Origin: an uncultured Christensenella sp.
GTDB taxonomy: Bacteria > Bacillota > Clostridia > Christensenellales > UBA3700
Reading direction: 5' to 3'
Length of the DNA stretch: 64,000 nt
Assembly: GCA_949290515.1 (NCBI GenBank)
Contig: CASERZ010000006.1
Coordinates: forward strand, 1 to 64,000
In this document: positions 1 to 64,000 of the stretch, piece by piece
How the letters are laid out: each line of letters begins with the position of its first letter
Position numbering within the stretch: the stretch's first letter is position 1
Notes under the pieces: generated by a model
What the model was told of the DNA's origin: nothing
The model's input: the letters and a program-made list of their open reading frames with translations, nothing else
The model's database searches: none
Position numbers and translations under genes: made by a program

Positions 1-105
1 GTATCGAAAGCGTAAGGCAAAACGTCGGGTTCGCTCTATACCGACCAAACGAAAGGGTATATATTAGCTGAAGCAAATATAACCCTTTGTCGGTACTGTT
101 TTAAT
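1..105. repeat. Structured 105-bp dispersed repeat, copy 1 (cut by window edge)
   Basis: It is nearly identical to 8449-8553. The core is a hairpin: TACCGAC (39-45) plus AAAGGGT (52-58) pair with ACCCTTTGTCGGTA (82-95), leaving CAAACG as a bulge. It ends in GTTTTAAT. In the second copy the GGGT/ACCC pair is replaced by CGGT/ACCG, so pairing is kept although the bases changed. The element may extend left of the window. Its function is unknown. Confidence 0.75.
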
Positions 106-126
106 CGGATAGATAAAAATACTTCG

Positions 127-182
127 CTCGCGAACTCTCTTAAAATTCACAAAATCACACCACTCTCCGCGCTTGCACGAAG
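127..182 (+). repeat. 56-bp dispersed repeat, copy A
   Basis: It begins CTCGCGAACTCTCTT and ends CGCTTGCACGAAG. A second direct copy is at 222-276 and an inverted copy at 774-829. Fragments of the same sequence recur near 38420-38490. Confidence 0.7.
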
Positions 183-221
183 TTGGTAATATAGCGAAAC
201 ATATTTGCGGTTTTGAACTAG

Positions 222-276
222 TCGCGAACTCTCTTCAAAATCGCAACTCTGCACCAATCTCTGCGGCCGCACGAAG
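222..276 (+). repeat. 56-bp dispersed repeat, copy B
   Basis: Direct copy of the 127-182 repeat, 95 bp further on. It shares TCGCGAACTCTCTT, AAAATCGCAACTCTGCACC and GCACGAAG. Scattered mismatches between the copies suggest age rather than recent duplication. Confidence 0.7.
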
Positions 277-312
277 TTTGATAATAGATAAAAGAATTGA
301 TTGAAAAAAATC

Positions 313-345
313 AAGAGACTTGCAACTCGCAGGTCTCTTTTCTAT
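313..345 (+). terminator. Rho-independent terminator-like hairpin
   Basis: AAGAGACTTGC (313-323) pairs with GCAGGTCTCTT (329-339), with one G-T wobble, followed by a T-rich run. No gene lies upstream inside the window, so it may end a transcript that starts before base 1. Confidence 0.55.
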
Positions 346-378
346 ATATAAATTTTAAATATATACTAATATAAAAAG

Positions 379-490
379 TAATTTATACAATTTACCCAAG
401 ACTTAAATTGTATAAATTAGTAGCGTCAACGCGTGTAAGCATACGATATGCGTGTGTATTGCGCACGTTTTGCGCGCAAGTAGAATTTTA
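379..490. repeat. Hairpin repeat family, copy 1
   Basis: A perfect 16-bp inverted repeat, TAATTTATACAATTTA (379-394) and TAAATTGTATAAATTA (404-419), encloses the 9-nt loop CCCAAGACT. A GC-rich, largely alternating purine-pyrimidine tail follows to GCGCGCAAGTAGAATTTT. The same hairpin occurs at 5245-5285, 9039-9077, 33180-33220 and 38646-38686, always between genes. Confidence 0.85.
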
Positions 491-620
491 TTTGGCGTAA
501 CTATACCGTTTATCGCACGCGCTGTGTTATAGCATTGATTAACGCAGTTATTTCTTTTATAAGGTCGTCAGCAAAGATGCAAAGCATATCAACCGATAAG
601 TACGAGCAAAAGAATGAATA

Positions 621-656
621 AAAACCACCCTCGAATAAAGTAGAGAGTGGTTTTAA
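621..656. terminator. Bidirectional terminator-like hairpin
   Basis: AAAACCACCCTC (621-632) pairs with GAGAGTGGTTTT (643-654) with one mismatch. T-rich or A-rich flanks on both sides let it work in either direction. On the minus strand it is a plausible terminator for the hydrogenase operon. Confidence 0.5.
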
Positions 657-773
657 TTTTTCGTTTATCACAGCTTCGTGCGACCTTGGAGAAGAGTGCG
701 ATTTTTCTTTTTCAAGGTCGCCTGCAAAGGCGAAAATTAGCTGAAACACTGTGCAAACGTTATTATTTACTTT

Positions 774-829
774 CTTCGTGCGAGCGCGGAGAGTGGTGCA
801 GAGTTGTGATTTTGAAGAGAGTTCGCGAG
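774..829 (-). repeat. 56-bp dispersed repeat, inverted copy C
   Basis: The reverse complement reads CTCGCGAACTCTCTTCAAAA and ends CGCGCTCGCACGAAG, matching the copies at 127-182 and 222-276. It is directly followed by the variable-loop hairpin at 832-856. Confidence 0.7.
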
Positions 830-831
830 CG

Positions 832-856
832 GAGCGTACTTATCGTACGTGACCGA
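832..856. repeat. Variable-loop hairpin GAGCGTAC-N5-GTACGTGAC, copy A
   Basis: GCGTAC and GTACGT form the stem around the loop TTATC. The same flanks with different 5-nt loops occur at 38573-38597 (CGTTT) and, inverted, at 38302-38324. Confidence 0.6.
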
Positions 857-914
857 GCGTAACTGCTCGCGCAAAATCGCAAATATGCGCCGCTATACGC
901 GCTCGCCTATTTGC

Positions 915-2639
915 CTATATGATTTTGTGAGGCGCATACGACGTATGCAAAATCTCGTGTGCTTTGTGGCTGTTAGGGAATCCGAGGAAATCGTCGTATA
1001 TGACATCCATAACGGGCGAGTCTGCCGAGCGTCTCAATTCGTTTTGAGTGTCACTCGAATAGAGAGCCTTTGCGCGTGCTTCTTTAAGCTCTACGGAATT
1101 GCGCACGCTGTCGGAAAGCGTAGGCTGACCGCCGCCGTTTACGCAACCGCCGGGACAGGACATAACCTCTACAAAGTCGTACTTTTTCTCTCCCGATTTG
1201 ATTTGTTCGAGAAGAGTACGCGCATTGTCCAGACCCGATACTGCCGCTACGTGCAGGGTATGACCCGCTACGAGATATGTAGCTTCTTTAATGCCTTTGC
1301 TTCCGCGTACGGCAAAGAAGTCGAGTACCTCGAAGCTTCCGTCGAGCATATGCGCAGCAGTTCTCAAAGCTGCTTCCATTACGCCGCCGGTTGCACCGAA
1401 AATCGCGCCTGCGCCGCTGGCAAGGGCAAAAGGATTGTCGAACTCTTCGTCGGGAAGCTCTGTGAATTTAATGCCCGCTGTTTTTATCATACGCGCGAGT
1501 TCTCTCGTGGTGATAGCCGCGTCTACGTCGCCGAGCATTTCGTCGCGTTTGCACTCGTATTTTTTTGCGGTACAAGGAATTACGCTGACTACGAAAAGAT
1601 TTTCTTTTGCGACGTCGTGTTTTTCGCACCAATACGATTTAAGCAGCGCACCGAACATTTGCTGAGGAGATTTGCAGGTGGATATGTTGGGTATGAATTC
1701 GGGATAAGTCTGCTCGACGAATTTTACCCAAGCGGGGCAACACGAGGTAAACATAGGAAGAGGCTTATTCGTTTTGATACGGTTGATAAGCTCGCTGGCT
1801 TCTTCCATAATCGTAAGGTCTGCCGTGACGTCCATATTGAATACCGCGTGAGGGTTAAGACGTCTTATAGCAGCGACCATTTTACCTTCTACGTTTGTAC
1901 CGATAGGCATATCGAAGGCTTCGCCTAAAGTAGCTCTTACCGAAGGAGCGGTATAGAATATAACTTTTTTAGTGCTGTCCGAAAGCGCGCTCCATACTTC
2001 GTCGACGTTGCTCTTTTCTGCGAGTGCGCCTACGGGGCAGGCAACTATACATTGTCCGCAGCCTACGCAGGGGGATTCGCTCAAAGGTCTGTCAAACGCA
2101 CTGCCGATATGTACGTTGAATCCTCTTCCGATAGGTCCTATAGCGTTTACGTTTTGCTTTTTGCAAGCGGCAACGCAACGCATACAGTTGATACACTTGT
2201 CGTTGTCTCTTACGACATAAGGGGTAGACGTGTCAATAGGGAGCACGAAGTCCTCGCCCTTGAATCTGTCCTCGTCTACGGAGTAACCGAGCGAAAGTTT
2301 TTGAAGCTCGCAGTTGTGGTTACGCTCGCAGGAGAGGCATTTTTTCTTATGCTTACTGAGGAAAAGTTCGAGAGTCATTTTTCTGGACTGACGGCACTTT
2401 TCGGTATTTGTTCTGACTTCCATACCTTCCGCGACGGGGTATACGCAGGCTGCGACAAGACCTCTTGCGCCCGTAGCTTCTACCACGCACATACGGCAGG
2501 AGCCTACGCAGTTGACGTCCTTGAGGAAACACAGCGTAGGGATTTCGATATGCGCTTTGCGCGCAGCTTCCAATATAGTAGTACCTTCGGGTACGGATAC
2601 GGGTATACCGTTGATTTTAAGATTTACTATTTTTTCCAT
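915..2639 (-). CDS. hydA: [FeFe] hydrogenase catalytic subunit of a trimeric NAD(P)-linked enzyme
   Basis: This is the H2-forming subunit of a HydABC/Hnd-type cytoplasmic hydrogenase. The N-terminal [2Fe-2S] ligands are C37, C48, C51 and C65. A His/Cys [4Fe-4S] site (H-x3-C-x2-C-x5-C) follows, then two ferredoxin clusters (CINCMRC and CVGCGQC). The H-cluster signatures are TSCCPAW, IPCTAKKYE and MSCPGGCVNGGGQP; the usual Met of the second is Ile. The start is the ATG at 2639, preceded by GAGAGGTG; an upstream in-frame ATG at 2654 has no spaced ribosome site. It is the last gene of a minus-strand operon, 11 bp after hydB. Members of this group can be electron-bifurcating, using ferredoxin and NADH together; that is inferred from family and subunit makeup. 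The product is 574 aa. Confidence 0.96.
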   Translation of the reverse strand: MEKIVNLKINGIPVSVPEGTTILEAARKAHIEIPTLCFLKDVNCVGSCRMCVVEATGARGLVAACVYPVAEGMEVRTNTEKCRQSRKMTLELFLSKHKKKCLSCERNHNCELQKLSLGYSVDEDRFKGEDFVLPIDTSTPYVVRDNDKCINCMRCVAACKKQNVNAIGPIGRGFNVHIGSAFDRPLSESPCVGCGQCIVACPVGALAEKSNVDEVWSALSDSTKKVIFYTAPSVRATLGEAFDMPIGTNVEGKMVAAIRRLNPHAVFNMDVTADLTIMEEASELINRIKTNKPLPMFTSCCPAWVKFVEQTYPEFIPNISTCKSPQQMFGALLKSYWCEKHDVAKENLFVVSVIPCTAKKYECKRDEMLGDVDAAITTRELARMIKTAGIKFTELPDEEFDNPFALASGAGAIFGATGGVMEAALRTAAHMLDGSFEVLDFFAVRGSKGIKEATYLVAGHTLHVAAVSGLDNARTLLEQIKSGEKKYDFVEVMSCPGGCVNGGGQPTLSDSVRNSVELKEARAKALYSSDTQNELRRSADSPVMDVIYDDFLGFPNSHKAHEILHTSYAPHKII

Positions 2640-2650
2640 ACTTACACCTC

Positions 2651-4543
2651 TCATATTCTCGTAATTGCGTCGAATTTGCAGTTAGCCATACACAGACCGC
2701 ACTTGATACACTTAGAAGTATCTATGACGTGAGGCTTTTTGATTTCGCCGCTTATTGCTTTGACGGGACAATTGCGTGCGCAGAGCGTACAGCCTCTGCA
2801 CTTGTCCGCCTCGATATGGTAGGTGAGGAGTGCTTTGCAGACGCCTGCGGGGCAAACCTTGTCTACTATATGCGCAAGATATTCGCTCTTGAAGTATCTC
2901 ATTGTGGAGAGTACGGGATTGGGAGCGGATTGACCGAGAGCGCAGAGAGAGGATTGTTTCATATGGTTGGCGAGTTCCTCGATTTTTACGATGTCTTCTT
3001 CCTCGCCCTTGCCTTCCGTGATTTTTGTAAGAAGTTGCAACAAACGTTTAGTACCTATACGGCAAGGCGTACATTTTCCGCACGATTCGTCTGCGGTAAA
3101 TTCGAGATAGAATTTTGCAATATCCACCATACAGGTATCTTCGTCGAGGATAATCATACCGCCGCTGCCCATCATCGAGCCTATAGCGATAAGGCTGTCG
3201 TAGTCTATAGGGGTGTCGATACATTCAGCGGGGATACAACCGCCCGAAGGTCCGCCCGTCTGAGCGGCTTTGAATTTTTTGCCGTTGGGGATACCTCCGC
3301 CGATTTCTTCTACGATTTCTCTCAAGGTAGTGCCCATAGGTACTTCGACAAGACCTACGTTTGTTATTTTACCGCCGAGAGCGAAAACCTTAGTGCCTGA
3401 CGAAGTCGAAGTGCCGATAGAGGAAAACCAAGCCGCGCCGTTCATAATGATAGGATTGATATTTGCCCAAGTTTCTACGTTGTTGAGTATCGTAGGTTTA
3501 CCGAAAAGACCTTTTACGGCAGGGAAGGGAGGACGGGGGCGGGGTTCGCCGCGATGACCTTCGATACTTGTCATAAGCGCGGTTTCTTCACCGCATACGA
3601 ACGCACCCGCGCCGAGACGGATTTCTATATCGAAGTCAAATCCCGAGCCGAGAATATCCTTGCCTAAAAGTCCGTATTTTCTCGCTTGTGCGATAGCTAT
3701 CTTAAGACGCTCTACCGCAACGGGGTATTCAGCACGCACGTAGATAAATCCGTGGTGTGCGCCTATCGCATAGCCCGCAATCGTCATAGCTTCGAGTACG
3801 CAGTGGGGGTCGCCCTCCAGCACGCTTCTGTCCATAAACGCGCCGGGGTCGCCTTCGTCGGCATTACAACAAACGTATTTTTCGTCACCCTGAGAAGCTT
3901 TTGCAAACGACCATTTTCTTCCCGTAGGGAAGCCTGCGCCGCCTCTGCCTCTCAAGCCCGATGCGTTCATTTCGTTGATAACGTCGTCGGGGGACATAGA
4001 GGTAAGCACTTTTTCGAGCGCGCTGTAATCGCCCGCGCCTATAGCCTCTTCTATATCTTCGGGCGCGATAACTCCGCAGTTACGCAGAGCGATACGCATC
4101 TGTTTTTTGTAGAAAGGCGTTTCGGAAAAAGGAATGATATTGCCTTCCTTGGTTACGGTGCCTTGATAGAGCAGTTCCTTTACTATCTGACCGCCTTTTA
4201 CGAGGTGTTGTTCGGCGACCGTCTTTACGTGTTCGGGCGTCATCTGCGCATAAAACGCGCCTTCGGGATAAACTATCATAATAGGTCCGAGTGCGCACAA
4301 GCCGAAACAACCCGTCTTTACCACGAGAATATCCGTGATATTGAGTTCCTTGAGCGACTTTTCGAGCTGTTCGATAACTTGCATAGAATGCGACGAAGTA
4401 CAGCCCGTACCTCCGCATACGAGAACCTGTTTGCGGTAGCCCGTCTTTTTAGCGAGTTTTTCGCCCTCTTCTTTTACGAGACGGCGAACCTTAATCAAGT
4501 CTTCTTTGTTTTTGCGTATAGCGTCTAATTCTTTGATTGTCAT
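2651..4543 (-). CDS. hydB: NAD(P)-linked hydrogenase flavoprotein subunit (NuoF-like)
   Basis: This 630-aa subunit binds FMN and NAD(P)H and passes electrons to the hydrogenase subunit. Domains in order: a thioredoxin-like [2Fe-2S] domain (VCGGTGC, later TGCFGLC, about residues 40-90); a NuoF core with the glycine-rich GLRGRGGAGFPTGRKW near residue 200 and GAGAFVCGEETALMTSIEG; an ESCGKCTPCRIG cluster motif; and a C-terminal two-cluster ferredoxin (CRGCTLCARNC and CIKCGLCMANC). The fusion with both N- and C-terminal iron-sulfur domains is the HydB/HndC layout rather than complex I NuoF. AAGGAGA precedes the ATG. It lies 12 bp after hydC and 11 bp before hydA, so all three are probably co-transcribed. 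Confidence 0.96.
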   Translation of the reverse strand: MTIKELDAIRKNKEDLIKVRRLVKEEGEKLAKKTGYRKQVLVCGGTGCTSSHSMQVIEQLEKSLKELNITDILVVKTGCFGLCALGPIMIVYPEGAFYAQMTPEHVKTVAEQHLVKGGQIVKELLYQGTVTKEGNIIPFSETPFYKKQMRIALRNCGVIAPEDIEEAIGAGDYSALEKVLTSMSPDDVINEMNASGLRGRGGAGFPTGRKWSFAKASQGDEKYVCCNADEGDPGAFMDRSVLEGDPHCVLEAMTIAGYAIGAHHGFIYVRAEYPVAVERLKIAIAQARKYGLLGKDILGSGFDFDIEIRLGAGAFVCGEETALMTSIEGHRGEPRPRPPFPAVKGLFGKPTILNNVETWANINPIIMNGAAWFSSIGTSTSSGTKVFALGGKITNVGLVEVPMGTTLREIVEEIGGGIPNGKKFKAAQTGGPSGGCIPAECIDTPIDYDSLIAIGSMMGSGGMIILDEDTCMVDIAKFYLEFTADESCGKCTPCRIGTKRLLQLLTKITEGKGEEEDIVKIEELANHMKQSSLCALGQSAPNPVLSTMRYFKSEYLAHIVDKVCPAGVCKALLTYHIEADKCRGCTLCARNCPVKAISGEIKKPHVIDTSKCIKCGLCMANCKFDAITRI

Positions 4544-4555
4544 TCGTCCGTCTCC

Positions 4556-5044
4556 TTATGCTTTGTATTTTTCGAGAATGCCTTTGACCGTCTCGGGTTT
4601 GAGTTTGCCGTAAACTTCATTGTCAATCATCATTACGGGAGCGAGACCGCACGCGCCGACGCAACGGCAACTGTCGATAGAAAACAGTCCGTCGTCCGTA
4701 CATTCTCCGCACTTGATGCCGAGTACTTTTTCTATTTCTTCGAGAATTTTATCGCTGCCTTTTACATAGCAGGCAGTACCCAGACAAACGCTAATTCTGT
4801 GTTTGCCCTTGGGTTTTAAAGAAAATTGCGAGTAAAACGTCGCAACGCCGTATACCTCAGACAGGGAGATGCCGAGACCTTCGGCAATCATAGACTGTAC
4901 TTCGATAGGAAGGTAGCCGTAAATGCCCTGAGCTTCCTGCAACACGTGCATAAGACAACCCGGTGTAGAGCGGGATTCTTCAATCACGGCTTTTAATTTT
5001 TGCGTTTGTTGCGCGCTGGAATGGAAATCGCTTTTTTTATCCAT
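4556..5044 (-). CDS. hydC: Hydrogenase small [2Fe-2S] subunit (NuoE-like)
   Basis: A 162-aa thioredoxin-fold subunit that carries one [2Fe-2S] cluster in the trimeric hydrogenase. The four ligands are C87-x4-C92 and C128-x3-C132 (CLGTAC and CVGAC). The start has a clear AAGGAGGAATTT site. It is the first gene of the operon, about 60 nt downstream of the predicted start site of a strong promoter flanked by two Rex-like boxes. Some nomenclatures call this subunit HndA. Confidence 0.95.
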   Translation of the reverse strand: MDKKSDFHSSAQQTQKLKAVIEESRSTPGCLMHVLQEAQGIYGYLPIEVQSMIAEGLGISLSEVYGVATFYSQFSLKPKGKHRISVCLGTACYVKGSDKILEEIEKVLGIKCGECTDDGLFSIDSCRCVGACGLAPVMMIDNEVYGKLKPETVKGILEKYKA

Positions 5045-5108
5045 AAATTCCTCCTTATACTAAAAAAACACCTCTCGGGAAATGAGAGTAAATAAACCGA
5101 TTATATAC

Positions 5109-5136
5109 ATTATACCATATGTTAAATAAATATCAA
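5109..5136 (-). promoter_or_regulatory. Sigma-A type promoter of hydCBA
   Basis: On the minus strand TTGATA (5131-5136), a 16-nt spacer and a perfect TATAAT (5109-5114). Transcription should begin near 5102, giving a leader of about 58 nt. The -35 lies inside a Rex-like box. Confidence 0.75.
5119..5136. promoter_or_regulatory. Candidate Rex operator 1
   Basis: ATGTTAAATAAATATCAA matches 11 of 14 fixed positions of the clostridial Rex consensus TTGTTAA-N4-TTAACAA. It covers the -35 box and spacer of the hyd promoter, so binding would block RNA polymerase. A Rex gene is in this window at 14553. Confidence 0.6.
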
Positions 5137-5142
5137 AGTATT

Positions 5143-5160
5143 ATGTTAAAAAAATATCAA
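5143..5160. promoter_or_regulatory. Candidate Rex operator 2
   Basis: ATGTTAAAAAAATATCAA has the same 11 of 14 matches as the first box and lies 24 bp away, just upstream of the -35. Tandem spacing would suit cooperative binding. Confidence 0.55.
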
Positions 5161-5244
5161 ACTTTTACAAATCTTCGGCTTATCCAGCTTCTACTTATAT
5201 ATATGCGGTCTTAATATTATATATTTATTAGTATTAATATATAG

Positions 5245-5285
5245 TTATATATACAATTTACATAAGGCTTAAATTGTATATATAA
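5245..5285. repeat. Hairpin repeat family, copy 2
   Basis: TTATATATACAATTTA (5245-5260) and TAAATTGTATATATAA (5270-5285) form a perfect 16-bp stem with loop CATAAGGCT. Compared with copy 1, bases near the stem foot differ on both arms in a matched way, so pairing is conserved. Confidence 0.85.
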
Positions 5286-5398
5286 GGGCGGTTTTAGCTA
5301 TTGCTTACACGCATAGCGGTATAAACCGTGCGCGCTGTTTAACACAAAGCCATATAAAAAAATGCAAAAAAAAACCGCCGTTTAGCGGTTTTAATATT

Positions 5399-6001
5399 TT
5401 ATTCTGCTTTGTCTTCCGAATCCGATACGGGCGGCTCCTGCAAGTCCATTTGCTGCGCACTTGCTTTTTTTGCCAAAAGACGTGCTTTCACTATCGCCAT
5501 CAAATCTATTTCTTTGACTGTGCAGTATGTAGATATAATAGGCACCGCAAGGAAGATTATACTCATAATAATGCCAAGCACGTAGATTATGTATTGTCCG
5601 CTTTGACCGGCAATATCTTGGAATGCCTCGCATATCGCGCCTACCATTTCGCTTAAGAACTCAGGCATATTTGCTCCCGCGGCTTGGGGAATCATAAGAA
5701 CAAACGAGACGAAAAGAGGAATGGTCATAACCGTACTGTACGCACATACGACAATCGAAAATACGTTTTTGACTTTGCCTTTAAAAGTGCCTGCGGCTGT
5801 CGACATAAGCATAATGCCCGCTGACATCGTAACGATTACGAGAGCGTAACGGCCTATTATATTAGGTATCTTGTCGATATAGTTGAGACCTACTTTGGTG
5901 CCGATAGTTTGCAAAAGCGAGAGAATACCCCAGATATTCAATCCGGCGGCAATGACAATCATTACGGATTGAATGACTTTTTTCTTTGTCGCGTCGTTCA
6001 T
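5399..6001 (-). CDS. Four-helix integral membrane protein, unknown function
   Basis: The 200-aa product starts MNDATKKK. Four hydrophobic segments are visible, at roughly residues 9-32, 50-70, 82-110 and 135-165, followed by a charged cytoplasmic-looking tail rich in Asp/Glu (ending DSEDKAE). No family was recognised. The ATG at 6001 has AAGGGGA eight bases upstream; in-frame codons further upstream have no ribosome site and lie beyond the predicted transcription start. It is a single gene with its own promoter and a perfect dyad over the start of transcription, so it is probably controlled by a specific repressor. Confidence 0.8.
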   Translation of the reverse strand: MNDATKKKVIQSVMIVIAAGLNIWGILSLLQTIGTKVGLNYIDKIPNIIGRYALVIVTMSAGIMLMSTAAGTFKGKVKNVFSIVVCAYSTVMTIPLFVSFVLMIPQAAGANMPEFLSEMVGAICEAFQDIAGQSGQYIIYVLGIIMSIIFLAVPIISTYCTVKEIDLMAIVKARLLAKKASAQQMDLQEPPVSDSEDKAE

Positions 6002-6023
6002 AAAAATCCCCTTATACGATAAC

Positions 6024-6073
6024 TTAGGACTAAGTCCTAAATTTATTATACACAAGGGTTTAAGCAAAATCAA
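6024..6073 (-). promoter_or_regulatory. Promoter with dyad operator for the membrane protein gene
   Basis: On the minus strand TTGATT (6068-6073), a 17-nt spacer and TATAAT (6045-6050). Immediately downstream is TTAGGACTAAGTCCTAA (6024-6040), an 8-bp-arm perfect dyad that would overlap the +1 site near 6038. The regulator is not identified. Confidence 0.6.
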
Positions 6074-6232
6074 TAATATATTAAAAAATATATTAATATT
6101 TTAAAAATTAATTGCCGAAATGATAACGAGTAGTATTTATTTATATTGCTGGATAAGCAAGAAAGAATGCTCAAAGCAAATTGTTGCTACAAGTATGCAC
6201 TCAGAGTATAGTTATCCATAAATTATAGGTAT

Positions 6233-6261
6233 TTGACATAGCAAGGGACGGATAATATAAT
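6233..6261 (+). promoter_or_regulatory. Promoter of the acetyltransferase gene
   Basis: A consensus sigma-A promoter: TTGACA (6233-6238), 17-nt spacer, TATAAT (6256-6261). The predicted start site is about 11 nt before the ATG at 6279, just leaving room for GAGG. Confidence 0.8.
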
Positions 6262-6278
6262 AAAGACGAGGAACAGTT

Positions 6279-6857
6279 ATGACAGTAGAAGAATTTAAAG
6301 AAGCGTTAAAAAAAGACAATTACATTCCGCAAGGGTCTGAGATGCATATGCTTATGCACCGCGCATCCGAAGAGGCAAGAGAAATTACCGCGCAAATCAA
6401 CGACAATTCTCACAGCGCAAAGCAATTGAGAGAGTTGTTTTCTAAGTTAACCGGCAGTCAAGTAGACGAAAGTTTTGCGCTTTTCCCGCCTTTTTACACC
6501 GATTTCGGCAAAAACATAAAACTCGGCAAGCGCGTGTTTATCAATTCGGGGTGTTGTTTTCAGGACCAAGGGGGTATAGAGATAGGCGACGATTGTCTGA
6601 TAGGACATCAGGTAGTCATAGCTACTCTCAATCACGACCTAGAGCCGTCAAGACGGGCAAGTATGATTGCCGCGCCCGTAAAAATAGGTAAAAACGTATG
6701 GATAGGGGCGCACGCAACTATTCTTGCGGGAGTCAATATAGGAGATAATGCCGTAATTGCGGCGGGAGCGGTTGTCAACCGCGACGTTGAGGCAAATACG
6801 GTCGTAGCAGGAGTGCCTGCCAAGAAAATAAAACACATCGAGGAGAAAATAAGATGA
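6279..6857 (+). CDS. Sugar O-acetyltransferase, maltose/galactoside type
   Basis: This 192-aa protein belongs to the hexapeptide-repeat acyltransferases (LacA/Maa group), which transfer acetyl from acetyl-CoA to a sugar or similar hydroxyl. An N-terminal helical cap (about residues 1-60) precedes the left-handed beta-helix with NINSG-like and IGDDCLIGHQV repeats; IGKNVWIGAHATILAG and VIAAGAVVNRDV are typical rungs, and the end GVPAKKIKHI is characteristic. The presumed catalytic His is in TLNHD. The substrate cannot be read from sequence. Its stop overlaps the next start (ATGA), so it is translationally coupled to the flavoprotein gene. Confidence 0.88.
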   Translation: MTVEEFKEALKKDNYIPQGSEMHMLMHRASEEAREITAQINDNSHSAKQLRELFSKLTGSQVDESFALFPPFYTDFGKNIKLGKRVFINSGCCFQDQGGIEIGDDCLIGHQVVIATLNHDLEPSRRASMIAAPVKIGKNVWIGAHATILAGVNIGDNAVIAAGAVVNRDVEANTVVAGVPAKKIKHIEEKIR

Positions 6858-7390
6858 AGAAAATAGTTTTAGTGTCTTCTACTTTCAGAAAACGCGGTAA
6901 TTCGGAAATTCTTGCCGACGAGTTTGAAAAGGGCGCGCTCGAGGGCGGAAACCAAGTCAAACGAATTAATCTTAGAGATATCGAGTTGAAATTCTGTATA
7001 GGCTGCCTGTCCTGTCTAAAAACGGGAAAGTGCGTGCAGAAAGATTCTGTAAACGCTTTGCTCGAAGACGTTGCACAGGCGGATATTCTCGTATTTGCTA
7101 CACCCGTATATTATTATGAAATGTCGGGACAGATGAAGACCTTTCTCGACAGGCTCAATCCTTTGTACGGTAGGGACAACGCTTTTAAAGAAGTCTATCT
7201 TATTGCAACGAGTGCAGAGGACGACAAACACGCTATGGACGGAGCGATAAAGGGTTTACAAGGCTGGATAGACTGCTTTGACGGCGTACGATTCAAAAAG
7301 GTAATATACGGTACAGGACTAGAAAAAACAGGCGAAGCGCAGGGAAGCAAAGCAGCAAAAGAGGCTTACGAAGTCGGCAAGTCAATATAA
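6854..7390 (+). CDS. NADPH-dependent FMN reductase / iron-sulfur flavoprotein family
   Basis: A 178-aa flavodoxin-fold protein. The N-terminal SSTFRKRGNSEILAD is the FMN phosphate-binding loop, and FCIGCLSCLKTGKC (about residues 46-60) is the Cys cluster common in clostridial members, which may hold an iron-sulfur cluster. ATPVYYYEMSGQMKTFLDRL is the conserved flavin-contacting segment. Likely roles are quinone, nitro or metal reduction; the true substrate is unknown. It overlaps the acetyltransferase by 4 bp and shares its promoter. Confidence 0.88.
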   Translation: MKKIVLVSSTFRKRGNSEILADEFEKGALEGGNQVKRINLRDIELKFCIGCLSCLKTGKCVQKDSVNALLEDVAQADILVFATPVYYYEMSGQMKTFLDRLNPLYGRDNAFKEVYLIATSAEDDKHAMDGAIKGLQGWIDCFDGVRFKKVIYGTGLEKTGEAQGSKAAKEAYEVGKSI

Positions 7391-7427
7391 AATTCAATCA
7401 AGAAAAATCTAAAAGAAGTAAAACAAT

Positions 7428-7754
7428 ATGTTATGTGATTTTACTTATTGCAATCCTACCAAATTGCATTTCGGACAAAACGCGCTCGACGCACTCAAAG
7501 AGGAATTGAAAAAATACGGACAGAAAGTTCTGCTTGCTTACGGCGGCGGGTCGATAAAGAAAAACGGTATTTACGACAAGGTAATGAAAGTACTTAAAGA
7601 GTGCGGCAAGACTGTAATCGAGGACGGCGGTGTTATGCCCAATCCTACATTGGAAAAACTCTGCGAGGGCGTAAGACTAGCAAGGGAAAACGTTACGTTC
7701 CGAGAAGAAAAGTCAAATCGCAGGATACAGACTGAATTCAAAGAGGTTATATGA
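7428..7754 (+). pseudogene. Truncated iron-containing alcohol dehydrogenase (N-terminal quarter)
   Basis: The first 90 or so residues match the start of the iron-dependent butanol/alcohol dehydrogenase family: FTYCNPTKLHFGQNAL, then LLAYGGGSIKKNGIYDKV and GGVMPNPTLEKLCEGVRLA. Homology stops at LARENV, just before the usual VDFILAVGGGSVID. The remaining 19 residues are unrelated and run into the next gene, overlapping its ATG. The family is normally about 390 aa, so the NAD-binding remainder and all iron ligands are missing. This looks like a deletion that joined the fragment to an upstream part of the following gene. Activity is not expected. Confidence 0.8.
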
Positions 7755-8229
7755 TTAAAATCAAATCTGTTGTGGACGAAAAAGCGCAAAAGTCGCTTGC
7801 TAAACATTCGTTGATTCTTTATGCGGTAATTCTTACAATCGGTATTGTCGGGCTTTTGGGTTATGTTATATGGAGCATTTATCCCGACAGCGAGGCGTCG
7901 AGCGTACTTTTGATATCTGCATTGCCGCTTGTCGTGGGACTGGTAATGTTGTTGTCGCTACGACAAAACGTCAAGAAAATGGCGCAAAACAATTATATCA
8001 ACGAATACGAATTCGATGAAGATTTTTCAACGTTGCCACTTATCAAAACGGAGAAGTAAAAGGCACTCACAAAGTGTATTACAACGAATTGCATAAGGTG
8101 AGAGAAAACGACGAATACATTTTTCTCTATCTCAATTCAAAGAGTGCCTATATCGTAGCGAAGTCCGACGCGACAGCAGAAGATTTAACTTCGCTCAGAC
8201 AGCTTTTGAATTTGAGAGATGACAAGTAA
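7751..8229 (+). pseudogene. Frameshifted YcxB-like membrane protein
   Basis: The first frame (7751-8059) encodes 102 aa with two hydrophobic segments (about residues 22-43 and 52-70) and ends early at FSTLPLIKTEK. Reading in the +2 frame from about 8035 gives TYQNGEVKGTHKVYYNELHK, then YIFLYLNSKSAYIV and a TAA at 8227-8229. That second part looks like the C-terminal domain of the YcxB-like family. A one-base indel near 8030-8045 would restore a single gene of about 160 aa. A sequencing or assembly error is the alternative explanation. RBS AGAGG precedes the ATG. Confidence 0.72.
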
Positions 8230-8360
8230 GATTCATTTTTATTATAGACCGCCTGATACGGCGGTATTTTTACTGTGTATTTCAATACTTAATGGTTTGA
8301 TATCTATATTTGAATAATTGTATTTTCTATCCATATAAATAAGGCAAATCTTACAAGAAA

Positions 8361-8412
8361 GCGCACAAACAAAAAGGCCGTCCACTTTCGGACGGTCTTT
8401 TTGGAGCTAACG
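8361..8412. repeat. 52-bp direct repeat: terminator plus tRNA 3' end, copy A
   Basis: It matches 8659-8710 at 50 of 52 positions, including the terminator hairpin and TGGAGCTAACG, which is the reverse complement of the tRNA-Thr acceptor end plus CCA. No tRNA body follows here, so this is a relic or recombination scar. Confidence 0.75.
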
Positions 8413-8448
8413 GTTCGCTCACCTCGACAGAATACCTACGCTTACGAG

Positions 8449-8553
8449 GTATCGAAAGCGTAAGGCAAAATGTCGGGTTCGCTCCATACCGACCAAACGA
8501 AACGGTGTATATTCGACAAGCGAATAAAACCGTTTGTCGGTACTGTTTTAATT
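8449..8553. repeat. Structured 105-bp dispersed repeat, copy 2
   Basis: Near-identical to 1-105. TACCGAC (8487-8493) and AAACGGT (8500-8506) pair with ACCGTTTGTCGGTA (8529-8542). The G-to-C change in one arm is matched by C-to-G in the other. An extra small hairpin, CTTACG...CGTAAG, precedes it at 8441-8464. Confidence 0.75.
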
Positions 8554-8670
8554 TGATTGGGTATTACATTTTGTTTCATACTGACTGAGTGTAATATGTC
8601 AGAAATGTTTAGTTTGTTTGAATTCTTATAATCAGATATGTATCGTGTCTTTCAGTTAGCGCACAAACAA

Positions 8671-8700
8671 AAAGGCCGTCTATTTTCGGACGGTCTTTTT
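8671..8700 (-). terminator. Terminator of tRNA-Thr
   Basis: On the minus strand GACCGTCC and the complementary GGACGGCC-type arm form the stem directly after the tRNA 3' end, followed by TTTTTG. Confidence 0.8.
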
Positions 8701-8775
8701 GGAGCTAACGAGCAGATTCGAACTGCCGACCTCATCATTACCAATGATGTGCGCTACCTGCTGCGCCACGTTAGC
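8700..8775 (-). tRNA. tRNA-Thr(GGT)
   Basis: The reverse complement folds as a full 76-nt cloverleaf. The acceptor stem is GCTAACG/CGTTAGC with discriminator T, and CCA is encoded. The anticodon loop TTGGTAA sits on a CATCA/TGATG stem, giving anticodon GGT. The T-loop is GTTCGAATC. The terminator follows immediately. Confidence 0.93.
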
Positions 8776-8795
8776 ATATTTAATTATAATATTTT

Positions 8796-8842
8796 CGCCA
8801 CGTTAGCATATCAATTTTGATAGCTGCGCCACGTTGGCATAT
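8796..8842 (-). repeat. Two partial copies of the tRNA-Thr 5' end
   Basis: On the minus strand ATATGCTAACGTGGCG (8796-8811) and ATATGCCAACGTGGCGCAGC (8823-8842) repeat the first bases of the tRNA and its 5' flank, upstream of the true gene. The rest of the tRNA is absent in both. Confidence 0.7.
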
Positions 8843-9173
8843 TGCTTTTCACAAGCGGAAATCTTTTTCCTTGCCTATCTATTATAATGTAAAGACTTTG
8901 TCGTGTCAATTGTTTTTTTGTAATTCGCAAAACAGTTTTTTATTGCAGTTTTGAGGTATACAAGAGGGCAGGAGTGTAAGTTGCGTGTGCTCTCACGTAC
9001 GGGTGAGTATGTGCGCTTTGCGTATGCGCGCTACCCCCTATTTATACAATTTACCCAAGACTTAAATTGTATAAATACTCTAATTATAATAAATTAATAT
9101 GCGCAATATGTGTGCGCGTAAGATGAAGAGCAGTTTTTTAATGACAGACTCAAAATGTTGTCGGTATACGTTT
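8843..9173. other. Intergenic region, hairpin repeat only
   Basis: Apart from hairpin repeat copy 3 and an imperfect GACTC...GAGTC hairpin just after the helicase loader stop (9130-9177), nothing coding was seen. Confidence 0.6.
9039..9077. repeat. Hairpin repeat family, copy 3
   Basis: TATTTATACAATTTA (9039-9053) and TAAATTGTATAAATA (9063-9077), loop CCCAAGACT. The 15-bp stem is perfect. GC-rich alternating sequence lies on its left side (8978-9032) and a shorter stretch on the right. Confidence 0.85.
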
Positions 9174-10106
9174 TCAGAGTCTTCTCAAATCTTCCCCCTG
9201 TATGTAGCCTACGCTGATAGAATAAGTTTTGTCGGCAATTTTAGAAAGCAGGGCGGAGCCGTAACGGTTGACGAGTTGTTGTCCGTCGAGTTGAGTGAGA
9301 AACATTGTTTTTTTGTTTTCGCCCAGGCGTTTTTCCAAAGTTGAGAGCAGATATTCGACAGTTACGTTTTTGTATATAGGCTCTGCGCCGAGATTGTCTA
9401 CGATAAGCATCTCGCACGCAAGTACGTAATCGTATGCCTTTCTCAAAGCCGTATCCTTTCTAGTGTGTTTGTCAAGGAATATGTTGACCAATTCGAAAGA
9501 CGTGAGATACATCACGCTTACGTTTTTGTCGAGAAGGTCATTGGCGATAGCGGCCGCGAGAGAAGTTTTGCCTACTCCGCTGGCACCGCACAACAGAAAA
9601 CAGTTGTATTTCGTAGTGTGGAATTTATTGACCACCGCTTGCATTTTTGCATACAGTTTGTTCATACCCGCCGCCTGAGGCGCGCCGTTTGTTGCAAAGG
9701 TGTTGTCTTTGAATGTAAACTCGGGCATAGGGGAAAGACTTGCGTTTTGTCTTATAAGCTTGTTGTATTCTGCGACAAGGCATTTGCAAGGCTTTTTGTC
9801 GAGATATCCCGTATCTTTGCATAGAGGACAAGTGTAGGTTGACGTAAATTTTATACCGTTGGCGTTGATATAATCTCTGATATATTTATCGGTATCCGAA
9901 AGACGCGCGCTGATTTCCTCGCAAGGTTTTTTGAGCGCGGTATTTCTCGAAACTTCGAGTTCGAGAGATTTTTTTATTTTGATTTTTTCTTTTAAATCGG
10001 GGTGAGCTGCGAGTATCTCTTCGTAATTCTTCTGAGCGCGCTCTTTTGCAATAGTACGCCTAGAGTTGAGAATGGACTCCAGCTTTTTGTCAAAGTAGTT
10101 TATCAT
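9174..10106 (-). CDS. dnaI: DnaC/DnaI-like helicase loader ATPase
   Basis: A 310-aa AAA+ ATPase of the DnaC/DnaI/IstB group, which loads the replicative helicase. It has a coiled N-terminal part, a zinc-type cluster CPLCKDTGYLDKKPCKC (about residues 93-109), Walker A CGASGVGKTS, Walker B MLIVDNLGAEP, and the arginine-rich end typical of loaders. The ATG at 10106 has CGAGG seven bases upstream; a TTG two codons earlier is possible but overlaps the stop of the preceding gene. It is coupled to the DnaD-domain gene, and the pair matches the Gram-positive DnaB-DnaI primosome partnership. IstB of transposons is unlikely because no transposase is adjacent. Confidence 0.87.
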   Translation of the reverse strand: MINYFDKKLESILNSRRTIAKERAQKNYEEILAAHPDLKEKIKIKKSLELEVSRNTALKKPCEEISARLSDTDKYIRDYINANGIKFTSTYTCPLCKDTGYLDKKPCKCLVAEYNKLIRQNASLSPMPEFTFKDNTFATNGAPQAAGMNKLYAKMQAVVNKFHTTKYNCFLLCGASGVGKTSLAAAIANDLLDKNVSVMYLTSFELVNIFLDKHTRKDTALRKAYDYVLACEMLIVDNLGAEPIYKNVTVEYLLSTLEKRLGENKKTMFLTQLDGQQLVNRYGSALLSKIADKTYSISVGYIQGEDLRRL

Positions 10107-10108
10107 AA

Positions 10109-11533
10109 TCAAACCTCGATTTCGTCAAGCTCATCGAGAGAATAGAAGTAATCCCCGAGCTGTTCTTTTGTGTATTGAGTTTGCGTTTGAGCGGGCGTCG
10201 AAGAGGAGGGAGTGACAAAACCTTTGGCTTGTTCGACGGTATATACGTTGTTGCTCTTCCATTTTGCTAGAAGATTGTTGAGTGCGGACAGCGGTTTTCC
10301 CTGACAAAGGCTTGCGCCGTATTCTATCAACTCGTAGTCGAAGTTCCATTGACTTGTCCAAACCTTGTACATATCTCTGTCTGCCATATTTACGTTACGG
10401 CTGAAGCCTGTAAGCTCGATAATCTTTTTGATAGCCATATCTCGTTGCATAAGCATAGCGAGATGCTCGTTGATTGCCTGAGTGGTAACGCAGCCTTCGG
10501 TGTAGAATTTGAGCATACTCTTGTTCATTGCCTCGAGAGTGCGGATTGACTTATTGAAACAATATTCCGCAACGAGCATAATCGCGTTTTCGTCAAAGCC
10601 TTTGCCCAGCCAGCTGCTGATATACTTCTCGACTATGTATTCTATATTCTCATAATACAGACCGAGCGTTTTGTTGACGTTGACTGCAAGCTTATACATA
10701 GCCTGCTTGTTGTTGAGATAGTTTTCCATCTCGATGACGCTCATAGCGTTATTGCGGTACAACTCGTCCAACAAGCTGTCCAGACGAGAGAAGCCTCCTT
10801 TGTTTTTGAGTGATTTTGCGGCATAGAGAATAGCGTCGAGAGCAAATCCCCAGCTGCTTGTCCACTTGATATAGAGATTTTTGTCTTCAAGGTCGACTTC
10901 GGATTTTTTGCCTACCGCCTTGCATATCATACGGATAGCTTCGTTGACGGTTTCGAGCTGTTTGATTTTTTCTTCTACGTCTTCGAGTGTGCGCACCCCT
11001 TCTTCTATCCAGTTTTTCGCGACGGCAAGAATATATTTAGTCTTTATGTTTTCTCCCTTGAGGTTTACGCAGTATCGCGCAATCATAATGAGAGTTTCGG
11101 GTTTGATTTTAGTTTCTTCGATAAAGTCGTAATATACGGTGTACTGGTTGCTGTTGGCAAAGTTTACAGAAGGGAAAAGCGATTGAAGCTGAGTGTTGAA
11201 GTCGGCATACTTTTCCTTTTTATAGTGGCGCGCGTAAGCACTTCTGATGTTTTTAAACTGCACTTCCATAGGAGATTCGGAAATAATATTGACAAGACCT
11301 TTGTCGCTGAGTTCCTTGAAGGCAGTATTCAGCTCGTCCTCTGTAAGTCCGAGAAAGTCGCACATATATGACGGGCTGTTGTCGGGAGAGAGAGTTTCCG
11401 TGCTCATAGACAGACCGAGCAGGTAAACTTTGATTTCCTGTTCGGAGCAGTCGTTCATATAATTGAGAATGAAGTTTTTGTCGAGCTGTACGGTGCTTTG
11501 CTCGTAATCCTTGCTAAAAGAACACAAACTCAT
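10109..11533 (-). CDS. dnaB: DnaB/DnaD-type replication initiation and membrane attachment protein
   Basis: A 474-aa protein with an N-terminal winged-helix region (about residues 15-95) and two DnaD-like domains. The first contains KWTSSWGFALDAILYAAKSL near residue 230, the second VWTSQWNFDYELIEYGASL near residue 400, each with the Y-K/I-x-W-T-S-x-W motif and preceded by a helical RTLE segment. In Bacillus, DnaB and DnaD remodel origin DNA and recruit the helicase-loader complex. Here it directly precedes the DnaI-like loader. AAGGAGATATTT precedes the ATG. Whether this is functionally DnaB or DnaD cannot be settled by sequence; the double DnaD domain favours DnaB. Confidence 0.85.
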   Translation of the reverse strand: MSLCSFSKDYEQSTVQLDKNFILNYMNDCSEQEIKVYLLGLSMSTETLSPDNSPSYMCDFLGLTEDELNTAFKELSDKGLVNIISESPMEVQFKNIRSAYARHYKKEKYADFNTQLQSLFPSVNFANSNQYTVYYDFIEETKIKPETLIMIARYCVNLKGENIKTKYILAVAKNWIEEGVRTLEDVEEKIKQLETVNEAIRMICKAVGKKSEVDLEDKNLYIKWTSSWGFALDAILYAAKSLKNKGGFSRLDSLLDELYRNNAMSVIEMENYLNNKQAMYKLAVNVNKTLGLYYENIEYIVEKYISSWLGKGFDENAIMLVAEYCFNKSIRTLEAMNKSMLKFYTEGCVTTQAINEHLAMLMQRDMAIKKIIELTGFSRNVNMADRDMYKVWTSQWNFDYELIEYGASLCQGKPLSALNNLLAKWKSNNVYTVEQAKGFVTPSSSTPAQTQTQYTKEQLGDYFYSLDELDEIEV

Positions 11534-11634
11534 AAATATCTCCTTGAAATACGCGTCAATATATGATAGAATAAAATCAAACCAAACTATATATTAATAT
11601 AGCACAGATTTTTCAAAATAAAAAGGTAAATTTA

Positions 11635-11655
11635 TTGTGTTTTTTTAAAACACAA
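11635..11655. promoter_or_regulatory. Perfect dyad between divergent dnaB and ABC genes
   Basis: TTGTGTTTT and AAAACACAA surround three T bases. It lies midway between the dnaB and ABC transporter starts. It could be an operator or a weak bidirectional terminator. Confidence 0.35.
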
Positions 11656-11699
11656 AATATAGTGCCCGAATATTTTTTCGGCACAATTATAGGAAGATT

Positions 11700-12653
11700 A
11701 TGAAAGCAATAGAGATAATCGACGTAAACAAAACGTACAAAGACAATAAGAAAAAGTCGCTTGCCGTGCACGCCGTAAAAAACGTAACTCTCGATATAGA
11801 AGAGGGGGAGATTTTCGGACTTCTGGGTTCGAACGGCGCGGGTAAGACAACTCTTATCAAGCTTATTCTCGGACTTATAAAAGCCGATGAGGGTAAGATA
11901 CTCATTGAGGGCTACGACGTGGAAAAGTCCAGAGAGAAAGCACTCGTTGCCGTAGGCGCGATAGTCGAAGAGCCTACGCTTTTCAACGATTTTACGGGTT
12001 GGGAAAATCTCAAGTATTTTGCCCGTTTGCAAAACTCGGGCATCAGCGAAGAAAAGCTGCGCTCGATAGTCGAACTCGTCGGACTAAAAGACAGAATAGA
12101 CAGCAGATTCAGGAGCTATTCTTTGGGTATGAAACAACGACTCGGAATAGCTCAGGCAATAATGCATTCTCCCAGAATACTCATACTTGACGAGCCTACA
12201 AACGGTCTCGACCCCAGCGGCATAGTCGAGATGAGAGAACTTTTTATAAAACTCAAAAACGAACTCGGCATTACGATAGTCATATCATCGCATATACTCT
12301 CAGAAATGCAGCAGCTTTGCGACAGAGTTGCGTTTATGGTGAGCGGAGAAGTAAAGGCAGTCAAGACTATGGAAGAAGTGAATTACGGCGTGGATAAACT
12401 CAAAAAGTATTCTGTAGAGTGCAGCGACGTGCAAAAAGCATACGAGCTTATAAAAGAAACAGGACTTTTCGTAAGCAAAGAAAGCGACAATCTGATCGTA
12501 AGGGCAGGACACGCCGAGATAGCGCAAATCGTCAAAATTCTTACCGCAAACGGCATTGATATTTACGGACTGGTAAAACTCAAAAGAAGACTGGAAGACT
12601 TGTACAAAGAGATGTCTGTACCTCAGGATACGGTCAAAGGAGACGCGCAATGA
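11700..12653 (+). CDS. ABC transporter ATP-binding protein
   Basis: A 317-aa ABC-2 type ATPase. Walker A is GLLGSNGAGKTTL, the signature SLGMKQRLGIAQA, and Walker B ILILDEPTNGLDPSG with the H-loop in ISSHILSEM. The C-terminal 90 residues form the accessory domain usual for drug or lantibiotic exporters (CcmA/BcrA type). It overlaps the permease gene by 4 bp, so both form one transporter. AGGAAG precedes the ATG. The cargo is unknown. Confidence 0.92.
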   Translation: MKAIEIIDVNKTYKDNKKKSLAVHAVKNVTLDIEEGEIFGLLGSNGAGKTTLIKLILGLIKADEGKILIEGYDVEKSREKALVAVGAIVEEPTLFNDFTGWENLKYFARLQNSGISEEKLRSIVELVGLKDRIDSRFRSYSLGMKQRLGIAQAIMHSPRILILDEPTNGLDPSGIVEMRELFIKLKNELGITIVISSHILSEMQQLCDRVAFMVSGEVKAVKTMEEVNYGVDKLKKYSVECSDVQKAYELIKETGLFVSKESDNLIVRAGHAEIAQIVKILTANGIDIYGLVKLKRRLEDLYKEMSVPQDTVKGDAQ

Positions 12654-13684
12654 AAAGCTTTAACAATCTTCTTAAATGCGAGTTTTACAAAATCAACAGA
12701 AAAAAGACTTTGCTCAAAGTAGGCATAGCAGTCGTAGTAATCATACTTTTGGTAATGATAGCGGGACTTGCAATGGACTATTTTATAAAGCAATCGGGCG
12801 TACAGGATGTCAGTTCGGATTACGAAAGGCAGATTGCGATTCTCGAAATGCAGCTTGACGAGATACAAGCCAAAAAGGAGAGCAGTGTGCTTTACAAGCT
12901 TATTATAGTCAACGAAGAGTATGCCGTACGCGCTCAGATTACTTACTATAAATTTATGCTTGAAAACAACGTGCCCGCAGGAGCGGTAACACCCTATTCG
13001 CTAGGAGATATAACTGCGCTCATATCGTCAAACTACTATTCTTTTGCCAGCGTATGCGCTACGACTATGATGACGCTTTTGATTGTTTTCATAATTGTTA
13101 TGGCAAGCAAGAATACCATAGGCGAGTTCAACAACGGAACTATGAAAATGCAGCTTATACGTCCTGTCAGCCGCAATAAATTCTTTACTGCAAAGTGGCT
13201 GAGCGTTTATGTGGTAAGCGAGGGGATATTGCTTTTCAGTATGATAATATCCTTCCTTGTAGGCTTGATTGCATTCGGCGGAAGCAGTCCCGACGTTTTG
13301 ATTATTGCCAATGCGACGGGCGCGCTGAGAGTGCATCCGATTGCCGCGCTGATAATAAACTTCTTGCTTAAAAGCGTACAGCTTTTTGCGCTTCTTCAGT
13401 TGACGATGTTTGTCAATCTTCTGTGCAAGCGCAACGCTCTCGCGATAACTATAAATATCCTGATAATGCTGGTTGACCTCGGTGTGCTTGCCGAAACAAT
13501 TGCCGCAGTTCCCTACGTGGGCTTTGTAGGTTTCTTTATGAACGTCAACTGGGAGAGCGTATTGAGTACGGCAAGTCCTATGCTAAGAGGCTTGACGCTG
13601 TGGTCTATGATACCTGTGACGCTGGCGTGGGTAGCCTTCTTTACGGTTATGAACTACAGGAATTTTGCGCGAAAAGAAATTTAA
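12650..13684 (+). CDS. ABC-2 type transporter permease
   Basis: The 344-aa membrane partner of the preceding ATPase. One N-terminal helix (about residues 22-46) is followed by an extracytoplasmic loop with a coiled region, then five or so helices from residue 138 onward (VCATTMMTLLIVFIIVM, ILLFSMIISFLVGLIAF and others). The sequence NTIGEFNNGTMKMQLIRPVSR is the conserved coupling segment of ABC-2 permeases. The gene ends at a clear terminator. Regulators are absent nearby. Confidence 0.88.
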   Translation: MKSFNNLLKCEFYKINRKKTLLKVGIAVVVIILLVMIAGLAMDYFIKQSGVQDVSSDYERQIAILEMQLDEIQAKKESSVLYKLIIVNEEYAVRAQITYYKFMLENNVPAGAVTPYSLGDITALISSNYYSFASVCATTMMTLLIVFIIVMASKNTIGEFNNGTMKMQLIRPVSRNKFFTAKWLSVYVVSEGILLFSMIISFLVGLIAFGGSSPDVLIIANATGALRVHPIAALIINFLLKSVQLFALLQLTMFVNLLCKRNALAITINILIMLVDLGVLAETIAAVPYVGFVGFFMNVNWESVLSTASPMLRGLTLWSMIPVTLAWVAFFTVMNYRNFARKEI

Positions 13685-13724
13685 AAGGGACGTTTGTCCA
13701 AGCGATGATTATTGATATAAAATA

Positions 13725-13762
13725 AAAACGTATAAATCCCCTTGTTTATTTATACGTTTTTG
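13725..13762 (+). terminator. Terminator of the ABC operon
   Basis: AAAACGTATAAAT (13725-13737) and ATTTATACGTTTT (13748-13760) make a perfect 13-bp stem with a T-run at the end of the right arm. Confidence 0.8.
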
Positions 13763-13846
13763 AAAATAATCAAAAAATAATAAATATTTAAACGCGTAAC
13801 ACGCACTAGAAGCAGACTTTGTTTTTTCTGACAACATATTGATGAA

Positions 13847-13879
13847 AATACGGCGATTGCTTAAAGCAATTGCCGTATT
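13847..13879. repeat. Long perfect hairpin of unknown role
   Basis: AATACGGCGATTGCTT (13847-13862) pairs with AAGCAATTGCCGTATT (13864-13879) with one G-T wobble. There is no T-run on the plus strand, and TTTTC follows on the minus strand. It may be a back-up terminator for the small gene at 13983. Confidence 0.5.
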
Positions 13880-13912
13880 CATTTAATTACAGACGAGATA
13901 ATTAAAACTAAA

Positions 13913-13936
13913 AACGGCACCTTTTCGGGTGCCGTT
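13913..13936 (-). terminator. Terminator of the 86-aa gene
   Basis: AACGGCACC and GGTGCCGTT form a 9-bp GC-rich stem; on the minus strand TTTTTAGTTTT follows. Confidence 0.8.
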
Positions 13937-13982
13937 AAATTGGTTTTGAATTATAAAATTTTTGCAATTGATAATAATAGTG

Positions 13983-14243
13983 TCAGTCTTCCTTGCAGTC
14001 TTCGACAATAAGCATATCGTAGTCGAGCGTTTCGATAAAATCGCTCTGTCTGAATTTTGTGTTGTGAAAATTCTTGAAATTTTTGTAATGCTGTTCGATG
14101 ACTACGGGGTTAGGCGCGTCGAGTATGTGACAAATATCTCTCAGCCACAATTCGTACGATTCCATTGTGAGAGGGAGAGTGGATTTGTATAGAGTGTCTT
14201 TTGCGATTTTGTCGCCGTTCATAAGTCTTGCCCAAATTTTCAT
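13983..14243 (-). CDS. Small acidic protein of unknown function, apparently leaderless
   Basis: An 86-aa soluble protein starting MKIWARLMNGDKIAKDTLYK and ending in acidic VEDCKED. I see no named domain; predicted helices and the YELWLRDICHILDAPNPVVI block suggest a compact folded domain. It reminds me of short conserved hypothetical proteins in Clostridia, but this cannot be checked here. The start at 14243 is chosen because the -10 box lies 6 nt upstream, so transcription should start at the ATG itself. No Shine-Dalgarno sequence is present. A proper terminator follows the gene. Confidence 0.75.
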   Translation of the reverse strand: MKIWARLMNGDKIAKDTLYKSTLPLTMESYELWLRDICHILDAPNPVVIEQHYKNFKNFHNTKFRQSDFIETLDYDMLIVEDCKED

Positions 14244-14249
14244 ACCATT

Positions 14250-14278
14250 AGTGTACATTAGCAAAGACGAGTTGTCAA
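14250..14278 (-). promoter_or_regulatory. Promoter of the leaderless 86-aa gene
   Basis: On the minus strand TTGACA (14273-14278), 17-nt spacer and TACACT (14250-14255), then AATGGT and ATG. The +1 position is predicted at or within one base of the start codon. Confidence 0.65.
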
Positions 14279-14488
14279 GTTTTGCGACAGGGGGTGATTT
14301 TTGCGGAGCAAAAAACTTTTAAAGCGAAAGTTTTGCATTGCTTTGAGAAAAGCTCAGCGACGGCTTGCGAGGCAATACGCGCCGATGGCTACTCGTTATT
14401 TACGCAAATAGGCTTCTAAAATAGTGTTTGATTGTCTTCAAGCGCGGTATTTTGACAAAATTGTTAATTAAAAGAAAAGCCAAAACTA
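14279..14488. other. Intergenic region, nothing recognised
   Basis: No gene, tRNA or clear hairpin was found. TTGTTAATTAA at 14461 resembles one half of a Rex box, but the other half is poor. Confidence 0.5.
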
Positions 14489-14518
14489 TTGACAAATCGG
14501 CTCAATGTTGATTAAAAT
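14489..14518 (+). promoter_or_regulatory. Promoter of rex
   Basis: TTGACA (14489-14494), 18-nt spacer, TAAAAT (14513-14518). A Rex half-site-like TTGTTAA lies just upstream at 14461, so autoregulation is possible but weakly supported. Confidence 0.6.
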
Positions 14519-14552
14519 ATTATATGTTATAAGGGTAAAGGAGGTGTGCGAT

Positions 14553-15185
14553 ATGATTTCGGAGGCGGTTATAAAGAGGTTACCGAGATATTACAGGCAC
14601 CTCAAACAACTTTCTGACAACGGCGTGGAAAGAGTATCTTCCAACAAAATTGCGAGCGTACTCAATATCACCGCTTCTCAGGTAAGACAGGACCTTTGCA
14701 ATTTCGGCGGTTTCGGTCAGCAGGGATACGGCTACGACGTAGCAAAACTCAAAAACGAACTTGCAGCGATTTTGGGTCTCGATAAAGTATACGACCTCAT
14801 AATAGTTGGCGCGGGCAACATAGGCAGAGCTCTCGCAGGATACAAAGGCTTTAAAGATGACGGATTTTACGTAAGGGCGTTATTCGATATCGACCCCCGT
14901 TGTTCGAGTATAAACGGCATAAAAGTTTATCAGATGGATTTTCTCAAGACATATCTCAATCAGAATCAGGTCGACATAGCTATCATTGCTACGCAAAAGG
15001 ATTCGGCAAAAGAAGTTACAAGCGAACTCATTGCCAACGGAGTTAAGAGTATATGGAACTTTGCTCCCGTCGAACTCGAAGTGCCTGAGGATGTTACGGT
15101 AGAAAACATATCTATGAGCGAGAGTCTTTACGTGCTCAGTTACCGTAGCAAGACGAGAAAGGAAAAGAAAAACAGCGCGCAGTAG
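14553..15185 (+). CDS. rex: Redox-sensing transcriptional repressor Rex
   Basis: A 210-aa repressor that senses the NADH/NAD+ ratio and controls fermentation and hydrogenase genes. The N-terminal winged helix holds VIKRLPRYYRHLKQL and SNKIASVLNITASQVRQDL. The C-terminal Rossmann domain has VGAGNIGRAL and the FDIDP acidic end of the second strand. The start is the ATG at 14553 with AAAGGAGGTG; an earlier in-frame codon would add a hydrophobic stretch lacking any ribosome site. The Rex-like boxes before hydCBA make the hydrogenase operon a likely target. Confidence 0.95.
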   Translation: MISEAVIKRLPRYYRHLKQLSDNGVERVSSNKIASVLNITASQVRQDLCNFGGFGQQGYGYDVAKLKNELAAILGLDKVYDLIIVGAGNIGRALAGYKGFKDDGFYVRALFDIDPRCSSINGIKVYQMDFLKTYLNQNQVDIAIIATQKDSAKEVTSELIANGVKSIWNFAPVELEVPEDVTVENISMSESLYVLSYRSKTRKEKKNSAQ

Positions 15186-15259
15186 CGTTTTGCCGTTCTG
15201 TCGAAAAGGACGGTATAAAATCAAGAATATAAAGATGCCTTGACAGGCGCGGAGGATAT

Positions 15260-15733
15260 ATGGCAAAAGAATACGTAATGACACAGGAAGGTTACGACAA
15301 TCTCAAAAACAAGCTCGAGCATCTCATCAACGTAGACAGAATCGAGGCTAGCGAGAGAATAAAGAAAGCAAGAGAATACGGCGATTTGTCGGAAAACTCT
15401 GAATACGATGCGGCAAAGGACCATCAGGCTAAGGTAGAATCGGAAATCATTATCATACAGGACCAGCTCGACCACGCAAAAATTATCGCTGAGACTAGCG
15501 GTAAGCCCAGCACGGTAATGCTCGGTTGCACCGTAAAAATCAAGGACCTTGACGAAAACGAAGAACTCGAATATACAATCGTAGGCACGACCGAAGCGTC
15601 CATACTCGATGGCAGAATAAGCAACGAGTCTCCTCTTGCGCAGGCAATTCTCGGCAAGAAAGAAAACGACGAAGCTACGGTAAATACCGGTGATTACAGC
15701 TATAAGGTAAAGATTCTTAAGATAAGCAAATAA
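15260..15733 (+). CDS. greA: Transcription elongation factor GreA
   Basis: A 157-aa cleavage factor that rescues backtracked RNA polymerase. The N-terminal coiled coil contains AREYGDLSENSEYDAAKDHQ, whose acidic tip (D and E) enters the polymerase channel. The C-terminal FKBP-like domain contains GCTVKIKDLDENEELEYTIV and ISNESPLAQAILGKK. RBS GCGGAGG. It follows rex by 74 bp and is closed by a terminator. Confidence 0.96.
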   Translation: MAKEYVMTQEGYDNLKNKLEHLINVDRIEASERIKKAREYGDLSENSEYDAAKDHQAKVESEIIIIQDQLDHAKIIAETSGKPSTVMLGCTVKIKDLDENEELEYTIVGTTEASILDGRISNESPLAQAILGKKENDEATVNTGDYSYKVKILKISK

Positions 15734-15750
15734 TCCAAAGGACAAAACGA

Positions 15751-15776
15751 GGGCGACCTTAGCGGTCGCCCTTTTA
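15751..15776 (+). terminator. Terminator after greA
   Basis: GGGCGACC and GGTCGCCC (15751-15771) with TTTTA. Confidence 0.85.
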
Positions 15777-15792
15777 CTAGACGGAGAAAACT

Positions 15793-17055
15793 ATGGCAAG
15801 ACCCCTTTATGACAGAATACAAGAGTATCGCACGCTGACGCGCGCTAGGTTTTGTATGCCCGGACACAGCGGAAAGGAGAGTGACGGACTGTACGCTTGT
15901 GCGTCTTATGACTGGACTGAGGTAAAGGGACTTGACAATCTTTTGGAGAGCGAAGAGGTAATTGCAAAAAGCGAGGGATTGCTCGCGAAAGATTACGGCT
16001 ACGATTATGCGCTTATGCTGACTTGCGGAGCGACGAGCTGTATGCAAATCGCGCTCAACGCCGTTAAGGAAAGAGAGGGCAGAATAATCGCGGTAGGGGA
16101 TATGCACAAATCTTTCTGGAGCGCGTGCTCTCTCTTCGGAGTGAAAGCTCAGGCAGTTGATTGTATACAAAACGCAGACCTGACAAGCGGGAGTATAAAC
16201 GCGTTTTTCGTTACGTCTCCCGACTACTTCGGGAACACTAAAGACTTGAAGCTTCTTTCGGAAAAGGCGCGCGAAGTCGGAGCGTTGCTCATTGTTGACG
16301 AAGCGCACGCCGCGCACTATCCTTATTCGCGGCTTCTTCCCGACAATGCGTCAAAATATGCAGATATAGCTATAGAGGGTATGCACAAGACCTTGCCCGT
16401 ATACGGCGGGGGCGCGCTTTTGTGCGTCAACGGCAATTCGCTGTACGAAAAATGCAGACAGTATCGTGCGCTTATACATTCGACTTCACCCGACTATCTG
16501 GTAATGGCAAGCATTGATTTTGCCGCCGACGAAATGCGAAGAGAAGGGCAAAACTTATACCGACGGGTAAAGCAAGCTACGGACGAATTCGCCCGCTCGC
16601 TTAAAAAAGGCAAAGTCGTTAAAACCGACGATTTTTCAAGAGTTGTCATCGAATTTAAAGGTAAGGACTGTTACGCGCTCAGCGACGCGCTGGCAGAGGT
16701 GGGAATTTTTGTCGAAGCCGCTTACGGAGACAGGCTGATACTTATCGTTACGCCCTATAATTGCGACAAACTCCGAGTATTGTCAGAGGAGCTTGACAAG
16801 ACAGAGTTGCAAGACGGGGAAAATCCTGTTTTGCCCGTACTTAAGACTTGCGACGTAACGGGCAGAGAAAGCGAATTGATTCGTATTGACGAAGCCGAGG
16901 GAAGAATAAGCGCGTGCGAAATAGGGCTTTATCCTCCCGGGGTACCAGCGATAAAGAGAGGGAATTTGATTGACACAAGCGCAATCGCTTTTATAAAAAA
17001 ATACCGTAACAGACTTTTTGGGCTTGCTAGCGGCCGCATAGCTGTGATAAAATAG
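15793..17055 (+). CDS. PLP-dependent Orn/Lys/Arg-type decarboxylase
   Basis: A 420-aa fold-type I PLP enzyme of the YaaO/SpeA group. FCMPGHSGK at the start is the family's conserved glycine-rich opening, VDEAHAAHY carries the PLP-binding Asp and His, and IEGMHKTLPVYGGGALL contains the Schiff-base Lys. It is shorter than the 480-aa relatives, with a trimmed C-terminal domain (GVPAIKRGN is retained). Substrate (ornithine, lysine, arginine or another) is not determined. In many Firmicutes this gene stands upstream of tmk and holB, as here, so the neighbourhood supports the family but not the substrate. Confidence 0.87.
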   Translation: MARPLYDRIQEYRTLTRARFCMPGHSGKESDGLYACASYDWTEVKGLDNLLESEEVIAKSEGLLAKDYGYDYALMLTCGATSCMQIALNAVKEREGRIIAVGDMHKSFWSACSLFGVKAQAVDCIQNADLTSGSINAFFVTSPDYFGNTKDLKLLSEKAREVGALLIVDEAHAAHYPYSRLLPDNASKYADIAIEGMHKTLPVYGGGALLCVNGNSLYEKCRQYRALIHSTSPDYLVMASIDFAADEMRREGQNLYRRVKQATDEFARSLKKGKVVKTDDFSRVVIEFKGKDCYALSDALAEVGIFVEAAYGDRLILIVTPYNCDKLRVLSEELDKTELQDGENPVLPVLKTCDVTGRESELIRIDEAEGRISACEIGLYPPGVPAIKRGNLIDTSAIAFIKKYRNRLFGLASGRIAVIK

Positions 17056-17071
17056 AATACAGGGAAATAAT

Positions 17072-17698
17072 ATGAAAGGAAAATTCGTTACTTTCGAAGG
17101 CGGCGAGGGAGTAGGTAAAACCACTCAGCTCGCTATGATAAAAAAATATCTTTCCGAAGAGGGAAAAGACGCGGTCTTTCTCAGAGAGCCGGGCGGCAAT
17201 GCCGTGTCCGAGAGAATACGCGCGGTAATCCTCGACAGACAAAACGCGGATATGACGGGTATGTGCGAAGCTTTGCTTTACAGCGCGTCGCGCGCCCAGC
17301 TTGTCGAGTCAGTGATAAGACCCGCGCTCGAAGAGGGAAAAATCGTGGTGTGCGACAGATTTACCGACTCCACTTTTGCCTATCAGGGAGTTGCGAGAGG
17401 TTTAGGCGCGGATAAAATAGATATGCTCAACTCTCTTGCGTGCGGTGACATTGTCCCCGACTTGACTGTTTTTCTCGACCTGCCTCCTCAGCAGGCTTTC
17501 GAGCGCAAAGGCGGTGCGGACAAGGACGACAGACTTGAGCAGGAAGGAATGGAATTTCATAAAAAAGTTTACCAAGGATACAAGCTTGCGCTCCGAAAGT
17601 ATCCAGACAGAATAGTCGACGTGGATTGCAGTAAGGACGCGGACAGCGTACACAGACAAATCGTCAGGATTTTTAAAGAGAGAGGAATCGTGGAATGA
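17072..17698 (+). CDS. tmk: Thymidylate kinase
   Basis: A 208-aa kinase that converts dTMP to dTDP. The P-loop is FEGGEGVGKTTQ, the DRX motif CDRFTDSTFAYQG, and the lid region follows LPPQQAFERKGGADKDDRLE. It overlaps holB by 4 bp. The product length matches the family. Confidence 0.95.
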   Translation: MKGKFVTFEGGEGVGKTTQLAMIKKYLSEEGKDAVFLREPGGNAVSERIRAVILDRQNADMTGMCEALLYSASRAQLVESVIRPALEEGKIVVCDRFTDSTFAYQGVARGLGADKIDMLNSLACGDIVPDLTVFLDLPPQQAFERKGGADKDDRLEQEGMEFHKKVYQGYKLALRKYPDRIVDVDCSKDADSVHRQIVRIFKERGIVE

Positions 17699-18651
17699 TA
17701 AAGTACCGTTCTCTTCTCGAAATTACCAAGCCGTACAGAGTGGTCGAATCGGACGTCGCAGAAGGCAAAATAAACCATTGCTATATGCTCACGGGCGACG
17801 ATAAGGTTGCAATAGACGGATTGATTACTCTTATGAGCGAAAAGATTCTCTGCGACAAAGGCGGTTGCGGAGAGTGTGCGACTTGTATGAAAATCGAGGA
17901 CGGCAATCACGAAGACGTGTTTGAGCCTAAAAACCTCAAGGCGGAGGGTATAAGAGAATTCGTCGAGCAGGTATATATAAAGCCCAACGGTAAATACAAA
18001 ATAATGATTATTCGCGAGCTGGACAAGGTTGACGCCAAAGTGCAGAACTTTTTGCTCAAAAGTCTCGAAGAGCCTGTCGACAACGTAGTATTTTTGTTGG
18101 GAGCGGAAAAGCAGACCGCAGTACTCGAAACGATAAAATCGCGTAGTAAAAAACTTGCCGTGCTTCCCTTTTCGAGATACGCGCTCGAGGATTATTTTGC
18201 AAAGCGTACACAGGAGTATCCTAACCGCGCGCTTGTCAAAGAGTCGGTAGACTGTTGTCTGGGTAGTCTTACGCGTTGCGAGGAGCTGCTCAAGGACGAG
18301 GAGTACGCGAGCGATTTGACAAACGTGATATTCGTACTTAAAGATATGACTTCTACCAAGGACAATCTCAGAATGCAGCAAAGACTGGGCATAGCCGACG
18401 GAAAGCTTGCGAGGTATCTCGATATGATGCAGCTTATCGCGGGAGTATTGCTCAAAAAAGCGGCGGGCATAAGAGTGGACGGATTCGAAAAGGTCAATTG
18501 CTTGAAAGACGTTTTCAATATACCCGCGCTTGTCAACTTCAACTCTCTCATTATAGAAGCAAAAAGCAAGCTGGAGAGCAATTGCAAGGAGAGTTATGTG
18601 CTTGACAATTTATTTATCAAACTAATGGAGGTAAAATACCTATGCCGATGA
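17695..18651 (+). CDS. holB: DNA polymerase III delta' subunit
   Basis: A 318-aa clamp-loader subunit. Near residues 60-75 CGECATC, preceded by CDKGG, forms the zinc module. PNGKYKIMII, VDAKVQNFLLKSLEEPVDNVVFLL and RSKKLAVLPFSR are the conserved AAA+ core with the sensor and the SRx-type arginine motif. Delta' lacks a working P-loop, and here the P-loop region is degenerate (TGDDKVAID). Its 3' end overlaps the yaaT start by 10 bp. Confidence 0.9.
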   Translation: MIKYRSLLEITKPYRVVESDVAEGKINHCYMLTGDDKVAIDGLITLMSEKILCDKGGCGECATCMKIEDGNHEDVFEPKNLKAEGIREFVEQVYIKPNGKYKIMIIRELDKVDAKVQNFLLKSLEEPVDNVVFLLGAEKQTAVLETIKSRSKKLAVLPFSRYALEDYFAKRTQEYPNRALVKESVDCCLGSLTRCEELLKDEEYASDLTNVIFVLKDMTSTKDNLRMQQRLGIADGKLARYLDMMQLIAGVLLKKAAGIRVDGFEKVNCLKDVFNIPALVNFNSLIIEAKSKLESNCKESYVLDNLFIKLMEVKYLCR

Positions 18652-19529
18652 TAGTAGGCGTAAAATTCGGGACAGGATGCAAACAGTATTATTTTGACCC
18701 GTTGAATATAACTTTTAAAGAGGGGGACGGCGTAATCGTAGAGACGGTGCGCGGACTGGAATTTGCGCGCATAAGTCAAGCCAACACTCAGGTGCCCGAC
18801 GAGGAGATAAAAGTACCTCTCAAACCAGTAGTGCGCAAGGCTACCGAAGAGGACGAGGCGAGAGCAAAGGAAAACTTCGAGAAGAAAGCGGGCGCGCTAA
18901 AGCTGTGTCAGAAACATATCGACAGGCATAAACTGAAAATGAAACTCGTCGACGCTGAATACACCTTTGACCGTTCCAAAATCATATTCAGTTTTACTGC
19001 GGACGGCAGAGTGGATTTCAGAGAGCTTGTCAAGGACCTTGCGGGCGAGATGCGTATGCGAATCGAGCTCAGACAGATATACGAGAGGGACGATATTAAG
19101 CTGCGCGGCGCAATGGGTATATGCGGAAGAGAGTGTTGCTGTATAAGACATCTTGCCGACTACGAAAAGGCGACCGTAAAGATGGCTAAAAATCAGAATT
19201 TGTCGCTCAATCCCACAAAGGTCAGCGGTATGTGCGGCAAGCTTATGTGCTGTCTTAAGTACGAAAACGATTTTTACGTAGAGGTGGGCAAGCGTATGCC
19301 CAAAGTCGGCTCTACCGTCAAATTGCAGGACGGTACGGCAAGAGTCGACGAAGTGGACATTCTCAAGGAGCGTATCAAAGTTACTCTCGAGAAAGAGGAC
19401 GGAGTGGAGCAGAGATATTGCAATATAGGAGAATTCGAGTTGCTTGCACCGCCCAAGAATAACGCACCCAGGAAAAATTTCAACAGAGAGGAAGAGGACG
19501 AAGAGGAACTCAAAAAACTCGAAGATTGA
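18642..19529 (+). CDS. yaaT: PSP1 / YaaT-like protein
   Basis: A 295-aa protein with the PSP1 C-terminal domain. The Cys-rich blocks GICGRECCCIRHLADY and VSGMCGKLMCCLKYEND are diagnostic. In Bacillus, YaaT works with YmcA and YlbF (Y-complex), affecting RNase Y and the phosphorelay. The C-terminal tail is highly acidic. The start at 18642 has GGAGG and lies inside holB. The tmk-holB-yaaT order is conserved in Firmicutes. Confidence 0.92.
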   Translation: MPMIVGVKFGTGCKQYYFDPLNITFKEGDGVIVETVRGLEFARISQANTQVPDEEIKVPLKPVVRKATEEDEARAKENFEKKAGALKLCQKHIDRHKLKMKLVDAEYTFDRSKIIFSFTADGRVDFRELVKDLAGEMRMRIELRQIYERDDIKLRGAMGICGRECCCIRHLADYEKATVKMAKNQNLSLNPTKVSGMCGKLMCCLKYENDFYVEVGKRMPKVGSTVKLQDGTARVDEVDILKERIKVTLEKEDGVEQRYCNIGEFELLAPPKNNAPRKNFNREEEDEEELKKLED

Positions 19530-19537
19530 CATAAAAG

Positions 19538-19571
19538 ACGGTTTACTCTTGTTGCGTAAGCCGTTTTGTTT
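19538..19571 (+). terminator. Terminator after yaaT
   Basis: ACGGTTTAC and GTAAGCCGT with one wobble, then TTTTGTTTT. Confidence 0.75.
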
Positions 19572-19608
19572 TGGAATAGCGCAGAATATACACGGCAGGT
19601 AATAAATT

Positions 19609-20076
19609 ATGGAAAAGACAAACGTAATGCGTCTTTTGGACGTCAAAAAAATTAAATACGAGGGATACGAATATCCCGCCGACATAACGGACGGAGAGAG
19701 TGTGGCGCAAGTGCTCAACGAGCCTGCCGAGCGCGTTTTCAAAACTTTGGTGACGGTTTCCGATAAGCGGGAATATGCCGTTTTTTGCGTGCCCGTGTGC
19801 GCTACTCTTGACTTAAAGCTTGCAGCAAAAGCCGCAGGATTCAAGTCTGTGGCAATGATAAAGCAAAAAGAGCTTGAGCCTCTCACGGGATATATACACG
19901 GCGGGTGTTCTCCGATAGGAATGAAAAAACGCTTTAAAACCTTTATTGACGAAAGCGCGCAGTCTTTTGAATGTATATACGTCAGCGCGGGTAAAGTGGG
20001 AAGACAAATCAAGATATCACCGTCCGACCTTGCAAATTTTGTGGGTGCGCGTTTTACCGCGCTTTGCGATGTTTGA
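19609..20076 (+). CDS. ybaK: Cys-tRNA(Pro)/aminoacyl-tRNA deacylase, YbaK/EbsC family
   Basis: A 155-aa YbaK/ProX-type editing domain that hydrolyses mischarged Cys-tRNA(Pro). The lysine in VFKTLVT, the VCATLDLKLAAKAAG helix and the GYIHGGCSPIGMKKR loop are family hallmarks. It stands alone between two terminators. Confidence 0.92.
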   Translation: MEKTNVMRLLDVKKIKYEGYEYPADITDGESVAQVLNEPAERVFKTLVTVSDKREYAVFCVPVCATLDLKLAAKAAGFKSVAMIKQKELEPLTGYIHGGCSPIGMKKRFKTFIDESAQSFECIYVSAGKVGRQIKISPSDLANFVGARFTALCDV

Positions 20077-20131
20077 TTATGGTTTGACACGTCCGAATTG
20101 AGTGTAGGATTGTATTGATTTACTATAATGT

Positions 20132-20159
20132 TTGCCGCATAAAGTATCTTTGATATAAT
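20132..20159 (+). promoter_or_regulatory. Possible promoter of a short RNA
   Basis: TTGCCG (20132-20137), 16-nt spacer, TATAAT (20154-20159). The terminator begins only about 30 nt after the predicted start. Confidence 0.4.
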
Positions 20160-20165
20160 TTTAAC

Positions 20166-20215
20166 TTGAAAGAGTGGTTTTCTATAGTTAAAGTGCCTTT
20201 ACAGGCACTTTTTTT
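20166..20215 (+). ncRNA. Candidate ~50-nt RNA ending in a strong terminator
   Basis: The region between the TATAAT and the terminator hairpin AAGTGCCT/AGGCACTT (20191-20210) plus seven T bases has no reading frame. It may be a small RNA, or just a terminator for readthrough from ybaK with a chance promoter. Confidence 0.25.
20191..20215 (+). terminator. Rho-independent terminator
   Basis: AAGTGCCT (20191-20198) and AGGCACTT (20203-20210), followed by TTTTT. It would also stop readthrough from ybaK. Confidence 0.85.
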
Positions 20216-20433
20216 AGCTTTTTAGGATATAGAATGATATGAAAATCGCAGCTTGAGACAAAATAGAAAGAGAACAGCGTGGTTCAGAGACAAATATTCT
20301 AAAAATTAATAGACAATCATTGATTATATTTATTCAGTCAAGAATAATTACTGCTTAATATTCCAAGAAGCTGAAAATGCATACTTTAAATACTATGAGT
20401 TATTATACAGTTGTAAAAAAATAAAAATACCAC

Positions 20434-20462
20434 TTTACAAAGGCAAAAGTGTGTGTTACAAT
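20434..20462 (+). promoter_or_regulatory. Promoter of the ferredoxin gene
   Basis: TTTACA (20434-20439), 17-nt spacer, TACAAT (20457-20462). The start codon is 34 nt further on with AAAGGAGAGG between. Confidence 0.7.
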
Positions 20463-20495
20463 AATGTTAGCAAAATATAAAAAGGAGAGGGTAAT

Positions 20496-20666
20496 ATGGC
20501 ATATGTAATTGGTGGCGACTGCATCAAATGCGGTTCTTGTGCAGAAGGTTGTCCCGTTTCGGCTATTTCCGAAGGCGACGAGACCTACATCATCGATGCT
20601 GATACTTGCATTAGTTGTGGTGCTTGTGCGGCAGGTTGTCCTGTTTCTGCAATTTCCGAAGAATAA
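20496..20666 (+). CDS. 2[4Fe-4S] ferredoxin, clostridial type
   Basis: A 56-aa low-potential electron carrier. Two mirror-image cluster motifs, CIKCGSCAEGCPV and CISCGACAAGCPV, each end in SAISE, the classic internal duplication of clostridial ferredoxins. It is the likely redox partner of the hydrogenase encoded at 915-5044 and of pyruvate-ferredoxin-type enzymes elsewhere. AAAGGAGAGG precedes the ATG. It is monocistronic: own promoter and two terminators downstream. Confidence 0.97.
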   Translation: MAYVIGGDCIKCGSCAEGCPVSAISEGDETYIIDADTCISCGACAAGCPVSAISEE

Positions 20667-20676
20667 AAAGCGATAC

Positions 20677-20703
20677 TCAAAAGAGTATAATGTACTCTTT
20701 TGA
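20677..20703 (+). terminator. First terminator after ferredoxin
   Basis: TCAAAAGAGTA (20677-20687) and TACTCTTTTGA (20693-20703), perfect 11-bp stem with T-rich right arm. Confidence 0.7.
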
Positions 20704-20790
20704 ATAAATCGCAAGAGAGGTAATAGCGGTGAAATTCCTTCATAGCGGTTGTCGTAAAGACGGTCGCAGATTTTGTCAAGACAAAAAACC

Positions 20791-20819
20791 ATACGTTCCT
20801 AAGGGGACGTATTTTTTTT
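20791..20819 (+). terminator. Second terminator after ferredoxin
   Basis: ATACGTTCC and GGGACGTAT form the stem, followed by eight T bases. Confidence 0.85.
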
Positions 20820-21000
20820 GCCCTGTTGAGAGTAGTATATCGGTAAAGTGCACGATACTATACCGAATGTGCTATGCCTAGGACTGAATATGCGATACTA
20901 TCGGTTTGACAAAATAAAAATTTCTTATTAAATATGCGCATATCTCTTTTGTTTTAATAATTTTTATGTTAATATATAATAGTATAACTACGGAGGTCAA
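20820..21000 (+). other. Leader region of the pyr operon
   Basis: It contains CGGTA...TACCG (20840-20865) and two copies of GATACTAT, then a TATAAT at about 20974 and ACGGAGG before pyrB. No PyrR-type anti-terminator followed by a terminator was recognised. Confidence 0.4.
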
Positions 21001-21915
21001 ATGAAAAGAGATTTTTTGACTATGGCGGACACGCCCAAAGAGCTTATAGAAAGCTTGCTCGAGCGTGCCGGTTTTATGAAGCAAAACATAGCCTCGGGCA
21101 ATAAGTCGCTCGATATTCTCAAAGGTAAAAGTATGGTTACGCTTTTCTACGAGAATTCCACGCGTACGCGCTGTTCGTTTGAGGACGCGGGAAAATATCT
21201 CGGAGCTAAAGTCGTAGGCATATCCCCCTCGGGCTCCAGCGTGAAAAAAGGCGAAAGCCTTATAGATACGGCGGTTACGCTCGACAAGATGATGACTGAC
21301 GTAATCGTCATACGTCACTCGATAGCCGGTGCGCCTGCGATTATCGCCAAGCATACCAAAGCTTCGGTCGTCAACGGAGGAGACGGTATGCACGCGCATC
21401 CTACGCAGGCGCTTTTGGATATGTATACTATGAGAGAGCGATTCGGACAGATAAAGGGGCTCGAAGTTGCCATCATAGGCGACGTGAAGCATTCGAGAGT
21501 TGCGCAAAGCAATATAGTCGGACTTAGCAAAATGGGCGCAAAAGTCAAGGTATTCGCTCCCAATACGCTCCTTCCGAAAGGTATAGAAAACCAGCCGTGC
21601 AAGGTATGCAAAAACGTCGAAGAAGCATTCAAGGGCAGCGATGTCATAATGGGACTGAGAATACAGCTCGAAAGACAACAAAAAGGACTTTTCCCCAGCA
21701 TCGAAGAATACAATCACTTCTACGGCGTGTCAATGGAGAGAATGGCTATGGCAAACAAGGGCGCGATAGTAATGCACCCCGGACCCGCCAACAGAGGAAT
21801 AGAAGTGGACTGCGACGTACTCGACAGCGAAATGTGTCTTAAAGACGAGCAGGTTACCAACGGAGTAGCGACGCGAATGGCACTTCTCGAATGGGTTACG
21901 GGAAGCCGCGGCTGA
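21001..21915 (+). CDS. pyrB: Aspartate carbamoyltransferase
   Basis: A 304-aa enzyme condensing carbamoyl phosphate and aspartate, the committed step of UMP synthesis. The carbamoyl-phosphate loop is ENSTRTRCSFEDAGKYL, followed by SSVKKGESLIDTAVTL and GDGMHAHPTQALLDMYT. The late MHPGPANRGIEVD is specific for the aspartate rather than the ornithine enzyme. No regulatory pyrI gene follows. It opens a run of pyr genes to 26638. Confidence 0.96.
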   Translation: MKRDFLTMADTPKELIESLLERAGFMKQNIASGNKSLDILKGKSMVTLFYENSTRTRCSFEDAGKYLGAKVVGISPSGSSVKKGESLIDTAVTLDKMMTDVIVIRHSIAGAPAIIAKHTKASVVNGGDGMHAHPTQALLDMYTMRERFGQIKGLEVAIIGDVKHSRVAQSNIVGLSKMGAKVKVFAPNTLLPKGIENQPCKVCKNVEEAFKGSDVIMGLRIQLERQQKGLFPSIEEYNHFYGVSMERMAMANKGAIVMHPGPANRGIEVDCDVLDSEMCLKDEQVTNGVATRMALLEWVTGSRG

Positions 21916-21988
21916 ATAAATGCTAAACAAAACGACTGCATCAACAAGAAAAAGCAAACTTTAACATAAGATTACGAAAGGAGTTAAT

Positions 21989-23239
21989 ATGTCAATACTG
22001 ATTAAAAACGTAACGGTCAACAACCAGCAATGCGACATTGCGATAAAAGGTAACAGAATAGAGAAAATCGCAAAGAATATCGGTGGCAAGTACGATGAAG
22101 TTATCGACGGCGACAAGCTTACGGCTCTGCCCGCGTTTATAGATATGCATACTCATTTGAGAGAGCCTGGATACGAGTACAAGGAAGATATAGAGAGCGG
22201 CAGCCGCGCTGCGGTTGCGGGCGGTTTTTCGACGGTGTGCTGTATGCCCAACACAAAACCCGTTACGGACAACAAATATATAGTCAAATATATCGTTGAC
22301 AGAGCCAAGGAAGTCAACCTCGCAAAAGTATATCCTATCGGCGCGATTACCGTCGGTCTTAAAGGCGAAATGATGGCGGAGATGGGCAAAATGAAAGAAG
22401 CGGGTGCGATAGCTATGAGCGATGACGGACAGCCCGTATCGACGGCTCAGATGATGCGCTTAGCGCTCGAATACGCGAAGGATTACGACCTCTTGCTCTG
22501 CAGTCACTGCGAGGAAAAATCACTCATCAACGAAGGCGTAGTCAACGAGGGGGAAAACGCTACCAAAGCGGGACTTAAGGGTATACCTTCGGCGGCAGAA
22601 GATATTATGATAGCGCGAGATATCATTCTTGCCGAAATGCTGGATACCAAAGTTCATATATGCCACGTCAGCACGGCAAGCGGCGTGCAACTCATCAGAG
22701 AGGCAAAAGCGCGCGGAGTAAAAGTCAGCTGCGAAACCTGTCCTCACTACATTGCGGGTACTGACGAGCTTATTCTCGATTACAATACCTTCAGCAAAGT
22801 AAATCCCCCTATGCGTACGGAAAAGGACAGACAAGCTATTTTCGCAGGACTTGCAGACGGCACTATAGACGTAATTGCTACCGACCACGCGCCTCACAGC
22901 TTAGAGGATAAAAACGTCGAATACAACTACGCGGCCAACGGTATCAGCGGACTTGAAAGCGCGTTTGCGCTCAGCTACACGTATCTCGTCGACAAGGGCG
23001 TAATCACGCTGGACAAGCTTGTCGAGCTTATGAGTAAGCGTCCCGCGGAGCTCTTGGGACTCGAGGCCGGAAAACTCGAAGAAGGCGGACTTGCGGACAT
23101 AACTCTCGTAGACCTTAACAAGGAATATGCGATAGACGCAAAGAGCTTTAAATCCAAAGGAAAGAATACGCCTTTCGACGGCTGGACAGTCAAAGGCAAA
23201 GTCGTAAAGACAATAGTAGAAGGACAAATCAAATACTGA
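21989..23239 (+). CDS. pyrC: Dihydroorotase
   Basis: A 416-aa zinc amidohydrolase that cyclises carbamoyl aspartate. Metal ligands are in DMHTHLREPGYEYKED, HICHVSTASGV (His) and ATDHAPHS (Asp). LCSHCEE carries another His. It is the class I dihydroorotase typical of Firmicutes. AAAGGAGTTAAT precedes the ATG. Confidence 0.96.
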   Translation: MSILIKNVTVNNQQCDIAIKGNRIEKIAKNIGGKYDEVIDGDKLTALPAFIDMHTHLREPGYEYKEDIESGSRAAVAGGFSTVCCMPNTKPVTDNKYIVKYIVDRAKEVNLAKVYPIGAITVGLKGEMMAEMGKMKEAGAIAMSDDGQPVSTAQMMRLALEYAKDYDLLLCSHCEEKSLINEGVVNEGENATKAGLKGIPSAAEDIMIARDIILAEMLDTKVHICHVSTASGVQLIREAKARGVKVSCETCPHYIAGTDELILDYNTFSKVNPPMRTEKDRQAIFAGLADGTIDVIATDHAPHSLEDKNVEYNYAANGISGLESAFALSYTYLVDKGVITLDKLVELMSKRPAELLGLEAGKLEEGGLADITLVDLNKEYAIDAKSFKSKGKNTPFDGWTVKGKVVKTIVEGQIKY

Positions 23240-23255
23240 GAAAGAGGAAAAGAAA

Positions 23256-24158
23256 ATGATTATCGACAGCCTTATCGACAGAATAAAGGAAACAAACAAC
23301 CCTTCCGTAATAGGACTAGATACCTGCATAGATTATCTTCCCGAAGATATGAAATCAAAGTGTACGACTTTGGCAGAGGCGGGCAAGCAGATTGCAAAAT
23401 TCAACTTTGACCTCATCGACGTTTTGAAAGAAGTAATACCTGCCGTCAAGGTACAGGTTGCTTATTACGAGATGTACGGCGTAGAAGGTATGACAGCTTT
23501 CAGAGATACCGTAGCGTATGCCAGAGAAAATGGACTTTTCGTAATCGCGGATATCAAGCGTAACGACATAGGTTCTACCGCGGCGGCATACAGCAAGGGA
23601 TATATCGGCAAGACGACCCTCGCAAACGGTAAAACGGTTACTCCTTACGAAAGCGATTTTATCACAATCAACGGTTACCTCGGAAGCGACGGCATACTGC
23701 CTTTCGTAGAGGATTGCAAGAAGTACGATAAGGGCGCGTTTGTGCTTGTCAAGACGTCAAATCCTACAAGCGGAGAATTGCAGGATAAGACTATGGACAA
23801 CGGCAAGACTCTTTATGACAATATGGCTACGCTCGTTGACGGCTGGGGCAAAGACCTCGTAGGCAAGTACGGTTACAGCAGTATCGGCGCGGTAGTGGGC
23901 GCAACTCATATGGAACAGGCTAAGCTTATCCGCAACGCTCATCCTTCTACCTTTTTCCTTATTCCCGGTTACGGTGCGCAAGGCGGCAAGGCAGAAGATT
24001 TGGCTGTATGTTTCCGCGACGGAATCGGCGGTATAGTAAACTCTTCGAGAGGAATACTTTGCGCTTACAAGAAGGACGCATACAAGGGTATGGATTACAA
24101 GCAGGCTGCGCTCAAGGCGGCTATAGATATGCAAAAAGACATCACGAGGTGCATTTAA
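23256..24158 (+). CDS. pyrF: Orotidine 5'-phosphate decarboxylase, type 2
   Basis: A 300-aa decarboxylase producing UMP. VIADIKRNDIGSTAAAYS is the catalytic D-x-K-x-x-D signature. The length and GLDTCIDYLP start match the longer type 2 subfamily. The GYGAQGG phosphate-binding loop is late in the protein. pyrK follows after 3 bp. Confidence 0.96.
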   Translation: MIIDSLIDRIKETNNPSVIGLDTCIDYLPEDMKSKCTTLAEAGKQIAKFNFDLIDVLKEVIPAVKVQVAYYEMYGVEGMTAFRDTVAYARENGLFVIADIKRNDIGSTAAAYSKGYIGKTTLANGKTVTPYESDFITINGYLGSDGILPFVEDCKKYDKGAFVLVKTSNPTSGELQDKTMDNGKTLYDNMATLVDGWGKDLVGKYGYSSIGAVVGATHMEQAKLIRNAHPSTFFLIPGYGAQGGKAEDLAVCFRDGIGGIVNSSRGILCAYKKDAYKGMDYKQAALKAAIDMQKDITRCI

Positions 24159-24161
24159 AAT

Positions 24162-24944
24162 ATGGCAGAGATGAAAGACAGAGAGGGGACAATCGTATCA
24201 AACGTGCATGTCGCAAAGGATATTTACAAGGCGGTAATAGCCTTTGACGATTTGCCCGAAGGTATCAAGGGCGGTCAGTTCGTACATATAAAGCTCACCG
24301 ACAATTCGCACGTATTGAGACGTCCTTTCTGTATATGCGATTTCGATTGCAAGGCAAAGACGGTTACGGTATGTTATGCCGTAGTCGGAGAAGGTACGAA
24401 AGAGCTTGCAGGCTATGAGAAAGGTACCCGCGTAAAAGCAATGTTGCCCCTCGGCAACGGATTTACTCCCGACGAGAGTATGAAGAAAATCGTGCTTTTA
24501 GGCGGCGGTATGGGCAGCGCGGTTTTGCCCGCTATTCCCAGAGCCTTCGTAGACAGAGAGTACGTTACGTATTTGGGATTTGCCAACAAGGACAAGGTAG
24601 TGCTCGAAGAAGAAATGCGAGAGCTTACGGGCAACGTAGTAGTCGCTACCGATGACGGCAGTTACGGCAGAAAAGGTTTCGTCACGAATATTCTTGCCGA
24701 AGATATGGCTAAGCTCAAGCCCGACGTTGTATTCTGTTGCGGACCCGAAGTTATGTACAAGGCGCTAAAGAAAGCGTTAGAGCCGTTCGACGTTCCCGTA
24801 ATCGTATCGCTCGAAGCGAGAATGGGTTGCGGCATAGGAGCGTGCCTCGTTTGCAACTGCAAGATTAAACGCAACGGTCAAGAGGGATATTTGCGAGTAT
24901 GCGCCGACGGTCCCGTATTCAGATTAGACGAGGTGGTATTATGA
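24162..24944 (+). CDS. pyrK: Dihydroorotate dehydrogenase electron transfer subunit
   Basis: A 260-aa FAD and [2Fe-2S] subunit that links PyrD to NAD+. The FAD motif RRPFCICDFD, the NAD-binding GGGMGSAVLPA, and the cluster Cys in MGCGIGACLVCNCK with a last Cys in YLRVCADGPVF are all present. Its TGA overlaps the pyrD start (ATGA). Confidence 0.95.
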   Translation: MAEMKDREGTIVSNVHVAKDIYKAVIAFDDLPEGIKGGQFVHIKLTDNSHVLRRPFCICDFDCKAKTVTVCYAVVGEGTKELAGYEKGTRVKAMLPLGNGFTPDESMKKIVLLGGGMGSAVLPAIPRAFVDREYVTYLGFANKDKVVLEEEMRELTGNVVVATDDGSYGRKGFVTNILAEDMAKLKPDVVFCCGPEVMYKALKKALEPFDVPVIVSLEARMGCGIGACLVCNCKIKRNGQEGYLRVCADGPVFRLDEVVL

Positions 24945-25852
24945 GCAATCTCAAAGTAAACATAGCGGGCGTGGACTTTAAGAATCCCGTGATTACCGCG
25001 AGCGGAACTTTCGGTTTCGGCAAGGAATACGACAGATTTTACAATATAGAGGAACTCGGCGGAATATGCACAAAGGGCTTGACGATAAAGCCGCGTCTTG
25101 GTAATCCTCCCCCGAGAATAGCCGAGAGTTACGGCGGAATGCTCAACAGTGTAGGCTTGCAAAATCCGGGCGTAGAACATTATCTCGAGACGGACGATAA
25201 AGACCTTGCAAAACGCGACGTGGTAGTTATAGCAAATATCGCTGGCAGTACGCTCGAGGATTACATAGCAATAGCAGAGAAAATGAACGAGGCGCAAGCG
25301 GATATGGTCGAACTCAATATCTCTTGTCCAAACGTAAAAGCGGGCGGTATGGCTTTCGGCGTACTTCCTCAAAACGTGGAAAAGGTTACGGCGGCGGTAA
25401 AGAAAGTTTGCAATAAACCCGTTATTACAAAGCTTTCTCCAAACGTTGCTTGCATAGCCGACAACGCAAGGGGCGCGGAAGCGGGAGGAGCTGACGCTAT
25501 TTCGCTCATCAATACGCTTTCGGGTATGGCAGTCAACTACAAGACGCGCCGTCCTATACTATTCAATAACAACGGCGGTATGAGCGGTCCCGCGGTAAAA
25601 CCCGTTGCGCTGAAAATGGTTTGGGATTGCTACAATGCCGTCAAGATACCGATAATCGGTCTCGGCGGAATAACTAAATATACGGACGTACTCGAGTTTA
25701 TGATATGCGGAGCGAGAGCGGTACAGGTCGGAACTCACAACTTTACCGAGCCTTGCGGCGCGAGAGACATAGCGAGAGACCTTGCTAAGTACGTTGAGGA
25801 AAACGATATGGATATCAACGACCTCGTAGGTACGCTTATCCTCAACGGCTGA
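24941..25852 (+). CDS. pyrD: Dihydroorotate dehydrogenase, catalytic subunit (type 1B)
   Basis: A 303-aa FMN enzyme oxidising dihydroorotate to orotate. The catalytic Cys is in ELNISCPNVKAGG, FMN contacts include ITASGTFGFG and the late LGGITKYTDVLEFMICGA. The start is the ATG at 24941 with GAGGTGG; an upstream in-frame codon would add basic residues inside pyrK. Pairing with pyrK identifies the NAD-linked type 1B form. Confidence 0.96.
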   Translation: MSNLKVNIAGVDFKNPVITASGTFGFGKEYDRFYNIEELGGICTKGLTIKPRLGNPPPRIAESYGGMLNSVGLQNPGVEHYLETDDKDLAKRDVVVIANIAGSTLEDYIAIAEKMNEAQADMVELNISCPNVKAGGMAFGVLPQNVEKVTAAVKKVCNKPVITKLSPNVACIADNARGAEAGGADAISLINTLSGMAVNYKTRRPILFNNNGGMSGPAVKPVALKMVWDCYNAVKIPIIGLGGITKYTDVLEFMICGARAVQVGTHNFTEPCGARDIARDLAKYVEENDMDINDLVGTLILNG

Positions 25853-26050
25853 TATCTGCAAAGTATAGTGCATTTTAGCGGCAAGAAAAATTGCAAAAGA
25901 ACAATTAATCGCGTAATCGCGGAAAACGCGCAAAGTAAGAAAGGAGTTTCTTTCTTAAAGTGCAAAAACCCTTAGCGAAAATTCAAAATTCTGCTAAGGC
26001 AATATAACGAAATAATAAAACAATTCAAATATATACAATCGGAGGCACTT
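25853..26050 (+). other. pyrD-pyrE gap with hairpins
   Basis: AAGAAAG and CTTTCTT (25938-25957) flank an AGGAG-like loop, and CCTTAGC/GCTAAGG (25971-25998) forms a second stem. Neither has a T-run. The gap is much longer than those between the neighbouring pyr genes, and a regulatory role is possible. Confidence 0.4.
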
Positions 26051-26638
26051 ATGTTGACACAGGAACAGGCATTGGAATGCTACAGAAAGACGGGAGCAAT
26101 CCTCAAAGGACACTTCAAACTCACCAGCGGAAGACACAGCGATACTTATATGCAGAGCGCTAAACTCTTCATCGACACCAAGCAGAGCGAAATAGTATGC
26201 AAAGCTCTTGCCGAAAAGCTCGAGGGTGTAGAGGTCGATATGGTAGTATCTCCCGCAATCGGCGGAATACTTATGGGCTACGAGGTCGCAAGACAGCTCG
26301 GCGTACCCAATATCTTTGCCGAGAGAGAAAACGGCGAGATGACTTTGAGAAGAGGTTTTTCAATCCCCGAAGGAGCTAAAGTAATCGTCGTAGAAGACGT
26401 AGTTACCACGGGCGGCTCTGTAAAGGAAGTCGTAAAACTCGTTCAGAGTTTGGGCGGTAACGTTACAGCGGTAGCTTCGCTCGTTGACAGAAGCAACGGC
26501 GCGGTAGACTTCGGCGTTAAGTACGTCAACCTCATCAGTATGGAAGTGGTTTCCTACGAGCCTGACGAGTGTCCTTTGTGCAAAGAAGGCAAAATCGAGC
26601 TTGTAAAACCCGGTTCCAGACAGGTATTTAAAAAGTAA
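26051..26638 (+). CDS. pyrE: Orotate phosphoribosyltransferase
   Basis: A 195-aa enzyme adding PRPP ribose-phosphate to orotate. The PRPP motif is [32 protein letters not shown] at the start and a C-terminal CPLCKEGK pair of Cys are typical of the long bacterial subgroup. Own RBS CGGAGG. The next gene begins 1 bp after the stop. Confidence 0.95.
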
Positions 26639-26639
26639 T

Positions 26640-27470
26640 ATGCAGGCGCAATACATAACCGATTTGCAAAAGGCCTATATGTCCTTGAGAAGCAAGACGG
26701 ACTTTTGCCCGCAAGTGCTTTTGGTACTCGGCAGCGGGCTGGGCGACTTTGCAAACAAAATAGACAAAGTAGCACAAGTAAGCTACAGCGAGATTGAAGG
26801 TATGCCCGTGAGTACGGTCAGCGGACACGTCGGAAAATTCGTATTCGGATACGTAGGAGACGTGAGAGTTGCCGTAATGCAAGGCAGAATACACTATTAC
26901 GAGGGCTACACCTCCCAGCAGTGCGTAATGCCCGTAAGGCTTATGGGTATGGCGGGCGCAAAGGTAATGTTCGTTACCAATGCGGCGGGCGGTATAAAGT
27001 ACCCCGAGATAGGCGCGCTTATGCGCATTACCGACCATATATCGCTTGTGCCTTCTCCTCTTATAGGGCAGAATTGGGACGTGTTGGGCAAACGTTTTCC
27101 CGATATGACAAAACCTTACGACGAGCAAATCGGCAAGATTGTCGACGATACGGCTAAGGAGTTGGATATCCAGCTCGGCACGGGCGTATACATTCAGTTT
27201 TCAGGTCCAAATTACGAGACGGCAAGCGAAGTGGCTATGGCAAGGACCCTTGGCGCGGACGCCGTGGGGATGTCAACTGCGATAGAGGTTATTGCGGCAA
27301 GGCATATGGGCATAAAGGTCGCAGGCATATCGTGCATAACAAACCCCGCTTGCGGTATCACGTCTATGGCTTTGGACAACGTGGACGAAGCTTTGGCGGT
27401 AGAGCGTACGGGCGGAAAAATGCAAGAACTTATATTCGAGAGTATTAAGAGAATCAAGGATTTGATATAA
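26640..27470 (+). CDS. punA: Purine nucleoside phosphorylase (trimeric)
   Basis: A 276-aa phosphorolytic salvage enzyme. LGSGLGDFANK is the phosphate loop, MQGRIHYYEGYT the conserved His-containing segment, VTNAAGGIKYPEIG and GVYIQFSGPNYETASE the base-binding regions, and MSTAIEVIAARHMG the ribose site. The order punA then an SAH/MTA-type deaminase suggests nucleoside recycling. Confidence 0.95.
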   Translation: MQAQYITDLQKAYMSLRSKTDFCPQVLLVLGSGLGDFANKIDKVAQVSYSEIEGMPVSTVSGHVGKFVFGYVGDVRVAVMQGRIHYYEGYTSQQCVMPVRLMGMAGAKVMFVTNAAGGIKYPEIGALMRITDHISLVPSPLIGQNWDVLGKRFPDMTKPYDEQIGKIVDDTAKELDIQLGTGVYIQFSGPNYETASEVAMARTLGADAVGMSTAIEVIAARHMGIKVAGISCITNPACGITSMALDNVDEALAVERTGGKMQELIFESIKRIKDLI

Positions 27471-27471
27471 T

Positions 27472-28755
27472 ATGCTGATTAGAATTCACAATGCGAGAAT
27501 ATGGACGGGCGAGCACTATATCGAAAACGGCGAGCTGTGGATTGAAGACGGAAAAATCCGTCTTGTCAGTCAGGTTTGCCCGCTGATATATTTGCCGTGG
27601 GACAGAGAGATAAACGCCGAGGGCAATCTCGTTATGCCTTCTTTTAAAAACGCGCACGCTCACTCCCCTATGGTATTTTTGCGCTCGCTTGCCGACGATA
27701 CCGCGCTCGACGAATGGCTTAATACGCAAATCTTTCCCCGTGAAGCTAAGCTTACTGCGGACGATTGTTACTGGCTGACAAAACTTGCGGTAGCCGAATA
27801 CGTCTCGGGCGGTATATCCCTTGCAAGCGATATGTACTTCCATCTCGACGGTATAGCCGAGGCGTGCAAGGAGTGCGGTTTTCGCAACGTAATACTCGAA
27901 GGCATTACCGAGGGCAACGGCCCTAAGGATAAGCTGTTCAAACGCCTTGAATGGGGTATGGATACTATGGCTAAGATGGGAAGTCTTATCGAATACCGTT
28001 TGGGACTTCACGCCGAGTATACCAACAGCGAGGAAAATATAAAGGCTATGGCGGAGTTTGCCAAGGCGCACAAGATGCCGGTTTATACCCACCTCAGCGA
28101 AACCAAAAAGGAAGTCGAGGAGTGCGTGGCAAGGCACGGCAAAACGCCTGCGGTTTATCTTGCAGGACTGGGGCTTTTCGATTACGGCGGTATAGCGTAT
28201 CATTGCGTACATCCTACGGACGACGATATACGTGCGCTCAAAGAGCACAACGTATCCGTTGTAAGTTGTCCCGCAAGCAATCTCAAGCTGGCAAGCGGAA
28301 TCGCACCCTTGCAAAAGCTTAAGGACAGCGGTATCAACGTAGGCTTAGGCACGGACGGCCCCGCAAGCAACAATTGTCTGGATATGTTCAGAGAAATGTT
28401 TTTGGCTACGGGACTTCAAAAGGCAGTAACTCAAAACCCCGCAAGTATGGACGGAGAATATATTCTCAAGGCCGCGACAAGCAACAACGCAAAAGCAATG
28501 GGACTTAGCGACCTCGACACCATAGAAGCGGGAAAACAAGCCGACCTTATTATGATAGATATTCACGCCCCGAATATGCAGCCCGTCAACAACGTGCTTA
28601 AAAACGTAGTCTACGCGGGCAATAAGTCCAACGTGCTTATGACGGTAATAGCGGGCAGGATTGTGTACGAAAAGGGCGAATACAATATAGGTACGGATAT
28701 AGAAAAAATCTATTCGGAGTGCGATAGAATCGCGCGCCGCATAATCGGAGAATGA
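27472..28755 (+). CDS. Amidohydrolase, SAH/MTA deaminase-like
   Basis: A 427-aa metal-dependent deaminase of the MtaD/SsnA/TrzN family. NAHAHSPMVFLRSLADD gives the first His pair, THLSETKKEVEE and AYHCVHP further His ligands, and GLGTDGPASNNCLDM the metal Asp. Substrates of close relatives are S-adenosylhomocysteine, methylthioadenosine or guanine; the neighbouring PNP favours a nucleoside. It lies 1 bp after punA. Confidence 0.86.
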   Translation: MLIRIHNARIWTGEHYIENGELWIEDGKIRLVSQVCPLIYLPWDREINAEGNLVMPSFKNAHAHSPMVFLRSLADDTALDEWLNTQIFPREAKLTADDCYWLTKLAVAEYVSGGISLASDMYFHLDGIAEACKECGFRNVILEGITEGNGPKDKLFKRLEWGMDTMAKMGSLIEYRLGLHAEYTNSEENIKAMAEFAKAHKMPVYTHLSETKKEVEECVARHGKTPAVYLAGLGLFDYGGIAYHCVHPTDDDIRALKEHNVSVVSCPASNLKLASGIAPLQKLKDSGINVGLGTDGPASNNCLDMFREMFLATGLQKAVTQNPASMDGEYILKAATSNNAKAMGLSDLDTIEAGKQADLIMIDIHAPNMQPVNNVLKNVVYAGNKSNVLMTVIAGRIVYEKGEYNIGTDIEKIYSECDRIARRIIGE

Positions 28756-28756
28756 T

Positions 28757-29281
28757 ATGAGCGTCAGGGTAAAGAAAACGATAGGACTTATAGTGTTGAC
28801 GCTCGTGGTAGTCGCGCTGATTTTCCTCGTCATATATCTTGTGCAAAAGAGTGATGTGGAAAAACAAAAAGCCGAGCAACTCAAAAACGCGCACATAGGA
28901 GAAAATCTCGATTGCGACGGTTTTGTTATGACGGTAACGGACCTTGACAATAAGCGCGAGGAGATAGGGTCGCTTAAGGCGCAGGAAGGTAACTGCTTCT
29001 TGCTTATCGAAATTGCTGTAGACGCTGAAAAAGAGGTAACACTAAAGCAATCCGATTTTTCCATAAAGTACGGGGATGCCGTGTACGGACAAATCGACGA
29101 GGGTGAAGTGCTTGAAGACAGTATAACCGTAAAAGCGGGAGATAAAAAGACTTTTTATCTTTTGTACGAGGTAAAAAAGGGAAGACTGGAGAGTTATTAT
29201 CTTACCGCGTACGGATATAAGACAGATTTGGGCGGCACGTTGCAAGGACCCGTGCTTTCGTCGGGAGACGCGGAGCAATAA
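28757..29281 (+). CDS. Membrane-anchored DUF4352-like protein
   Basis: A 174-aa protein with one N-terminal helix (about residues 7-28) and an extracytoplasmic domain. GFVMTVTDLDNKRE, NCFLLIEIAVDAEKEVTLKQ and KTFYLLYEVKKG resemble the immunoglobulin-like DUF4352 fold found in many Firmicute surface proteins. No lipobox. It is linked to the deaminase gene by a 1-bp gap but has no obvious biochemical relation to it. Confidence 0.65.
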   Translation: MSVRVKKTIGLIVLTLVVVALIFLVIYLVQKSDVEKQKAEQLKNAHIGENLDCDGFVMTVTDLDNKREEIGSLKAQEGNCFLLIEIAVDAEKEVTLKQSDFSIKYGDAVYGQIDEGEVLEDSITVKAGDKKTFYLLYEVKKGRLESYYLTAYGYKTDLGGTLQGPVLSSGDAEQ

Positions 29282-29381
29282 GAAATAAATTACGCAATCA
29301 CAATTTATGTTGCGCTTTAATCGCGTAAGCGACAGGGGGATTAAATACACCGAGGGCATACGCCTTCACCAAGGAGAGAAA

Positions 29382-30959
29382 ATGTTACAGGTAAACGACG
29401 TATTTTTGCAATTCGGCGGAAGAAAACTTTTCGAGGACGTAAATCTTAAGTTTACGGACGGAAACTGTTACGGAATAATAGGTGCCAACGGCGCGGGAAA
29501 ATCTACTTTTCTAAAGATTTTGTCGGGCGATTTGGAGCCTACGAGAGGTACCGTAAGCAAGGGTAAGGACCAGCGTATAAGCGTACTCAATCAGAATCAG
29601 AACGATTTTGACGAATACACCGTTATGCGTACCGTGCTTATGGGACACAAGAAACTCGTAGAGATAATGGATAAAAAAGACGCTTTGTACGCAAAGCCCG
29701 ACTTCAGCGAAGAGGACGGAAATCTCGCGGCAGAACTCGAAACGGAGTTTGCCGAGCTTGGAGGATGGGAAGCGGAGAGCGACGCGGCGTCGCTTCTTAA
29801 CGAACTCAAATTCGGAGAGGAATATCACAATATGCTTATGAGCGAACTCGACGGTAAGCAGAAAGTTAAAATTCTGCTTGCGCAAGCACTCTTCGGCAAT
29901 CCAGATATTCTCATACTCGACGAGCCTACCAACAACCTCGACGCAAAGTCTATTATGTGGCTGGAGAACTTTTTGCTCGACTTTAAGAATACGATAATAA
30001 TAGTATCCCACAACCGTCACTTCCTCAACAAGGTATGTACTCATATCTGCGACGTGGATTACGGACATATAAATATGTATGTGGGCAACTACGACTTCTG
30101 GTACGAGACCAACCAATTGCTTGCTAAACAGGCACGTGAGGCAAACAAGAAAGCCGAGGCAAGAGCAAAAGAGTTGCAGGAATTTATCGCGCGTTTCTCG
30201 GCAAACGCGAGCAAATCCCGTCAGGCGACGTCCAGAAAGAAAGAACTCGAAAAACTCACTCTCGAGGATATCAAGCCTTCGATGAGAAAATATCCTTACA
30301 TCAACTTTGAATTCGAGCAGGAACTCGGCAAGGATATTCTCACGGTCGAAGGACTTACCAAGAAAGGATTTTTCGAGGACGTGACATTTACCGTTCAAAA
30401 GGGTGAGAAGATAGCCTTTTTGTCCGATAAATCAATAAACATATCTATGCTGTTCGACATACTTATGGGCATAGAAAAGGCAGATGCCGGCACGTTTAAA
30501 TGGGGCAAGACGGTAGTCAACAGCTACGTACCTCAGAACTTTGACAAATTTTTCGACGGAGTACAGCTTTCGCTCGTCGAATGGATAAACCAGTATGCGG
30601 TAAAAGACCATACCGAAAGCTATTTGAGAGGCTGGCTGGGAAGAATGCTTTTCTCGGGAGAGGAAGCAAAGAAAAAGGCGTGCGTATTGAGCGGAGGAGA
30701 AAAGGTAAGATGTATGATGGCGAGAGCTATGCTTCAGGGCGGTAACTTTGTCATACTCGATGAGCCTACCAACCACCTCGACCTCGAGGCGATAACCTCT
30801 CTCAACAAGGGTATGATAAACTTCAAGGGCGGACTTATGTTTGCCTCGCACGACCAGGAGCTTATGCAGACGGTTGCCAACAGAATTATCGAAATCAACG
30901 GTACCAAGACCTTTGATAAACTTACAACTTACGAAGAATATCTCGATATGACGGAGTAA
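29382..30959 (+). CDS. ABC-F family ATPase
   Basis: A 525-aa soluble protein with two ABC domains and no membrane segment; relatives act on the ribosome (antibiotic resistance or translation rescue). Domain 1 has Walker A GANGAGKST and Walker B ILILDEPTNNLD but its signature is degenerate (SELDGKQKVKILLA). Domain 2 has LSGGEKVRCMMARAM and FVILDEPTNHLD, while its P-loop (LSDKSINIS) is also degenerate. A linker rich in Lys/Arg/Glu near 250-300 is the P-site tRNA interaction region. The ATG at 29382 has AAGGAGAG. The YkpA/YbiT subgroup is the best fit. Confidence 0.9.
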   Translation: MLQVNDVFLQFGGRKLFEDVNLKFTDGNCYGIIGANGAGKSTFLKILSGDLEPTRGTVSKGKDQRISVLNQNQNDFDEYTVMRTVLMGHKKLVEIMDKKDALYAKPDFSEEDGNLAAELETEFAELGGWEAESDAASLLNELKFGEEYHNMLMSELDGKQKVKILLAQALFGNPDILILDEPTNNLDAKSIMWLENFLLDFKNTIIIVSHNRHFLNKVCTHICDVDYGHINMYVGNYDFWYETNQLLAKQAREANKKAEARAKELQEFIARFSANASKSRQATSRKKELEKLTLEDIKPSMRKYPYINFEFEQELGKDILTVEGLTKKGFFEDVTFTVQKGEKIAFLSDKSINISMLFDILMGIEKADAGTFKWGKTVVNSYVPQNFDKFFDGVQLSLVEWINQYAVKDHTESYLRGWLGRMLFSGEEAKKKACVLSGGEKVRCMMARAMLQGGNFVILDEPTNHLDLEAITSLNKGMINFKGGLMFASHDQELMQTVANRIIEINGTKTFDKLTTYEEYLDMTE

Positions 30960-31456
30960 TGACTATGGACAATTTTGACAAGAAAATTTTGAACGTATTG
31001 CACGAAGACAGCAGACTTACCCCCGCGCAAATCGCGCCTATGGTAGGACTTGGCGAAAAGCAGGTAGCAGAGAGAATCAAGGCAATGGAGGAGTGCGAAA
31101 TAATCGCTAAGTACACCACGCTTTTCAATACCGAAAAACTCAGCGACGATATAGTGACCGCGCTTATCGAAGTCAAGGTAACGCCTCAGATGTCGTCGGG
31201 TTTTGACGCTATAGCCAAAAACATTTATCAGTTTGACGAGGTAAAAGCCGTTTATCTTATGAGCGGGGCTTACGATTTATGCATTACGATAGAGGGCAAA
31301 AACCTGAGAGAAGTTTCGAGATTCGTCTCCGAAAAACTCTCTACTATGCGCGATATCATATCCACCGCAACGCACTTCATACTCAAAAAATACAAGACGG
31401 AAGGCGTTATTCTGGATAAAGACGACAGAGAAGAAAAGAGGCAGTTTTTGATATGA
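30959..31456 (+). CDS. Lrp/AsnC family transcriptional regulator
   Basis: A 165-aa regulator with an N-terminal HTH (residues 8-50: ILNVLHEDSRLTPAQIAPM) and a RAM ligand-binding domain (VTALIEVKVTP and AVYLMSGAYDLCITIEG). It begins at the A of the ABC-F stop (TAATG) and overlaps the aminotransferase by 4 bp. The pairing suggests amino-acid-responsive control of the next gene. Confidence 0.9.
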   Translation: MTMDNFDKKILNVLHEDSRLTPAQIAPMVGLGEKQVAERIKAMEECEIIAKYTTLFNTEKLSDDIVTALIEVKVTPQMSSGFDAIAKNIYQFDEVKAVYLMSGAYDLCITIEGKNLREVSRFVSEKLSTMRDIISTATHFILKKYKTEGVILDKDDREEKRQFLI

Positions 31457-32637
31457 ATTACGACAAATACTTCAGCGACATCGTAAAGAATATTCCGCCC
31501 TCGGGCATAAGGAAGTTTTTCGACGTGGCGTCCACATACAAAGACGCAATATCTTTGGGCGTGGGCGAGCCCGACTTCGATACGCCCTGGTGCGCAAGAG
31601 AAGCAGGTATTCAGAGCATACGCAAGGGGCTTACTCAGTATACGAGCAACAGCGGTTTGCCTATGCTCAGAGAATATATAGCAAAATATCTCAAGGCGCG
31701 TTTTGACGTCGAATATATAGCCGAAAAGGAGATATTCGTGACGGTTGGCGCAAGCGAGGCTATTTATCTTGCTTTGAGGGCTATTCTCAATGACGGGGAA
31801 GAAGTTATCGTCCCCGAGCCCAGTTATGTGTCTTATGCTCCCGGAGTGGCTTTTTGCGGCGGAAAAGCCGTAAGTGCGAAATGTTACGTCGAGGACGAAT
31901 TCAGACTTACCGCTGAAAATCTCGAGAAGGTAATCACGCCCAAGACAAAGGCTTTGATTTTGCCTTATCCCAACAACCCTACGGGCGCGATAATGACAAA
32001 AGAGAATTTGGAGGCAATAGCCAAAGTAGTAGAAAAACACGATTTGCTCGTAATAAGCGATGAGATTTATGCAGAACTCACCTATGAGGGCAGACACGTA
32101 AGCTTTGCGGCTATAAAGGGTATGCAAGAGCGTACGGTGCTCATCAACGGCTTCAGCAAAGCGTTTGCTATGACGGGCTGGAGACTCGGTTACGTTTGCG
32201 CTCCCAACGAACTTTTTAAGCAGATGCTGAAAATCCATCAGTACATAATAATGTGCGCTCCTACCAGTGCGCAATATGCCGGCTTAGAGGCTTTGAGAAT
32301 GGGTTTTGAAGACAACTTCAGAGAGATTGAGAATATGCGCGAGCAATACGATATTCGCCGCAGATTTCTCGTCAACCGTCTCAACGGTATGGGACTTAAG
32401 TGTTTTGAGCCTAAAGGCGCCTTTTACGTTTTCCCCTGTGTGAAGTCTACGGGTATGGACGGAGAACAGTTTGCCGAAACTCTTCTCGAAAAGAGCAAAG
32501 TAGCGGTAGTGCCGGGCGGTGCGTTCGGTGAGAGCGGAAAAGATTTTGTGCGTATAAGTTATGCCTATTCGCTCAACAGCTTGCAAAAAGCAATGGACAG
32601 GATGGAGGAGTTTTTGCATAAGTATTGCAAAAAGTAA
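31453..32637 (+). CDS. Class I/II PLP aminotransferase
   Basis: A 394-aa fold-type I aminotransferase (AspC/PatA group). GEPDFDTP, YTSNSGLPMLREYIA and YPNNPTGAIM are the substrate and PLP phosphate regions; NGFSKAFAMTGWRLGY contains the Schiff-base Lys; a late RISYAYS carries the carboxylate-binding Arg. Substrate undetermined. The Lrp-aminotransferase couple is common in Clostridia. Confidence 0.92.
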   Translation: MNYDKYFSDIVKNIPPSGIRKFFDVASTYKDAISLGVGEPDFDTPWCAREAGIQSIRKGLTQYTSNSGLPMLREYIAKYLKARFDVEYIAEKEIFVTVGASEAIYLALRAILNDGEEVIVPEPSYVSYAPGVAFCGGKAVSAKCYVEDEFRLTAENLEKVITPKTKALILPYPNNPTGAIMTKENLEAIAKVVEKHDLLVISDEIYAELTYEGRHVSFAAIKGMQERTVLINGFSKAFAMTGWRLGYVCAPNELFKQMLKIHQYIIMCAPTSAQYAGLEALRMGFEDNFREIENMREQYDIRRRFLVNRLNGMGLKCFEPKGAFYVFPCVKSTGMDGEQFAETLLEKSKVAVVPGGAFGESGKDFVRISYAYSLNSLQKAMDRMEEFLHKYCKK

Positions 32638-32682
32638 CTTTAACTTAAAAAACAAACTGTTCAGCATTTTATCCTAAAATCA

Positions 32683-32710
32683 ACAGCCGTTTCTTAATTG
32701 AGACGGCTGT
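32683..32710 (+). terminator. Hairpin after the aminotransferase
   Basis: ACAGCCGTTTC and GAGACGGCTGT with one wobble. The T-run is weak (ATCTATG), so efficiency is uncertain. Confidence 0.6.
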
Positions 32711-32852
32711 ATCTATGTAAAGTACAGGTAAATAAATATAGCGTAAAAATAGTGATATATTAAATAAATATTAAAAACTAGTATAAAATCGGCTTTTCAA
32801 ATAGTAATTTATTAAAATTTTGTAAAATCTTTAAAAAAGTGGAAAAAAACTG

Positions 32853-32881
32853 TTGACAAAATTTTTTCAGGGTGGTATATT
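32853..32881 (+). promoter_or_regulatory. Strong promoter of candidate small RNA
   Basis: TTGACA (32853-32858), 17-nt spacer, TATATT (32876-32881). No open reading frame with a ribosome site follows before the terminator at 32970. Confidence 0.75.
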
Positions 32882-32887
32882 ATGCCT

Positions 32888-33005
32888 GTAAACAAGAGGT
32901 ACGAAAAGTAATCAAGTTTACAAACATACTAAAGCTCATAATTTTCCCCCTTATCATATAATTGGAAGGCGGTGTAGCAGAGATGCTACACCGTCTTTCT
33001 TTTTA
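32888..33005 (+). ncRNA. Candidate small RNA (~115 nt)
   Basis: It is bounded by the promoter above and by a strong terminator hairpin. An internal stem TGTAAAC (32887-32893) with GTTTACA (32916-32922) encloses a purine-rich loop, and a C-run TTTTCCCCCTT (32942-32952) lies in the single-stranded middle part. It does not resemble tRNA, SRP RNA, tmRNA or RNase P RNA; 6S RNA would be longer. The identity is unknown. Confidence 0.5.
32970..33005 (+). terminator. Terminator of candidate small RNA
   Basis: CGGTGTAGCA and TGCTACACCG form a perfect 10-bp stem with a GAGA tetraloop, followed by TCTTTCTTTTT. Confidence 0.9.
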
Positions 33006-33179
33006 GGCGAGCGCGTATAGCGACGCATATTTTGCCTTTATCTGCGACGCCCGCGCTCAGTTACATACACAAAAAGTATGCGCCTGTCGCGCTCAGTGTA
33101 ATCGAAGTGGTATTTGAAAAAATACCTGAAAATCAATAGTATAAAATTTAGCGTATAGAATATATATATTATAATATAA

Positions 33180-33290
33180 TAATTTATACAATTTACATAA
33201 GGCTTAAATTGTATAAATTAGAGGTTTCAACGCGTATGCGTATATGTGCGGGCATATATACGCACATTTTGCGCGCAAGTGGAATTTTTT
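33180..33290. repeat. Hairpin repeat family, copy 4
   Basis: TAATTTATACAATTTA (33180-33195) and TAAATTGTATAAATTA (33205-33220), loop CATAAGGCT. The tail CAACGCGTATGCG through TTTTGCGCGCAAGTGGAATT closely matches the tail of copy 1. The surrounding 33006-33420 holds no gene. Confidence 0.85.
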
Positions 33291-33420
33291 ATGATTTAAA
33301 TGGTGGGAAAAAGGAGTGTTAATCCGTTTTGTAATGCCTACTCAAAAAAGCCTTGATAATTTAAATAAATAATCGCGCAAGTATAAAAAATAAATATAAT
33401 ATTAATACGTGTAAAATAAA

Positions 33421-33445
33421 ACAGGCGTACTTTGTATACGCCTGT
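33421..33445 (-). terminator. Terminator of the XRE repressor gene
   Basis: ACAGGCGTA/TACGCCTGT; on the minus strand TTTTATTTTAC follows. The hairpin starts at the end of the coding region. Confidence 0.75.
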
Positions 33446-33642
33446 CATTCGTGAGATAAAAGAAAATCGCAACTTACGTCAAAGTAATCCGCAAGCAATA
33501 CGATATAGCTTGCTTTGGGTTCGTTTACGCCTCTTTCCCAATAATCTATTGCTTTTTGGCTTACGCCTATTGCTTTGGCAAGCTTTTGTTGGGAAAGTCC
33601 GCGCTCTATTCGCAAATCCTTGATTACTTCACCTATTCTCAT
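33445..33642 (-). CDS. XRE-family HTH repressor (single domain)
   Basis: A 65-aa protein that is almost entirely a lambda-Cro-like helix-turn-helix: MRIGEVIKDLRIERGLSQQK, then LAKAIGVSQKAIDYWERGVN and the final FDVSCDFLLSHE helix. It is the size of autonomous XRE regulators. Paired dyads upstream (33656-33698) suggest self-control. No toxin or restriction partner is adjacent. Confidence 0.9.
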   Translation of the reverse strand: MRIGEVIKDLRIERGLSQQKLAKAIGVSQKAIDYWERGVNEPKASYIVLLADYFDVSCDFLLSHE

Positions 33643-33655
33643 ATATTCAGTATAG

Positions 33656-33698
33656 AAGAAAAATTCTTGAAAAGACTGGATAAAGAAGAAAACTTCTT
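33656..33698. promoter_or_regulatory. Paired dyad operators upstream of the XRE gene
   Basis: AAGAAAAATTCTT (33656-33668) and AAGAAAACTTCTT (33686-33698) share the dyad AAGAA-N3-TTCTT and lie exactly 30 bp apart, on the same DNA face. The first is 14 bp from the start codon, where a repressor would block initiation. Confidence 0.6.
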
Positions 33699-33753
33699 AT
33701 ATAATTAATTCGGTCACCTGGCATTGTGTTGGGCTCTGACCCCGTAACTTAAA

Positions 33754-33788
33754 AAGAAGGAAGGACTTCAGCCCTTCCTTCTTTTTTT
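33754..33788. terminator. Bidirectional terminator
   Basis: AAGAAGGAAGG and CCTTCCTTCTT form an 11-bp stem followed by seven T bases; the mirror T-run on the other strand would end the small gene at 33803. No gene was found in 33699-33753. Confidence 0.85.
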
Positions 33789-33802
33789 TATCGCGTTTGC
33801 GA

Positions 33803-33916
33803 TTAGTTGTTTTTGCCGCAGTTTTGGCAGTCGCTGGTCTGGCTGTTTTTGCCGTTGGACTTATTCATCTGCTTGCCGGACTGGTTTTGCTGCTGCTGTG
33901 ATTGATAATTCTTCAT
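33803..33916 (-). CDS. 37-aa Gln/Asn/Ser-rich small protein
   Basis: It reads MKNYQSQQQQNQSGKQ, continues with Asn, Lys and Ser, and ends DCQNCGKNN. AGGAGGATAAT precedes the ATG at ideal distance and a terminator follows, so it is a real gene despite its size. No hydrophobic segment. The composition recalls gamma-type small acid-soluble spore proteins and short Clostridia proteins ending in a C-x-x-C; that link is an inference. Confidence 0.75.
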   Translation of the reverse strand: MKNYQSQQQQNQSGKQMNKSNGKNSQTSDCQNCGKNN

Positions 33917-34089
33917 ATTATCCTCCTGTGTTGTTAGTCATATTGACTACACTTTTATTATGGAAAACGTGCTATTCTTTTATACTGCTTTTTGCTGGAA
34001 ATTTTTGATTGTCTCGCGCGGGCAAAACGCGCGCAACTGCAAATTTATCTCAAAAATTCGGCAAAAACTAAAGAATAAGCCTACAAAGT

Positions 34090-35532
34090 TCAGCAGCTGA
34101 GTATCCAGTTTTTAAGAAGAGCAGAGGAGCCTTTTTTTGCGTTGTCAAGCGAGGCATACAAATCGTTTGTCGATGCTATGGCAAATCTGTTGAGCTTGTA
34201 ATAGTGTTTCAGTGCGGATTGCAGAGCTTCTTCTCCCATTATCATCTTTGCAGCGTCCCACATTATGAATGCTTTATTGTAAGTGAGGTTGGTATAATGG
34301 TAATTGCTTGCAAAAGACGACAACTCTCCCGCTAACATACCTTTTACAGGCTCGCCTACTTTTTGTCCCAACTCTACGAAACGGGAGTATTGATTATAAG
34401 CCGAGTCAAGTATCGTCTGTGCCAGCTCGCGCCTGTCGGTATCGTAAAAATAAAGATAAGTCGAGTATTCCGCAAGCCCTTCGTCTTGCCAGGCGTCTGT
34501 CAGGTTGTTGCTTCCTACTGCTCCGTACCACCATTGATGCGCTATCTCGTGTGCCGTGACGCTCTCTATGTCTATGGCGTCGAGTTGCTCGTTGACAACG
34601 CATAGCGCGCCGTATTCCATACCGCCTGCTACAAAAGGCACGCTGGCAAGCGCGAGAGAATCGTATGCGTATTCTCCGAAACGCTCAGAAAATACGTCGA
34701 TTGCTCGTTTTGCATATTCGATTACTTGCGTATCGCTTCCAAGATACGATATCTCAACTCCTTTATATTCCGTTTCGGTACGGCTGAGTACAGGAGAGAT
34801 TATCAATGCAAAATCACGGATGTTGTTTGCTTTAGAGGTTACGAAGGTTTCGCCGTCCACAGAGGATACCTGACTTAGACCGCTTGCTACATAGTCGCAA
34901 CCGTCCGGAAGATTGAAAGTTACCTCATAATCCGCAGTATCTGAAAAATACGGGTCGCCTATCGGGGAAAATTCTCTGAAAAACCACTCGCCTTCCACGA
35001 GCGCGCACAGCTGAGGATAAAATCCCGTAAGCGAAAGACACACGTCGTTGAAGCCGTAGCGCAGATTCGTGTTAGGAGGAGTGATGGAATACACAAAGTC
35101 TACCGCTATCTCCTGCGACGGAAGAAGAGGAGAGGAGAGCGTGACGGTTATGAGATTGGAAAGGGCATCATAAAGACAGCTTTGAAAATCGCCGTAAGCT
35201 CCTTTGAACTCAAATTTGCCGAAACTCACGCCGTTGGGATACGCGTCCGCTTCTTCCTGAGGAGTGCACGGAAGAGGAGATGTCTGAGAATACGCGCCCG
35301 CATAGACGTTGAAGATTAATTCGTCGAGAATATATTCGCTCGAGTTGACAAAGTTTACGCGTTGAGTGCAGTCGATTGCGTCTTCGCCTATGTCCAGCCA
35401 GATTTCGTATGACGTACCCTTTTCGGTTTGTTCTTTGTCGCACGATATAAGCGGCAGCGCGCACAGAGCGCAAAGAAGTATGCATATAAATATCAATATG
35501 ATTCTTACGTTTAAATTTTTTGTATTTTTCAT
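34090..35532 (-). CDS. M1-type metallopeptidase lipoprotein
   Basis: A 480-aa predicted lipoprotein. A signal peptide with lipobox LISC (Cys31) leads to an N-terminal beta domain and the M1 catalytic domain: GGMEYG in place of GxMEN, zinc motif HEIAHQWW, and the downstream Glu in DEGLAEY, 18 residues later. The C-terminal helices are short compared with classical aminopeptidase N, so this is a compact member. Likely role: trimming of peptides outside the membrane. It is divergent from the SPFH gene. Confidence 0.9.
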   Translation of the reverse strand: MKNTKNLNVRIILIFICILLCALCALPLISCDKEQTEKGTSYEIWLDIGEDAIDCTQRVNFVNSSEYILDELIFNVYAGAYSQTSPLPCTPQEEADAYPNGVSFGKFEFKGAYGDFQSCLYDALSNLITVTLSSPLLPSQEIAVDFVYSITPPNTNLRYGFNDVCLSLTGFYPQLCALVEGEWFFREFSPIGDPYFSDTADYEVTFNLPDGCDYVASGLSQVSSVDGETFVTSKANNIRDFALIISPVLSRTETEYKGVEISYLGSDTQVIEYAKRAIDVFSERFGEYAYDSLALASVPFVAGGMEYGALCVVNEQLDAIDIESVTAHEIAHQWWYGAVGSNNLTDAWQDEGLAEYSTYLYFYDTDRRELAQTILDSAYNQYSRFVELGQKVGEPVKGMLAGELSSFASNYHYTNLTYNKAFIMWDAAKMIMGEEALQSALKHYYKLNRFAIASTNDLYASLDNAKKGSSALLKNWILSC

Positions 35533-35640
35533 ACCAAATAATATGCGTTTTGAACGCGCTATATTCGATAACCCTCTTCAAAACCTTTGCCTTTTATGTA
35601 AAACTCAAATGCTTTATACCGCGTGTATTAAAAATTAATC

Positions 35641-35670
35641 TTGACATACGTACCGCTTGGATATTACAAT
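35641..35670 (+). promoter_or_regulatory. Promoter of the SPFH operon
   Basis: TTGACA (35641-35646), 18-nt spacer, TACAAT (35665-35670); start codon 37 nt further on. Confidence 0.7.
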
Positions 35671-35707
35671 ATATATGTACGCCGATTATGGCGAAAGGAG
35701 ATTTTTT

Positions 35708-36847
35708 ATGGGACTCGGAAGTTTTTTTAAAAAACAATTCAGAAAGGTTATCCAATGGGAAACCGACAACGCAAACGATATAATCTATAAGTATCCTCTC
35801 GAGAAGAAAGAGGAGATTATGAAAAACTCCCAGCTAGTAGTACGCGAGGGACAGAAAGCTATGTTTATACAGGAGGGCAAACTTGCCGACGTATTCGGAC
35901 CCGGTACGTATAAACTCGACGATATCAAGAACTTGCCTTTGCTCACTCAGCTTTACAACTGGAAGTATCTTTGGGAGAGTCCTTATACGGGAGATATATA
36001 CTTTATATCTACAAAGCAGTTTACCAATATGAAGTGGGGCACGGCTAACCCCGTAATGATGCGCGATAAGGATTTCGGAGTAGTTAGAGTAAGAGGCTTC
36101 GGCGTGTATTCTTTCTCCGTAGGCACTCCTACCAACGCATTGAGAGAGCTTATCGGCTCGATGAGCAGTTTTACGGTCAAGGACGTAGACGACTACTTCA
36201 AGAAGATAATTACTTCAACTCTGTCCAACGTAATAGCCGAATCCAAGATTGCCGCGCTTGATTTGGCGGCAAGCTATGACGAACTTGCAGAACTGGCAAA
36301 ACAAAAAGTCGCTGAAGAATTCGAGAAGATAGGCATAGTCATCAAGTCGCTGTACATAGAAAACCTGTCTCTTCCCGAGGAAGTGGAAAAGATGCTCGAC
36401 AAGCGTACGAATATCGGAGTTATGGGCGGAGTTATGCAACAGCACGCTCAGATGGAAACTCTCGAGGCTATGCGTTCTGCGGCTGATAATCCCAACGGCG
36501 TCAGCGGTATGGGAATAGGACTGGGCGCAGGTCTGGGCTTCGGAAAGGTGTTTGCCGATAATATGGCTACGGTATCCGACCCTACGGCGGTAAAAGAGAG
36601 CGAGGCTAAGATAGTATGCCCCAACTGCGGAGCGGAGATAGGCAAAAAGGCAAAGTTCTGTCCCGAGTGCGGTCAGACTGTAAAGCCCGCAAAGAAAGTG
36701 TGCCCCAAGTGCGGAGCAGAGATAGGAGCAAAAGCTAAATTCTGTCCCGAGTGCGGCGCGGACGTAAACGAAAGAGTATGCAAAGAGTGCGGTGCGAAAC
36801 TCAAGCCCTCTCAGAAATTCTGCCCCGAGTGCGGTGCGAAACAATAA
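35708..36847 (+). CDS. SPFH/band-7 protein with three C-terminal zinc ribbons
   Basis: A 379-aa YdjI-like protein (also called virion core protein family in older annotation). The N-terminal 250 residues are the SPFH core, with QLVVREGQKAMFIQEG and VKDVDDYFKKIITSTLSNV. A Gly-rich linker (about 265-300) leads to three zinc ribbons: CPNCGAEIGKKAKFCPECG, CPKCG...CPECG and CKECG...CPECG. The start is the ATG at 35708 with AAAGGAG. Relatives in Bacillus belong to a membrane-stress complex with a PspA homologue; no PspA gene is seen nearby. Confidence 0.88.
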   Translation: MGLGSFFKKQFRKVIQWETDNANDIIYKYPLEKKEEIMKNSQLVVREGQKAMFIQEGKLADVFGPGTYKLDDIKNLPLLTQLYNWKYLWESPYTGDIYFISTKQFTNMKWGTANPVMMRDKDFGVVRVRGFGVYSFSVGTPTNALRELIGSMSSFTVKDVDDYFKKIITSTLSNVIAESKIAALDLAASYDELAELAKQKVAEEFEKIGIVIKSLYIENLSLPEEVEKMLDKRTNIGVMGGVMQQHAQMETLEAMRSAADNPNGVSGMGIGLGAGLGFGKVFADNMATVSDPTAVKESEAKIVCPNCGAEIGKKAKFCPECGQTVKPAKKVCPKCGAEIGAKAKFCPECGADVNERVCKECGAKLKPSQKFCPECGAKQ

Positions 36848-36866
36848 TATTCGTTAAGGGGTGAAG

Positions 36867-37985
36867 ATGGCAACTAAGAAAACGCAAATCCAAAACGACG
36901 CACCCGAGCAGAGTGCGGAAAATGCCGAGGTAGTAGAGAGCAAGATATACAAGTGTCCCAGTTGCGGAAACTTCTTGCATTACGACCCCGAGACGAAAAA
37001 GCTCAAATGCGACTATTGCGATACGGTCGAGGAACTCGAACCTGTCGCACCAGCTAAAGAGCAAATTTATCACGTCGGTTCGGAAAACGGTTTTATTCCC
37101 TGGCAGGGAGTAAAAGCGATACGATGCCGCTCGTGCGGTGCCGTAACGATGCTTTCTGCTTACGAGACGGCTGTCAAGTGTCCATTCTGCAACGCGTCCA
37201 ATGTAGTTGAGACAAACGAGATTGCAGGACTTAAGCCGAATGCGGTATTGCCCTTTGCGATTAGCAAGGAGCAGGAACACGCCTATTTTATGAAGTGGCT
37301 TAAGAGCAAACACCTTGCTCCTTACACTCTCAAAAAAGAGGCTAAAAAACAGGATAGCCAAGGTATCTATATTCCCGTGTTTACTTTTGACAGCCAGTGC
37401 AACGGCGTTTATACCATACGCTACGGTCAGCACTACACCGTTACTGTCGGCTCGGGTAAAAACAGACGTACCGAAACGCGTACGCGCTGGTATGTCGATA
37501 CGGGCGTAATATCCAATTTCTTCAACGATATTCAGGTAGAAGCAAGCAAGTCGATTACGCAGAGCAATCTCTCTAAAATGGGCGGTTTCGATACGGATAA
37601 TTCTCTCGAATACCACAATCAGTTCATATCCGGTTATTCTGCCGAAAGATACGACAAAGGACTTGACGAAAGCTGGGCTGAGGCATATACGATTATGGAA
37701 GATATAATCAAAAGAATGATTATATCGCGATATAATGCCGACGTAATCGACTACGTCAATATGAACAACACCTATTCGGGTACGACTTACAAGTACGTGC
37801 TTGTGCCTATATGGGTATTCAATTACAAGTACCGCAAAAAAGAGTACGGTTGCATAGGCAACGGACGTACCGGCAAAATTATAGGCAAGTATCCCAAATC
37901 ACCCTTTAAAATCACCGCTATCGTTTTGGCGGTAGGCGCGGCAGTAGCGTTGATTGTTTGGCTGTATATAAAATATTTTATGTAA
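36867..37985 (+). CDS. Zinc-ribbon, single-helix membrane protein
   Basis: A 372-aa protein. The N-terminus has two Cys pairs of a TFIIB-like zinc ribbon (CPSCGNFLHY and LKCDYC, about residues 30-60) and a second pair set (CRSCG and CPFCN). The middle domain is rich in aromatic residues; a single transmembrane helix lies at the extreme C-terminus (IVLAVGAAVALIVWLYI). It is 19 bp after the SPFH gene. The combination resembles the Bacillus YdjG-YdjI pair, which bind one another and a PspA protein. The ATG at 36867 fits AAGGGGTG; a GTG two codons earlier is less well placed. Confidence 0.8.
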   Translation: MATKKTQIQNDAPEQSAENAEVVESKIYKCPSCGNFLHYDPETKKLKCDYCDTVEELEPVAPAKEQIYHVGSENGFIPWQGVKAIRCRSCGAVTMLSAYETAVKCPFCNASNVVETNEIAGLKPNAVLPFAISKEQEHAYFMKWLKSKHLAPYTLKKEAKKQDSQGIYIPVFTFDSQCNGVYTIRYGQHYTVTVGSGKNRRTETRTRWYVDTGVISNFFNDIQVEASKSITQSNLSKMGGFDTDNSLEYHNQFISGYSAERYDKGLDESWAEAYTIMEDIIKRMIISRYNADVIDYVNMNNTYSGTTYKYVLVPIWVFNYKYRKKEYGCIGNGRTGKIIGKYPKSPFKITAIVLAVGAAVALIVWLYIKYFM

Positions 37986-38051
37986 ATTAATAGCCAAAAG
38001 GGGAATAATGTTATATAATCAATACGTAAAAAGTTTACAGGAGGCACGATA

Positions 38052-38264
38052 ATGGCAATAACAAAAGATATGCTCATAGCAGAAGCTCTTCAACATAAAA
38101 ACGCAGAGGCAATCGCAGAAACTCTTCTCAGCATCGGAATGCACTGTTTCGGTTGCGCAATGGCAAGAGGCGAAACAATCGAGGAAGCGGCTATGGTACA
38201 CGGTGTAGACGTGGATGAGCTCGTGAAGAAGCTTAACGCAGTCGCTGAAAGCGACTGCGAATAA
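38052..38264 (+). CDS. DUF1858 / hybrid-cluster-associated disulfide protein
   Basis: A 70-aa protein with GMHCFGCAMARGETIEEAAM, the C-x-x-C motif (C32, C35) of the DUF1858 family. Such small domains often accompany hybrid cluster protein or nitroreductase-type redox enzymes, none of which is beside it here. CAGGAGGCACGATA precedes the ATG. Confidence 0.9.
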   Translation: MAITKDMLIAEALQHKNAEAIAETLLSIGMHCFGCAMARGETIEEAAMVHGVDVDELVKKLNAVAESDCE

Positions 38265-38301
38265 CAGCGCGCCTTTACAAATTTCGGGAACGCCCCTCAC
38301 C

Positions 38302-38324
38302 GTCACGTACATCTAGTACGCTCA
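38302..38324 (-). repeat. Variable-loop hairpin, inverted copy C
   Basis: The minus strand reads CTGAGCGTAC, loop TAGAT, GTACGTGAC. It sits inside a longer GCCCCT...AGGGGC stem (38292-38334). Confidence 0.6.
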
Positions 38325-38414
38325 GGATTAGGGGCAACCGCCGAGAATTTGCAAAATCACACTATTCTGCGCAGTCGCACGCGTTGTGCAAAGTAATTAA
38401 ATTTGACTAAATGC

Positions 38415-38460
38415 AAACAACCGCTCTCCGCGCTCGCACGAGAGTGGTTGTTTTATTATT
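38415..38460 (+). terminator. Terminator after the DUF1858 gene
   Basis: AAACAACCGCTCT and AGAGTGGTTGTTT with one wobble, then TTATTATT. The loop CCGCGCTCGCACG is part of the 56-bp repeat family. Confidence 0.7.
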
Positions 38461-38572
38461 AAAATCGCAACTTTGTGGTCGCACGGAGTTGGTAATTTAA
38501 TTTATAATACAAAGTATCTTGCGCTGTTGGAGAGTGGAGTGATTTTTACTTTTTCTAGACTGAGGGTGATAG

Positions 38573-38597
38573 GAGCGTACCGTTTGTACGTAACTGA
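38573..38597 (+). repeat. Variable-loop hairpin, copy B
   Basis: GAGCGTAC, loop CGTTT, GTACGTAACTGAG. Stem as at 832-856, loop different. Confidence 0.6.
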
Positions 38598-38645
38598 GTA
38601 TGAGTGTTGCGGAAAAAGCAAAAGGCTATACAACGGTGCAAAGTA

Positions 38646-38775
38646 TAATTTATACAATTTACCCAAGACCTAAATTGTATAAATTAACTTACTGATAAAA
38701 GAAAATATATTATTTTACTTACGTGTATGCGCTCTTGCGTGCGCATACGCGTATATGCGTTGTGCGCAAGTGGTA
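38646..38775. repeat. Hairpin repeat family, copy 5
   Basis: TAATTTATACAATTTA (38646-38661) and TAAATTGTATAAATTA (38671-38686), loop CCCAAGACC. The GC-rich tail to GTGCGCAAGTGG begins about 35 bp later than in copies 1 and 4. Confidence 0.85.
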
Positions 38776-39200
38776 AGCTGTCGTCAAACGTACTATATCA
38801 ATGCGTCTTATCTTTGCACGCAGTCGGGCGGGGATAATTAATATGTTTATCACGCAATATGCGCTATTATATTTTGCTATTACATTTTAATTATTTAGAT
38901 TTCCATTTATCGTATTGAGAAGGGAATATATAAAGTCTATATTGTATTTTCGGATTATTTTCAGGCGTAAAATACTCGCGCTATAATATATAAACCGTTT
39001 TTTAGAGGTTATAGTCGGATTAACGTCTCAAATATATTAAGCTGTAATTGTATGTTTTAGCCAAAATTTTGCTCAAATGACAAATATTTGTAGATTTTAC
39101 ATAAATTTTACATTATAATCAAATTCAAATGTTTGCCTTTTTTTTACTAATACTGTAATATCTATGTTGCTTGCGCCACCGGGATGAAGCGGGAGGTTAC

Positions 39201-39345
39201 TATAATATATATAGAGAACTTCCGTGGACAAGGGTCCGACAATCGGGCGACTAACTAGAAGGCTACTGCGGCCTTTTATAAAATGGCTAAAGCGGAACAC
39301 ACGGCGGTGTGTAATAAAATAAGTTAGGAAAAAGGAGAAACAAAA
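39201..39345 (+). promoter_or_regulatory. S10 operon -10 box and structured leader
   Basis: TATAAT at 39201-39206 has no good -35. The leader includes AGGC/GCCT (39260-39274, followed by TTTTATAAAA) and ACACAC/GTGTGT (39297-39312). Such stems may mediate autoregulation, but they do not match a known r-protein leader that I can identify. Confidence 0.45.
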
Positions 39346-39654
39346 ATGGCAGGACAAACAATCAGAATCAGACTTAGAGCTTACGACCACAACCTTATCG
39401 ACCTCGCAGCAGATAAGATTGTAGAAACGGCAAAAAGAAGCGGCGTACAGGTCAGCGGACCTATTCCCCTTCCCACCGAGAAAGAAGTGGTTACTATACT
39501 TCGTGCGGTACACAAGTATAAGGACTCCAGAGAGCAGTTCGAACTTCGTACCCACAAGAGACTTATAGATATCTGTAATCCTACCAGCAAGGCTGTAGAC
39601 GCTCTTATGAAGCTCGACTTGCCTGCAGGCGTAGACATTCAGATTAAACTTTAA
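39346..39654 (+). CDS. rpsJ: Ribosomal protein S10
   Basis: 102 aa; first gene of the S10-spc-alpha superoperon. [20 protein letters not shown] and the C-terminal [13 protein letters not shown] are characteristic; the RTHKRLIDI segment includes the head-domain loop that also binds NusB in antitermination. AAAAGGAGAAAC precedes the ATG. Confidence 0.97.
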
Positions 39655-39722
39655 TAAAACACGACAACTATAAAATTGCGAATAGCGATTTTGCGAAATA
39701 AAACAGGAGGTGAACTTTATCT

Positions 39723-40343
39723 ATGAATAAAGCAATCATTGGAAGAAAGTTGGCAATGAGTCAAATTTTTGCACAAGACGGCACGGTTATTCCCGTAACC
39801 ATAGTCCTCGCAGGACCTTGTCCCGTAGTGCAGAAGAAAACCCTTGACAAAGACGGCTACGAGGCATTGCAGATTGCCTTTGGCGAAATCAAAGAAAAGA
39901 ACGTCAATAAGCCTATGAAGGGTCATTACAAGAAAGCAGGCGTTACTCCCAGAAGAGTTTTGAGAGAATTCAAAACGGACGTAGCAGCTTACGAAGTAGG
40001 TCAGGAACTTACCTGCGCACAGTTTGCAGAAGGTTCTTTGGTAGACGTAAGCGGTACTTCTAAGGGTCACGGTTTCACCGGCGCGGTCAAGAGATGGAAT
40101 CATCACTGCGGACCTATGGCACACGGTTCCGGTTACCACAGAGGCGTAGGTTCTATGGGTGCTTGTTCTTCTCCCTCGAGAGTATTCAAGAACAAGAAAA
40201 TGTCCGGACATTGGGGTAACGAAAAGGTTACGGTTAAGAATCTCACGGTTGCTAAAGTCGATACCGCACGTAATCTTCTTTTCATCAAGGGTGCTGTTCC
40301 CGGAGCTAAGGGCAACATCGTTGTTGTAAAGCAAAACGGTTAA
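39723..40343 (+). CDS. rplC: Ribosomal protein L3
   Basis: 206 aa. The central loop reaching the peptidyl transferase centre contains RWNHHCGPMAHGSGYHRGVG and MGACSSPSRVFKNKKM. The 69-nt gap after rpsJ has an own AGGAGGTG site. Confidence 0.97.
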   Translation: MNKAIIGRKLAMSQIFAQDGTVIPVTIVLAGPCPVVQKKTLDKDGYEALQIAFGEIKEKNVNKPMKGHYKKAGVTPRRVLREFKTDVAAYEVGQELTCAQFAEGSLVDVSGTSKGHGFTGAVKRWNHHCGPMAHGSGYHRGVGSMGACSSPSRVFKNKKMSGHWGNEKVTVKNLTVAKVDTARNLLFIKGAVPGAKGNIVVVKQNG

Positions 40344-40357
40344 AGGAGTGAGCAGAA

Positions 40358-40978
40358 ATGAAAGTTAACGTATTGGATATGAACGCTAAGAAAGTAGCGG
40401 ATATAGAGCTCAACGAAAACGTATTCGGCGTAGAATACAACGAAGCACTCATCCATCAGGTAGTAGTTGCTCAGCTCGCAAACAAGAGACAGGGCACCAA
40501 AAGCACTCTTACCCGTACCGAAGTCAGAGGAGGCGGCAAGAAGCCTTGGAGACAAAAGGGTACCGGACGTGCTAGACAGGGTAGCATCCGTAGTCCTCAA
40601 TGGACGGGCGGCGGCGTAGTATTCGCACCCAAGCCCAGAGATTTTGCTCAGAAGATAAACAAGAAAATGAAAGTTGCAGCTACGCTTTCCGCACTCAGCG
40701 CAAAGGTAACGGACAACGACTTTATCGTTCTCGACAAAATCGCTCTTAAAGAAGCAAAGACCAAGTACATCGCACAGATGCTTAAGGCTATGAGTATTGA
40801 AAACAGCGTGTTGCTCGTAGTTGCAAACGACGACGAGGCAGTAAAGAGAGCTTGCGCAAATATCGCAAACCTCACGCTCATCAACGCAGACCTTTTGAAC
40901 GTATACGATTTGGCAGCTAACGCTAAATGTATCTTCACCAAGGACGCCGTAGCTAAAATCGAGGAGGTATACGCATAA
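40358..40978 (+). CDS. rplD: Ribosomal protein L4
   Basis: 206 aa. The long tunnel loop is [20 protein letters not shown] followed by [15 protein letters not shown]. Its stop overlaps the L23 start (TAATG). In other bacteria L4 represses this operon; the leader here has not been tested. Confidence 0.97.
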
Positions 40979-41268
40979 TGAATAAGTACGATATTATTAT
41001 ATCCCCTATCCTTACTGAAAAGAGCTACGACGGCATTGCGGCTAAGAAGTACACCTTCAAGGTAGCTTCCACCGCTACGAAGACTCAAATCAAAGTAGCA
41101 GTCGAGGATATTTTCGGAGTTAAGGTAGCAAAGGTAAACACCGTCAACGTCAACGGCAAGAAGAAGAGAATGGGTAGAAACGAAGGTATGACTTCCGACT
41201 ACAAGAAAGCCGTAGTAACGCTGACGAATGACAGCAAGGCAATCGAATTCTTCGAGAGTCTGGCATAA
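40978..41268 (+). CDS. rplW: Ribosomal protein L23
   Basis: 96 aa; near the tunnel exit, docking site for SRP and trigger factor. [16 protein letters not shown] and [20 protein letters not shown] are family motifs, as is the GKKKRMGR loop. Confidence 0.97.
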
Positions 41269-41283
41269 TAGGAGGAATGGAAA

Positions 41284-42108
41284 ATGGCTATTAAGAGATA
41301 TAAACCTACTTCCCCTGCACGTCGTTTTATGACGGTATCCAAGTTTGAAGAAGTTACGACCACGACTCCCGAAAAGAGCTTGCTCGTATCCCTCAACAAG
41401 AGCGGCGGTAGAAACGCTACCGGCAGAATTACCGTAAGACACATCGGCGGCGGCAACAGAAGAAAGTACAGAATCATAGACTTCAAGCGTAATAAGGACA
41501 ACATTCCCGCAACGGTTGCATCTATCGAATACGACCCTAACCGCAGCGCATACATCGCACTTCTCAACTACGCAGACGGCGAAAAGAGATACATCATCGC
41601 TCCCGTAGGCTTGCAGAAAGGCGACAAGGTAATGAGCGGCGAGAACGCCGATATCAAAGTCGGCAACGCTCTTCCCCTCGAGAAAATCCCTGTAGGTGCG
41701 GTTATCCACAACATCGAAATGCATCCCGGCAAGGGCGGTCAGATAGCTAGAGCAGCAGGTAACTCCGCACAGCTTATGGCTAAGGAAGGCAAGTATGCTA
41801 CCTTGAGACTTCCCAGCGGCGAAATGAGATACGTTTTGAGCAAGTGCAAGGCAACTATCGGTCAGGTAGGCAACCTCGAGCACGAAATCGTCTCTCTCGG
41901 TAAGGCAGGACGTAAGCGTCATATGGGTATCAGACCTACCGTCCGCGGTGTCGTAATGAACCCTTGCGACCACCCTCACGGCGGTGGCGAAGGCAAGTCG
42001 CCTATCGGTATGCCCAGCCCTGTTACCCCTTGGGGTAAACCTGCTTTGGGTTACAAGACCAGAAAGAAGAACAAGAGCAACAAGCTTATAATCAAGCGTA
42101 TCAACTAG
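41284..42108 (+). CDS. rplB: Ribosomal protein L2
   Basis: 274 aa; needed for 50S function near the peptidyl transferase centre. [20 protein letters not shown], the conserved [17 protein letters not shown] (catalytic-region His) and the basic tail [12 protein letters not shown] are present. Confidence 0.98.
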
Positions 42109-42122
42109 GAGGATAAAGGAAA

Positions 42123-42401
42123 ATGAGTAGATCGGTAAAGAAAGGACCTTTTGTAGAAAAGAGACTTATTTCGAGAATTATCGCTATGAACGAAGCTAAC
42201 GAAAAGAAAGTAGTTAAGACCTGGTCCAGGTCCTCCACAATCTTCCCCGAGATGGTCGGTCATACAATCGCAGTTCACGACGGAAGAAAGCACGTGCCCG
42301 TATATATCACCGAAGATATGGTAGGCTGCAAGCTCGGCGAGTTCGCTCCTACGAGAACCTTTAAGGGTCACGCTGGCGAGAAGTCCACAGGAAAGAGATA
42401 G
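42123..42401 (+). CDS. rpsS: Ribosomal protein S19
   Basis: 92 aa; head of the 30[39 protein letters not shown] and [15 protein letters not shown] are diagnostic. Confidence 0.98.
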
Positions 42402-42411
42402 GAGGCATAAA

Positions 42412-42798
42412 ATGGCTAAGAGAATCAGAGAAAAGGCAGAGATGCGTCAGACTAATGCCGACAAGCGTCCTAGCGCAACGGCTAAGTACGTCAGAATCTC
42501 TCCCGATAAGGTAAGAATCGTCCTCGATATCATCAGAGGCAAGAAATACGCAGAGGCGTTGGCAATCCTCAAGTTTACCCGCAAGGCTGCTTGCGAACCC
42601 GTAATCAAGGTGCTCAACTCCGCAGCGGCAAACGCAGAAAACAATCTGAATATGGCAAAGAGCGATTTGTACGTAGCAGAATGTTTCGCAAATGCAGGTC
42701 CTATCCTCAAGCGTATCAGAGCTAGAGCAAAGGGCAGCGCGGCAAGAATCAACAAGCGTACTAGCCACATCACCATCGTACTCGATGAGGCTAAATAA
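42412..42798 (+). CDS. rplV: Ribosomal protein L22
   Basis: 128 aa; lines the exit tunnel. [19 protein letters not shown] and the tunnel beta-hairpin [18 protein letters not shown] are present. The N-terminus carries about a dozen extra basic residues, a common variation. Confidence 0.97.
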
Positions 42799-42815
42799 GG
42801 AAGGAGGTATTAAAA

Positions 42816-43496
42816 ATGGGTCAGAAAGTTAGTCCGCACGGCTTAAGAGTCGGCGTTATAAGAGACTGGAACGCACAGTGGTATGCTGATAAGAAGAACT
42901 TCTCCAAGAACCTTGTAGAAGACCACAAAATCAGAACTTTCCTCAAGAAGAAGTATTATCAGTGCTCCATCTCCAAGATTACTATCAGCAGAATACTTTC
43001 TTCGGCAAACGATATCGTTATCGTTACGATTTACACCTCTAAGCCCGGTATTGTCATCGGCAAGGCTGGCGCAGGTGTAGAGCAAATCAAGAAAGAAGTT
43101 ATGAAGCTTGCTCCCAAGAAGAGCGTAAGCATCAATATTATGGAGGTCAAGAGACCTGACACCGACGCACAACTCATCGCAGAAAACATTGCTCAGCAGC
43201 TCGAAAAGCGTACGGCTTTCCGTCGCGCAATGAAGGGTTGCATCTCCAAGGCAATGAAGAGCGGCGTCAAGGGTATCAAGACTAAAGTAAGCGGTCGTCT
43301 CGACGGTGCGGAAATCGCAAGGTCCGAGAGCTACCACGAAGGTTCTATCCCCCTCCAGACGTTGAGAGCAGATATCGACTACGGTACGGCTGAGGCTCAC
43401 ACCACTTTCGGTATCATCGGCGTAAAGGTATGGGTTTACAAGGGTGAAATCCTCGGAAAGAACAACAAGGAAGTTAAAGAAGGAGGTAACGCGTAA
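42816..43496 (+). CDS. rpsC: Ribosomal protein S3
   Basis: 226 aa; mRNA entry-channel protein. The KH domain has [20 protein letters not shown]; the C-terminal domain has [15 protein letters not shown] and [28 protein letters not shown] precedes the ATG. Stop overlaps the L16 start. Confidence 0.98.
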
Positions 43497-43924
43497 TGTT
43501 AATGCCTAAAAGAGTTAAGAGACGTCGTGTACATCGTGGCAGACTGACCGGTCAGGCAAACAAGGGCAACCAAATCGCTTACGGCGAGTTCGGTCTTGTA
43601 GCACAGGAGCCCAGCTGGATTACCTCAAATCAGATTGAGGCAGCCCGTATCGCAATGACACGTTACATTAAGAGAGGCGGTAAGGTATGGATAAACATCT
43701 TCCCTCACAAGCCTATCACCAAGAAGCCCGCAGAAACCAGAATGGGTAGCGGTAAGGGTAGCGTAGAATATTGGGCAGCCGTAGTTAAACCCGGCAGAGT
43801 AATGTTCGAAATGGCAGGCGTAAGCGAGGAAGTAGCTCGCGAAGCATTGAGACTTGCGTCTCACAAATTGCCCGTAAAGTGCAAAATCGTTAAGAAAGAG
43901 GTGAACGAAGATGAAAGCAAGTAA
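43496..43924 (+). CDS. rplP: Ribosomal protein L16
   Basis: 142 aa; near the A-site t[39 protein letters not shown] and [18 protein letters not shown] are family motifs. The first ATG at 43496 is well spaced from GGAGG; an ATG two codons on is possible. The 3' end overlaps rpmC by 14 bp. Confidence 0.97.
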
Positions 43925-44153
43925 TTTTTTCGAAATGACAAATGACGAGCTTAATCTTAAGCTGAACGCTTTGAAGGAAGAGCTTTTCAATCTCCGTTTC
44001 AAGCACAAGGCAGGCCAGCTCGAAAACGCAAACCAACTTGCAACTTGCAAGAAGGACATCGCAAGAGTTAAGACGATAATCCGTCAGAGAGAACTCGGTA
44101 TCTCCGAGGAGCCTGTAAAGGCAGCTAAGAAGACGGCTAAGAAATCTAAGTAA
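43911..44153 (+). CDS. rpmC: Ribosomal protein L29
   Basis: 80 aa; two-helix protein at the tunnel exit. [20 protein letters not shown] and the TIIRQREL motif are typical. A short Lys/Ala tail ([11 protein letters not shown]) extends beyond the usual 65-70 residues. The start lies inside rplP with AAGAGGTG. Confidence 0.96.
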
Positions 44154-44167
44154 GGAGGATTTGACAA

Positions 44168-44425
44168 ATGGAAGAAAGAAATCTCAGAAAAACCAGAGTC
44201 GGCGTTGTTGTAAGCGACAAGATGGACAAGACCGTTGTCGTAGCTATCAAAGAGCGTGTTAAGCATCCTCTTTACGGTAAAATCGTCAACAGAACCAAGA
44301 CGTTCAAGGCTCACGACGAGCAGAACGAATGCGGAATAGGCGATACCGTACGTGTCGCTGAGACCAGACCCCTTTCCAAGGATAAGCGTTGGAGAGTAGT
44401 CGAAATCGTAGAAAAAGCTAAATAA
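44168..44425 (+). CDS. rpsQ: Ribosomal protein S17
   Basis: 85 aa; OB-fold. [20 protein letters not shown] and [20 protein letters not shown] identify it. Confidence 0.97.
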
Positions 44426-44439
44426 GGAGGACCACAGAG

Positions 44440-44808
44440 ATGATACAACCTGAGACAAGATTGGTCGTTGCAGACAACAGCGGCGCAAAAGAAATTAAGT
44501 GTATTCGCGTTATGGGTGGTTCGTTCCGTAGAAGCGGTAATATCGGTGACGTAATCGTCGCAGCAGTTCAGAACGCTACGCCCGGCGGCGTCGTTAAGAA
44601 AGGCGACGTAGTCAAGGCGGTTATCGTAAGAACTAAGAAAGGTATCAGAAGAACCGACGGTTCCTATATCAGATTCGACGATAACGCAGCAGTAATCATC
44701 GACAACCAGAAACAGCCCAGAGGTACGCGTATCTTTGGACCCATCGCCAGAGAGCTCAGAGATAAGGATTATATGAAAATCATATCTCTCGCCCCTGAGG
44801 TAATTTAA
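44440..44808 (+). CDS. rplN: Ribosomal protein L14
   Basis: 122 aa; intersubunit bridge. [20 protein letters not shown] and [19 protein letters not shown] are characteristic, with the full-length C-terminus [20 protein letters not shown]. Confidence 0.98.
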
Positions 44809-44823
44809 CGGAGGTAGACCACA

Positions 44824-45387
44824 ATGAGTATGAACGTAAAGAAGGGCGACGCTGTTAAGATTATCGCCGGTGCCGACAAGGGCAAGACCGGACAGGTTCT
44901 GGCAGTAGATACCAAAGCAAACAGAGTAGTTTTGAAAGGCGACGGCCTCAAGACGGTTAAGTGCTTCGTTAAGCCTCGCAACGCACAGCAAAAGGGCGGC
45001 ATTATCGAGAGAGAAGGTTCGGTAGACGTATCCAACGTTATGATTATCTGTCCTTCCTGCGGTAAGACCACGAGAGTAGCTCACAGCGTTACGACCGACG
45101 AAAACGGCAAGACCGTTAAGACCAGAGTATGTAAGGCTTGCGGTGCTTCTTTGGACGTTAAGGCAGCTAAGGCAGCCAAGACCGCTAAGAAGGCAGCTCC
45201 CAAGACCGCTGCTAAAGCAGCTAAGACCGTAAAGGCAGAAGCGAGCGCTACCGCACAAGAAGCAGAGGTAAAAGCACCCGCTAAGAAGGCTACCGCTACC
45301 AAGGCGGCTAAGACCGTAAAGGCTGAGGGCGAAACCAAAGCTCCCGCAAAGAAGACTGCGTCCAAGAAGACGAGTGAAGAAAAGTAA
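44824..45387 (+). CDS. rplX: Ribosomal protein L24 with long Ala/Lys tail
   Basis: 187 aa, about 80 more than usual. The core (residues 1-107) has the KOW motif VKIIAGADKGKTGQVLAV and a zinc-ribbon-like CPSCG...CKACG. From about residue 108 the chain becomes Ala/Lys/Thr-rich with two AAKTVKAE repeats, like a histone H1 tail, and ends KKTASKKTSEEK. The tail is not a frameshift: the reading frame is open and rplE follows normally. It may reach along 23S rRNA or out from the tunnel rim. Confidence 0.95.
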   Translation: MSMNVKKGDAVKIIAGADKGKTGQVLAVDTKANRVVLKGDGLKTVKCFVKPRNAQQKGGIIEREGSVDVSNVMIICPSCGKTTRVAHSVTTDENGKTVKTRVCKACGASLDVKAAKAAKTAKKAAPKTAAKAAKTVKAEASATAQEAEVKAPAKKATATKAAKTVKAEGETKAPAKKTASKKTSEEK

Positions 45388-45406
45388 TTAATGGAGGATA
45401 ACGACT

Positions 45407-45955
45407 GTGGAAAGAGAATACAGAATGTTGGAACTTTATAAATCAACAGTAGTACCTGCATTGATTAAGAAGTTCAATTACAAGAATATCAACGAAGTAC
45501 CCAAGCTCGAGAAAGTAGTTCTCAATATGGGTCTCGGCGACGTAAAAGACAACAGCAAGAGCCTTCAGCTCGCAGTTGAAGAGCTCAAGATGATAGCAGG
45601 TCAGGCACCCGTAGAGTGTAAGGCTAAGAAGAGCGTTGCAAACTTCAAAGTCAGAGAGAATATGGTAATCGGCGCAAAGGTTACCCTCCGCGGCAAGAAG
45701 ATGTACGACTTTATGGATAAGCTCGTATCCGTTGCTCTTCCTCGCGTAAGAGACTTCAAGGGTATCCCCGGCGATTCCTTCGACGGACGCGGCAACTACG
45801 CTATGGGCGTCAAGGAACAAATCATTTTCCCCGAAATTCAATACGACAAGGTAGAGAAAGTAAGAGGATTTGACATCATCGTTGTTACGACAGCGAAGAC
45901 AGACGAAGAGGCTAAAGAGCTTTTGACGCTCCTCGGTATGCCTTTTGTGAAATAA
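45407..45955 (+). CDS. rplE: Ribosomal protein L5
   Basis: 182 aa; binds 5S r[39 protein letters not shown] and [18 protein letters not shown] are present. The start is a GTG at 45407, nine bases after GGAGG; the next ATG would cut off conserved residues. Confidence 0.97.
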
Positions 45956-45969
45956 GGAGATGACGAATT

Positions 45970-46155
45970 ATGGCTAAGAAAGCAATGATTAACAAGCAGC
46001 AAAAGACGCCTAAGTTCTCCACAAGAGCATACACGAGATGCCAGATTTGTGGTAGACCTCACGCAGTATTAAAAAAGTATGGAATTTGCAGAATTTGCTT
46101 CCGCGAACTCGCTTACAAGGGCGAAATTCCCGGAGTAAAGAAGGCAAGTTGGTAA
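45970..46155 (+). CDS. rpsN: Ribosomal protein S14, zinc form
   Basis: 61 aa. CQIC and CRIC (about residues 24-43) form the zinc site of the short C+ type; the end [11 protein letters not shown] is invariant in this type. Confidence 0.97.
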
Positions 46156-46171
46156 TAGGAGGGTATTTACT

Positions 46172-46570
46172 ATGATGATAACTGATCCAATCGCCGATAT
46201 GCTTACACGTATCCGCAACGGACTCGTTGCAAAGCACGAAAGCGTTGAGATGCCCGCATCCAAGATGAAGAAGGCTATCGCCGACATTCTTACGGAAGAA
46301 GGCTTTATCAACGGCTACGAAGTAGTAGACGGCGGCGTTCAAAGTGTTATGAAGGTAAATTTGAAGTACGGACCTAACAACGAAAAGGTCATTTCCGGTA
46401 TAAAGCGTATCTCTAAGCCCGGTCTCAGAGTATATGCAAGTTCCGCGAATTTGCCCGTTGTCCTCAACGGAATGGGAATTGCAATCATCTCCACTTCCAA
46501 GGGCGTTATGACGGACAAGAAAGCCCGTGCGGCTCACATCGGCGGCGAAGTGCTCGCTTACGTTTGGTAA
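46172..46570 (+). CDS. rpsH: Ribosomal protein S8
   Basis: 132 aa; binds 16S helix 21. [39 protein letters not shown] and [20 protein letters not shown] identify it. Confidence 0.98.
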
Positions 46571-46587
46571 TAGGGAGGTAATGCAAT

Positions 46588-47130
46588 ATGTCAAGAATAG
46601 GTAGACTTCCCGTAGTTATTCCTCAGGGCGTAGAAGTAAGCGTTTCTCCCGAAAACGTCGTTACAGTAAAGGGCGCAAAGGGAACTTTGACCCTCAACGT
46701 TAAAAACATTATCAAAGTCAACGTTGAAAACGGCGAGGTTAAAGTATCGAGACCCAACGACGAAAAGGAAATCAAGGCTTTGCACGGCTTGTACAGAAAG
46801 CTCATCGCTAATATGGTAGAGGGCGTATCCAAGGGCTTCGAGAAAGGTCTCGTGCTCAACGGTGTAGGTTACAAGGTTGCTAAGCAGGGTAAGAAAATCG
46901 TTCTCAGCGTAGGTTATTCCCACCCCGTTGAAATCGAAGAAGTACCCGGTATTACCTTTGAGTGCCCTTCCGCTACAGAAGTAGTAGTAAAAGGTATTGA
47001 CAAGGAGTTGGTAGGTCAAATCGCTGCCAACATTAGAAAGGTTCGTAATCCCGACCCTTACCACGCGTACGGTATTCGTTATAGAGACGAAGTTATCGCT
47101 CGTAAAGAAGGCAAGACAGGTAAGAAATAA
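46588..47130 (+). CDS. rplF: Ribosomal protein L6
   Basis: 180 aa; two similar domains. [34 protein letters not shown] and [19 protein letters not shown] are conserved. Confidence 0.98.
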
Positions 47131-47143
47131 GGAGTGAGATAGT

Positions 47144-47512
47144 ATGATTAGTAAGATTAATAAGAACGCTGTCAGACAAAAGAGACATCAGAGAGTCAGA
47201 CTTAAAATCAGCGGAACTGCAGAGAGACCTCGTTTCAACGTATACAGAAGCACCAATAACATCAACGTTCAGATTATCGACGACGTCAAGGGTGCTACGC
47301 TCGTATCTTGCTCCACTCTCGACAAGGATATGGTAGCTAAAGTAAAGGATTTGACCAAGTGCGAAGCTGCTAACCTCGTCGGCAAGACGGTAGCCGAGAA
47401 GGCTTTGAAAGCCGGTATTACCGAAGTAGTTTTCGACAGAGGCGGATATCTTTATACCGGCCGTGTAAAGATGGTAGCCGACGGTGCCAGAGAAGCTGGC
47501 CTGAAATTCTAA
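47144..47512 (+). CDS. rplR: Ribosomal protein L18
   Basis: 122 aa; 5S rRNA partner. [34 protein letters not shown] and [20 protein letters not shown] are family marks. Confidence 0.97.
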
Positions 47513-47527
47513 GGAGGTACGGTGAAA

Positions 47528-48037
47528 ATGGCAAGAAGAGAAAAATTCCAAAATCAAGAAAACGATTTGCTCAACAAGCTTATCTGCGTAAACCGTGTTA
47601 CGAAGGTAGTTAAGGGCGGTAGAACTATGAGATTCGCTGCGCTTATCGTCGTAGGTGACGGACAGGGCACGATAGGTCTCGGAATGGGCAAAGCAGGCGA
47701 AGTACCCGAAGCAATCCGTAAGGCAACTGCTGAGGCTAAGCGTAATATGGTTAAGATTTCTACCATCAATACGACTGTTCCTCACGACGCAATCGGTCAA
47801 TTCGGCAGCTCCAAGGTTTATATAATGCCTGCAAGCGAAGGTACCGGTGTTATCGCCGGCGGTCCCGTACGTGCCGTATTGGAATGCGCAGGTATCAAGG
47901 ACGTAAGAACCAAAGCTCTCGGCAGCAACAACAAAATCAACTGCGTTAAGGCTACTTTCGAAGGTCTCAAGCAGATGAAAACCATCGAACAGATTGCAGC
48001 TTTGAGAGGCAAGACTGTTGAAGAAATCAGAGGCTAA
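47528..48037 (+). CDS. rpsE: Ribosomal protein S5
   Basis: 169 aa; decoding accuracy. [39 protein letters not shown] and [15 protein letters not shown] are typical. The ATG at 47528 suits AAGGAGG better than the GTG two codons earlier, which is only four bases from it. Confidence 0.97.
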
Positions 48038-48050
48038 GAGGAGGCGACTT

Positions 48051-48230
48051 ATGGAAAAGATTAAAGTTACGCTCGTAAAGAGCACGATAGGTTGCACCAA
48101 AAAGCAAAAGGATACCGTAGCAGCTCTCGGTTTGACTAAAATCGGCAGCAGCAACGTAATCACTTCAAACGCTTGTTCCGAGGGTATGCTCAAAGTAGTA
48201 TCTCACCTCGTAATGATTGAGCAGGCATAA
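48051..48230 (+). CDS. rpmD: Ribosomal protein L30
   Basis: 59 aa, starting [20 protein letters not shown] and ending [12 protein letters not shown]. The ATG at 48051 follows GAGGAGG; a longer frame from 48018 lies inside rpsE and lacks a site. Confidence 0.95.
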
Positions 48231-48241
48231 GGAGGCGGACA

Positions 48242-48685
48242 ATGAAACTTAACAATATGGCTCCCGCTCCCGGAGCAAAAACACAATCCAAGAGACTTGG
48301 TAGAGGTATCGGTTCGGGTCTCGGCAAGACGTCCGGCAAAGGCCACAAGGGTCAATGGGCTCGTAGCGGCGGCGGCGTAAGACCGGGATTTGAAGGCGGT
48401 CAGATGCCTCTTGTAAGAAGAATACCTAAGAGAGGTTTCAACAACATCTATAAGAAGGAGTATTCCATCGTTAACGTAAGCGACCTCGAGAAATTCGAAA
48501 ACGGCACTGTAGTTACGGCAGAACTTCTTCTCGAAACGGGCGTTCTTAGTAAGGTTGAGCCTTACGGCTTGAAGGTTCTCGGCAACGGTACGTTGACCAA
48601 GAAACTCGAAGTAAAAGCTAATAAATTTACTAAGTCAGCTGCGGAGATTATTGAAAAAGCAGGTGGCAAAGCAGAGGTGCTCTAA
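48242..48685 (+). CDS. rplO: Ribosomal protein L15
   Basis: 147 aa. [20 protein letters not shown] and [18 protein letters not shown] are invariant features; the C-terminus ends [24 protein letters not shown] overlap with secY. Confidence 0.98.
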
Positions 48686-50016
48686 TGTGGCAAACTATTA
48701 AAAACGCATTTAGCGATAAAGGCATCAGAAGTAGAATTTTTGCAACCTTCGGAATCCTGTTGGCTTTCCGTATAGGTTGCTGGATTCCTCTCCCCGGAAT
48801 TTCCGTTGACTTTTACAGCACGCAGTTCGGCGGCGGAGAAGGTACCAATAATCAGATTTTTCAGCTTTTGAGTATGATGAGCGGTGGCTCTATGCAATAC
48901 CTGACATTGTTCTCGCTCGGTATTTTGCCGTTTATCAACAGCTTTATCATAATGCAGTTGCTCACACTTATCATACCTCCGCTCGAGAGATTGTCCAAGC
49001 AGGGTGACGAAGGTCGTCAGAAGATTACGATTATCACGAGATTCGTTGCAATAGGTTTGGCTGTCGTACAGGCAATCGGTATCGTCGTAGCATACAAGGA
49101 TTATCTCGACCCTATGTTCGGCGAAGCTAAAGGCTGGCTCACCGCGTTGATGCTCATCGCTTTGCTCGTCGCAGGCAGCACGATTGTAATGTGGTTGGGT
49201 GAGAGAATTACCGAACTCGGTATCGGCAACGGTACTTCCCTGATAATCTTCAGCGGTATCTTGTCCTCGTTCGGTTTGGCTTTGGTGAACACCATTCCTC
49301 AGATTCAGTCCGACGTTACTAAAATCTGGAACCTTATCGGATATATCATAATCGTACTTTTGTTGTTTGCGTTCATCGTATTCGTAGACGGCGGCGAGAG
49401 AAGAATCAAAGTCAACTACGCTAAACAGGTAAAGGGCAACAAAATGTACGGCGGACAGTCGACCTTCATTCCTATCAAGGTCAACAGTTCGGGCGTTATG
49501 CCTATCATCTTCGCATCGTCCTTTATGACGATTCCTCTGATGATATTCCAGTTTGCAGGTACTGATTCTCAACACTACTACAACTACCTTACATTCTGCT
49601 ATCCCGGCACTACGGGCAGCAATTGGCAATGGGTAGGCTGGGTATTCTACTATCTCGTAATGCTCGGTTTGATTATCTTCTTTGCATACTTCTATGCTCA
49701 GATACAATTCAACCCTCAGGACGTAGCAAGAAATCTCCAGCAGTACGGCGGAACGATACAGGGTATTAGAGGCGGTAAGCCTACGAGTGACTATCTCGCT
49801 AAGATTAACAACAGAATAGTTTTGTTTGGCGCGTTGTTCCTCGGCTTCATAGCTATTATCCCTGCGGCTCTCTTCCAGTTGATAGGTGCGGATTTGGGTA
49901 TAAACAACGCAATATCCTCTACGGGTATGCTCATTGCGGTAAGCGTTGCACTCGAATTCAACAAGCAGCTCGAAGGACAGATTATGATGAAGCATTACAA
50001 GGGCTTCCTCAAATAA
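48685..50016 (+). CDS. secY: Protein translocase subunit SecY
   Basis: 443 aa; channel of the Sec translocon. About ten transmembrane helices; FSLGILPFINSFIIMQLLT and PPLERLSKQGDEGRQK (TM2-cytoplasmic region), GERITELGIGNGTSLIIF, and the long cytoplasmic loop QQYGGTIQGIRGGKPTSDYL, required for SecA contact, are visible. Confidence 0.98.
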   Translation: MWQTIKNAFSDKGIRSRIFATFGILLAFRIGCWIPLPGISVDFYSTQFGGGEGTNNQIFQLLSMMSGGSMQYLTLFSLGILPFINSFIIMQLLTLIIPPLERLSKQGDEGRQKITIITRFVAIGLAVVQAIGIVVAYKDYLDPMFGEAKGWLTALMLIALLVAGSTIVMWLGERITELGIGNGTSLIIFSGILSSFGLALVNTIPQIQSDVTKIWNLIGYIIIVLLLFAFIVFVDGGERRIKVNYAKQVKGNKMYGGQSTFIPIKVNSSGVMPIIFASSFMTIPLMIFQFAGTDSQHYYNYLTFCYPGTTGSNWQWVGWVFYYLVMLGLIIFFAYFYAQIQFNPQDVARNLQQYGGTIQGIRGGKPTSDYLAKINNRIVLFGALFLGFIAIIPAALFQLIGADLGINNAISSTGMLIAVSVALEFNKQLEGQIMMKHYKGFLK

Positions 50017-50035
50017 TAAAAAAAAAGAGGTTTTT

Positions 50036-50659
50036 ATGTACTTGGTATTTTTGGGTGCGCCCGGTGCCGGAAAGGGTACTCAGGCGACAAGAGTATGTGA
50101 AAAGTATAATATACCTCATATCTCCACCGGAGATATCTTGAGGGCAAACATAAAGCAAGGCACTCCCTTGGGCGTAGAAGCTAAAAAGTTTATCGACAAG
50201 GGTTTGCTCGTGCCCGACGAAGTGGTTATCGGACTCGTAAAAGAGAGACTTGGCGAGGAGGATTGCAAAAAGGGCTTTTTGCTCGACGGCTTCCCCCGCA
50301 CTCTCGAACAGGCCGAGGCACTCGGTAAATTTGCGAAGATTACGCACGCAATCAATATTCAGGTCGACGAAGACCTCGTCGTCAAGAGAATTGCGGGTCG
50401 CAGAATGTGCAAGTGCGGAGAAAGCTATCACATCTCGTGGTACGACAAAGACTCTTGCCAAAAGTGCGGCGAAAAGCTCTACCAAAGAGATGACGATAAA
50501 GAAGAAACCGTAAAATCCAGACTCGAAGTTTATAAAAAACAGACGGCTCCACTCATTGAGTACTACAAGCAGTCCGGTGTGCTTTACGACGTAGACGGCG
50601 CGCAGGAAATGAATAAAGTGTTTGAAGACATAGTGAGGATTTTAGATGATAACGATTAA
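50036..50659 (+). CDS. adk: Adenylate kinase (zinc-lid type)
   Basis: 207 aa; ATP + AMP to 2 ADP. P-loop FLGAPGAGKGTQA, FLLDGFPRTLEQAEAL and LID region with four Cys (CKCG and CQKCG), the zinc-stabilised Gram-positive form. The run of A bases and AAAGAGG precedes the ATG. It overlaps map by 14 bp. Confidence 0.97.
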   Translation: MYLVFLGAPGAGKGTQATRVCEKYNIPHISTGDILRANIKQGTPLGVEAKKFIDKGLLVPDEVVIGLVKERLGEEDCKKGFLLDGFPRTLEQAEALGKFAKITHAINIQVDEDLVVKRIAGRRMCKCGESYHISWYDKDSCQKCGEKLYQRDDDKEETVKSRLEVYKKQTAPLIEYYKQSGVLYDVDGAQEMNKVFEDIVRILDDND

Positions 50660-51392
50660 GACTGCACAGGAAATCGAACTGATGCGAAAGGCTAACGTAA
50701 TCGTCAGAGATACGCTCGACCTTCTTCGCGACAATATCAAGGAAGGTATGACGACAAAGGCTCTCGACAAGATTGCCTACGATTACATCACCAAATGCGG
50801 TGCAAAGCCTTCGTTCTTAGGATATGACGGTTTCCCCGCGTCGATATGTACGTCGATAAACGAACAGGTCGTACACGGAATTCCTTCAGACAAAGTAGTC
50901 ATCAAAGAGGGCGACATAGTCAGCGTAGACTGCGGCAGTATCTACAAGGGCTTCAACGGAGACGCGGCGCGTACCTTTATGATAGGTAAGGTCGACGAAA
51001 AGGTTAAGAAGCTGGTAGAGGTTACCGAGCAGTCTTTCTTCGAGGGAGTAAAGATTCTCAAAGAAGGCGTCAGACTGGGAGATTTGGGACACGCGATACA
51101 GAGCTATGCAGAGAGTTTCGGATACGGAGTGGTAAGAGCTCTGGTCGGGCACGGCATAGGACGCGATATGCACGAAGACCCCGAAGTGCCCAACTACGGA
51201 AGAGCGGGACACGGTCTCAGACTCAGAAAAAATATGACGATAGCTATCGAGCCTATGATAAATATGGGTACGCACGACGTCTATATACTTGACGACGGCT
51301 GGACGATAGTTACGGCGGACAATCTTCCTTCCGCGCATTACGAAAATACGGTAGCAATTACCGAAGACGGAGTGGAAATACTGTCCCTGTGA
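50646..51392 (+). CDS. map: Methionine aminopeptidase, type I
   Basis: 248 aa; removes the initiator Met. Metal ligands are Asp in SVDCG and NGDAARTF, His in VGHGIGRDMHEDP, and Glu in TIAIEPM and HYENTVAI. No N-terminal extension. Confidence 0.97.
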   Translation: MITIKTAQEIELMRKANVIVRDTLDLLRDNIKEGMTTKALDKIAYDYITKCGAKPSFLGYDGFPASICTSINEQVVHGIPSDKVVIKEGDIVSVDCGSIYKGFNGDAARTFMIGKVDEKVKKLVEVTEQSFFEGVKILKEGVRLGDLGHAIQSYAESFGYGVVRALVGHGIGRDMHEDPEVPNYGRAGHGLRLRKNMTIAIEPMINMGTHDVYILDDGWTIVTADNLPSAHYENTVAITEDGVEILSL

Positions 51393-51400
51393 GGTGCAAT

Positions 51401-51673
51401 ATGGATATAAAAGTATCGGACGTAGTCAAATCTCTTGCGGGACACGACAAAGGCAGATATTTTGTAGTCATAGCAACGCTTAACGATAAGTTCGTGCTTA
51501 TAGCGGACGGCGTGGGGCGCAAGGCAGAAGAGCCCAAACAGAAAAACGTAAAGCATCTGAGAAAAGTGGGTCGTATCGACCTCGGCTCAGAAACCGCAGC
51601 CGACAACGACGGCATAGCAAGCGCAATCGACAAGTTGCAAAAGGATATTCAGACAGGAGGCGCAAATGTCTAA
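51401..51673 (+). CDS. KOW-domain RNA-binding protein (L14e-like)
   Basis: 90 aa. A KOW-type start, [18 protein letters not shown], followed by [20 protein letters not shown], resembles archaeal-type L14e/L6e/L27e proteins found between map and infA in many Firmicutes. GTGAGGTGC precedes the ATG at 51401; a GTG at 51389 overlaps map and is less likely. Function unknown, probably ribosome- or rRNA-associated. Confidence 0.88.
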
Positions 51674-51887
51674 AGAAGACGTAATCGAGGCAGACGGACA
51701 CGTAATCGAAGTATTGCCCAATACCAACTTTAAAGTAGAATTGTCCAACGGACACGTCATAACTGCGTACCTTTCGGGTAAATTGAGAAAAAACTATATC
51801 AAAATTCTCGAGGGAGATGCGGTAAAAGTAGAATTAAGTCCATACGACCTTACTAAGGGCAGAATAGTATGGCGTAATAAGAACTAA
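51666..51887 (+). CDS. infA: Translation initiation factor IF-1
   Basis: 73 aa OB-fold: [39 protein letters not shown] and [18 protein letters not shown] are near-invariant. It overlaps the KOW gene by 8 bp. Confidence 0.98.
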
Positions 51888-51902
51888 CGGAGGGAGTAAA
51901 CA

Positions 51903-52019
51903 ATGAAAGTCAGACCATCAGTAAAACCTATGTGCGATAAATGTAAGGTTATAAAGAGAAACGGAGCCGTTATGGTTATCTGCTCCAAGTATAAGAAGCA
52001 CAAGCAGAAGCAAGGCTGA
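51903..52019 (+). CDS. rpmJ: Ribosomal protein L36
   Basis: 38 aa, [20 protein letters not shown] to HKQKQG. Zinc ligands are C11, C14, C27 and the His near 33 (C+ form). ACGGAGGGAGT precedes the ATG. It is the last gene before the internal promoter of the S13 group. Confidence 0.97.
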
Positions 52020-52137
52020 TAACCGACATATATCGGCAAAAACAGAACGAATATCAAGGATTTTAGCATAGAGGGTTATGGAATAATTCCATAATTCCTT
52101 TATTGCGTAAAAAAATAAAAAATGTGTATGATAACGC

Positions 52138-52167
52138 TTGCAAAAATATATTAAATTATGTTATAAT
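52138..52167 (+). promoter_or_regulatory. Internal promoter before rpsM
   Basis: TTGCAA (52138-52143), 18-nt spacer, TATAAT (52162-52167). It would let S13-S11-S4-alpha-L17 be made independently of the upstream ribosomal genes. Confidence 0.7.
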
Positions 52168-52173
52168 ACACAG

Positions 52174-52303
52174 GCTGTAAAAAAAGACATTAATCGTTGG
52201 GGAGCGGCAATAGGTTGTTTCATTCCGCTTTATACAGACAATCTAACTTCTCATAGCGTTTAATAATATAATATCAATTTATTAAATTATTGGAGGTATT
52301 TCA
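52174..52303 (+). promoter_or_regulatory. Structured leader of the S13-alpha operon
   Basis: CTGTA (52175-52179) pairs with TACAG (52233-52237), and within it GGAGCGG (52201-52207) pairs with CCGCTTT (52225-52231). The 130-nt leader ends at GGAGGTATTTC before rpsM. In Bacillus, S4 represses this group through its leader RNA; whether this one does is untested. Confidence 0.5.
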
Positions 52304-52675
52304 ATGGCTCGTATTAGTGGCGTAGATTTGCCAAATGAGAAAAGAGTAGAAATCGGCCTTACCTATATCTACGGTATAGGCAGAGTTACTTCTAACAAAA
52401 TTCTCGCTGATACAGGTATTAATCCCGATACAAGAGTTAGGGATTTGACCGATGAGGAAGTAAACAAGATTCGTGAGTACATCGACCACAACAACATTAT
52501 GGTCGAAGGCGATTTGAAACGCGAAATCAAGATGAACATCAAGAGACTGCAAGAAATAGGCTGCTACAGAGGTGTCAGACACCGTAAGGGCTTGCCCGTT
52601 CGCGGTCAGAGTACCAAGCAGAACGCTCGTACAAGAAAAGGTCCCAAGAAGACCGTTAGCCGTAAGAAGAAATAA
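52304..52675 (+). CDS. rpsM: Ribosomal protein S13
   Basis: 123 aa; head of the 30[21 protein letters not shown], the H2TH region and the basic end [17 protein letters not shown] are typical. Confidence 0.98.
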
Positions 52676-52689
52676 GGAGGTCTAAGATA

Positions 52690-53088
52690 ATGGCAGTTGC
52701 TAAGAAGACAACAACTAAGAAGCGTGTTGTAAATAAGCGCCGCGGTGAAAACGGTTGTGCACATATCCACGCCTCTTTCAACAACACTATTGTAACAATC
52801 ACCGATACTCAAGGTAACGCTATAAGCTGGTCCAGCGCAGGCAAATTGCAACTTCGCGGTAGCAAAAAGTCTACTCCCTTTGCCGCTCAGATGGTAAGCG
52901 AAGACGCAGGTAAAGTTGCTTATGACAGCGGCTTGAGAAACGTAGAAGTTTACGTAAAGGGTCCCGGTTCGGGCAGAGAGTCCGCAATCAGAGCACTTCA
53001 GAACGTAGGTCTCAACGTTACGCTCATCAAGGACGTATCCCCCATTCCTCACAATGGTTGCCGTCCTCCCAAGCGCAGAAGACTGTAA
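52690..53088 (+). CDS. rpsK: Ribosomal protein S11
   Basis: 132 aa. [38 protein letters not shown] and the final [12 protein letters not shown] are conserved. The usual N-G isomerisation site (HNG) is present. Confidence 0.98.
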
Positions 53089-53105
53089 TATAGGAGGTTA
53101 TCACA

Positions 53106-53729
53106 ATGGCTAGATATACAGGACCCGATTGTCGTCAATGTAGACGCGAGGGCGAAAAATTATTTTTGAAGGGAGAAAAGTGTTATTCGGACAAGTGTCC
53201 TTTTATGAAGAATACCACCCCTCCCGGACAACACGGCGCAGCTCACAAGAAGAGCAGTGAGTACGCTACGCAGCTCAGAGAAAAGCAGAAGACCAAGAGA
53301 ATTTACGGTCTTTGCGAAAAACAGTTCAGAGGATATTACGATAAGGCCGAAAAAATGAGAGGCATTACCGGTGAAAATATGCTTATCCTTTTGGAAAGAA
53401 GACTAGACAATGTCGTTTACCGTTTGGGTTTGGCATCTTCTAGGTCTTTGGCAAGACAGGTCGTTGCTCACGGTTTGATTACCGTCAACGGACAGTGCGT
53501 CAACATTCCTTCCTATCTTATCAAGAAGGGTGACGTTATAAGCGTTAAGGAAAACAAGGCAGACAAGAAGGTATTTGCATCCGTTAAGGAAGCTAAGACC
53601 CTCAATCTTCCCAAGTGGTTGACGTTTGACAACGCTACGCTCAAGGGTAGCGTCGTAGAATTGCCCGAGAGAGCTGACATCGAGCAGAAGATCGAAGAGC
53701 ATATGATTGTCGAGTTGTATTCTAAATAA
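53106..53729 (+). CDS. rpsD: Ribosomal protein S4
   Basis: 207 aa. The N-terminal zinc cluster has [18 protein letters not shown] and the last Cys in CPFM; the S4 RNA-binding domain has [20 protein letters not shown] and [17 protein letters not shown]. Confidence 0.98.
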
Positions 53730-53785
53730 TAATTTTTGAATACAATCTTGACGTCGCATCAAATCATTGAATAAGGAGGCTTACA

Positions 53786-54739
53786 ATGATAGAGATTCAA
53801 AAACCAAACATAAACAGAGAAGACCTTGAAGCAGGCAGAAAAACCAGATATTTTGTTGAACCTCTCGAGAGAGGATTCGGAACCACTCTCGGCAACAGCT
53901 TGAGAAGAATTCTCTTGGGTGCACTCCCCGGCGCAGCTCCCGTAGGTATCAAAATCAACGGAGTTCAGCACGAGTTTACCGCAATTCCCGGAATTAAGGA
54001 AGACGTCACCGATATTATACTCAATATCAAAGGACTTGCCGTAAAAGCTAATACCGAAGACAAAAACTTCAAACAGCTTTGCACTATCAACAAATATACG
54101 CCCGGCGTAGTTACCGCTGCGGACATCTCTCACAGCGACGATATCGAAATCCTCAACCCCGAGCTTGAAATCTGCACTCTCGACGAGGGCGCAAGCATCG
54201 AAATGGAAATCTATATCGGCGTAGGCAGAGGATACGTATGCGCCAACGACAACAAGGATGAAGAACAGGGCATCGGTTATATACCCGTAGACTCTATCTT
54301 TACTCCCGTTATCGCCGCAAGCTATCAGGTAGAAAGCACCAGAAAAGGTCAGGATATCAATTTTGACAAACTCACTATCGACGTTACCACCAACGGTACC
54401 GCTACGCCCAACGAAGTCATCAGTTTGGCTGCTAAAATTATGAACGACCACCTCGGTATCTTTGTTAAACTCGTAGACAATATGGCTGACAGAGAAATCC
54501 TTATCAGTCAGGACAACGAGTCGCAGGCAAAGATTTACGAAATGGTAATCGAAGATTTGGATTTGTCCGTAAGGTCTTACAACTGCTTGAGACGTGCAGG
54601 TATCAATACCGTTAAGGATTTGATTGAAAAGACCGAAGACGATATGCTCAAAGTTAGAAACTTGGGTAAGAAATCGCTTGAAGAAGTTATGAAGAAAATC
54701 GACGACCTTGGACTTAAACTCAAGGACAAGGATGAATAA
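53786..54739 (+). CDS. rpoA: RNA polymerase alpha subunit
   Basis: 317 aa. N-terminal assembly domain: VEPLERGFGTTLGNSLRRIL and FTAIPGIKEDVTDIILNIK. C-terminal DNA-binding domain, the two-HhH alphaCTD: LDLSVRSYNCLRRAGINTVK and RNLGKKSLEEVMKKIDDLG. The same alphaCTD pattern recurs in the WG-repeat protein at 63211. Confidence 0.98.
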   Translation: MIEIQKPNINREDLEAGRKTRYFVEPLERGFGTTLGNSLRRILLGALPGAAPVGIKINGVQHEFTAIPGIKEDVTDIILNIKGLAVKANTEDKNFKQLCTINKYTPGVVTAADISHSDDIEILNPELEICTLDEGASIEMEIYIGVGRGYVCANDNKDEEQGIGYIPVDSIFTPVIAASYQVESTRKGQDINFDKLTIDVTTNGTATPNEVISLAAKIMNDHLGIFVKLVDNMADREILISQDNESQAKIYEMVIEDLDLSVRSYNCLRRAGINTVKDLIEKTEDDMLKVRNLGKKSLEEVMKKIDDLGLKLKDKDE

Positions 54740-54756
54740 TTAGGAGGTAGACAAAA

Positions 54757-55278
54757 ATGGCAAGAAAGTTGGGTAGAACAGCCGAAGAAAGAATGGCCAT
54801 AATAAGAAATCAAGCCTCAGAACTTTTGTGGTTCGGTTCTATCGAAACCACTGTAGACAGAGCAAAAGAGGTAAGAAGTTATGCTGAGAGTATGTTGACT
54901 CTCGCTATAAATACTTATAACGACAACGTAAAGGTTACCAAGACGGTTAAGTCCGACAAGGGTGAAGTACAGAAGGAATTCGTCAACGACGGTCCTAAGA
55001 AGTTGGCTGCCAGAAGAAAGCTTATGGCAAGCTTGAGAGACATTCAGGAACTCAAAAACGAGGGTGAGAGCAAGAGCGCGTACAAGGAGAGAACCAAGGA
55101 CGTAAATCATCCCCTTATTGAGAAAATCTTCAGAGAGCACGCCGTATTCTATGCTAACCGTGCAGAAAAGCTCGGTCAAAAGGGCGGATACACCCGTATC
55201 ATCAAGTTGGGACAAAGACGCGGTGACGGTGCTGAGATGGCAAAACTCGAACTCGTAAAGAACACCGAGAAGAAATAA
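54757..55278 (+). CDS. rplQ: Ribosomal protein L17 with an inserted segment
   Basis: 173 aa, against about 115-125 in many bacteria. The start RKLGRTAEERMAIIRNQASE and the end GGYTRIIKLGQRRGDGAEM are normal; the additional 50 or so residues (about 60-120, with VKTVKSDKGEVQKEFV-like text and repeated Lys/Glu) lie in the middle. The larger form occurs in other Clostridia. The operon ends here. Confidence 0.96.
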   Translation: MARKLGRTAEERMAIIRNQASELLWFGSIETTVDRAKEVRSYAESMLTLAINTYNDNVKVTKTVKSDKGEVQKEFVNDGPKKLAARRKLMASLRDIQELKNEGESKSAYKERTKDVNHPLIEKIFREHAVFYANRAEKLGQKGGYTRIIKLGQRRGDGAEMAKLELVKNTEKK

Positions 55279-55300
55279 TTGCCTGAACTATTGAGTTATT

Positions 55301-55335
55301 AAGAACGCATACAAAATATGCGTTCTTATTTTTTT
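55301..55335 (+). terminator. Terminator of the ribosomal superoperon
   Basis: AAGAACGCATA and TATGCGTTCTT form an 11-bp perfect stem followed by ATTTTTTT. Confidence 0.9.
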
Positions 55336-55610
55336 GCCTAATTCGGCGGGAAAAGATAATGCGTTATGCTTGCTAATTGTTGCATATATAAAGACGTAGT
55401 CAGATGAGTTTTAACACGTGCTAAATACTTGCTTTCGGTACTTTTTTCGGCGTATAAATAGCGACGGGCAAAACGTCATAGTTTTAATTTATTTGGAAGA
55501 TATTATAATAAATACAAAAATATCGAAAATATGTCGATTTTCTATGCAAATTATAGCTACATTTTACAAAAACAAACGCTTTTATAATTTTGTTTTTACA
55601 ATATATATGG
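55336..55610. other. AT-rich spacer, no gene
   Basis: No ribosome site, hairpin or RNA gene was recognised in this stretch between the L17 terminator and the hydrolase promoter. Confidence 0.6.
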
Positions 55611-55616
55611 TATAAT
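55608..55616 (+). promoter_or_regulatory. Extended -10 promoter of a leaderless gene
   Basis: TGGTATAAT, an extended -10 (TG-n-TATAAT), lies 7 nt before the ATG at 55624. The -35 is poor, as is usual with extended -10 promoters. Confidence 0.55.
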
Positions 55617-55623
55617 ATAAAAT

Positions 55624-56709
55624 ATGAAAAAGAAGAAAGCACTGAGAGTATTATTCGGTTTCGGATTGTTTATAGTTTACGGATTGCTTGCCGTCACGAT
55701 AGTTGTACCTGTCGTTGCGACAATCTTTTTGTGCGCTTTCGCTTTCGGCAAACGCGTGGAGCTTTCCAAAAAGTACGAAACTCTCGAGGACTACCCCGAC
55801 CTCGATGCTACTTACGTCAAATTTAAATCCAAAGGTTGTACTCTCGACGGCTTTTTCGTCACGAATAAGAATATAAAAGATTACAAAGCGGTCATAGTTA
55901 TGGCTCACGGAATAGGTTGCAGCAGAGCCAACTATATGGCGCGTTATGACTATTTTGCACGCAAAGGCTATATCGTATTCGCATACGATTGTACAGGTAC
56001 TTGCAAGAGCGAAGGCAGGGATATAAAAGGACTTCCTCAAAGTCAGCTCGACCTCGAAAACGCAATAAATTACGTGGGCACGATAGAGAAACTCAAGGAT
56101 TATAAAATTCTAGTATACGGTCACAGCTGGGGCGGTTATGCTGCGGCTACCGTACTCAATAATAAGAAATGCGCGGAAAAAATTACTGCGGTTGTTACTT
56201 GTAGCGGCTTTAACGATATATGGAATATAGTGTACTTCCAAGTAGCAAAGTACACGACGAAAATGATATTGCTGGCAAAGCCGTGGCTTTATCTTCACTT
56301 TATCGTATTTTACGGAAAGCGTGCTTTGTATACGGGTATAGGCGGCATTAATAAGTACAAAGGCGACGTGCTTGTAATGCACAGCAAAGACGATAAGACG
56401 GTCAGATACCACGATTCCGTGGCAATTCACAAAGACAAGTGTACCAATCCCAACGCTAAATTCGTCATATTCGAAGACAGAGGACATACGCTTGCGCGTC
56501 CTATAGAGATAGAGGATGAGATAAAAGAAATCAATAAGAACAACGTATCCACTCTCAAACGAGGCAAAACCAACGTCTTTGAACACAACCTCAACGTATA
56601 TTATCAGTTTGCCGACCGCAGAAGACTCAATTCTGTCGACGAAAAGTTTATGGACAGCGTAGAAGAGTTTTATTCTCAGGCTCTCAAAAAGGCCGAGGAG
56701 AGGGCATAA
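55624..56709 (+). CDS. Membrane-anchored alpha/beta hydrolase
   Basis: 361 aa. One N-terminal membrane helix (about residues 10-40), then an alpha/beta-hydrolase domain: oxyanion HGIGCSRANY, nucleophile GHSWGGYAA, acid in MHSKDDKTVRYH and His in EDRGHTL. Relatives are serine aminopeptidase S33/acylglycerol lipase types; the substrate is not known. No Shine-Dalgarno sequence precedes the ATG, and the -10 is 7 nt upstream. It overlaps the transferase gene by one base. Confidence 0.85.
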   Translation: MKKKKALRVLFGFGLFIVYGLLAVTIVVPVVATIFLCAFAFGKRVELSKKYETLEDYPDLDATYVKFKSKGCTLDGFFVTNKNIKDYKAVIVMAHGIGCSRANYMARYDYFARKGYIVFAYDCTGTCKSEGRDIKGLPQSQLDLENAINYVGTIEKLKDYKILVYGHSWGGYAAATVLNNKKCAEKITAVVTCSGFNDIWNIVYFQVAKYTTKMILLAKPWLYLHFIVFYGKRALYTGIGGINKYKGDVLVMHSKDDKTVRYHDSVAIHKDKCTNPNAKFVIFEDRGHTLARPIEIEDEIKEINKNNVSTLKRGKTNVFEHNLNVYYQFADRRRLNSVDEKFMDSVEEFYSQALKKAEERA

Positions 56710-57152
56710 TGGTTGTTTACGCAAGTGATATCGGCAAAGATAAAACAGTCGCAGAAAACGCGATTTTGCAGGCACACGGCAATCGCACGGGAAAAAGCGT
56801 AACTATAGACAGACTTTCTAAAGGAAAGCCTGTCGTTTTGTATGACGGCAAAAGAGAGGGATGTATATCTGTAAGTCACACGGACGGTTTGCTGGTGATT
56901 GCTTTTAGCGACAGTGAAGTGGGAATAGACATAGAAAGAATCGACAGGCGAGTGTCGGATAAAATATGCAAAGATATAAGAGAGTGGACAAGGTACGAGG
57001 CATACGGCAAATATCTCGGTACGGGCATAAGCAAAAAACTCTTGATATCTGAATTGCCTGAGGATTTGATTGAAAGTTATACATTCGGAGACTATGTAAT
57101 ATCGCTGGCTTCGGAGGATAAAAAGGTAGATATAATTAAATTGACAAGCTAG
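56709..57152 (+). CDS. 4'-Phosphopantetheinyl transferase, Sfp-like, short
   Basis: 147 aa. ISVSHTDGLLVIAFSDSEVGIDIE is the conserved first motif (the Asp-x-Glu binds Mg2+), and WTRYEAYGKYLG the W-x-x-x-EA-x-x-K motif. Sfp proteins are often over 200 aa, so this is a reduced form. It activates acyl or peptidyl carrier proteins by adding phosphopantetheine; the ACP gene 51 bp downstream is the obvious substrate. Confidence 0.85.
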   Translation: MVVYASDIGKDKTVAENAILQAHGNRTGKSVTIDRLSKGKPVVLYDGKREGCISVSHTDGLLVIAFSDSEVGIDIERIDRRVSDKICKDIREWTRYEAYGKYLGTGISKKLLISELPEDLIESYTFGDYVISLASEDKKVDIIKLTS

Positions 57153-57169
57153 GTTGTATTTGCTATAAT
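57141..57169 (+). promoter_or_regulatory. Promoter of the ACP gene
   Basis: TTGACA (57141-57146), 17-nt spacer, TATAAT (57164-57169), all near-consensus and partly within the end of the transferase gene. ACP can thus be transcribed alone. Confidence 0.8.
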
Positions 57170-57203
57170 GATTTAGGAAACTTTAGAGTTTACGGAGGTT
57201 AAT

Positions 57204-57434
57204 ATGGTACTTGAAAAGTTGAGCAAGATAGTTGCGGAACAACTCGGTATGGAACAAAGCAAAATAACGATGAATACGTCTTTGAAGGACGATTTGCTTG
57301 CAGACTCTCTCGACATTGTCGAAATTATAATGCAAATCGAGGAGCAATTCGGTATAGAGGTAGATGACGAGGACGCTTTGCAGTTCAATACTATAGCCGA
57401 CGTAGTCAATTATATCGAAAAGAAGTCCGCTTAA
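57204..57434 (+). CDS. acpP: Acyl carrier protein
   Basis: 76 aa. LLADSLDIVEIIMQIEEQFG contains the phosphopantetheine Ser in DSL; the sequence is strongly acidic. ACGGAGG before the ATG. No fab gene is adjacent, so whether this is the fatty-acid ACP or a dedicated one is open. Confidence 0.94.
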   Translation: MVLEKLSKIVAEQLGMEQSKITMNTSLKDDLLADSLDIVEIIMQIEEQFGIEVDDEDALQFNTIADVVNYIEKKSA

Positions 57435-57470
57435 AAATCAAAATTCTAACGGATTGAAAACAAAGCTGAA

Positions 57471-57497
57471 AAGCACGCTAAAGGCGTGCTTTTTTAT
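57471..57497 (+). terminator. Terminator after acpP
   Basis: AAGCACGC and GCGTGCTT with TTTTTATT. Confidence 0.85.
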
Positions 57498-57594
57498 TGT
57501 GTTATCGTATTATTTCAGAGTGTAATAAGTTTTTAAAGCGTTTCGTAAGCGTTGTATTTTCGTATTAAAACGGTAAAGGGCAGAGAATAATTTG

Positions 57595-57801
57595 TCAGTA
57601 TTCTTTTCTTCCTGTGAGGATATCCAAATCCTCGTTAAAGTATTCTGCTATTTTGCAAAGGTTTTCGATGCCGATTTCTCTTTGACAGAGCAAATATCTC
57701 GACAGCGTTTGCTGCGGAATACCTATCTTTTTAGCGACCGAATTTACGCTTTCGTCGTCTATGAGTTCCTTTAATCTTTCGGCAAATTTTTCTTTGTACA
57801 T
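57595..57801 (-). CDS. XRE-family HTH protein
   Basis: 68 aa. FAERLKELIDDESVNSVAKK and IGIPQQTLSRYLLCQREIG form the helix-turn-helix; the rest is a C-terminal helix. It is divergent from the 75-aa gene at 57898, with dyads between them that suggest mutual control. GAGGATTA precedes the ATG. Confidence 0.88.
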   Translation of the reverse strand: MYKEKFAERLKELIDDESVNSVAKKIGIPQQTLSRYLLCQREIGIENLCKIAEYFNEDLDILTGRKEY

Positions 57802-57821
57802 ATAATCCTCAAAATTATTTT

Positions 57822-57872
57822 ACACCAATATGAGTAAACAAATTGACAATACACCAAATGGTGTGATATTAT
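57822..57872. promoter_or_regulatory. Promoter with ACACCA dyads between divergent genes
   Basis: For the plus strand TTGACA (57843-57848), 18-nt spacer, TATTAT (57867-57872). Between the boxes sits ACACCA-AA-TGGTGT (57851-57864), and 29 bp upstream a degenerate copy ACACCAATATGAGT (57822-57835). A repressor such as the adjacent XRE protein could bind both. Confidence 0.6.
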
Positions 57873-57897
57873 AAAAATATAAATTGGAGAAAAATAT

Positions 57898-58125
57898 ATG
57901 TTTAATATGTATATTAAGGAAAATAGAAAAACTGTAGATGACAAAATAGTTTTGACATTAGAAGGAATAACAAGTGCAGTTGGTATTAAAAAAATTTATG
58001 AAATTGAGGAAATGAGCACAAAAGGGTATGAATTGGTCGAGGAGATAATTCAAAAAGGTTCGATGTTTGATAAATCTTTAATTAAGTGCAAACTTATATT
58101 TGAAAAGAAGAAAAAACACGGTTAA
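57898..58125 (+). CDS. Small protein of unknown function, DUF4177-like
   Basis: 75 aa. The part MSTKGYELVEEIIQKGSMFD, ending in a beta-strand LIKCKLIFEKKKK, vaguely resembles DUF4177 (GWELV motif), but the match is weak. AATTGGAG precedes the ATG. It and the XRE gene are AT-rich compared with their neighbours, possibly acquired together. Confidence 0.65.
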   Translation: MFNMYIKENRKTVDDKIVLTLEGITSAVGIKKIYEIEEMSTKGYELVEEIIQKGSMFDKSLIKCKLIFEKKKKHG

Positions 58126-58140
58126 AACGTGTTTTTTCTT
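58111..58140. terminator. Bidirectional terminator overlapping the 75-aa gene end
   Basis: AAAAAACACG and CGTGTTTTTT; T-runs on both strands. It would also stop leuCDB transcription from the other side. Confidence 0.75.
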
Positions 58141-58161
58141 CTTTTATTTAATCAATTTTTA

Positions 58162-59226
58162 TTAGATATTCTTAATGATAAGTTCGGTCATCTCTTTGGT
58201 ACCGAGCACGGGTTTGCCTTCTTCCTTGAGGTCAGCCGTACGCGCACCGCTGTTGAGAGTTTTTTCGACAGCGTTTTCGATAGCGTCGCCCTCTTCCATA
58301 AGGTTGAATGCGTATTTGAGCATCATTGCGGCAGAGAGGATTGTTGCGATAGGGTTAGCAATATTCTTGCCTGCTATCGTAGGAGCGGAGCCGTGTATAG
58401 GCTCGTAAAGTCCTCTGGTCGTGTCATTGATGGAAGCAGAGGGAAGAATACCTATACTTCCTACGCACTGAGAAGCGAGGTCGGAAAGAATGTCACCGAA
58501 GAGGTTGCCTGTTACGATAACGTCGAATTGCGAAGGGTCTCTGACAAGCTGCATAGCCATATTGTCTACGAGTACGTCCTCGAGCTCTACGTCAGCATAG
58601 TCCTGATGCACGTCGTGAACAACCGTACGCCATACGCCCGAAGTCTTGAGCACGTTTGCCTTGTCTACGGACGAAACTTTATGACGTCTCTTTTGTGCGA
58701 GTTCGAAAGCCACGCGGCAGATTCTTTCTACCTCGAGTTCGCCGTAAGCCATTACGTCATAGCCTTCTCTTCCCATCTTGCCTTGTCTGATACCTTTTTC
58801 ACCGAAGTAGATACCGCCGATAAGTTCTCTTACAACCATAAGGTCGATATTCTTGGGATTCTTGAGAGGGCATACGTTGGAGAGTGCCTCAAACATTTTG
58901 GCGGGACGGAGATTTGCATAAAGTCCCATAGCTTTTCTTACGCCCAGAAGCGCACGCTCGGGACGGGATTCGTAGGGAAGATTGTCGTATTGAGGTCCGC
59001 CTACCGCGCCGAGAAGCACGCTGTCGCTTTTAAGACAGATATCTAAGCTCTCTTTGGGAAGAGGTTCGCCGTATTTGTCATACGCACAGCCGCCGCATAC
59101 GCTTTCTGTAAAGTTGAATTTGTGATTGTATCTCTCGCCTATTTTGGTGAGTACGTCCATTGCCGCACCCGTAACCTCAGGGCCTATACCGTCGCCCTTG
59201 ATTACGGCTATATTAAATGTAGACAT
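58162..59226 (-). CDS. leuB: 3-Isopropylmalate dehydrogenase
   Basis: 354 aa; oxidative decarboxylation in leucine synthesis. FNIAVIKGDGIGPEVTGAAM, AVGGPQYDNLPYESRPERAL, LRPAKMFEALSNVCPLK and the NAD region HGSAPTIAGKNIANPIATIL are diagnostic. The ATG at 59226 with AAGGAGAAAT is chosen; a longer frame upstream overlaps leuD. Confidence 0.97.
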   Translation of the reverse strand: MSTFNIAVIKGDGIGPEVTGAAMDVLTKIGERYNHKFNFTESVCGGCAYDKYGEPLPKESLDICLKSDSVLLGAVGGPQYDNLPYESRPERALLGVRKAMGLYANLRPAKMFEALSNVCPLKNPKNIDLMVVRELIGGIYFGEKGIRQGKMGREGYDVMAYGELEVERICRVAFELAQKRRHKVSSVDKANVLKTSGVWRTVVHDVHQDYADVELEDVLVDNMAMQLVRDPSQFDVIVTGNLFGDILSDLASQCVGSIGILPSASINDTTRGLYEPIHGSAPTIAGKNIANPIATILSAAMMLKYAFNLMEEGDAIENAVEKTLNSGARTADLKEEGKPVLGTKEMTELIIKNI

Positions 59227-59243
59227 ATATTTCTCCTTGATAG

Positions 59244-59732
59244 TTAAATCTTGTTGGCTTTGATAGCGTTGATAAGACCGCCGCATTCGATGATGTTCTG
59301 AATGAACTTAGGGAAGGGCTGTGCCTTATAGGTCGTGTTTTTTGTGATGTTGGTGATTACGCCCGTGTCTACGTCTACGCTGACTTCGTCGCCCTCGTCT
59401 ATGCCTTCAACTGCGGCGGGGCACTCGAGAATATAAAGACCTATGTTGAGTGCGTTGCGGTAGAATATTCTCGCAAAGGATTTTGCGATTACAATGCTCA
59501 CGCCGCAGCCTTTGATTGCGATAGGAGCGTGCTCACGCGAAGAGCCGCAACCGAAGTTTTTGCCTGCGACCATAATATCTCCTTCCTTTACTTTGCCGTA
59601 AAAGTCGGGGTTGGTGTATTCCATACAGTGTTTTGCAAGTTCTTTGGGGTCGAAAGTCGACAGATACGTAGCAGGTACGATTACGTCGGTGTCGATATCG
59701 TCGCCGAATTTATATACTTTTCCTTTCAACAT
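59244..59732 (-). CDS. leuD: 3-Isopropylmalate dehydratase small subunit
   Basis: 162 aa swivel domain. [39 protein letters not shown] and [19 protein letters not shown] are conserved. It lies 3 bp after leuC, forming the heterodimer. Confidence 0.97.
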
Positions 59733-59735
59733 AAC

Positions 59736-61019
59736 TTAGTCCTCCAGTTTGCTTTCGCAAGTAAGTTTGCCTGCTATCGCGCTGGCCATAGCGGTAGCGG
59801 GAGACGCGAGATAAATATAGCTGTCCTTTGCGCCCATACGTCCGATAAAGTTGCGGTTTGTAGTCGTGACGGCAACTTCGCCGCTGGCGAGAATACCCAT
59901 ATGACCGCCGAGACAAGGACCGCAGGTAGGAGTGGATACGATTGCGCCGCCCTCGATAAAAGTCTTGATAAAGCCCTTTTCCATAGCTTCGAGGTAAATC
60001 TTGTTGGTTGCGGGAATAATTATCGTGCGTACGTTGGGATTGACCTTTCTGCCTTTGAGCACTCTCGCAGCCTGTTCGAGGTCGCTGAGTCTGCCGTTGG
60101 TGCACGAGCCGATGACTACCTGGTCGACTGCGATATCTTCCTTTACGTCTTCCACAGCTTTGGTATTGGAGGGAAGATGAGGGAAAGCTACCGTAGGACG
60201 GATAGCCGACAAATCAATATCGATTACCTGTTCGTAAGCGTTGTCATCGCCCGCTTCGAGTTTGTCGAAAGTCTTTCCGCAGGAAACCTTTACGTATTCC
60301 TCGGTAATATCGTCTACGGGGAATACGCCGTTTTTCGCGCCGCATTCTATAGCCATATTGCAGATGGTGAATCTGTCGTCCATAGTCATATATTTTACGC
60401 CTTCGCCTGCAAATTCTATTGATTTATAGAGCGCGCCGTCTACGCCTATCATACCTATGATATGAAGTATGACGTCTTTACCGGATATGTATTTGCCGGG
60501 CTTGCCGATGAGGTTAAACTTGATTGCAGAAGGGACTTTGAGCCAAACTTTGCCCGAAAGCATAATGCCCGCAATATCCGTACTGCCTACGCCCGTGGAG
60601 AATGCGCCGAGTGCGCCGTAAGTACAGGTGTGTGAATCTGCGCCGATTACTACCGACCAGGGTTTAGCAATACCTTTTTCGGGAAGAAGCGCGTGCTCTA
60701 TACCCATAGAGCCTACGTCGAAAAAGTTTTTCACGCCCTCTTTTCTTGCAAAAGCTCTTACGCATTTGCACTGTTCGGCGGATTTAATATCGCGGTTGGG
60801 TGTGAAGTGGTCGAGTACAAAAGTAACCTTATCCGCATCGTAGAGTTTTCCGCCGCTCTTATTGAAAACGTCGATTGCGACGGGTGCGGTAACGTCGTTT
60901 GACAAAGCGGTATCGACTTCTACCAGGGTAAGAGTACCGGGGCAGAGCTCTTTGACGGCTTTATCGTGCGACATATTGAGCTTATTTGCCAGAATTTGTT
61001 GAGTCATTGTCAATTTCAT
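59736..61019 (-). CDS. leuC: 3-Isopropylmalate dehydratase large subunit
   Basis: 427 aa aconitase-family enzyme. The three [4Fe-4S] Cys are in [20 protein letters not shown] and [18 protein letters not shown]; the HTPNRD-like region [15 protein letters not shown] and [20 protein letters not shown] are substrate sites. The operon order is leuC-leuD-leuB. TAAAGGAGGGTC precedes the ATG. Confidence 0.97.
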
Positions 61020-61070
61020 TATTCTGACCCTCCTTTATAAAACGTCTGTAATTCTTAAAAACTAAATATA

Positions 61071-61099
61071 ATTATAAATATTTTATAATAAAAAGTCAA
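61071..61099 (-). promoter_or_regulatory. Promoter of leuCDB
   Basis: On the minus strand TTGACT (61094-61099), 17-nt spacer, TATAAT (61071-61076). The 5' leader is about 45 nt, too short for a T-box or leucine attenuator, so control is probably not by such a device. Confidence 0.8.
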
Positions 61100-61260
61100 C
61101 TCATTAAATATTCAATGCGGATAATCTCGCAGTATGTCGCAAAAGCTTTTCTGCGACGGCTTATAGTTTTAATTCGGACGGAAGAAAAAATTTGAGAAGG
61201 ATATTTTGAATTGCCCCAAAACAAGGCGCGTCTTTGTATAATCGTAACTCGATATAAAAA

Positions 61261-61287
61261 AGGAGCGGCCGTCGTCGCTCCTTTGAT
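61261..61287 (-). terminator. Terminator of the SH3/propeller-like gene
   Basis: AGGAGCG and CGCTCCT; on the minus strand TTTTTATATC follows. Confidence 0.8.
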
Positions 61288-61325
61288 TTTCTAGTATTTG
61301 TTTTTAATATATACTCGTTGCCGTG

Positions 61326-63059
61326 TTACATTCTGCTGAGGTACTTGCGCTTTTTGACTACCACGAGAATTATTACGGTGATTACGATTGCCACTACTAC
61401 GATAGGCACGGTGATTGCAAGCGCGAGTTGCCACGACGTAAGCCCGCCCGGCTGAATGTTTTCCGTCTTGACATAGGCAATCATATCGTTGTAGATAACT
61501 GCCGTCCATTCGCTGTTTTTGTCGTACTTTTCGTGTAAGTCTATCGAAGTACCTTCTTTAAGTTCGGCGATAAGCTTCGAATCCTCCTGAGGGAGTGCGT
61601 AAACTTTTACGTATTCTCCCAGCTTTTTGGACGAAACCTTGACGGTTTTGGATATGTCGGGCGGAGTGAGCACGGTGTAGGGGGATACGTCCTTTTCTTT
61701 GACGTAGCCTTCTACTATCTGCTTGTTGGCGTTGAGGTACTGAATTTTGTACCAGCCCCATTTATATGTGCCGTCCTGACCTACGTTGTCGATTACTACG
61801 AGTTGGTCGTATATCGTGAGATATGCTACCGCTTCGCTTCCCGTATCATTCATACCGTCGCCCACAAAGGGGTATTTATATACCGCAGTATCGGGGTGAA
61901 GTGCTTGAGCGAACGCGCCTATTTCGCACTCCGTGCTGGCGGGGCAAAGGGTAATATCGCTGTCTTTGCGGATATACCCGAGATTGACTTTTTTATCGTC
62001 TTTAGAGAAGTAGATATAATAATAATCTCCTACTTCGCTGAGCAAAATCACGTAGTCGCCCGAAGAAAGCGTAGCAAGCTTCTGAAGGTGACGGGGCGAG
62101 GAGTATACGGTTGCCTCGGCATTGATTTTGTTCATAGTAAGAATGGTATAAGTAGCGGGGTGAGTGTATATCGTCCTGTCGAAAGTATTGTAGTAATTTA
62201 GCGCGCTACCCGTAAATTCGTACATATTGAGAGAGGGTAGGTCGGATTTTATGTATACGTAATTTGTATTCGAAGAAGAAATATACGTTGCCGCAAGTTT
62301 GCTTTTCTCGTTGATGCCGGAAGAGAGAAGTTCGCTCGTCGAATTGCTCGCATCGTCATATACGTACGCTTTAGTCGCGTCGAGCAATATCAGTTTTCCG
62401 CCGGAAATTACGAGGTCGGTATAAGAGCCTTCGAGTTTCAAAAAGGAACTCAAATCGTCAGACGTAAAGTTTTTTGACGAGGTGGAGTAAAGGTTTCCGT
62501 CAAGTATGAAATACAATACGTCCTCGTTGAGTATAGCCATATCCGATATCTGAGTATACAGAGGATTTTTGGATATAAAAGTCGACCATAAAGTAGAGCT
62601 GGAGTCTACGTCGATTTTATAAACCTTGTTGGAGTCCATTGCAAAAATAGACGAATTGTCGTTGTAAAGCGCGACAATCTCCTCAGGATACACGTTGGGA
62701 TTTTCAAGCTTGATTTTGGTTATGCCTTTGCTGTCGTAAGAATATACGTAAAGATTCTTACCGTAATCGTCCGTAACGAGCAAGATGAGATACTTTGAGT
62801 TCATTGCCATATCCAGCACAGTAAACTGTCCTTCTTCGGTATACTTGTGTACAATGCTGTCTTTGACTACGTAGACGTTGTTGTCCGTGACGAGCGCGAA
62901 AGCGTCACCGTACGCGGTAAAAGAGCTGTCGTTGACTATATCTATCGACACGTTGCTGTTTTCGGCAAGGGCAACGCCGCCGCCCGCAAATACGGACAGC
63001 ACTCCCGCCAGAATTACAAAGCATAATAAAGTCGAAATAAGTAAAATTTTCTTGCTCAT
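61326..63059 (-). CDS. Secreted, C-terminally anchored SH3-domain protein
   Basis: 577 aa. Signal peptide (about residues 5-32: ILLISTLLCFVILAGVLSVF) leads to a repeated beta-rich region (about 35-350) with NVYVVKDSIVHKY, NLYVYSYDSKGITKI and KVYKIDVDSSSTL units that look like a propeller, then SH3-like domains (YVKVYALPQEDSKLIAELKE with a later TAVIYNDMIAYVKTENIQ). One transmembrane helix and basic residues (KKRKYLSRM) close the chain. Its likely place is on the outer face of the membrane; no enzyme motif was seen. The start at 63059 lies 6 nt from a TATAAT. Confidence 0.8.
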   Translation of the reverse strand: MSKKILLISTLLCFVILAGVLSVFAGGGVALAENSNVSIDIVNDSSFTAYGDAFALVTDNNVYVVKDSIVHKYTEEGQFTVLDMAMNSKYLILLVTDDYGKNLYVYSYDSKGITKIKLENPNVYPEEIVALYNDNSSIFAMDSNKVYKIDVDSSSTLWSTFISKNPLYTQISDMAILNEDVLYFILDGNLYSTSSKNFTSDDLSSFLKLEGSYTDLVISGGKLILLDATKAYVYDDASNSTSELLSSGINEKSKLAATYISSSNTNYVYIKSDLPSLNMYEFTGSALNYYNTFDRTIYTHPATYTILTMNKINAEATVYSSPRHLQKLATLSSGDYVILLSEVGDYYYIYFSKDDKKVNLGYIRKDSDITLCPASTECEIGAFAQALHPDTAVYKYPFVGDGMNDTGSEAVAYLTIYDQLVVIDNVGQDGTYKWGWYKIQYLNANKQIVEGYVKEKDVSPYTVLTPPDISKTVKVSSKKLGEYVKVYALPQEDSKLIAELKEGTSIDLHEKYDKNSEWTAVIYNDMIAYVKTENIQPGGLTSWQLALAITVPIVVVAIVITVIILVVVKKRKYLSRM

Positions 63060-63065
63060 ACTTGC

Positions 63066-63093
63066 ATTATAGCATACAAATCGCAAAAGTAAA
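63066..63093 (-). promoter_or_regulatory. Promoter of a leaderless gene
   Basis: On the minus strand TTTACT (63088-63093), 16-nt spacer, TATAAT (63066-63071), then GCAAGT and ATG. The predicted +1 is at the start codon, and no Shine-Dalgarno sequence is possible. Confidence 0.6.
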
Positions 63094-63210
63094 ACAAAAT
63101 TTTTAAAAGGCGGCAACAAAATAATAAAAATTATATATTATAAGGATTGTAAATAAGCGGAAAATATGCTAAAATATCAGTGTAAACAAGTATAATTTTG
63201 AAGGCGATAA

Positions 63211-64000
63211 ATGTCAAAAGGAAGATTTTATTACAGAAATAAAAATAAAAAACGCAATCAGGAGCAGGCGCAAAACGTAGCCAAAGTTCTTTCGTCGGGA
63301 AAAGCAAAGCCCGAGGATTTATTGAGACCAATCGAGGATTTACAGCTTAGCGAGCGTACTTACAACGCACTCAAAGCGGGCAGGGTATCAAAACTTGCCG
63401 ACCTCGCTTGCCGTACTATGCAGCAAATGTACCGCATACAGAATATCGGCAAGAAAAACGTAATCGAAATATCTAAGGCACTTGCGAAGTTTGACGTAGC
63501 GTTTGCCGAAGATAACTCGCAATCTCAGCAAAACAACCGCAATAACAACAATAAAAACAACCCTAATCAGCCAAACAGACAAAAGGACAACAGGGGAGAA
63601 AACGCTTCTCTCAACAATTATCTTTCGAAGATATACGAGGGTATGACAATCAATGAAATCCTTATCGGAAAAAGAGAACGTCCCCCTCACGAAAAGGCGG
63701 AGAGACCGCCTCTTACGGAGACCAGCCTCGTCAAATTCTGCCGCAAGGGCAAGTGGGGCTATAAAGACTGGAAAGGCAATGTCGTTATTCCTCCCACCTA
63801 CGAAGAAGCATTCGGATTTTACGAGGAAAGAGGCTGTGTGGAAAAAGACGGCAAACTCGGCTATATCGACCGCAAAAACAATCTTGTGATAGATTATCAG
63901 TACGATTGTGCTACCTCTTTCAGCGAGGGATTGGCGTCAGTAACAATCGGTGAAAAGAGCGGTTACATCGACCCCGACGGAAATAAGGTGATAGATTTTA
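63211..64000 (+). CDS. RNA polymerase alphaCTD-like domain fused to WG repeats (3' end outside window)
   Basis: 263 residues are visible and no stop is reached. Residues 1-30 are basic. From about 40 to 95, RPIEDLQLSERTYNALKAGR, VSKLADLACRTM and RIQNIGKKNVIEISKALAK reproduce the two helix-hairpin-helix pattern of RNA polymerase alphaCTD. A low-complexity Asn/Gln linker (about 105-130) is followed by WG repeats: GKWGYKDWKGNVVIPPTYEE, KLGYIDRKNNLVIDYQYD and KSGYIDPDGNKVIDF. The alphaCTD may bind DNA or protein while the WG repeats form a beta scaffold; this is inference. A TATAAT lies at 63191-63196; AAGG before the ATG is mostly upstream of the predicted +1. Confidence 0.85.
   Translation, partial: MSKGRFYYRNKNKKRNQEQAQNVAKVLSSGKAKPEDLLRPIEDLQLSERTYNALKAGRVSKLADLACRTMQQMYRIQNIGKKNVIEISKALAKFDVAFAEDNSQSQQNNRNNNNKNNPNQPNRQKDNRGENASLNNYLSKIYEGMTINEILIGKRERPPHEKAERPPLTETSLVKFCRKGKWGYKDWKGNVVIPPTYEEAFGFYEERGCVEKDGKLGYIDRKNNLVIDYQYDCATSFSEGLASVTIGEKSGYIDPDGNKVIDF

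Follow-up and report, generated by a model that had tools for sequence, protein, structure and literature searches.

Five copies of a perfect hairpin stand between the genes of a 64,000-nucleotide stretch of DNA (hereafter, the window) from an uncultured Christensenellaceae, and they raise the question of whether such structures work as RNA, spread as mobile repeats, or serve as sites in double-stranded DNA. An earlier note on the window had attributed them either to selection on pairing or to a mobile element, and had held that selection would be doubtful if these were the only five copies and none recurred in a relative. In fact, the genome carries 29 copies and three relatives carry 24 to 30, and the sites probably mark part of the chromosome for a putative DNA-binding protein.

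Structure of the repeated site

The window corresponds to positions 1 to 64000 of contig C6 in a MAG of 1.72 Mb and 19 contigs, here called G000. The five hairpins had been described with perfect arms of 15 to 16 bp and with 9-nt centres of two types, CCCAAGACY and CATAAGGCT, and their coordinates, arms and centres proved right in all five window copies (Table 1); in copy 3, the 15 perfect pairs are followed by a C.C pair. A pattern scan of the whole genome returned 29 copies of the 41-bp site and none of the reversed control pattern. Furthermore, the site is the sole recurrent family among the long inverted repeats in the DNA read, accounting for 25 of the 90 arms of at least 11 bp in G000 against 1 for the next family, and its copies fold with z-scores of -6 to -9.6, so that chance can be excluded.

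The unit is a 41-bp dyad in which two 16-bp arms (NNATNTATACAATTTA) flank an asymmetric 9-bp centre, CNYAAGNCT. Most arm columns hold 1.2 to 2 bits of information, which falls to about 0.1 just beyond the unit on one side, giving it sharp edges; the opposite side is followed by about 35 bp of AT-biased sequence, a flank that lies upstream of the centre in 73 of the 93 polar copies from four genomes. The 16-bp arms are weak dyads in their own right (AATTTATACAATTT), with 10 of 14 positions symmetric, and essentially no solo arms were found. Scores under a covariance model are bimodal, weak or decayed copies being absent. Within the centres, position 3 covaries with position 7 across all sites (T with G, C with A), which defines two types of ancient origin between which intermediates are rare.

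The stem consists of A+T pairs save one and no T-run follows the copies, so that the G+C-rich stem and T-run of an intrinsic terminator are both missing; from the lack of a T-run, the earlier note had already concluded that this is not a simple terminator. The downstream tail ending in GCGCAAGTRG, to which attention had also been drawn, is real (at 474, 33273 and 38764), but it lies outside the conserved unit, since information is at background beyond the 41 bp save for the upstream AT bias; the motif occurs only 4 times in the 462 kb of G000 read, each time 53 to 78 bp downstream of a site.

Table 1. Site copies and associated features in the window
Feature	Position	Strand	Remarks
Site copy 1	379..419	+	Centre CCCAAGACT; site in the corresponding intergenic region of G033 and G034
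Site copy 2	5245..5285	+	Centre CATAAGGCT; A at arm position 5 matched by T on the opposite arm; orthologous site in G033 and G032
Site copy 3	9039..9077	+	Centre CCCAAGACT; arms perfect over 15 bp; G033, G032 and G034 have an orthologous site
Site copy 4	33180..33220	+	Centre CATAAGGCT; flanked by convergent aminotransferase and M1 peptidase genes; G033 and G034 have an orthologous site
Site copy 5	38646..38686	+	Centre CCCAAGACC; upstream of the S10 ribosomal protein operon; site also at this position in G033 and, with its centre inverted, in G034
AT-rich flank, copy 1	339..378	+	Upstream relative to the orientation of the centre
AT-rich flank, copy 2	5205..5244	+	
AT-rich flank, copy 4	33140..33179	+	
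AT-rich flank, copy 3	9078..9104	+	Opposite side of the centre
AT-rich flank, copy 5	38687..38722	+	Opposite side of the centre
Purine-pyrimidine tail ending GCGCAAGTAG	420..483, also 33221-33282 and 38687-38773	+	Only in a subset of copies
55-bp inverted repeat arm around copy 1	222..276, partner 774-828	+	91% complementary

Gene context and orientation

Genes were called in these MAGs with a simple script based on ORFs and codon usage. All 52 mapped sites are intergenic, with coding fractions of 0.81 (G000) and 0.78 (G034), and the intergenic placement reported for the window thus holds for every copy checked. Gaps between convergent genes are enriched, with 19 of 52 compared to 105 of 494 (Fisher P=0.005); convergent gene ends flank 11 of 26 sites, and promoters are not preferred. 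The neighbours are unrelated housekeeping and metabolic genes, including hydrogenase subunits, DnaI/DnaB-like replication genes, the S10 operon, S6, PGK, FBA, murB, veg, an ispE-like kinase, a SpoU methylase, MFS proteins and glycosidases. Site orientation is random relative to both transcription and replication and mixed relative to tandem genes; polar replication terminators were discarded as an explanation, as orientation along replication is about 12 to 17 in G000, without bias.

Some features of the window adjoin the sites. In G033 and G032, the stretch between the repeats at 222-276 and 774-828 has the opposite orientation to that in G000 without having moved. Between copies 2 and 3 lies a small operon (6279-8059; a hexapeptide transferase, a flavodoxin-like reductase and two more ORFs), which is mostly missing from G033 and G032 and has a partial match in a different inter-site interval of G034 (C2:320115-321386). 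Adjoining copy 3, positions 9174-11533 hold replication initiation genes for a DnaI/IstB-like ATPase and a DnaB_2 (DnaD/DnaB-like) protein.

Occurrence across genomes

The earlier note had suggested searching the genome and its relatives with a covariance model, and a model built from 34 site variants found strong sites in G000 and in three sister species (29 in G000, 30 in G032, 24 in G033 and about 28 in G034), the scores showing no tail of weaker copies. The same model, with strict filters for the other family members, found none in 13 other members of the genus and none in 29 other members of the family. Moreover, when one genome from each GTDB species (84,980) was scanned for the exact pattern, only three records matched, all uncultured Christensenellaceae MAGs, namely, BRZ_KS bin91 (G032), BRZ_DR bin29 (G033) and BRZ_MM bin39 (G034). 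The 41-bp site appears restricted to one subclade whose close relatives are without it.

The viral contigs scanned contained no site, and the matches in phages and plasmids were fragmentary, attributable to chance and in no case convincing. A divergent form of the motif was sought in the site-less genome G040, where 400 kb were sampled and no recurrent inverted repeat was present.

Conservation and mode of change

Orthologous sites were paired by synteny. Their arms are 98.8% (G033), 98.4% (G032) and 95.7% (G034) identical to those of G000, while identity in the adjoining 40 bp, averaged over the two sides, is 82%, 51% and 35%, respectively; the protein of one site-adjacent gene is 98%, 82% and 68% identical in the same genomes. 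Since the arms are kept while the surrounding intergenic DNA has been erased, site positions and sequences have been held over this divergence, and, judging from the sequences compared, the sites are selected and not freshly mobile.

Arm positions 2, 5, 6, 10 and 12 change jointly in both arms, with 26 two-sided and no one-sided changes in interior pairs (shuffled mean, 8.1), which bears out the matched stem changes that had been seen in the window. Of the two causes originally offered, selection is therefore retained, acting on the dyad as indicated by the two-sided changes and by cores kept while flanks decayed. The mobile element did not stand up, as positions are conserved over species, the sites have no constant target or tag, and no tyrosine recombinase confined to site-bearing genomes was found. 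RNA helices usually evolve via G-U pairs, and no interior G-U pair was found among the arm changes. A DNA dyad, or correction templated by the hairpin, would thus fit better than RNA. Together with an orientation independent of transcription and replication, the joint changes point to the DNA level.

The centre behaves differently from the arms. At several positions of G034, it is inverted or switched in type while the AT-rich flank has not moved (G000 and G034 pairs C10:62863/C6:54047, C13:14213/C2:243789 and C6:38646/C2:190845), so that orientation and centre type seem nearly neutral, whereas position and arms do not. Five of the sites on C5 of G000 (10-112 kb) are without a counterpart in G034, and G034 in turn has, on its contig C3, two sites with arms of the ATAATTTA type in a stretch that lacks counterparts in G000; the domain is thus not fixed in detail.

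Confinement to part of the chromosome

All 29 sites of G000 lie on six contigs covering about 465 of 1720 kb (about 27%), for which the chance under uniform placement is about 3e-17. They fill C5, C6, C10, C13, the 14-69 kb part of C3 and the initial 0.5 kb of C12, the start of which adjoins C6 as judged by site spacing, and they are absent from the other contigs; clustering is similar in G032, G033 and G034. Other intergenic repeats of the genus spread over all large contigs. A different intergenic repeat, at about 1950-2400 of C5 in G000, has dozens of matches, on C1, C3, C4 and C10 of G033 among others; these are scattered over many contigs in both G033 and G032, in contrast to the confinement of the 41-bp sites.

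Taking oriC at dnaA, GC skew in G034 switches at about 43 kb of C7 and switches back near C1:100 kb, the terminus, where the single Xer gene lies (98 kb) and sites are absent. The distance in G033 from dnaA (C2:8.3 kb) to the first site (C2:166.7 kb) places the start of a first block of sites about 158 kb from the origin. This block (C3, C13 and C6) occupies about 220 to 250 kb on one arm, by synteny with contig C2 of G034; a second block (C5 and C10) is of similar length, its C5 end being origin-side by skew. There are at least two blocks, whose chromosomal order the assemblies do not fix. The C10 and C6 segments are adjacent in G040, which, like the block lengths, is only compatible with the second block being on the other arm; as G040 is rearranged, contig overlap with it gives no link of this block to oriC.

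Proposed function and alternative explanations

It is possible to hypothesize that the hairpins are binding sites in double-stranded DNA and neither RNA structures nor mobile repeats. About 29 sites would tag a fixed part of the chromosome, of some 465 kb, from intergenic positions that spare the genes. Their binder, a sequence-specific protein, would organise or position the tagged part, as MatP does on matS and RefZ on RBMs. As the arm itself is a weak dyad, each 41-bp site could accommodate two protein dimers. A restricted, position-conserved and orientation-indifferent array of intergenic dyads is what would be expected of the sites of a chromosome-organising protein. The sites themselves, their confined placement, their conservation and the indifference of their orientation are observed, whereas protein binding, a role in folding, segregation or septum placement, and the identity of the candidate binder discussed below are inferred. 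That the sites bind a chromosome-domain protein, working like matS/MatP or RBM/RefZ as a member of neither family, is in our judgement about evenly balanced. Among the points against it, the site is longer than the 13-bp matS and its asymmetric centre is unexplained.

Among the alternatives, a REP- or MITE-like non-autonomous repeat, which would have multiplied in an ancestor shared by the four species and would persist as intergenic palindromes whose arms are kept alike by hairpin-mediated copying, could account for the extragenic, palindromic character of the sites, their enrichment in convergent gaps and the longer flanks common to a few copies. The centre type, differing from G034 at 9 of the 11 orthologous positions with both sides retained, resembles conversion between copies, and template switching in hairpins could yield two-sided changes without selection. 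Such a repeat would have left just 24 to 30 copies per genome with none decayed, confined to about 27% of the chromosome at positions kept across species at 68% protein identity, although the other intergenic repeats of the genus do spread over all large contigs; moreover, GTAG or CGTC tags are lacking as a feature of the sites, any such tag within 8 nt occurring in 6 of 54 copies. We consider this origin unlikely. Operators of a regulator with a large regulon are less probable still, even though the site is a dyad in DNA and several neighbours belong to sugar metabolism (PGK, FBA, pfkB, an FGGY kinase, MFS, GH2 and GH43): 11 of 26 sites fall between convergent gene ends with no preference for promoters, S10, S6, murB, veg and SpoU are also neighbours, the links between sites and genes differ between species, and a regulon would not keep to one chromosome part.

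The plan of arms around an asymmetric core recalls the targets of site-specific recombinases, such as loxP or FRT, and centres do invert in place, as does the segment between two sites at C3:24.1-26.7 kb, which is inverted in G032 and G034 compared to G000 and G033. Against such targets, the lone tyrosine recombinase of G033 and G034 is the genus-wide Xer and none confined to site-bearing genomes was found, breakpoints fall at sites in 8 of 25 cases (P=0.03 by gap count and 0.29 by gap length), and the inversion at copy 1 is explained by the separate 55-bp inverted repeat, so that we hold this explanation to be very improbable. The C3 segment itself encodes veg, an aldo/keto reductase and a 499-aa ORF that has no family assignment. 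Equally hard to credit is a transcribed RNA hairpin with a role in 3' processing, stabilisation or a terminator-like function. The site folds alone at -11.5 kcal/mol as RNA and is often close to gene ends; yet the absence of a T-run and of interior G-U pairs among the arm changes, the mixed orientation to tandem genes and the lack of an Rfam match argue against it, and chromosomal confinement would be left unexplained.

Candidate binding proteins

If the sites are bound by a chromosome-domain protein, a weak candidate is a TetR-family protein encoded at C3:77714-78292 of G000, on the origin side of the first block and about 9 kb from its outermost site. Its group is present in all four site-bearing genomes (C3 of G000, C2 of G033, C4 of G032 and C2 of G034) with 69 to 96% identity. 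The TetR hits compared from the site-less genomes G027, G030, G039 and G040, which for G030 and G040 were all but a few, include no ortholog; the best site-less matches belong to other groups, with about 32% identity or less over their length. No site lies at the promoter of the candidate. Many genes share this subclade-only distribution, including the site-adjacent gene tested, so that the co-occurrence is a lead only.

Other candidates were set aside. The TetR protein beside twin sites at 30 kb of C13 is genus-wide and hence not specific to site-bearing genomes. This TetR_C_8 regulator (near 30.6 kb on the minus strand of C13 in G000 and near 257.3 kb of C2 in G034) shows 97% identity between these two genomes and 93% in site-less relatives, much more than the other proteins compared. 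RacA was rejected, as no MerR_1 protein (PF13411) occurs in the eight genomes scanned, and so was a ParB paralogue, since the site-bearing genomes, like most site-less relatives, have one ParB each, encoded near dnaA.

All five genomes checked contain Spo0A, which makes a role in sporulation possible. A fuller scheme may be tentatively drawn, which in all its parts we consider doubtful: a macrodomain-marking system born in one genus of gut Firmicutes of spore-former lineage, with about 29 sites, each for paired dimers, in two blocks that may lie on separate arms about 155 to 420 kb from oriC, and whose binder, perhaps the domain-edge TetR, would set which part is folded, tethered or trapped at the polar septum.

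Comparison with known systems

To our knowledge, site-specific chromosome-domain systems are known from few bacteria. The present site is long, almost invariant and sharply confined, and its site-less close relatives offer a natural comparison, with and without sites, for the origin of a domain system; domain-confined sites can thus be detected in uncultured bacteria from sequence alone.

REP elements are extragenic palindromes of 20 to 40 bp (PMC3733652), and the REP/RAYT system resembles our sites in this respect; however, the latter are without the GTAG/CGTC tag, number fewer than 100 copies and are confined to one chromosome part. Noc sites and parS/ParB share with them the form of dispersed chromosomal dyads of an architectural protein, whereas site-bearing genomes have no extra ParB-family protein. 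The ram sites of RacA are dense in the origin-side part of the chromosome (PMC6593407), as are the sites described here, but the MerR-type RacA is absent from the eight genomes scanned. In the Ter macrodomain of E. coli, matS occurs in 23 copies over 800 kb (PMC3330122), and the likeness lies in 20 to 30 palindromic sites confined to one chromosome part; different from matS/MatP, the unit is 41 bp of other sequence instead of 13 bp, the phylum is another, and the terminus (skew switch, with Xer in G034) is without sites, the confinement being elsewhere. RBMs are near-palindromic sites on both chromosome arms, with positions conserved over Bacillus, and are bound by RefZ, a TetR protein, as a pair of dimers (PMC6657595). 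Here there are 29 sites compared to five in B. subtilis, of different sequence, and they form two blocks, the arm of the second not being fixed by contig order; one TetR orthogroup co-occurs with them and would be a candidate binder. Like the RBMs, they keep their positions relative to oriC, with orthologous sites in four species, and Spo0A is present.
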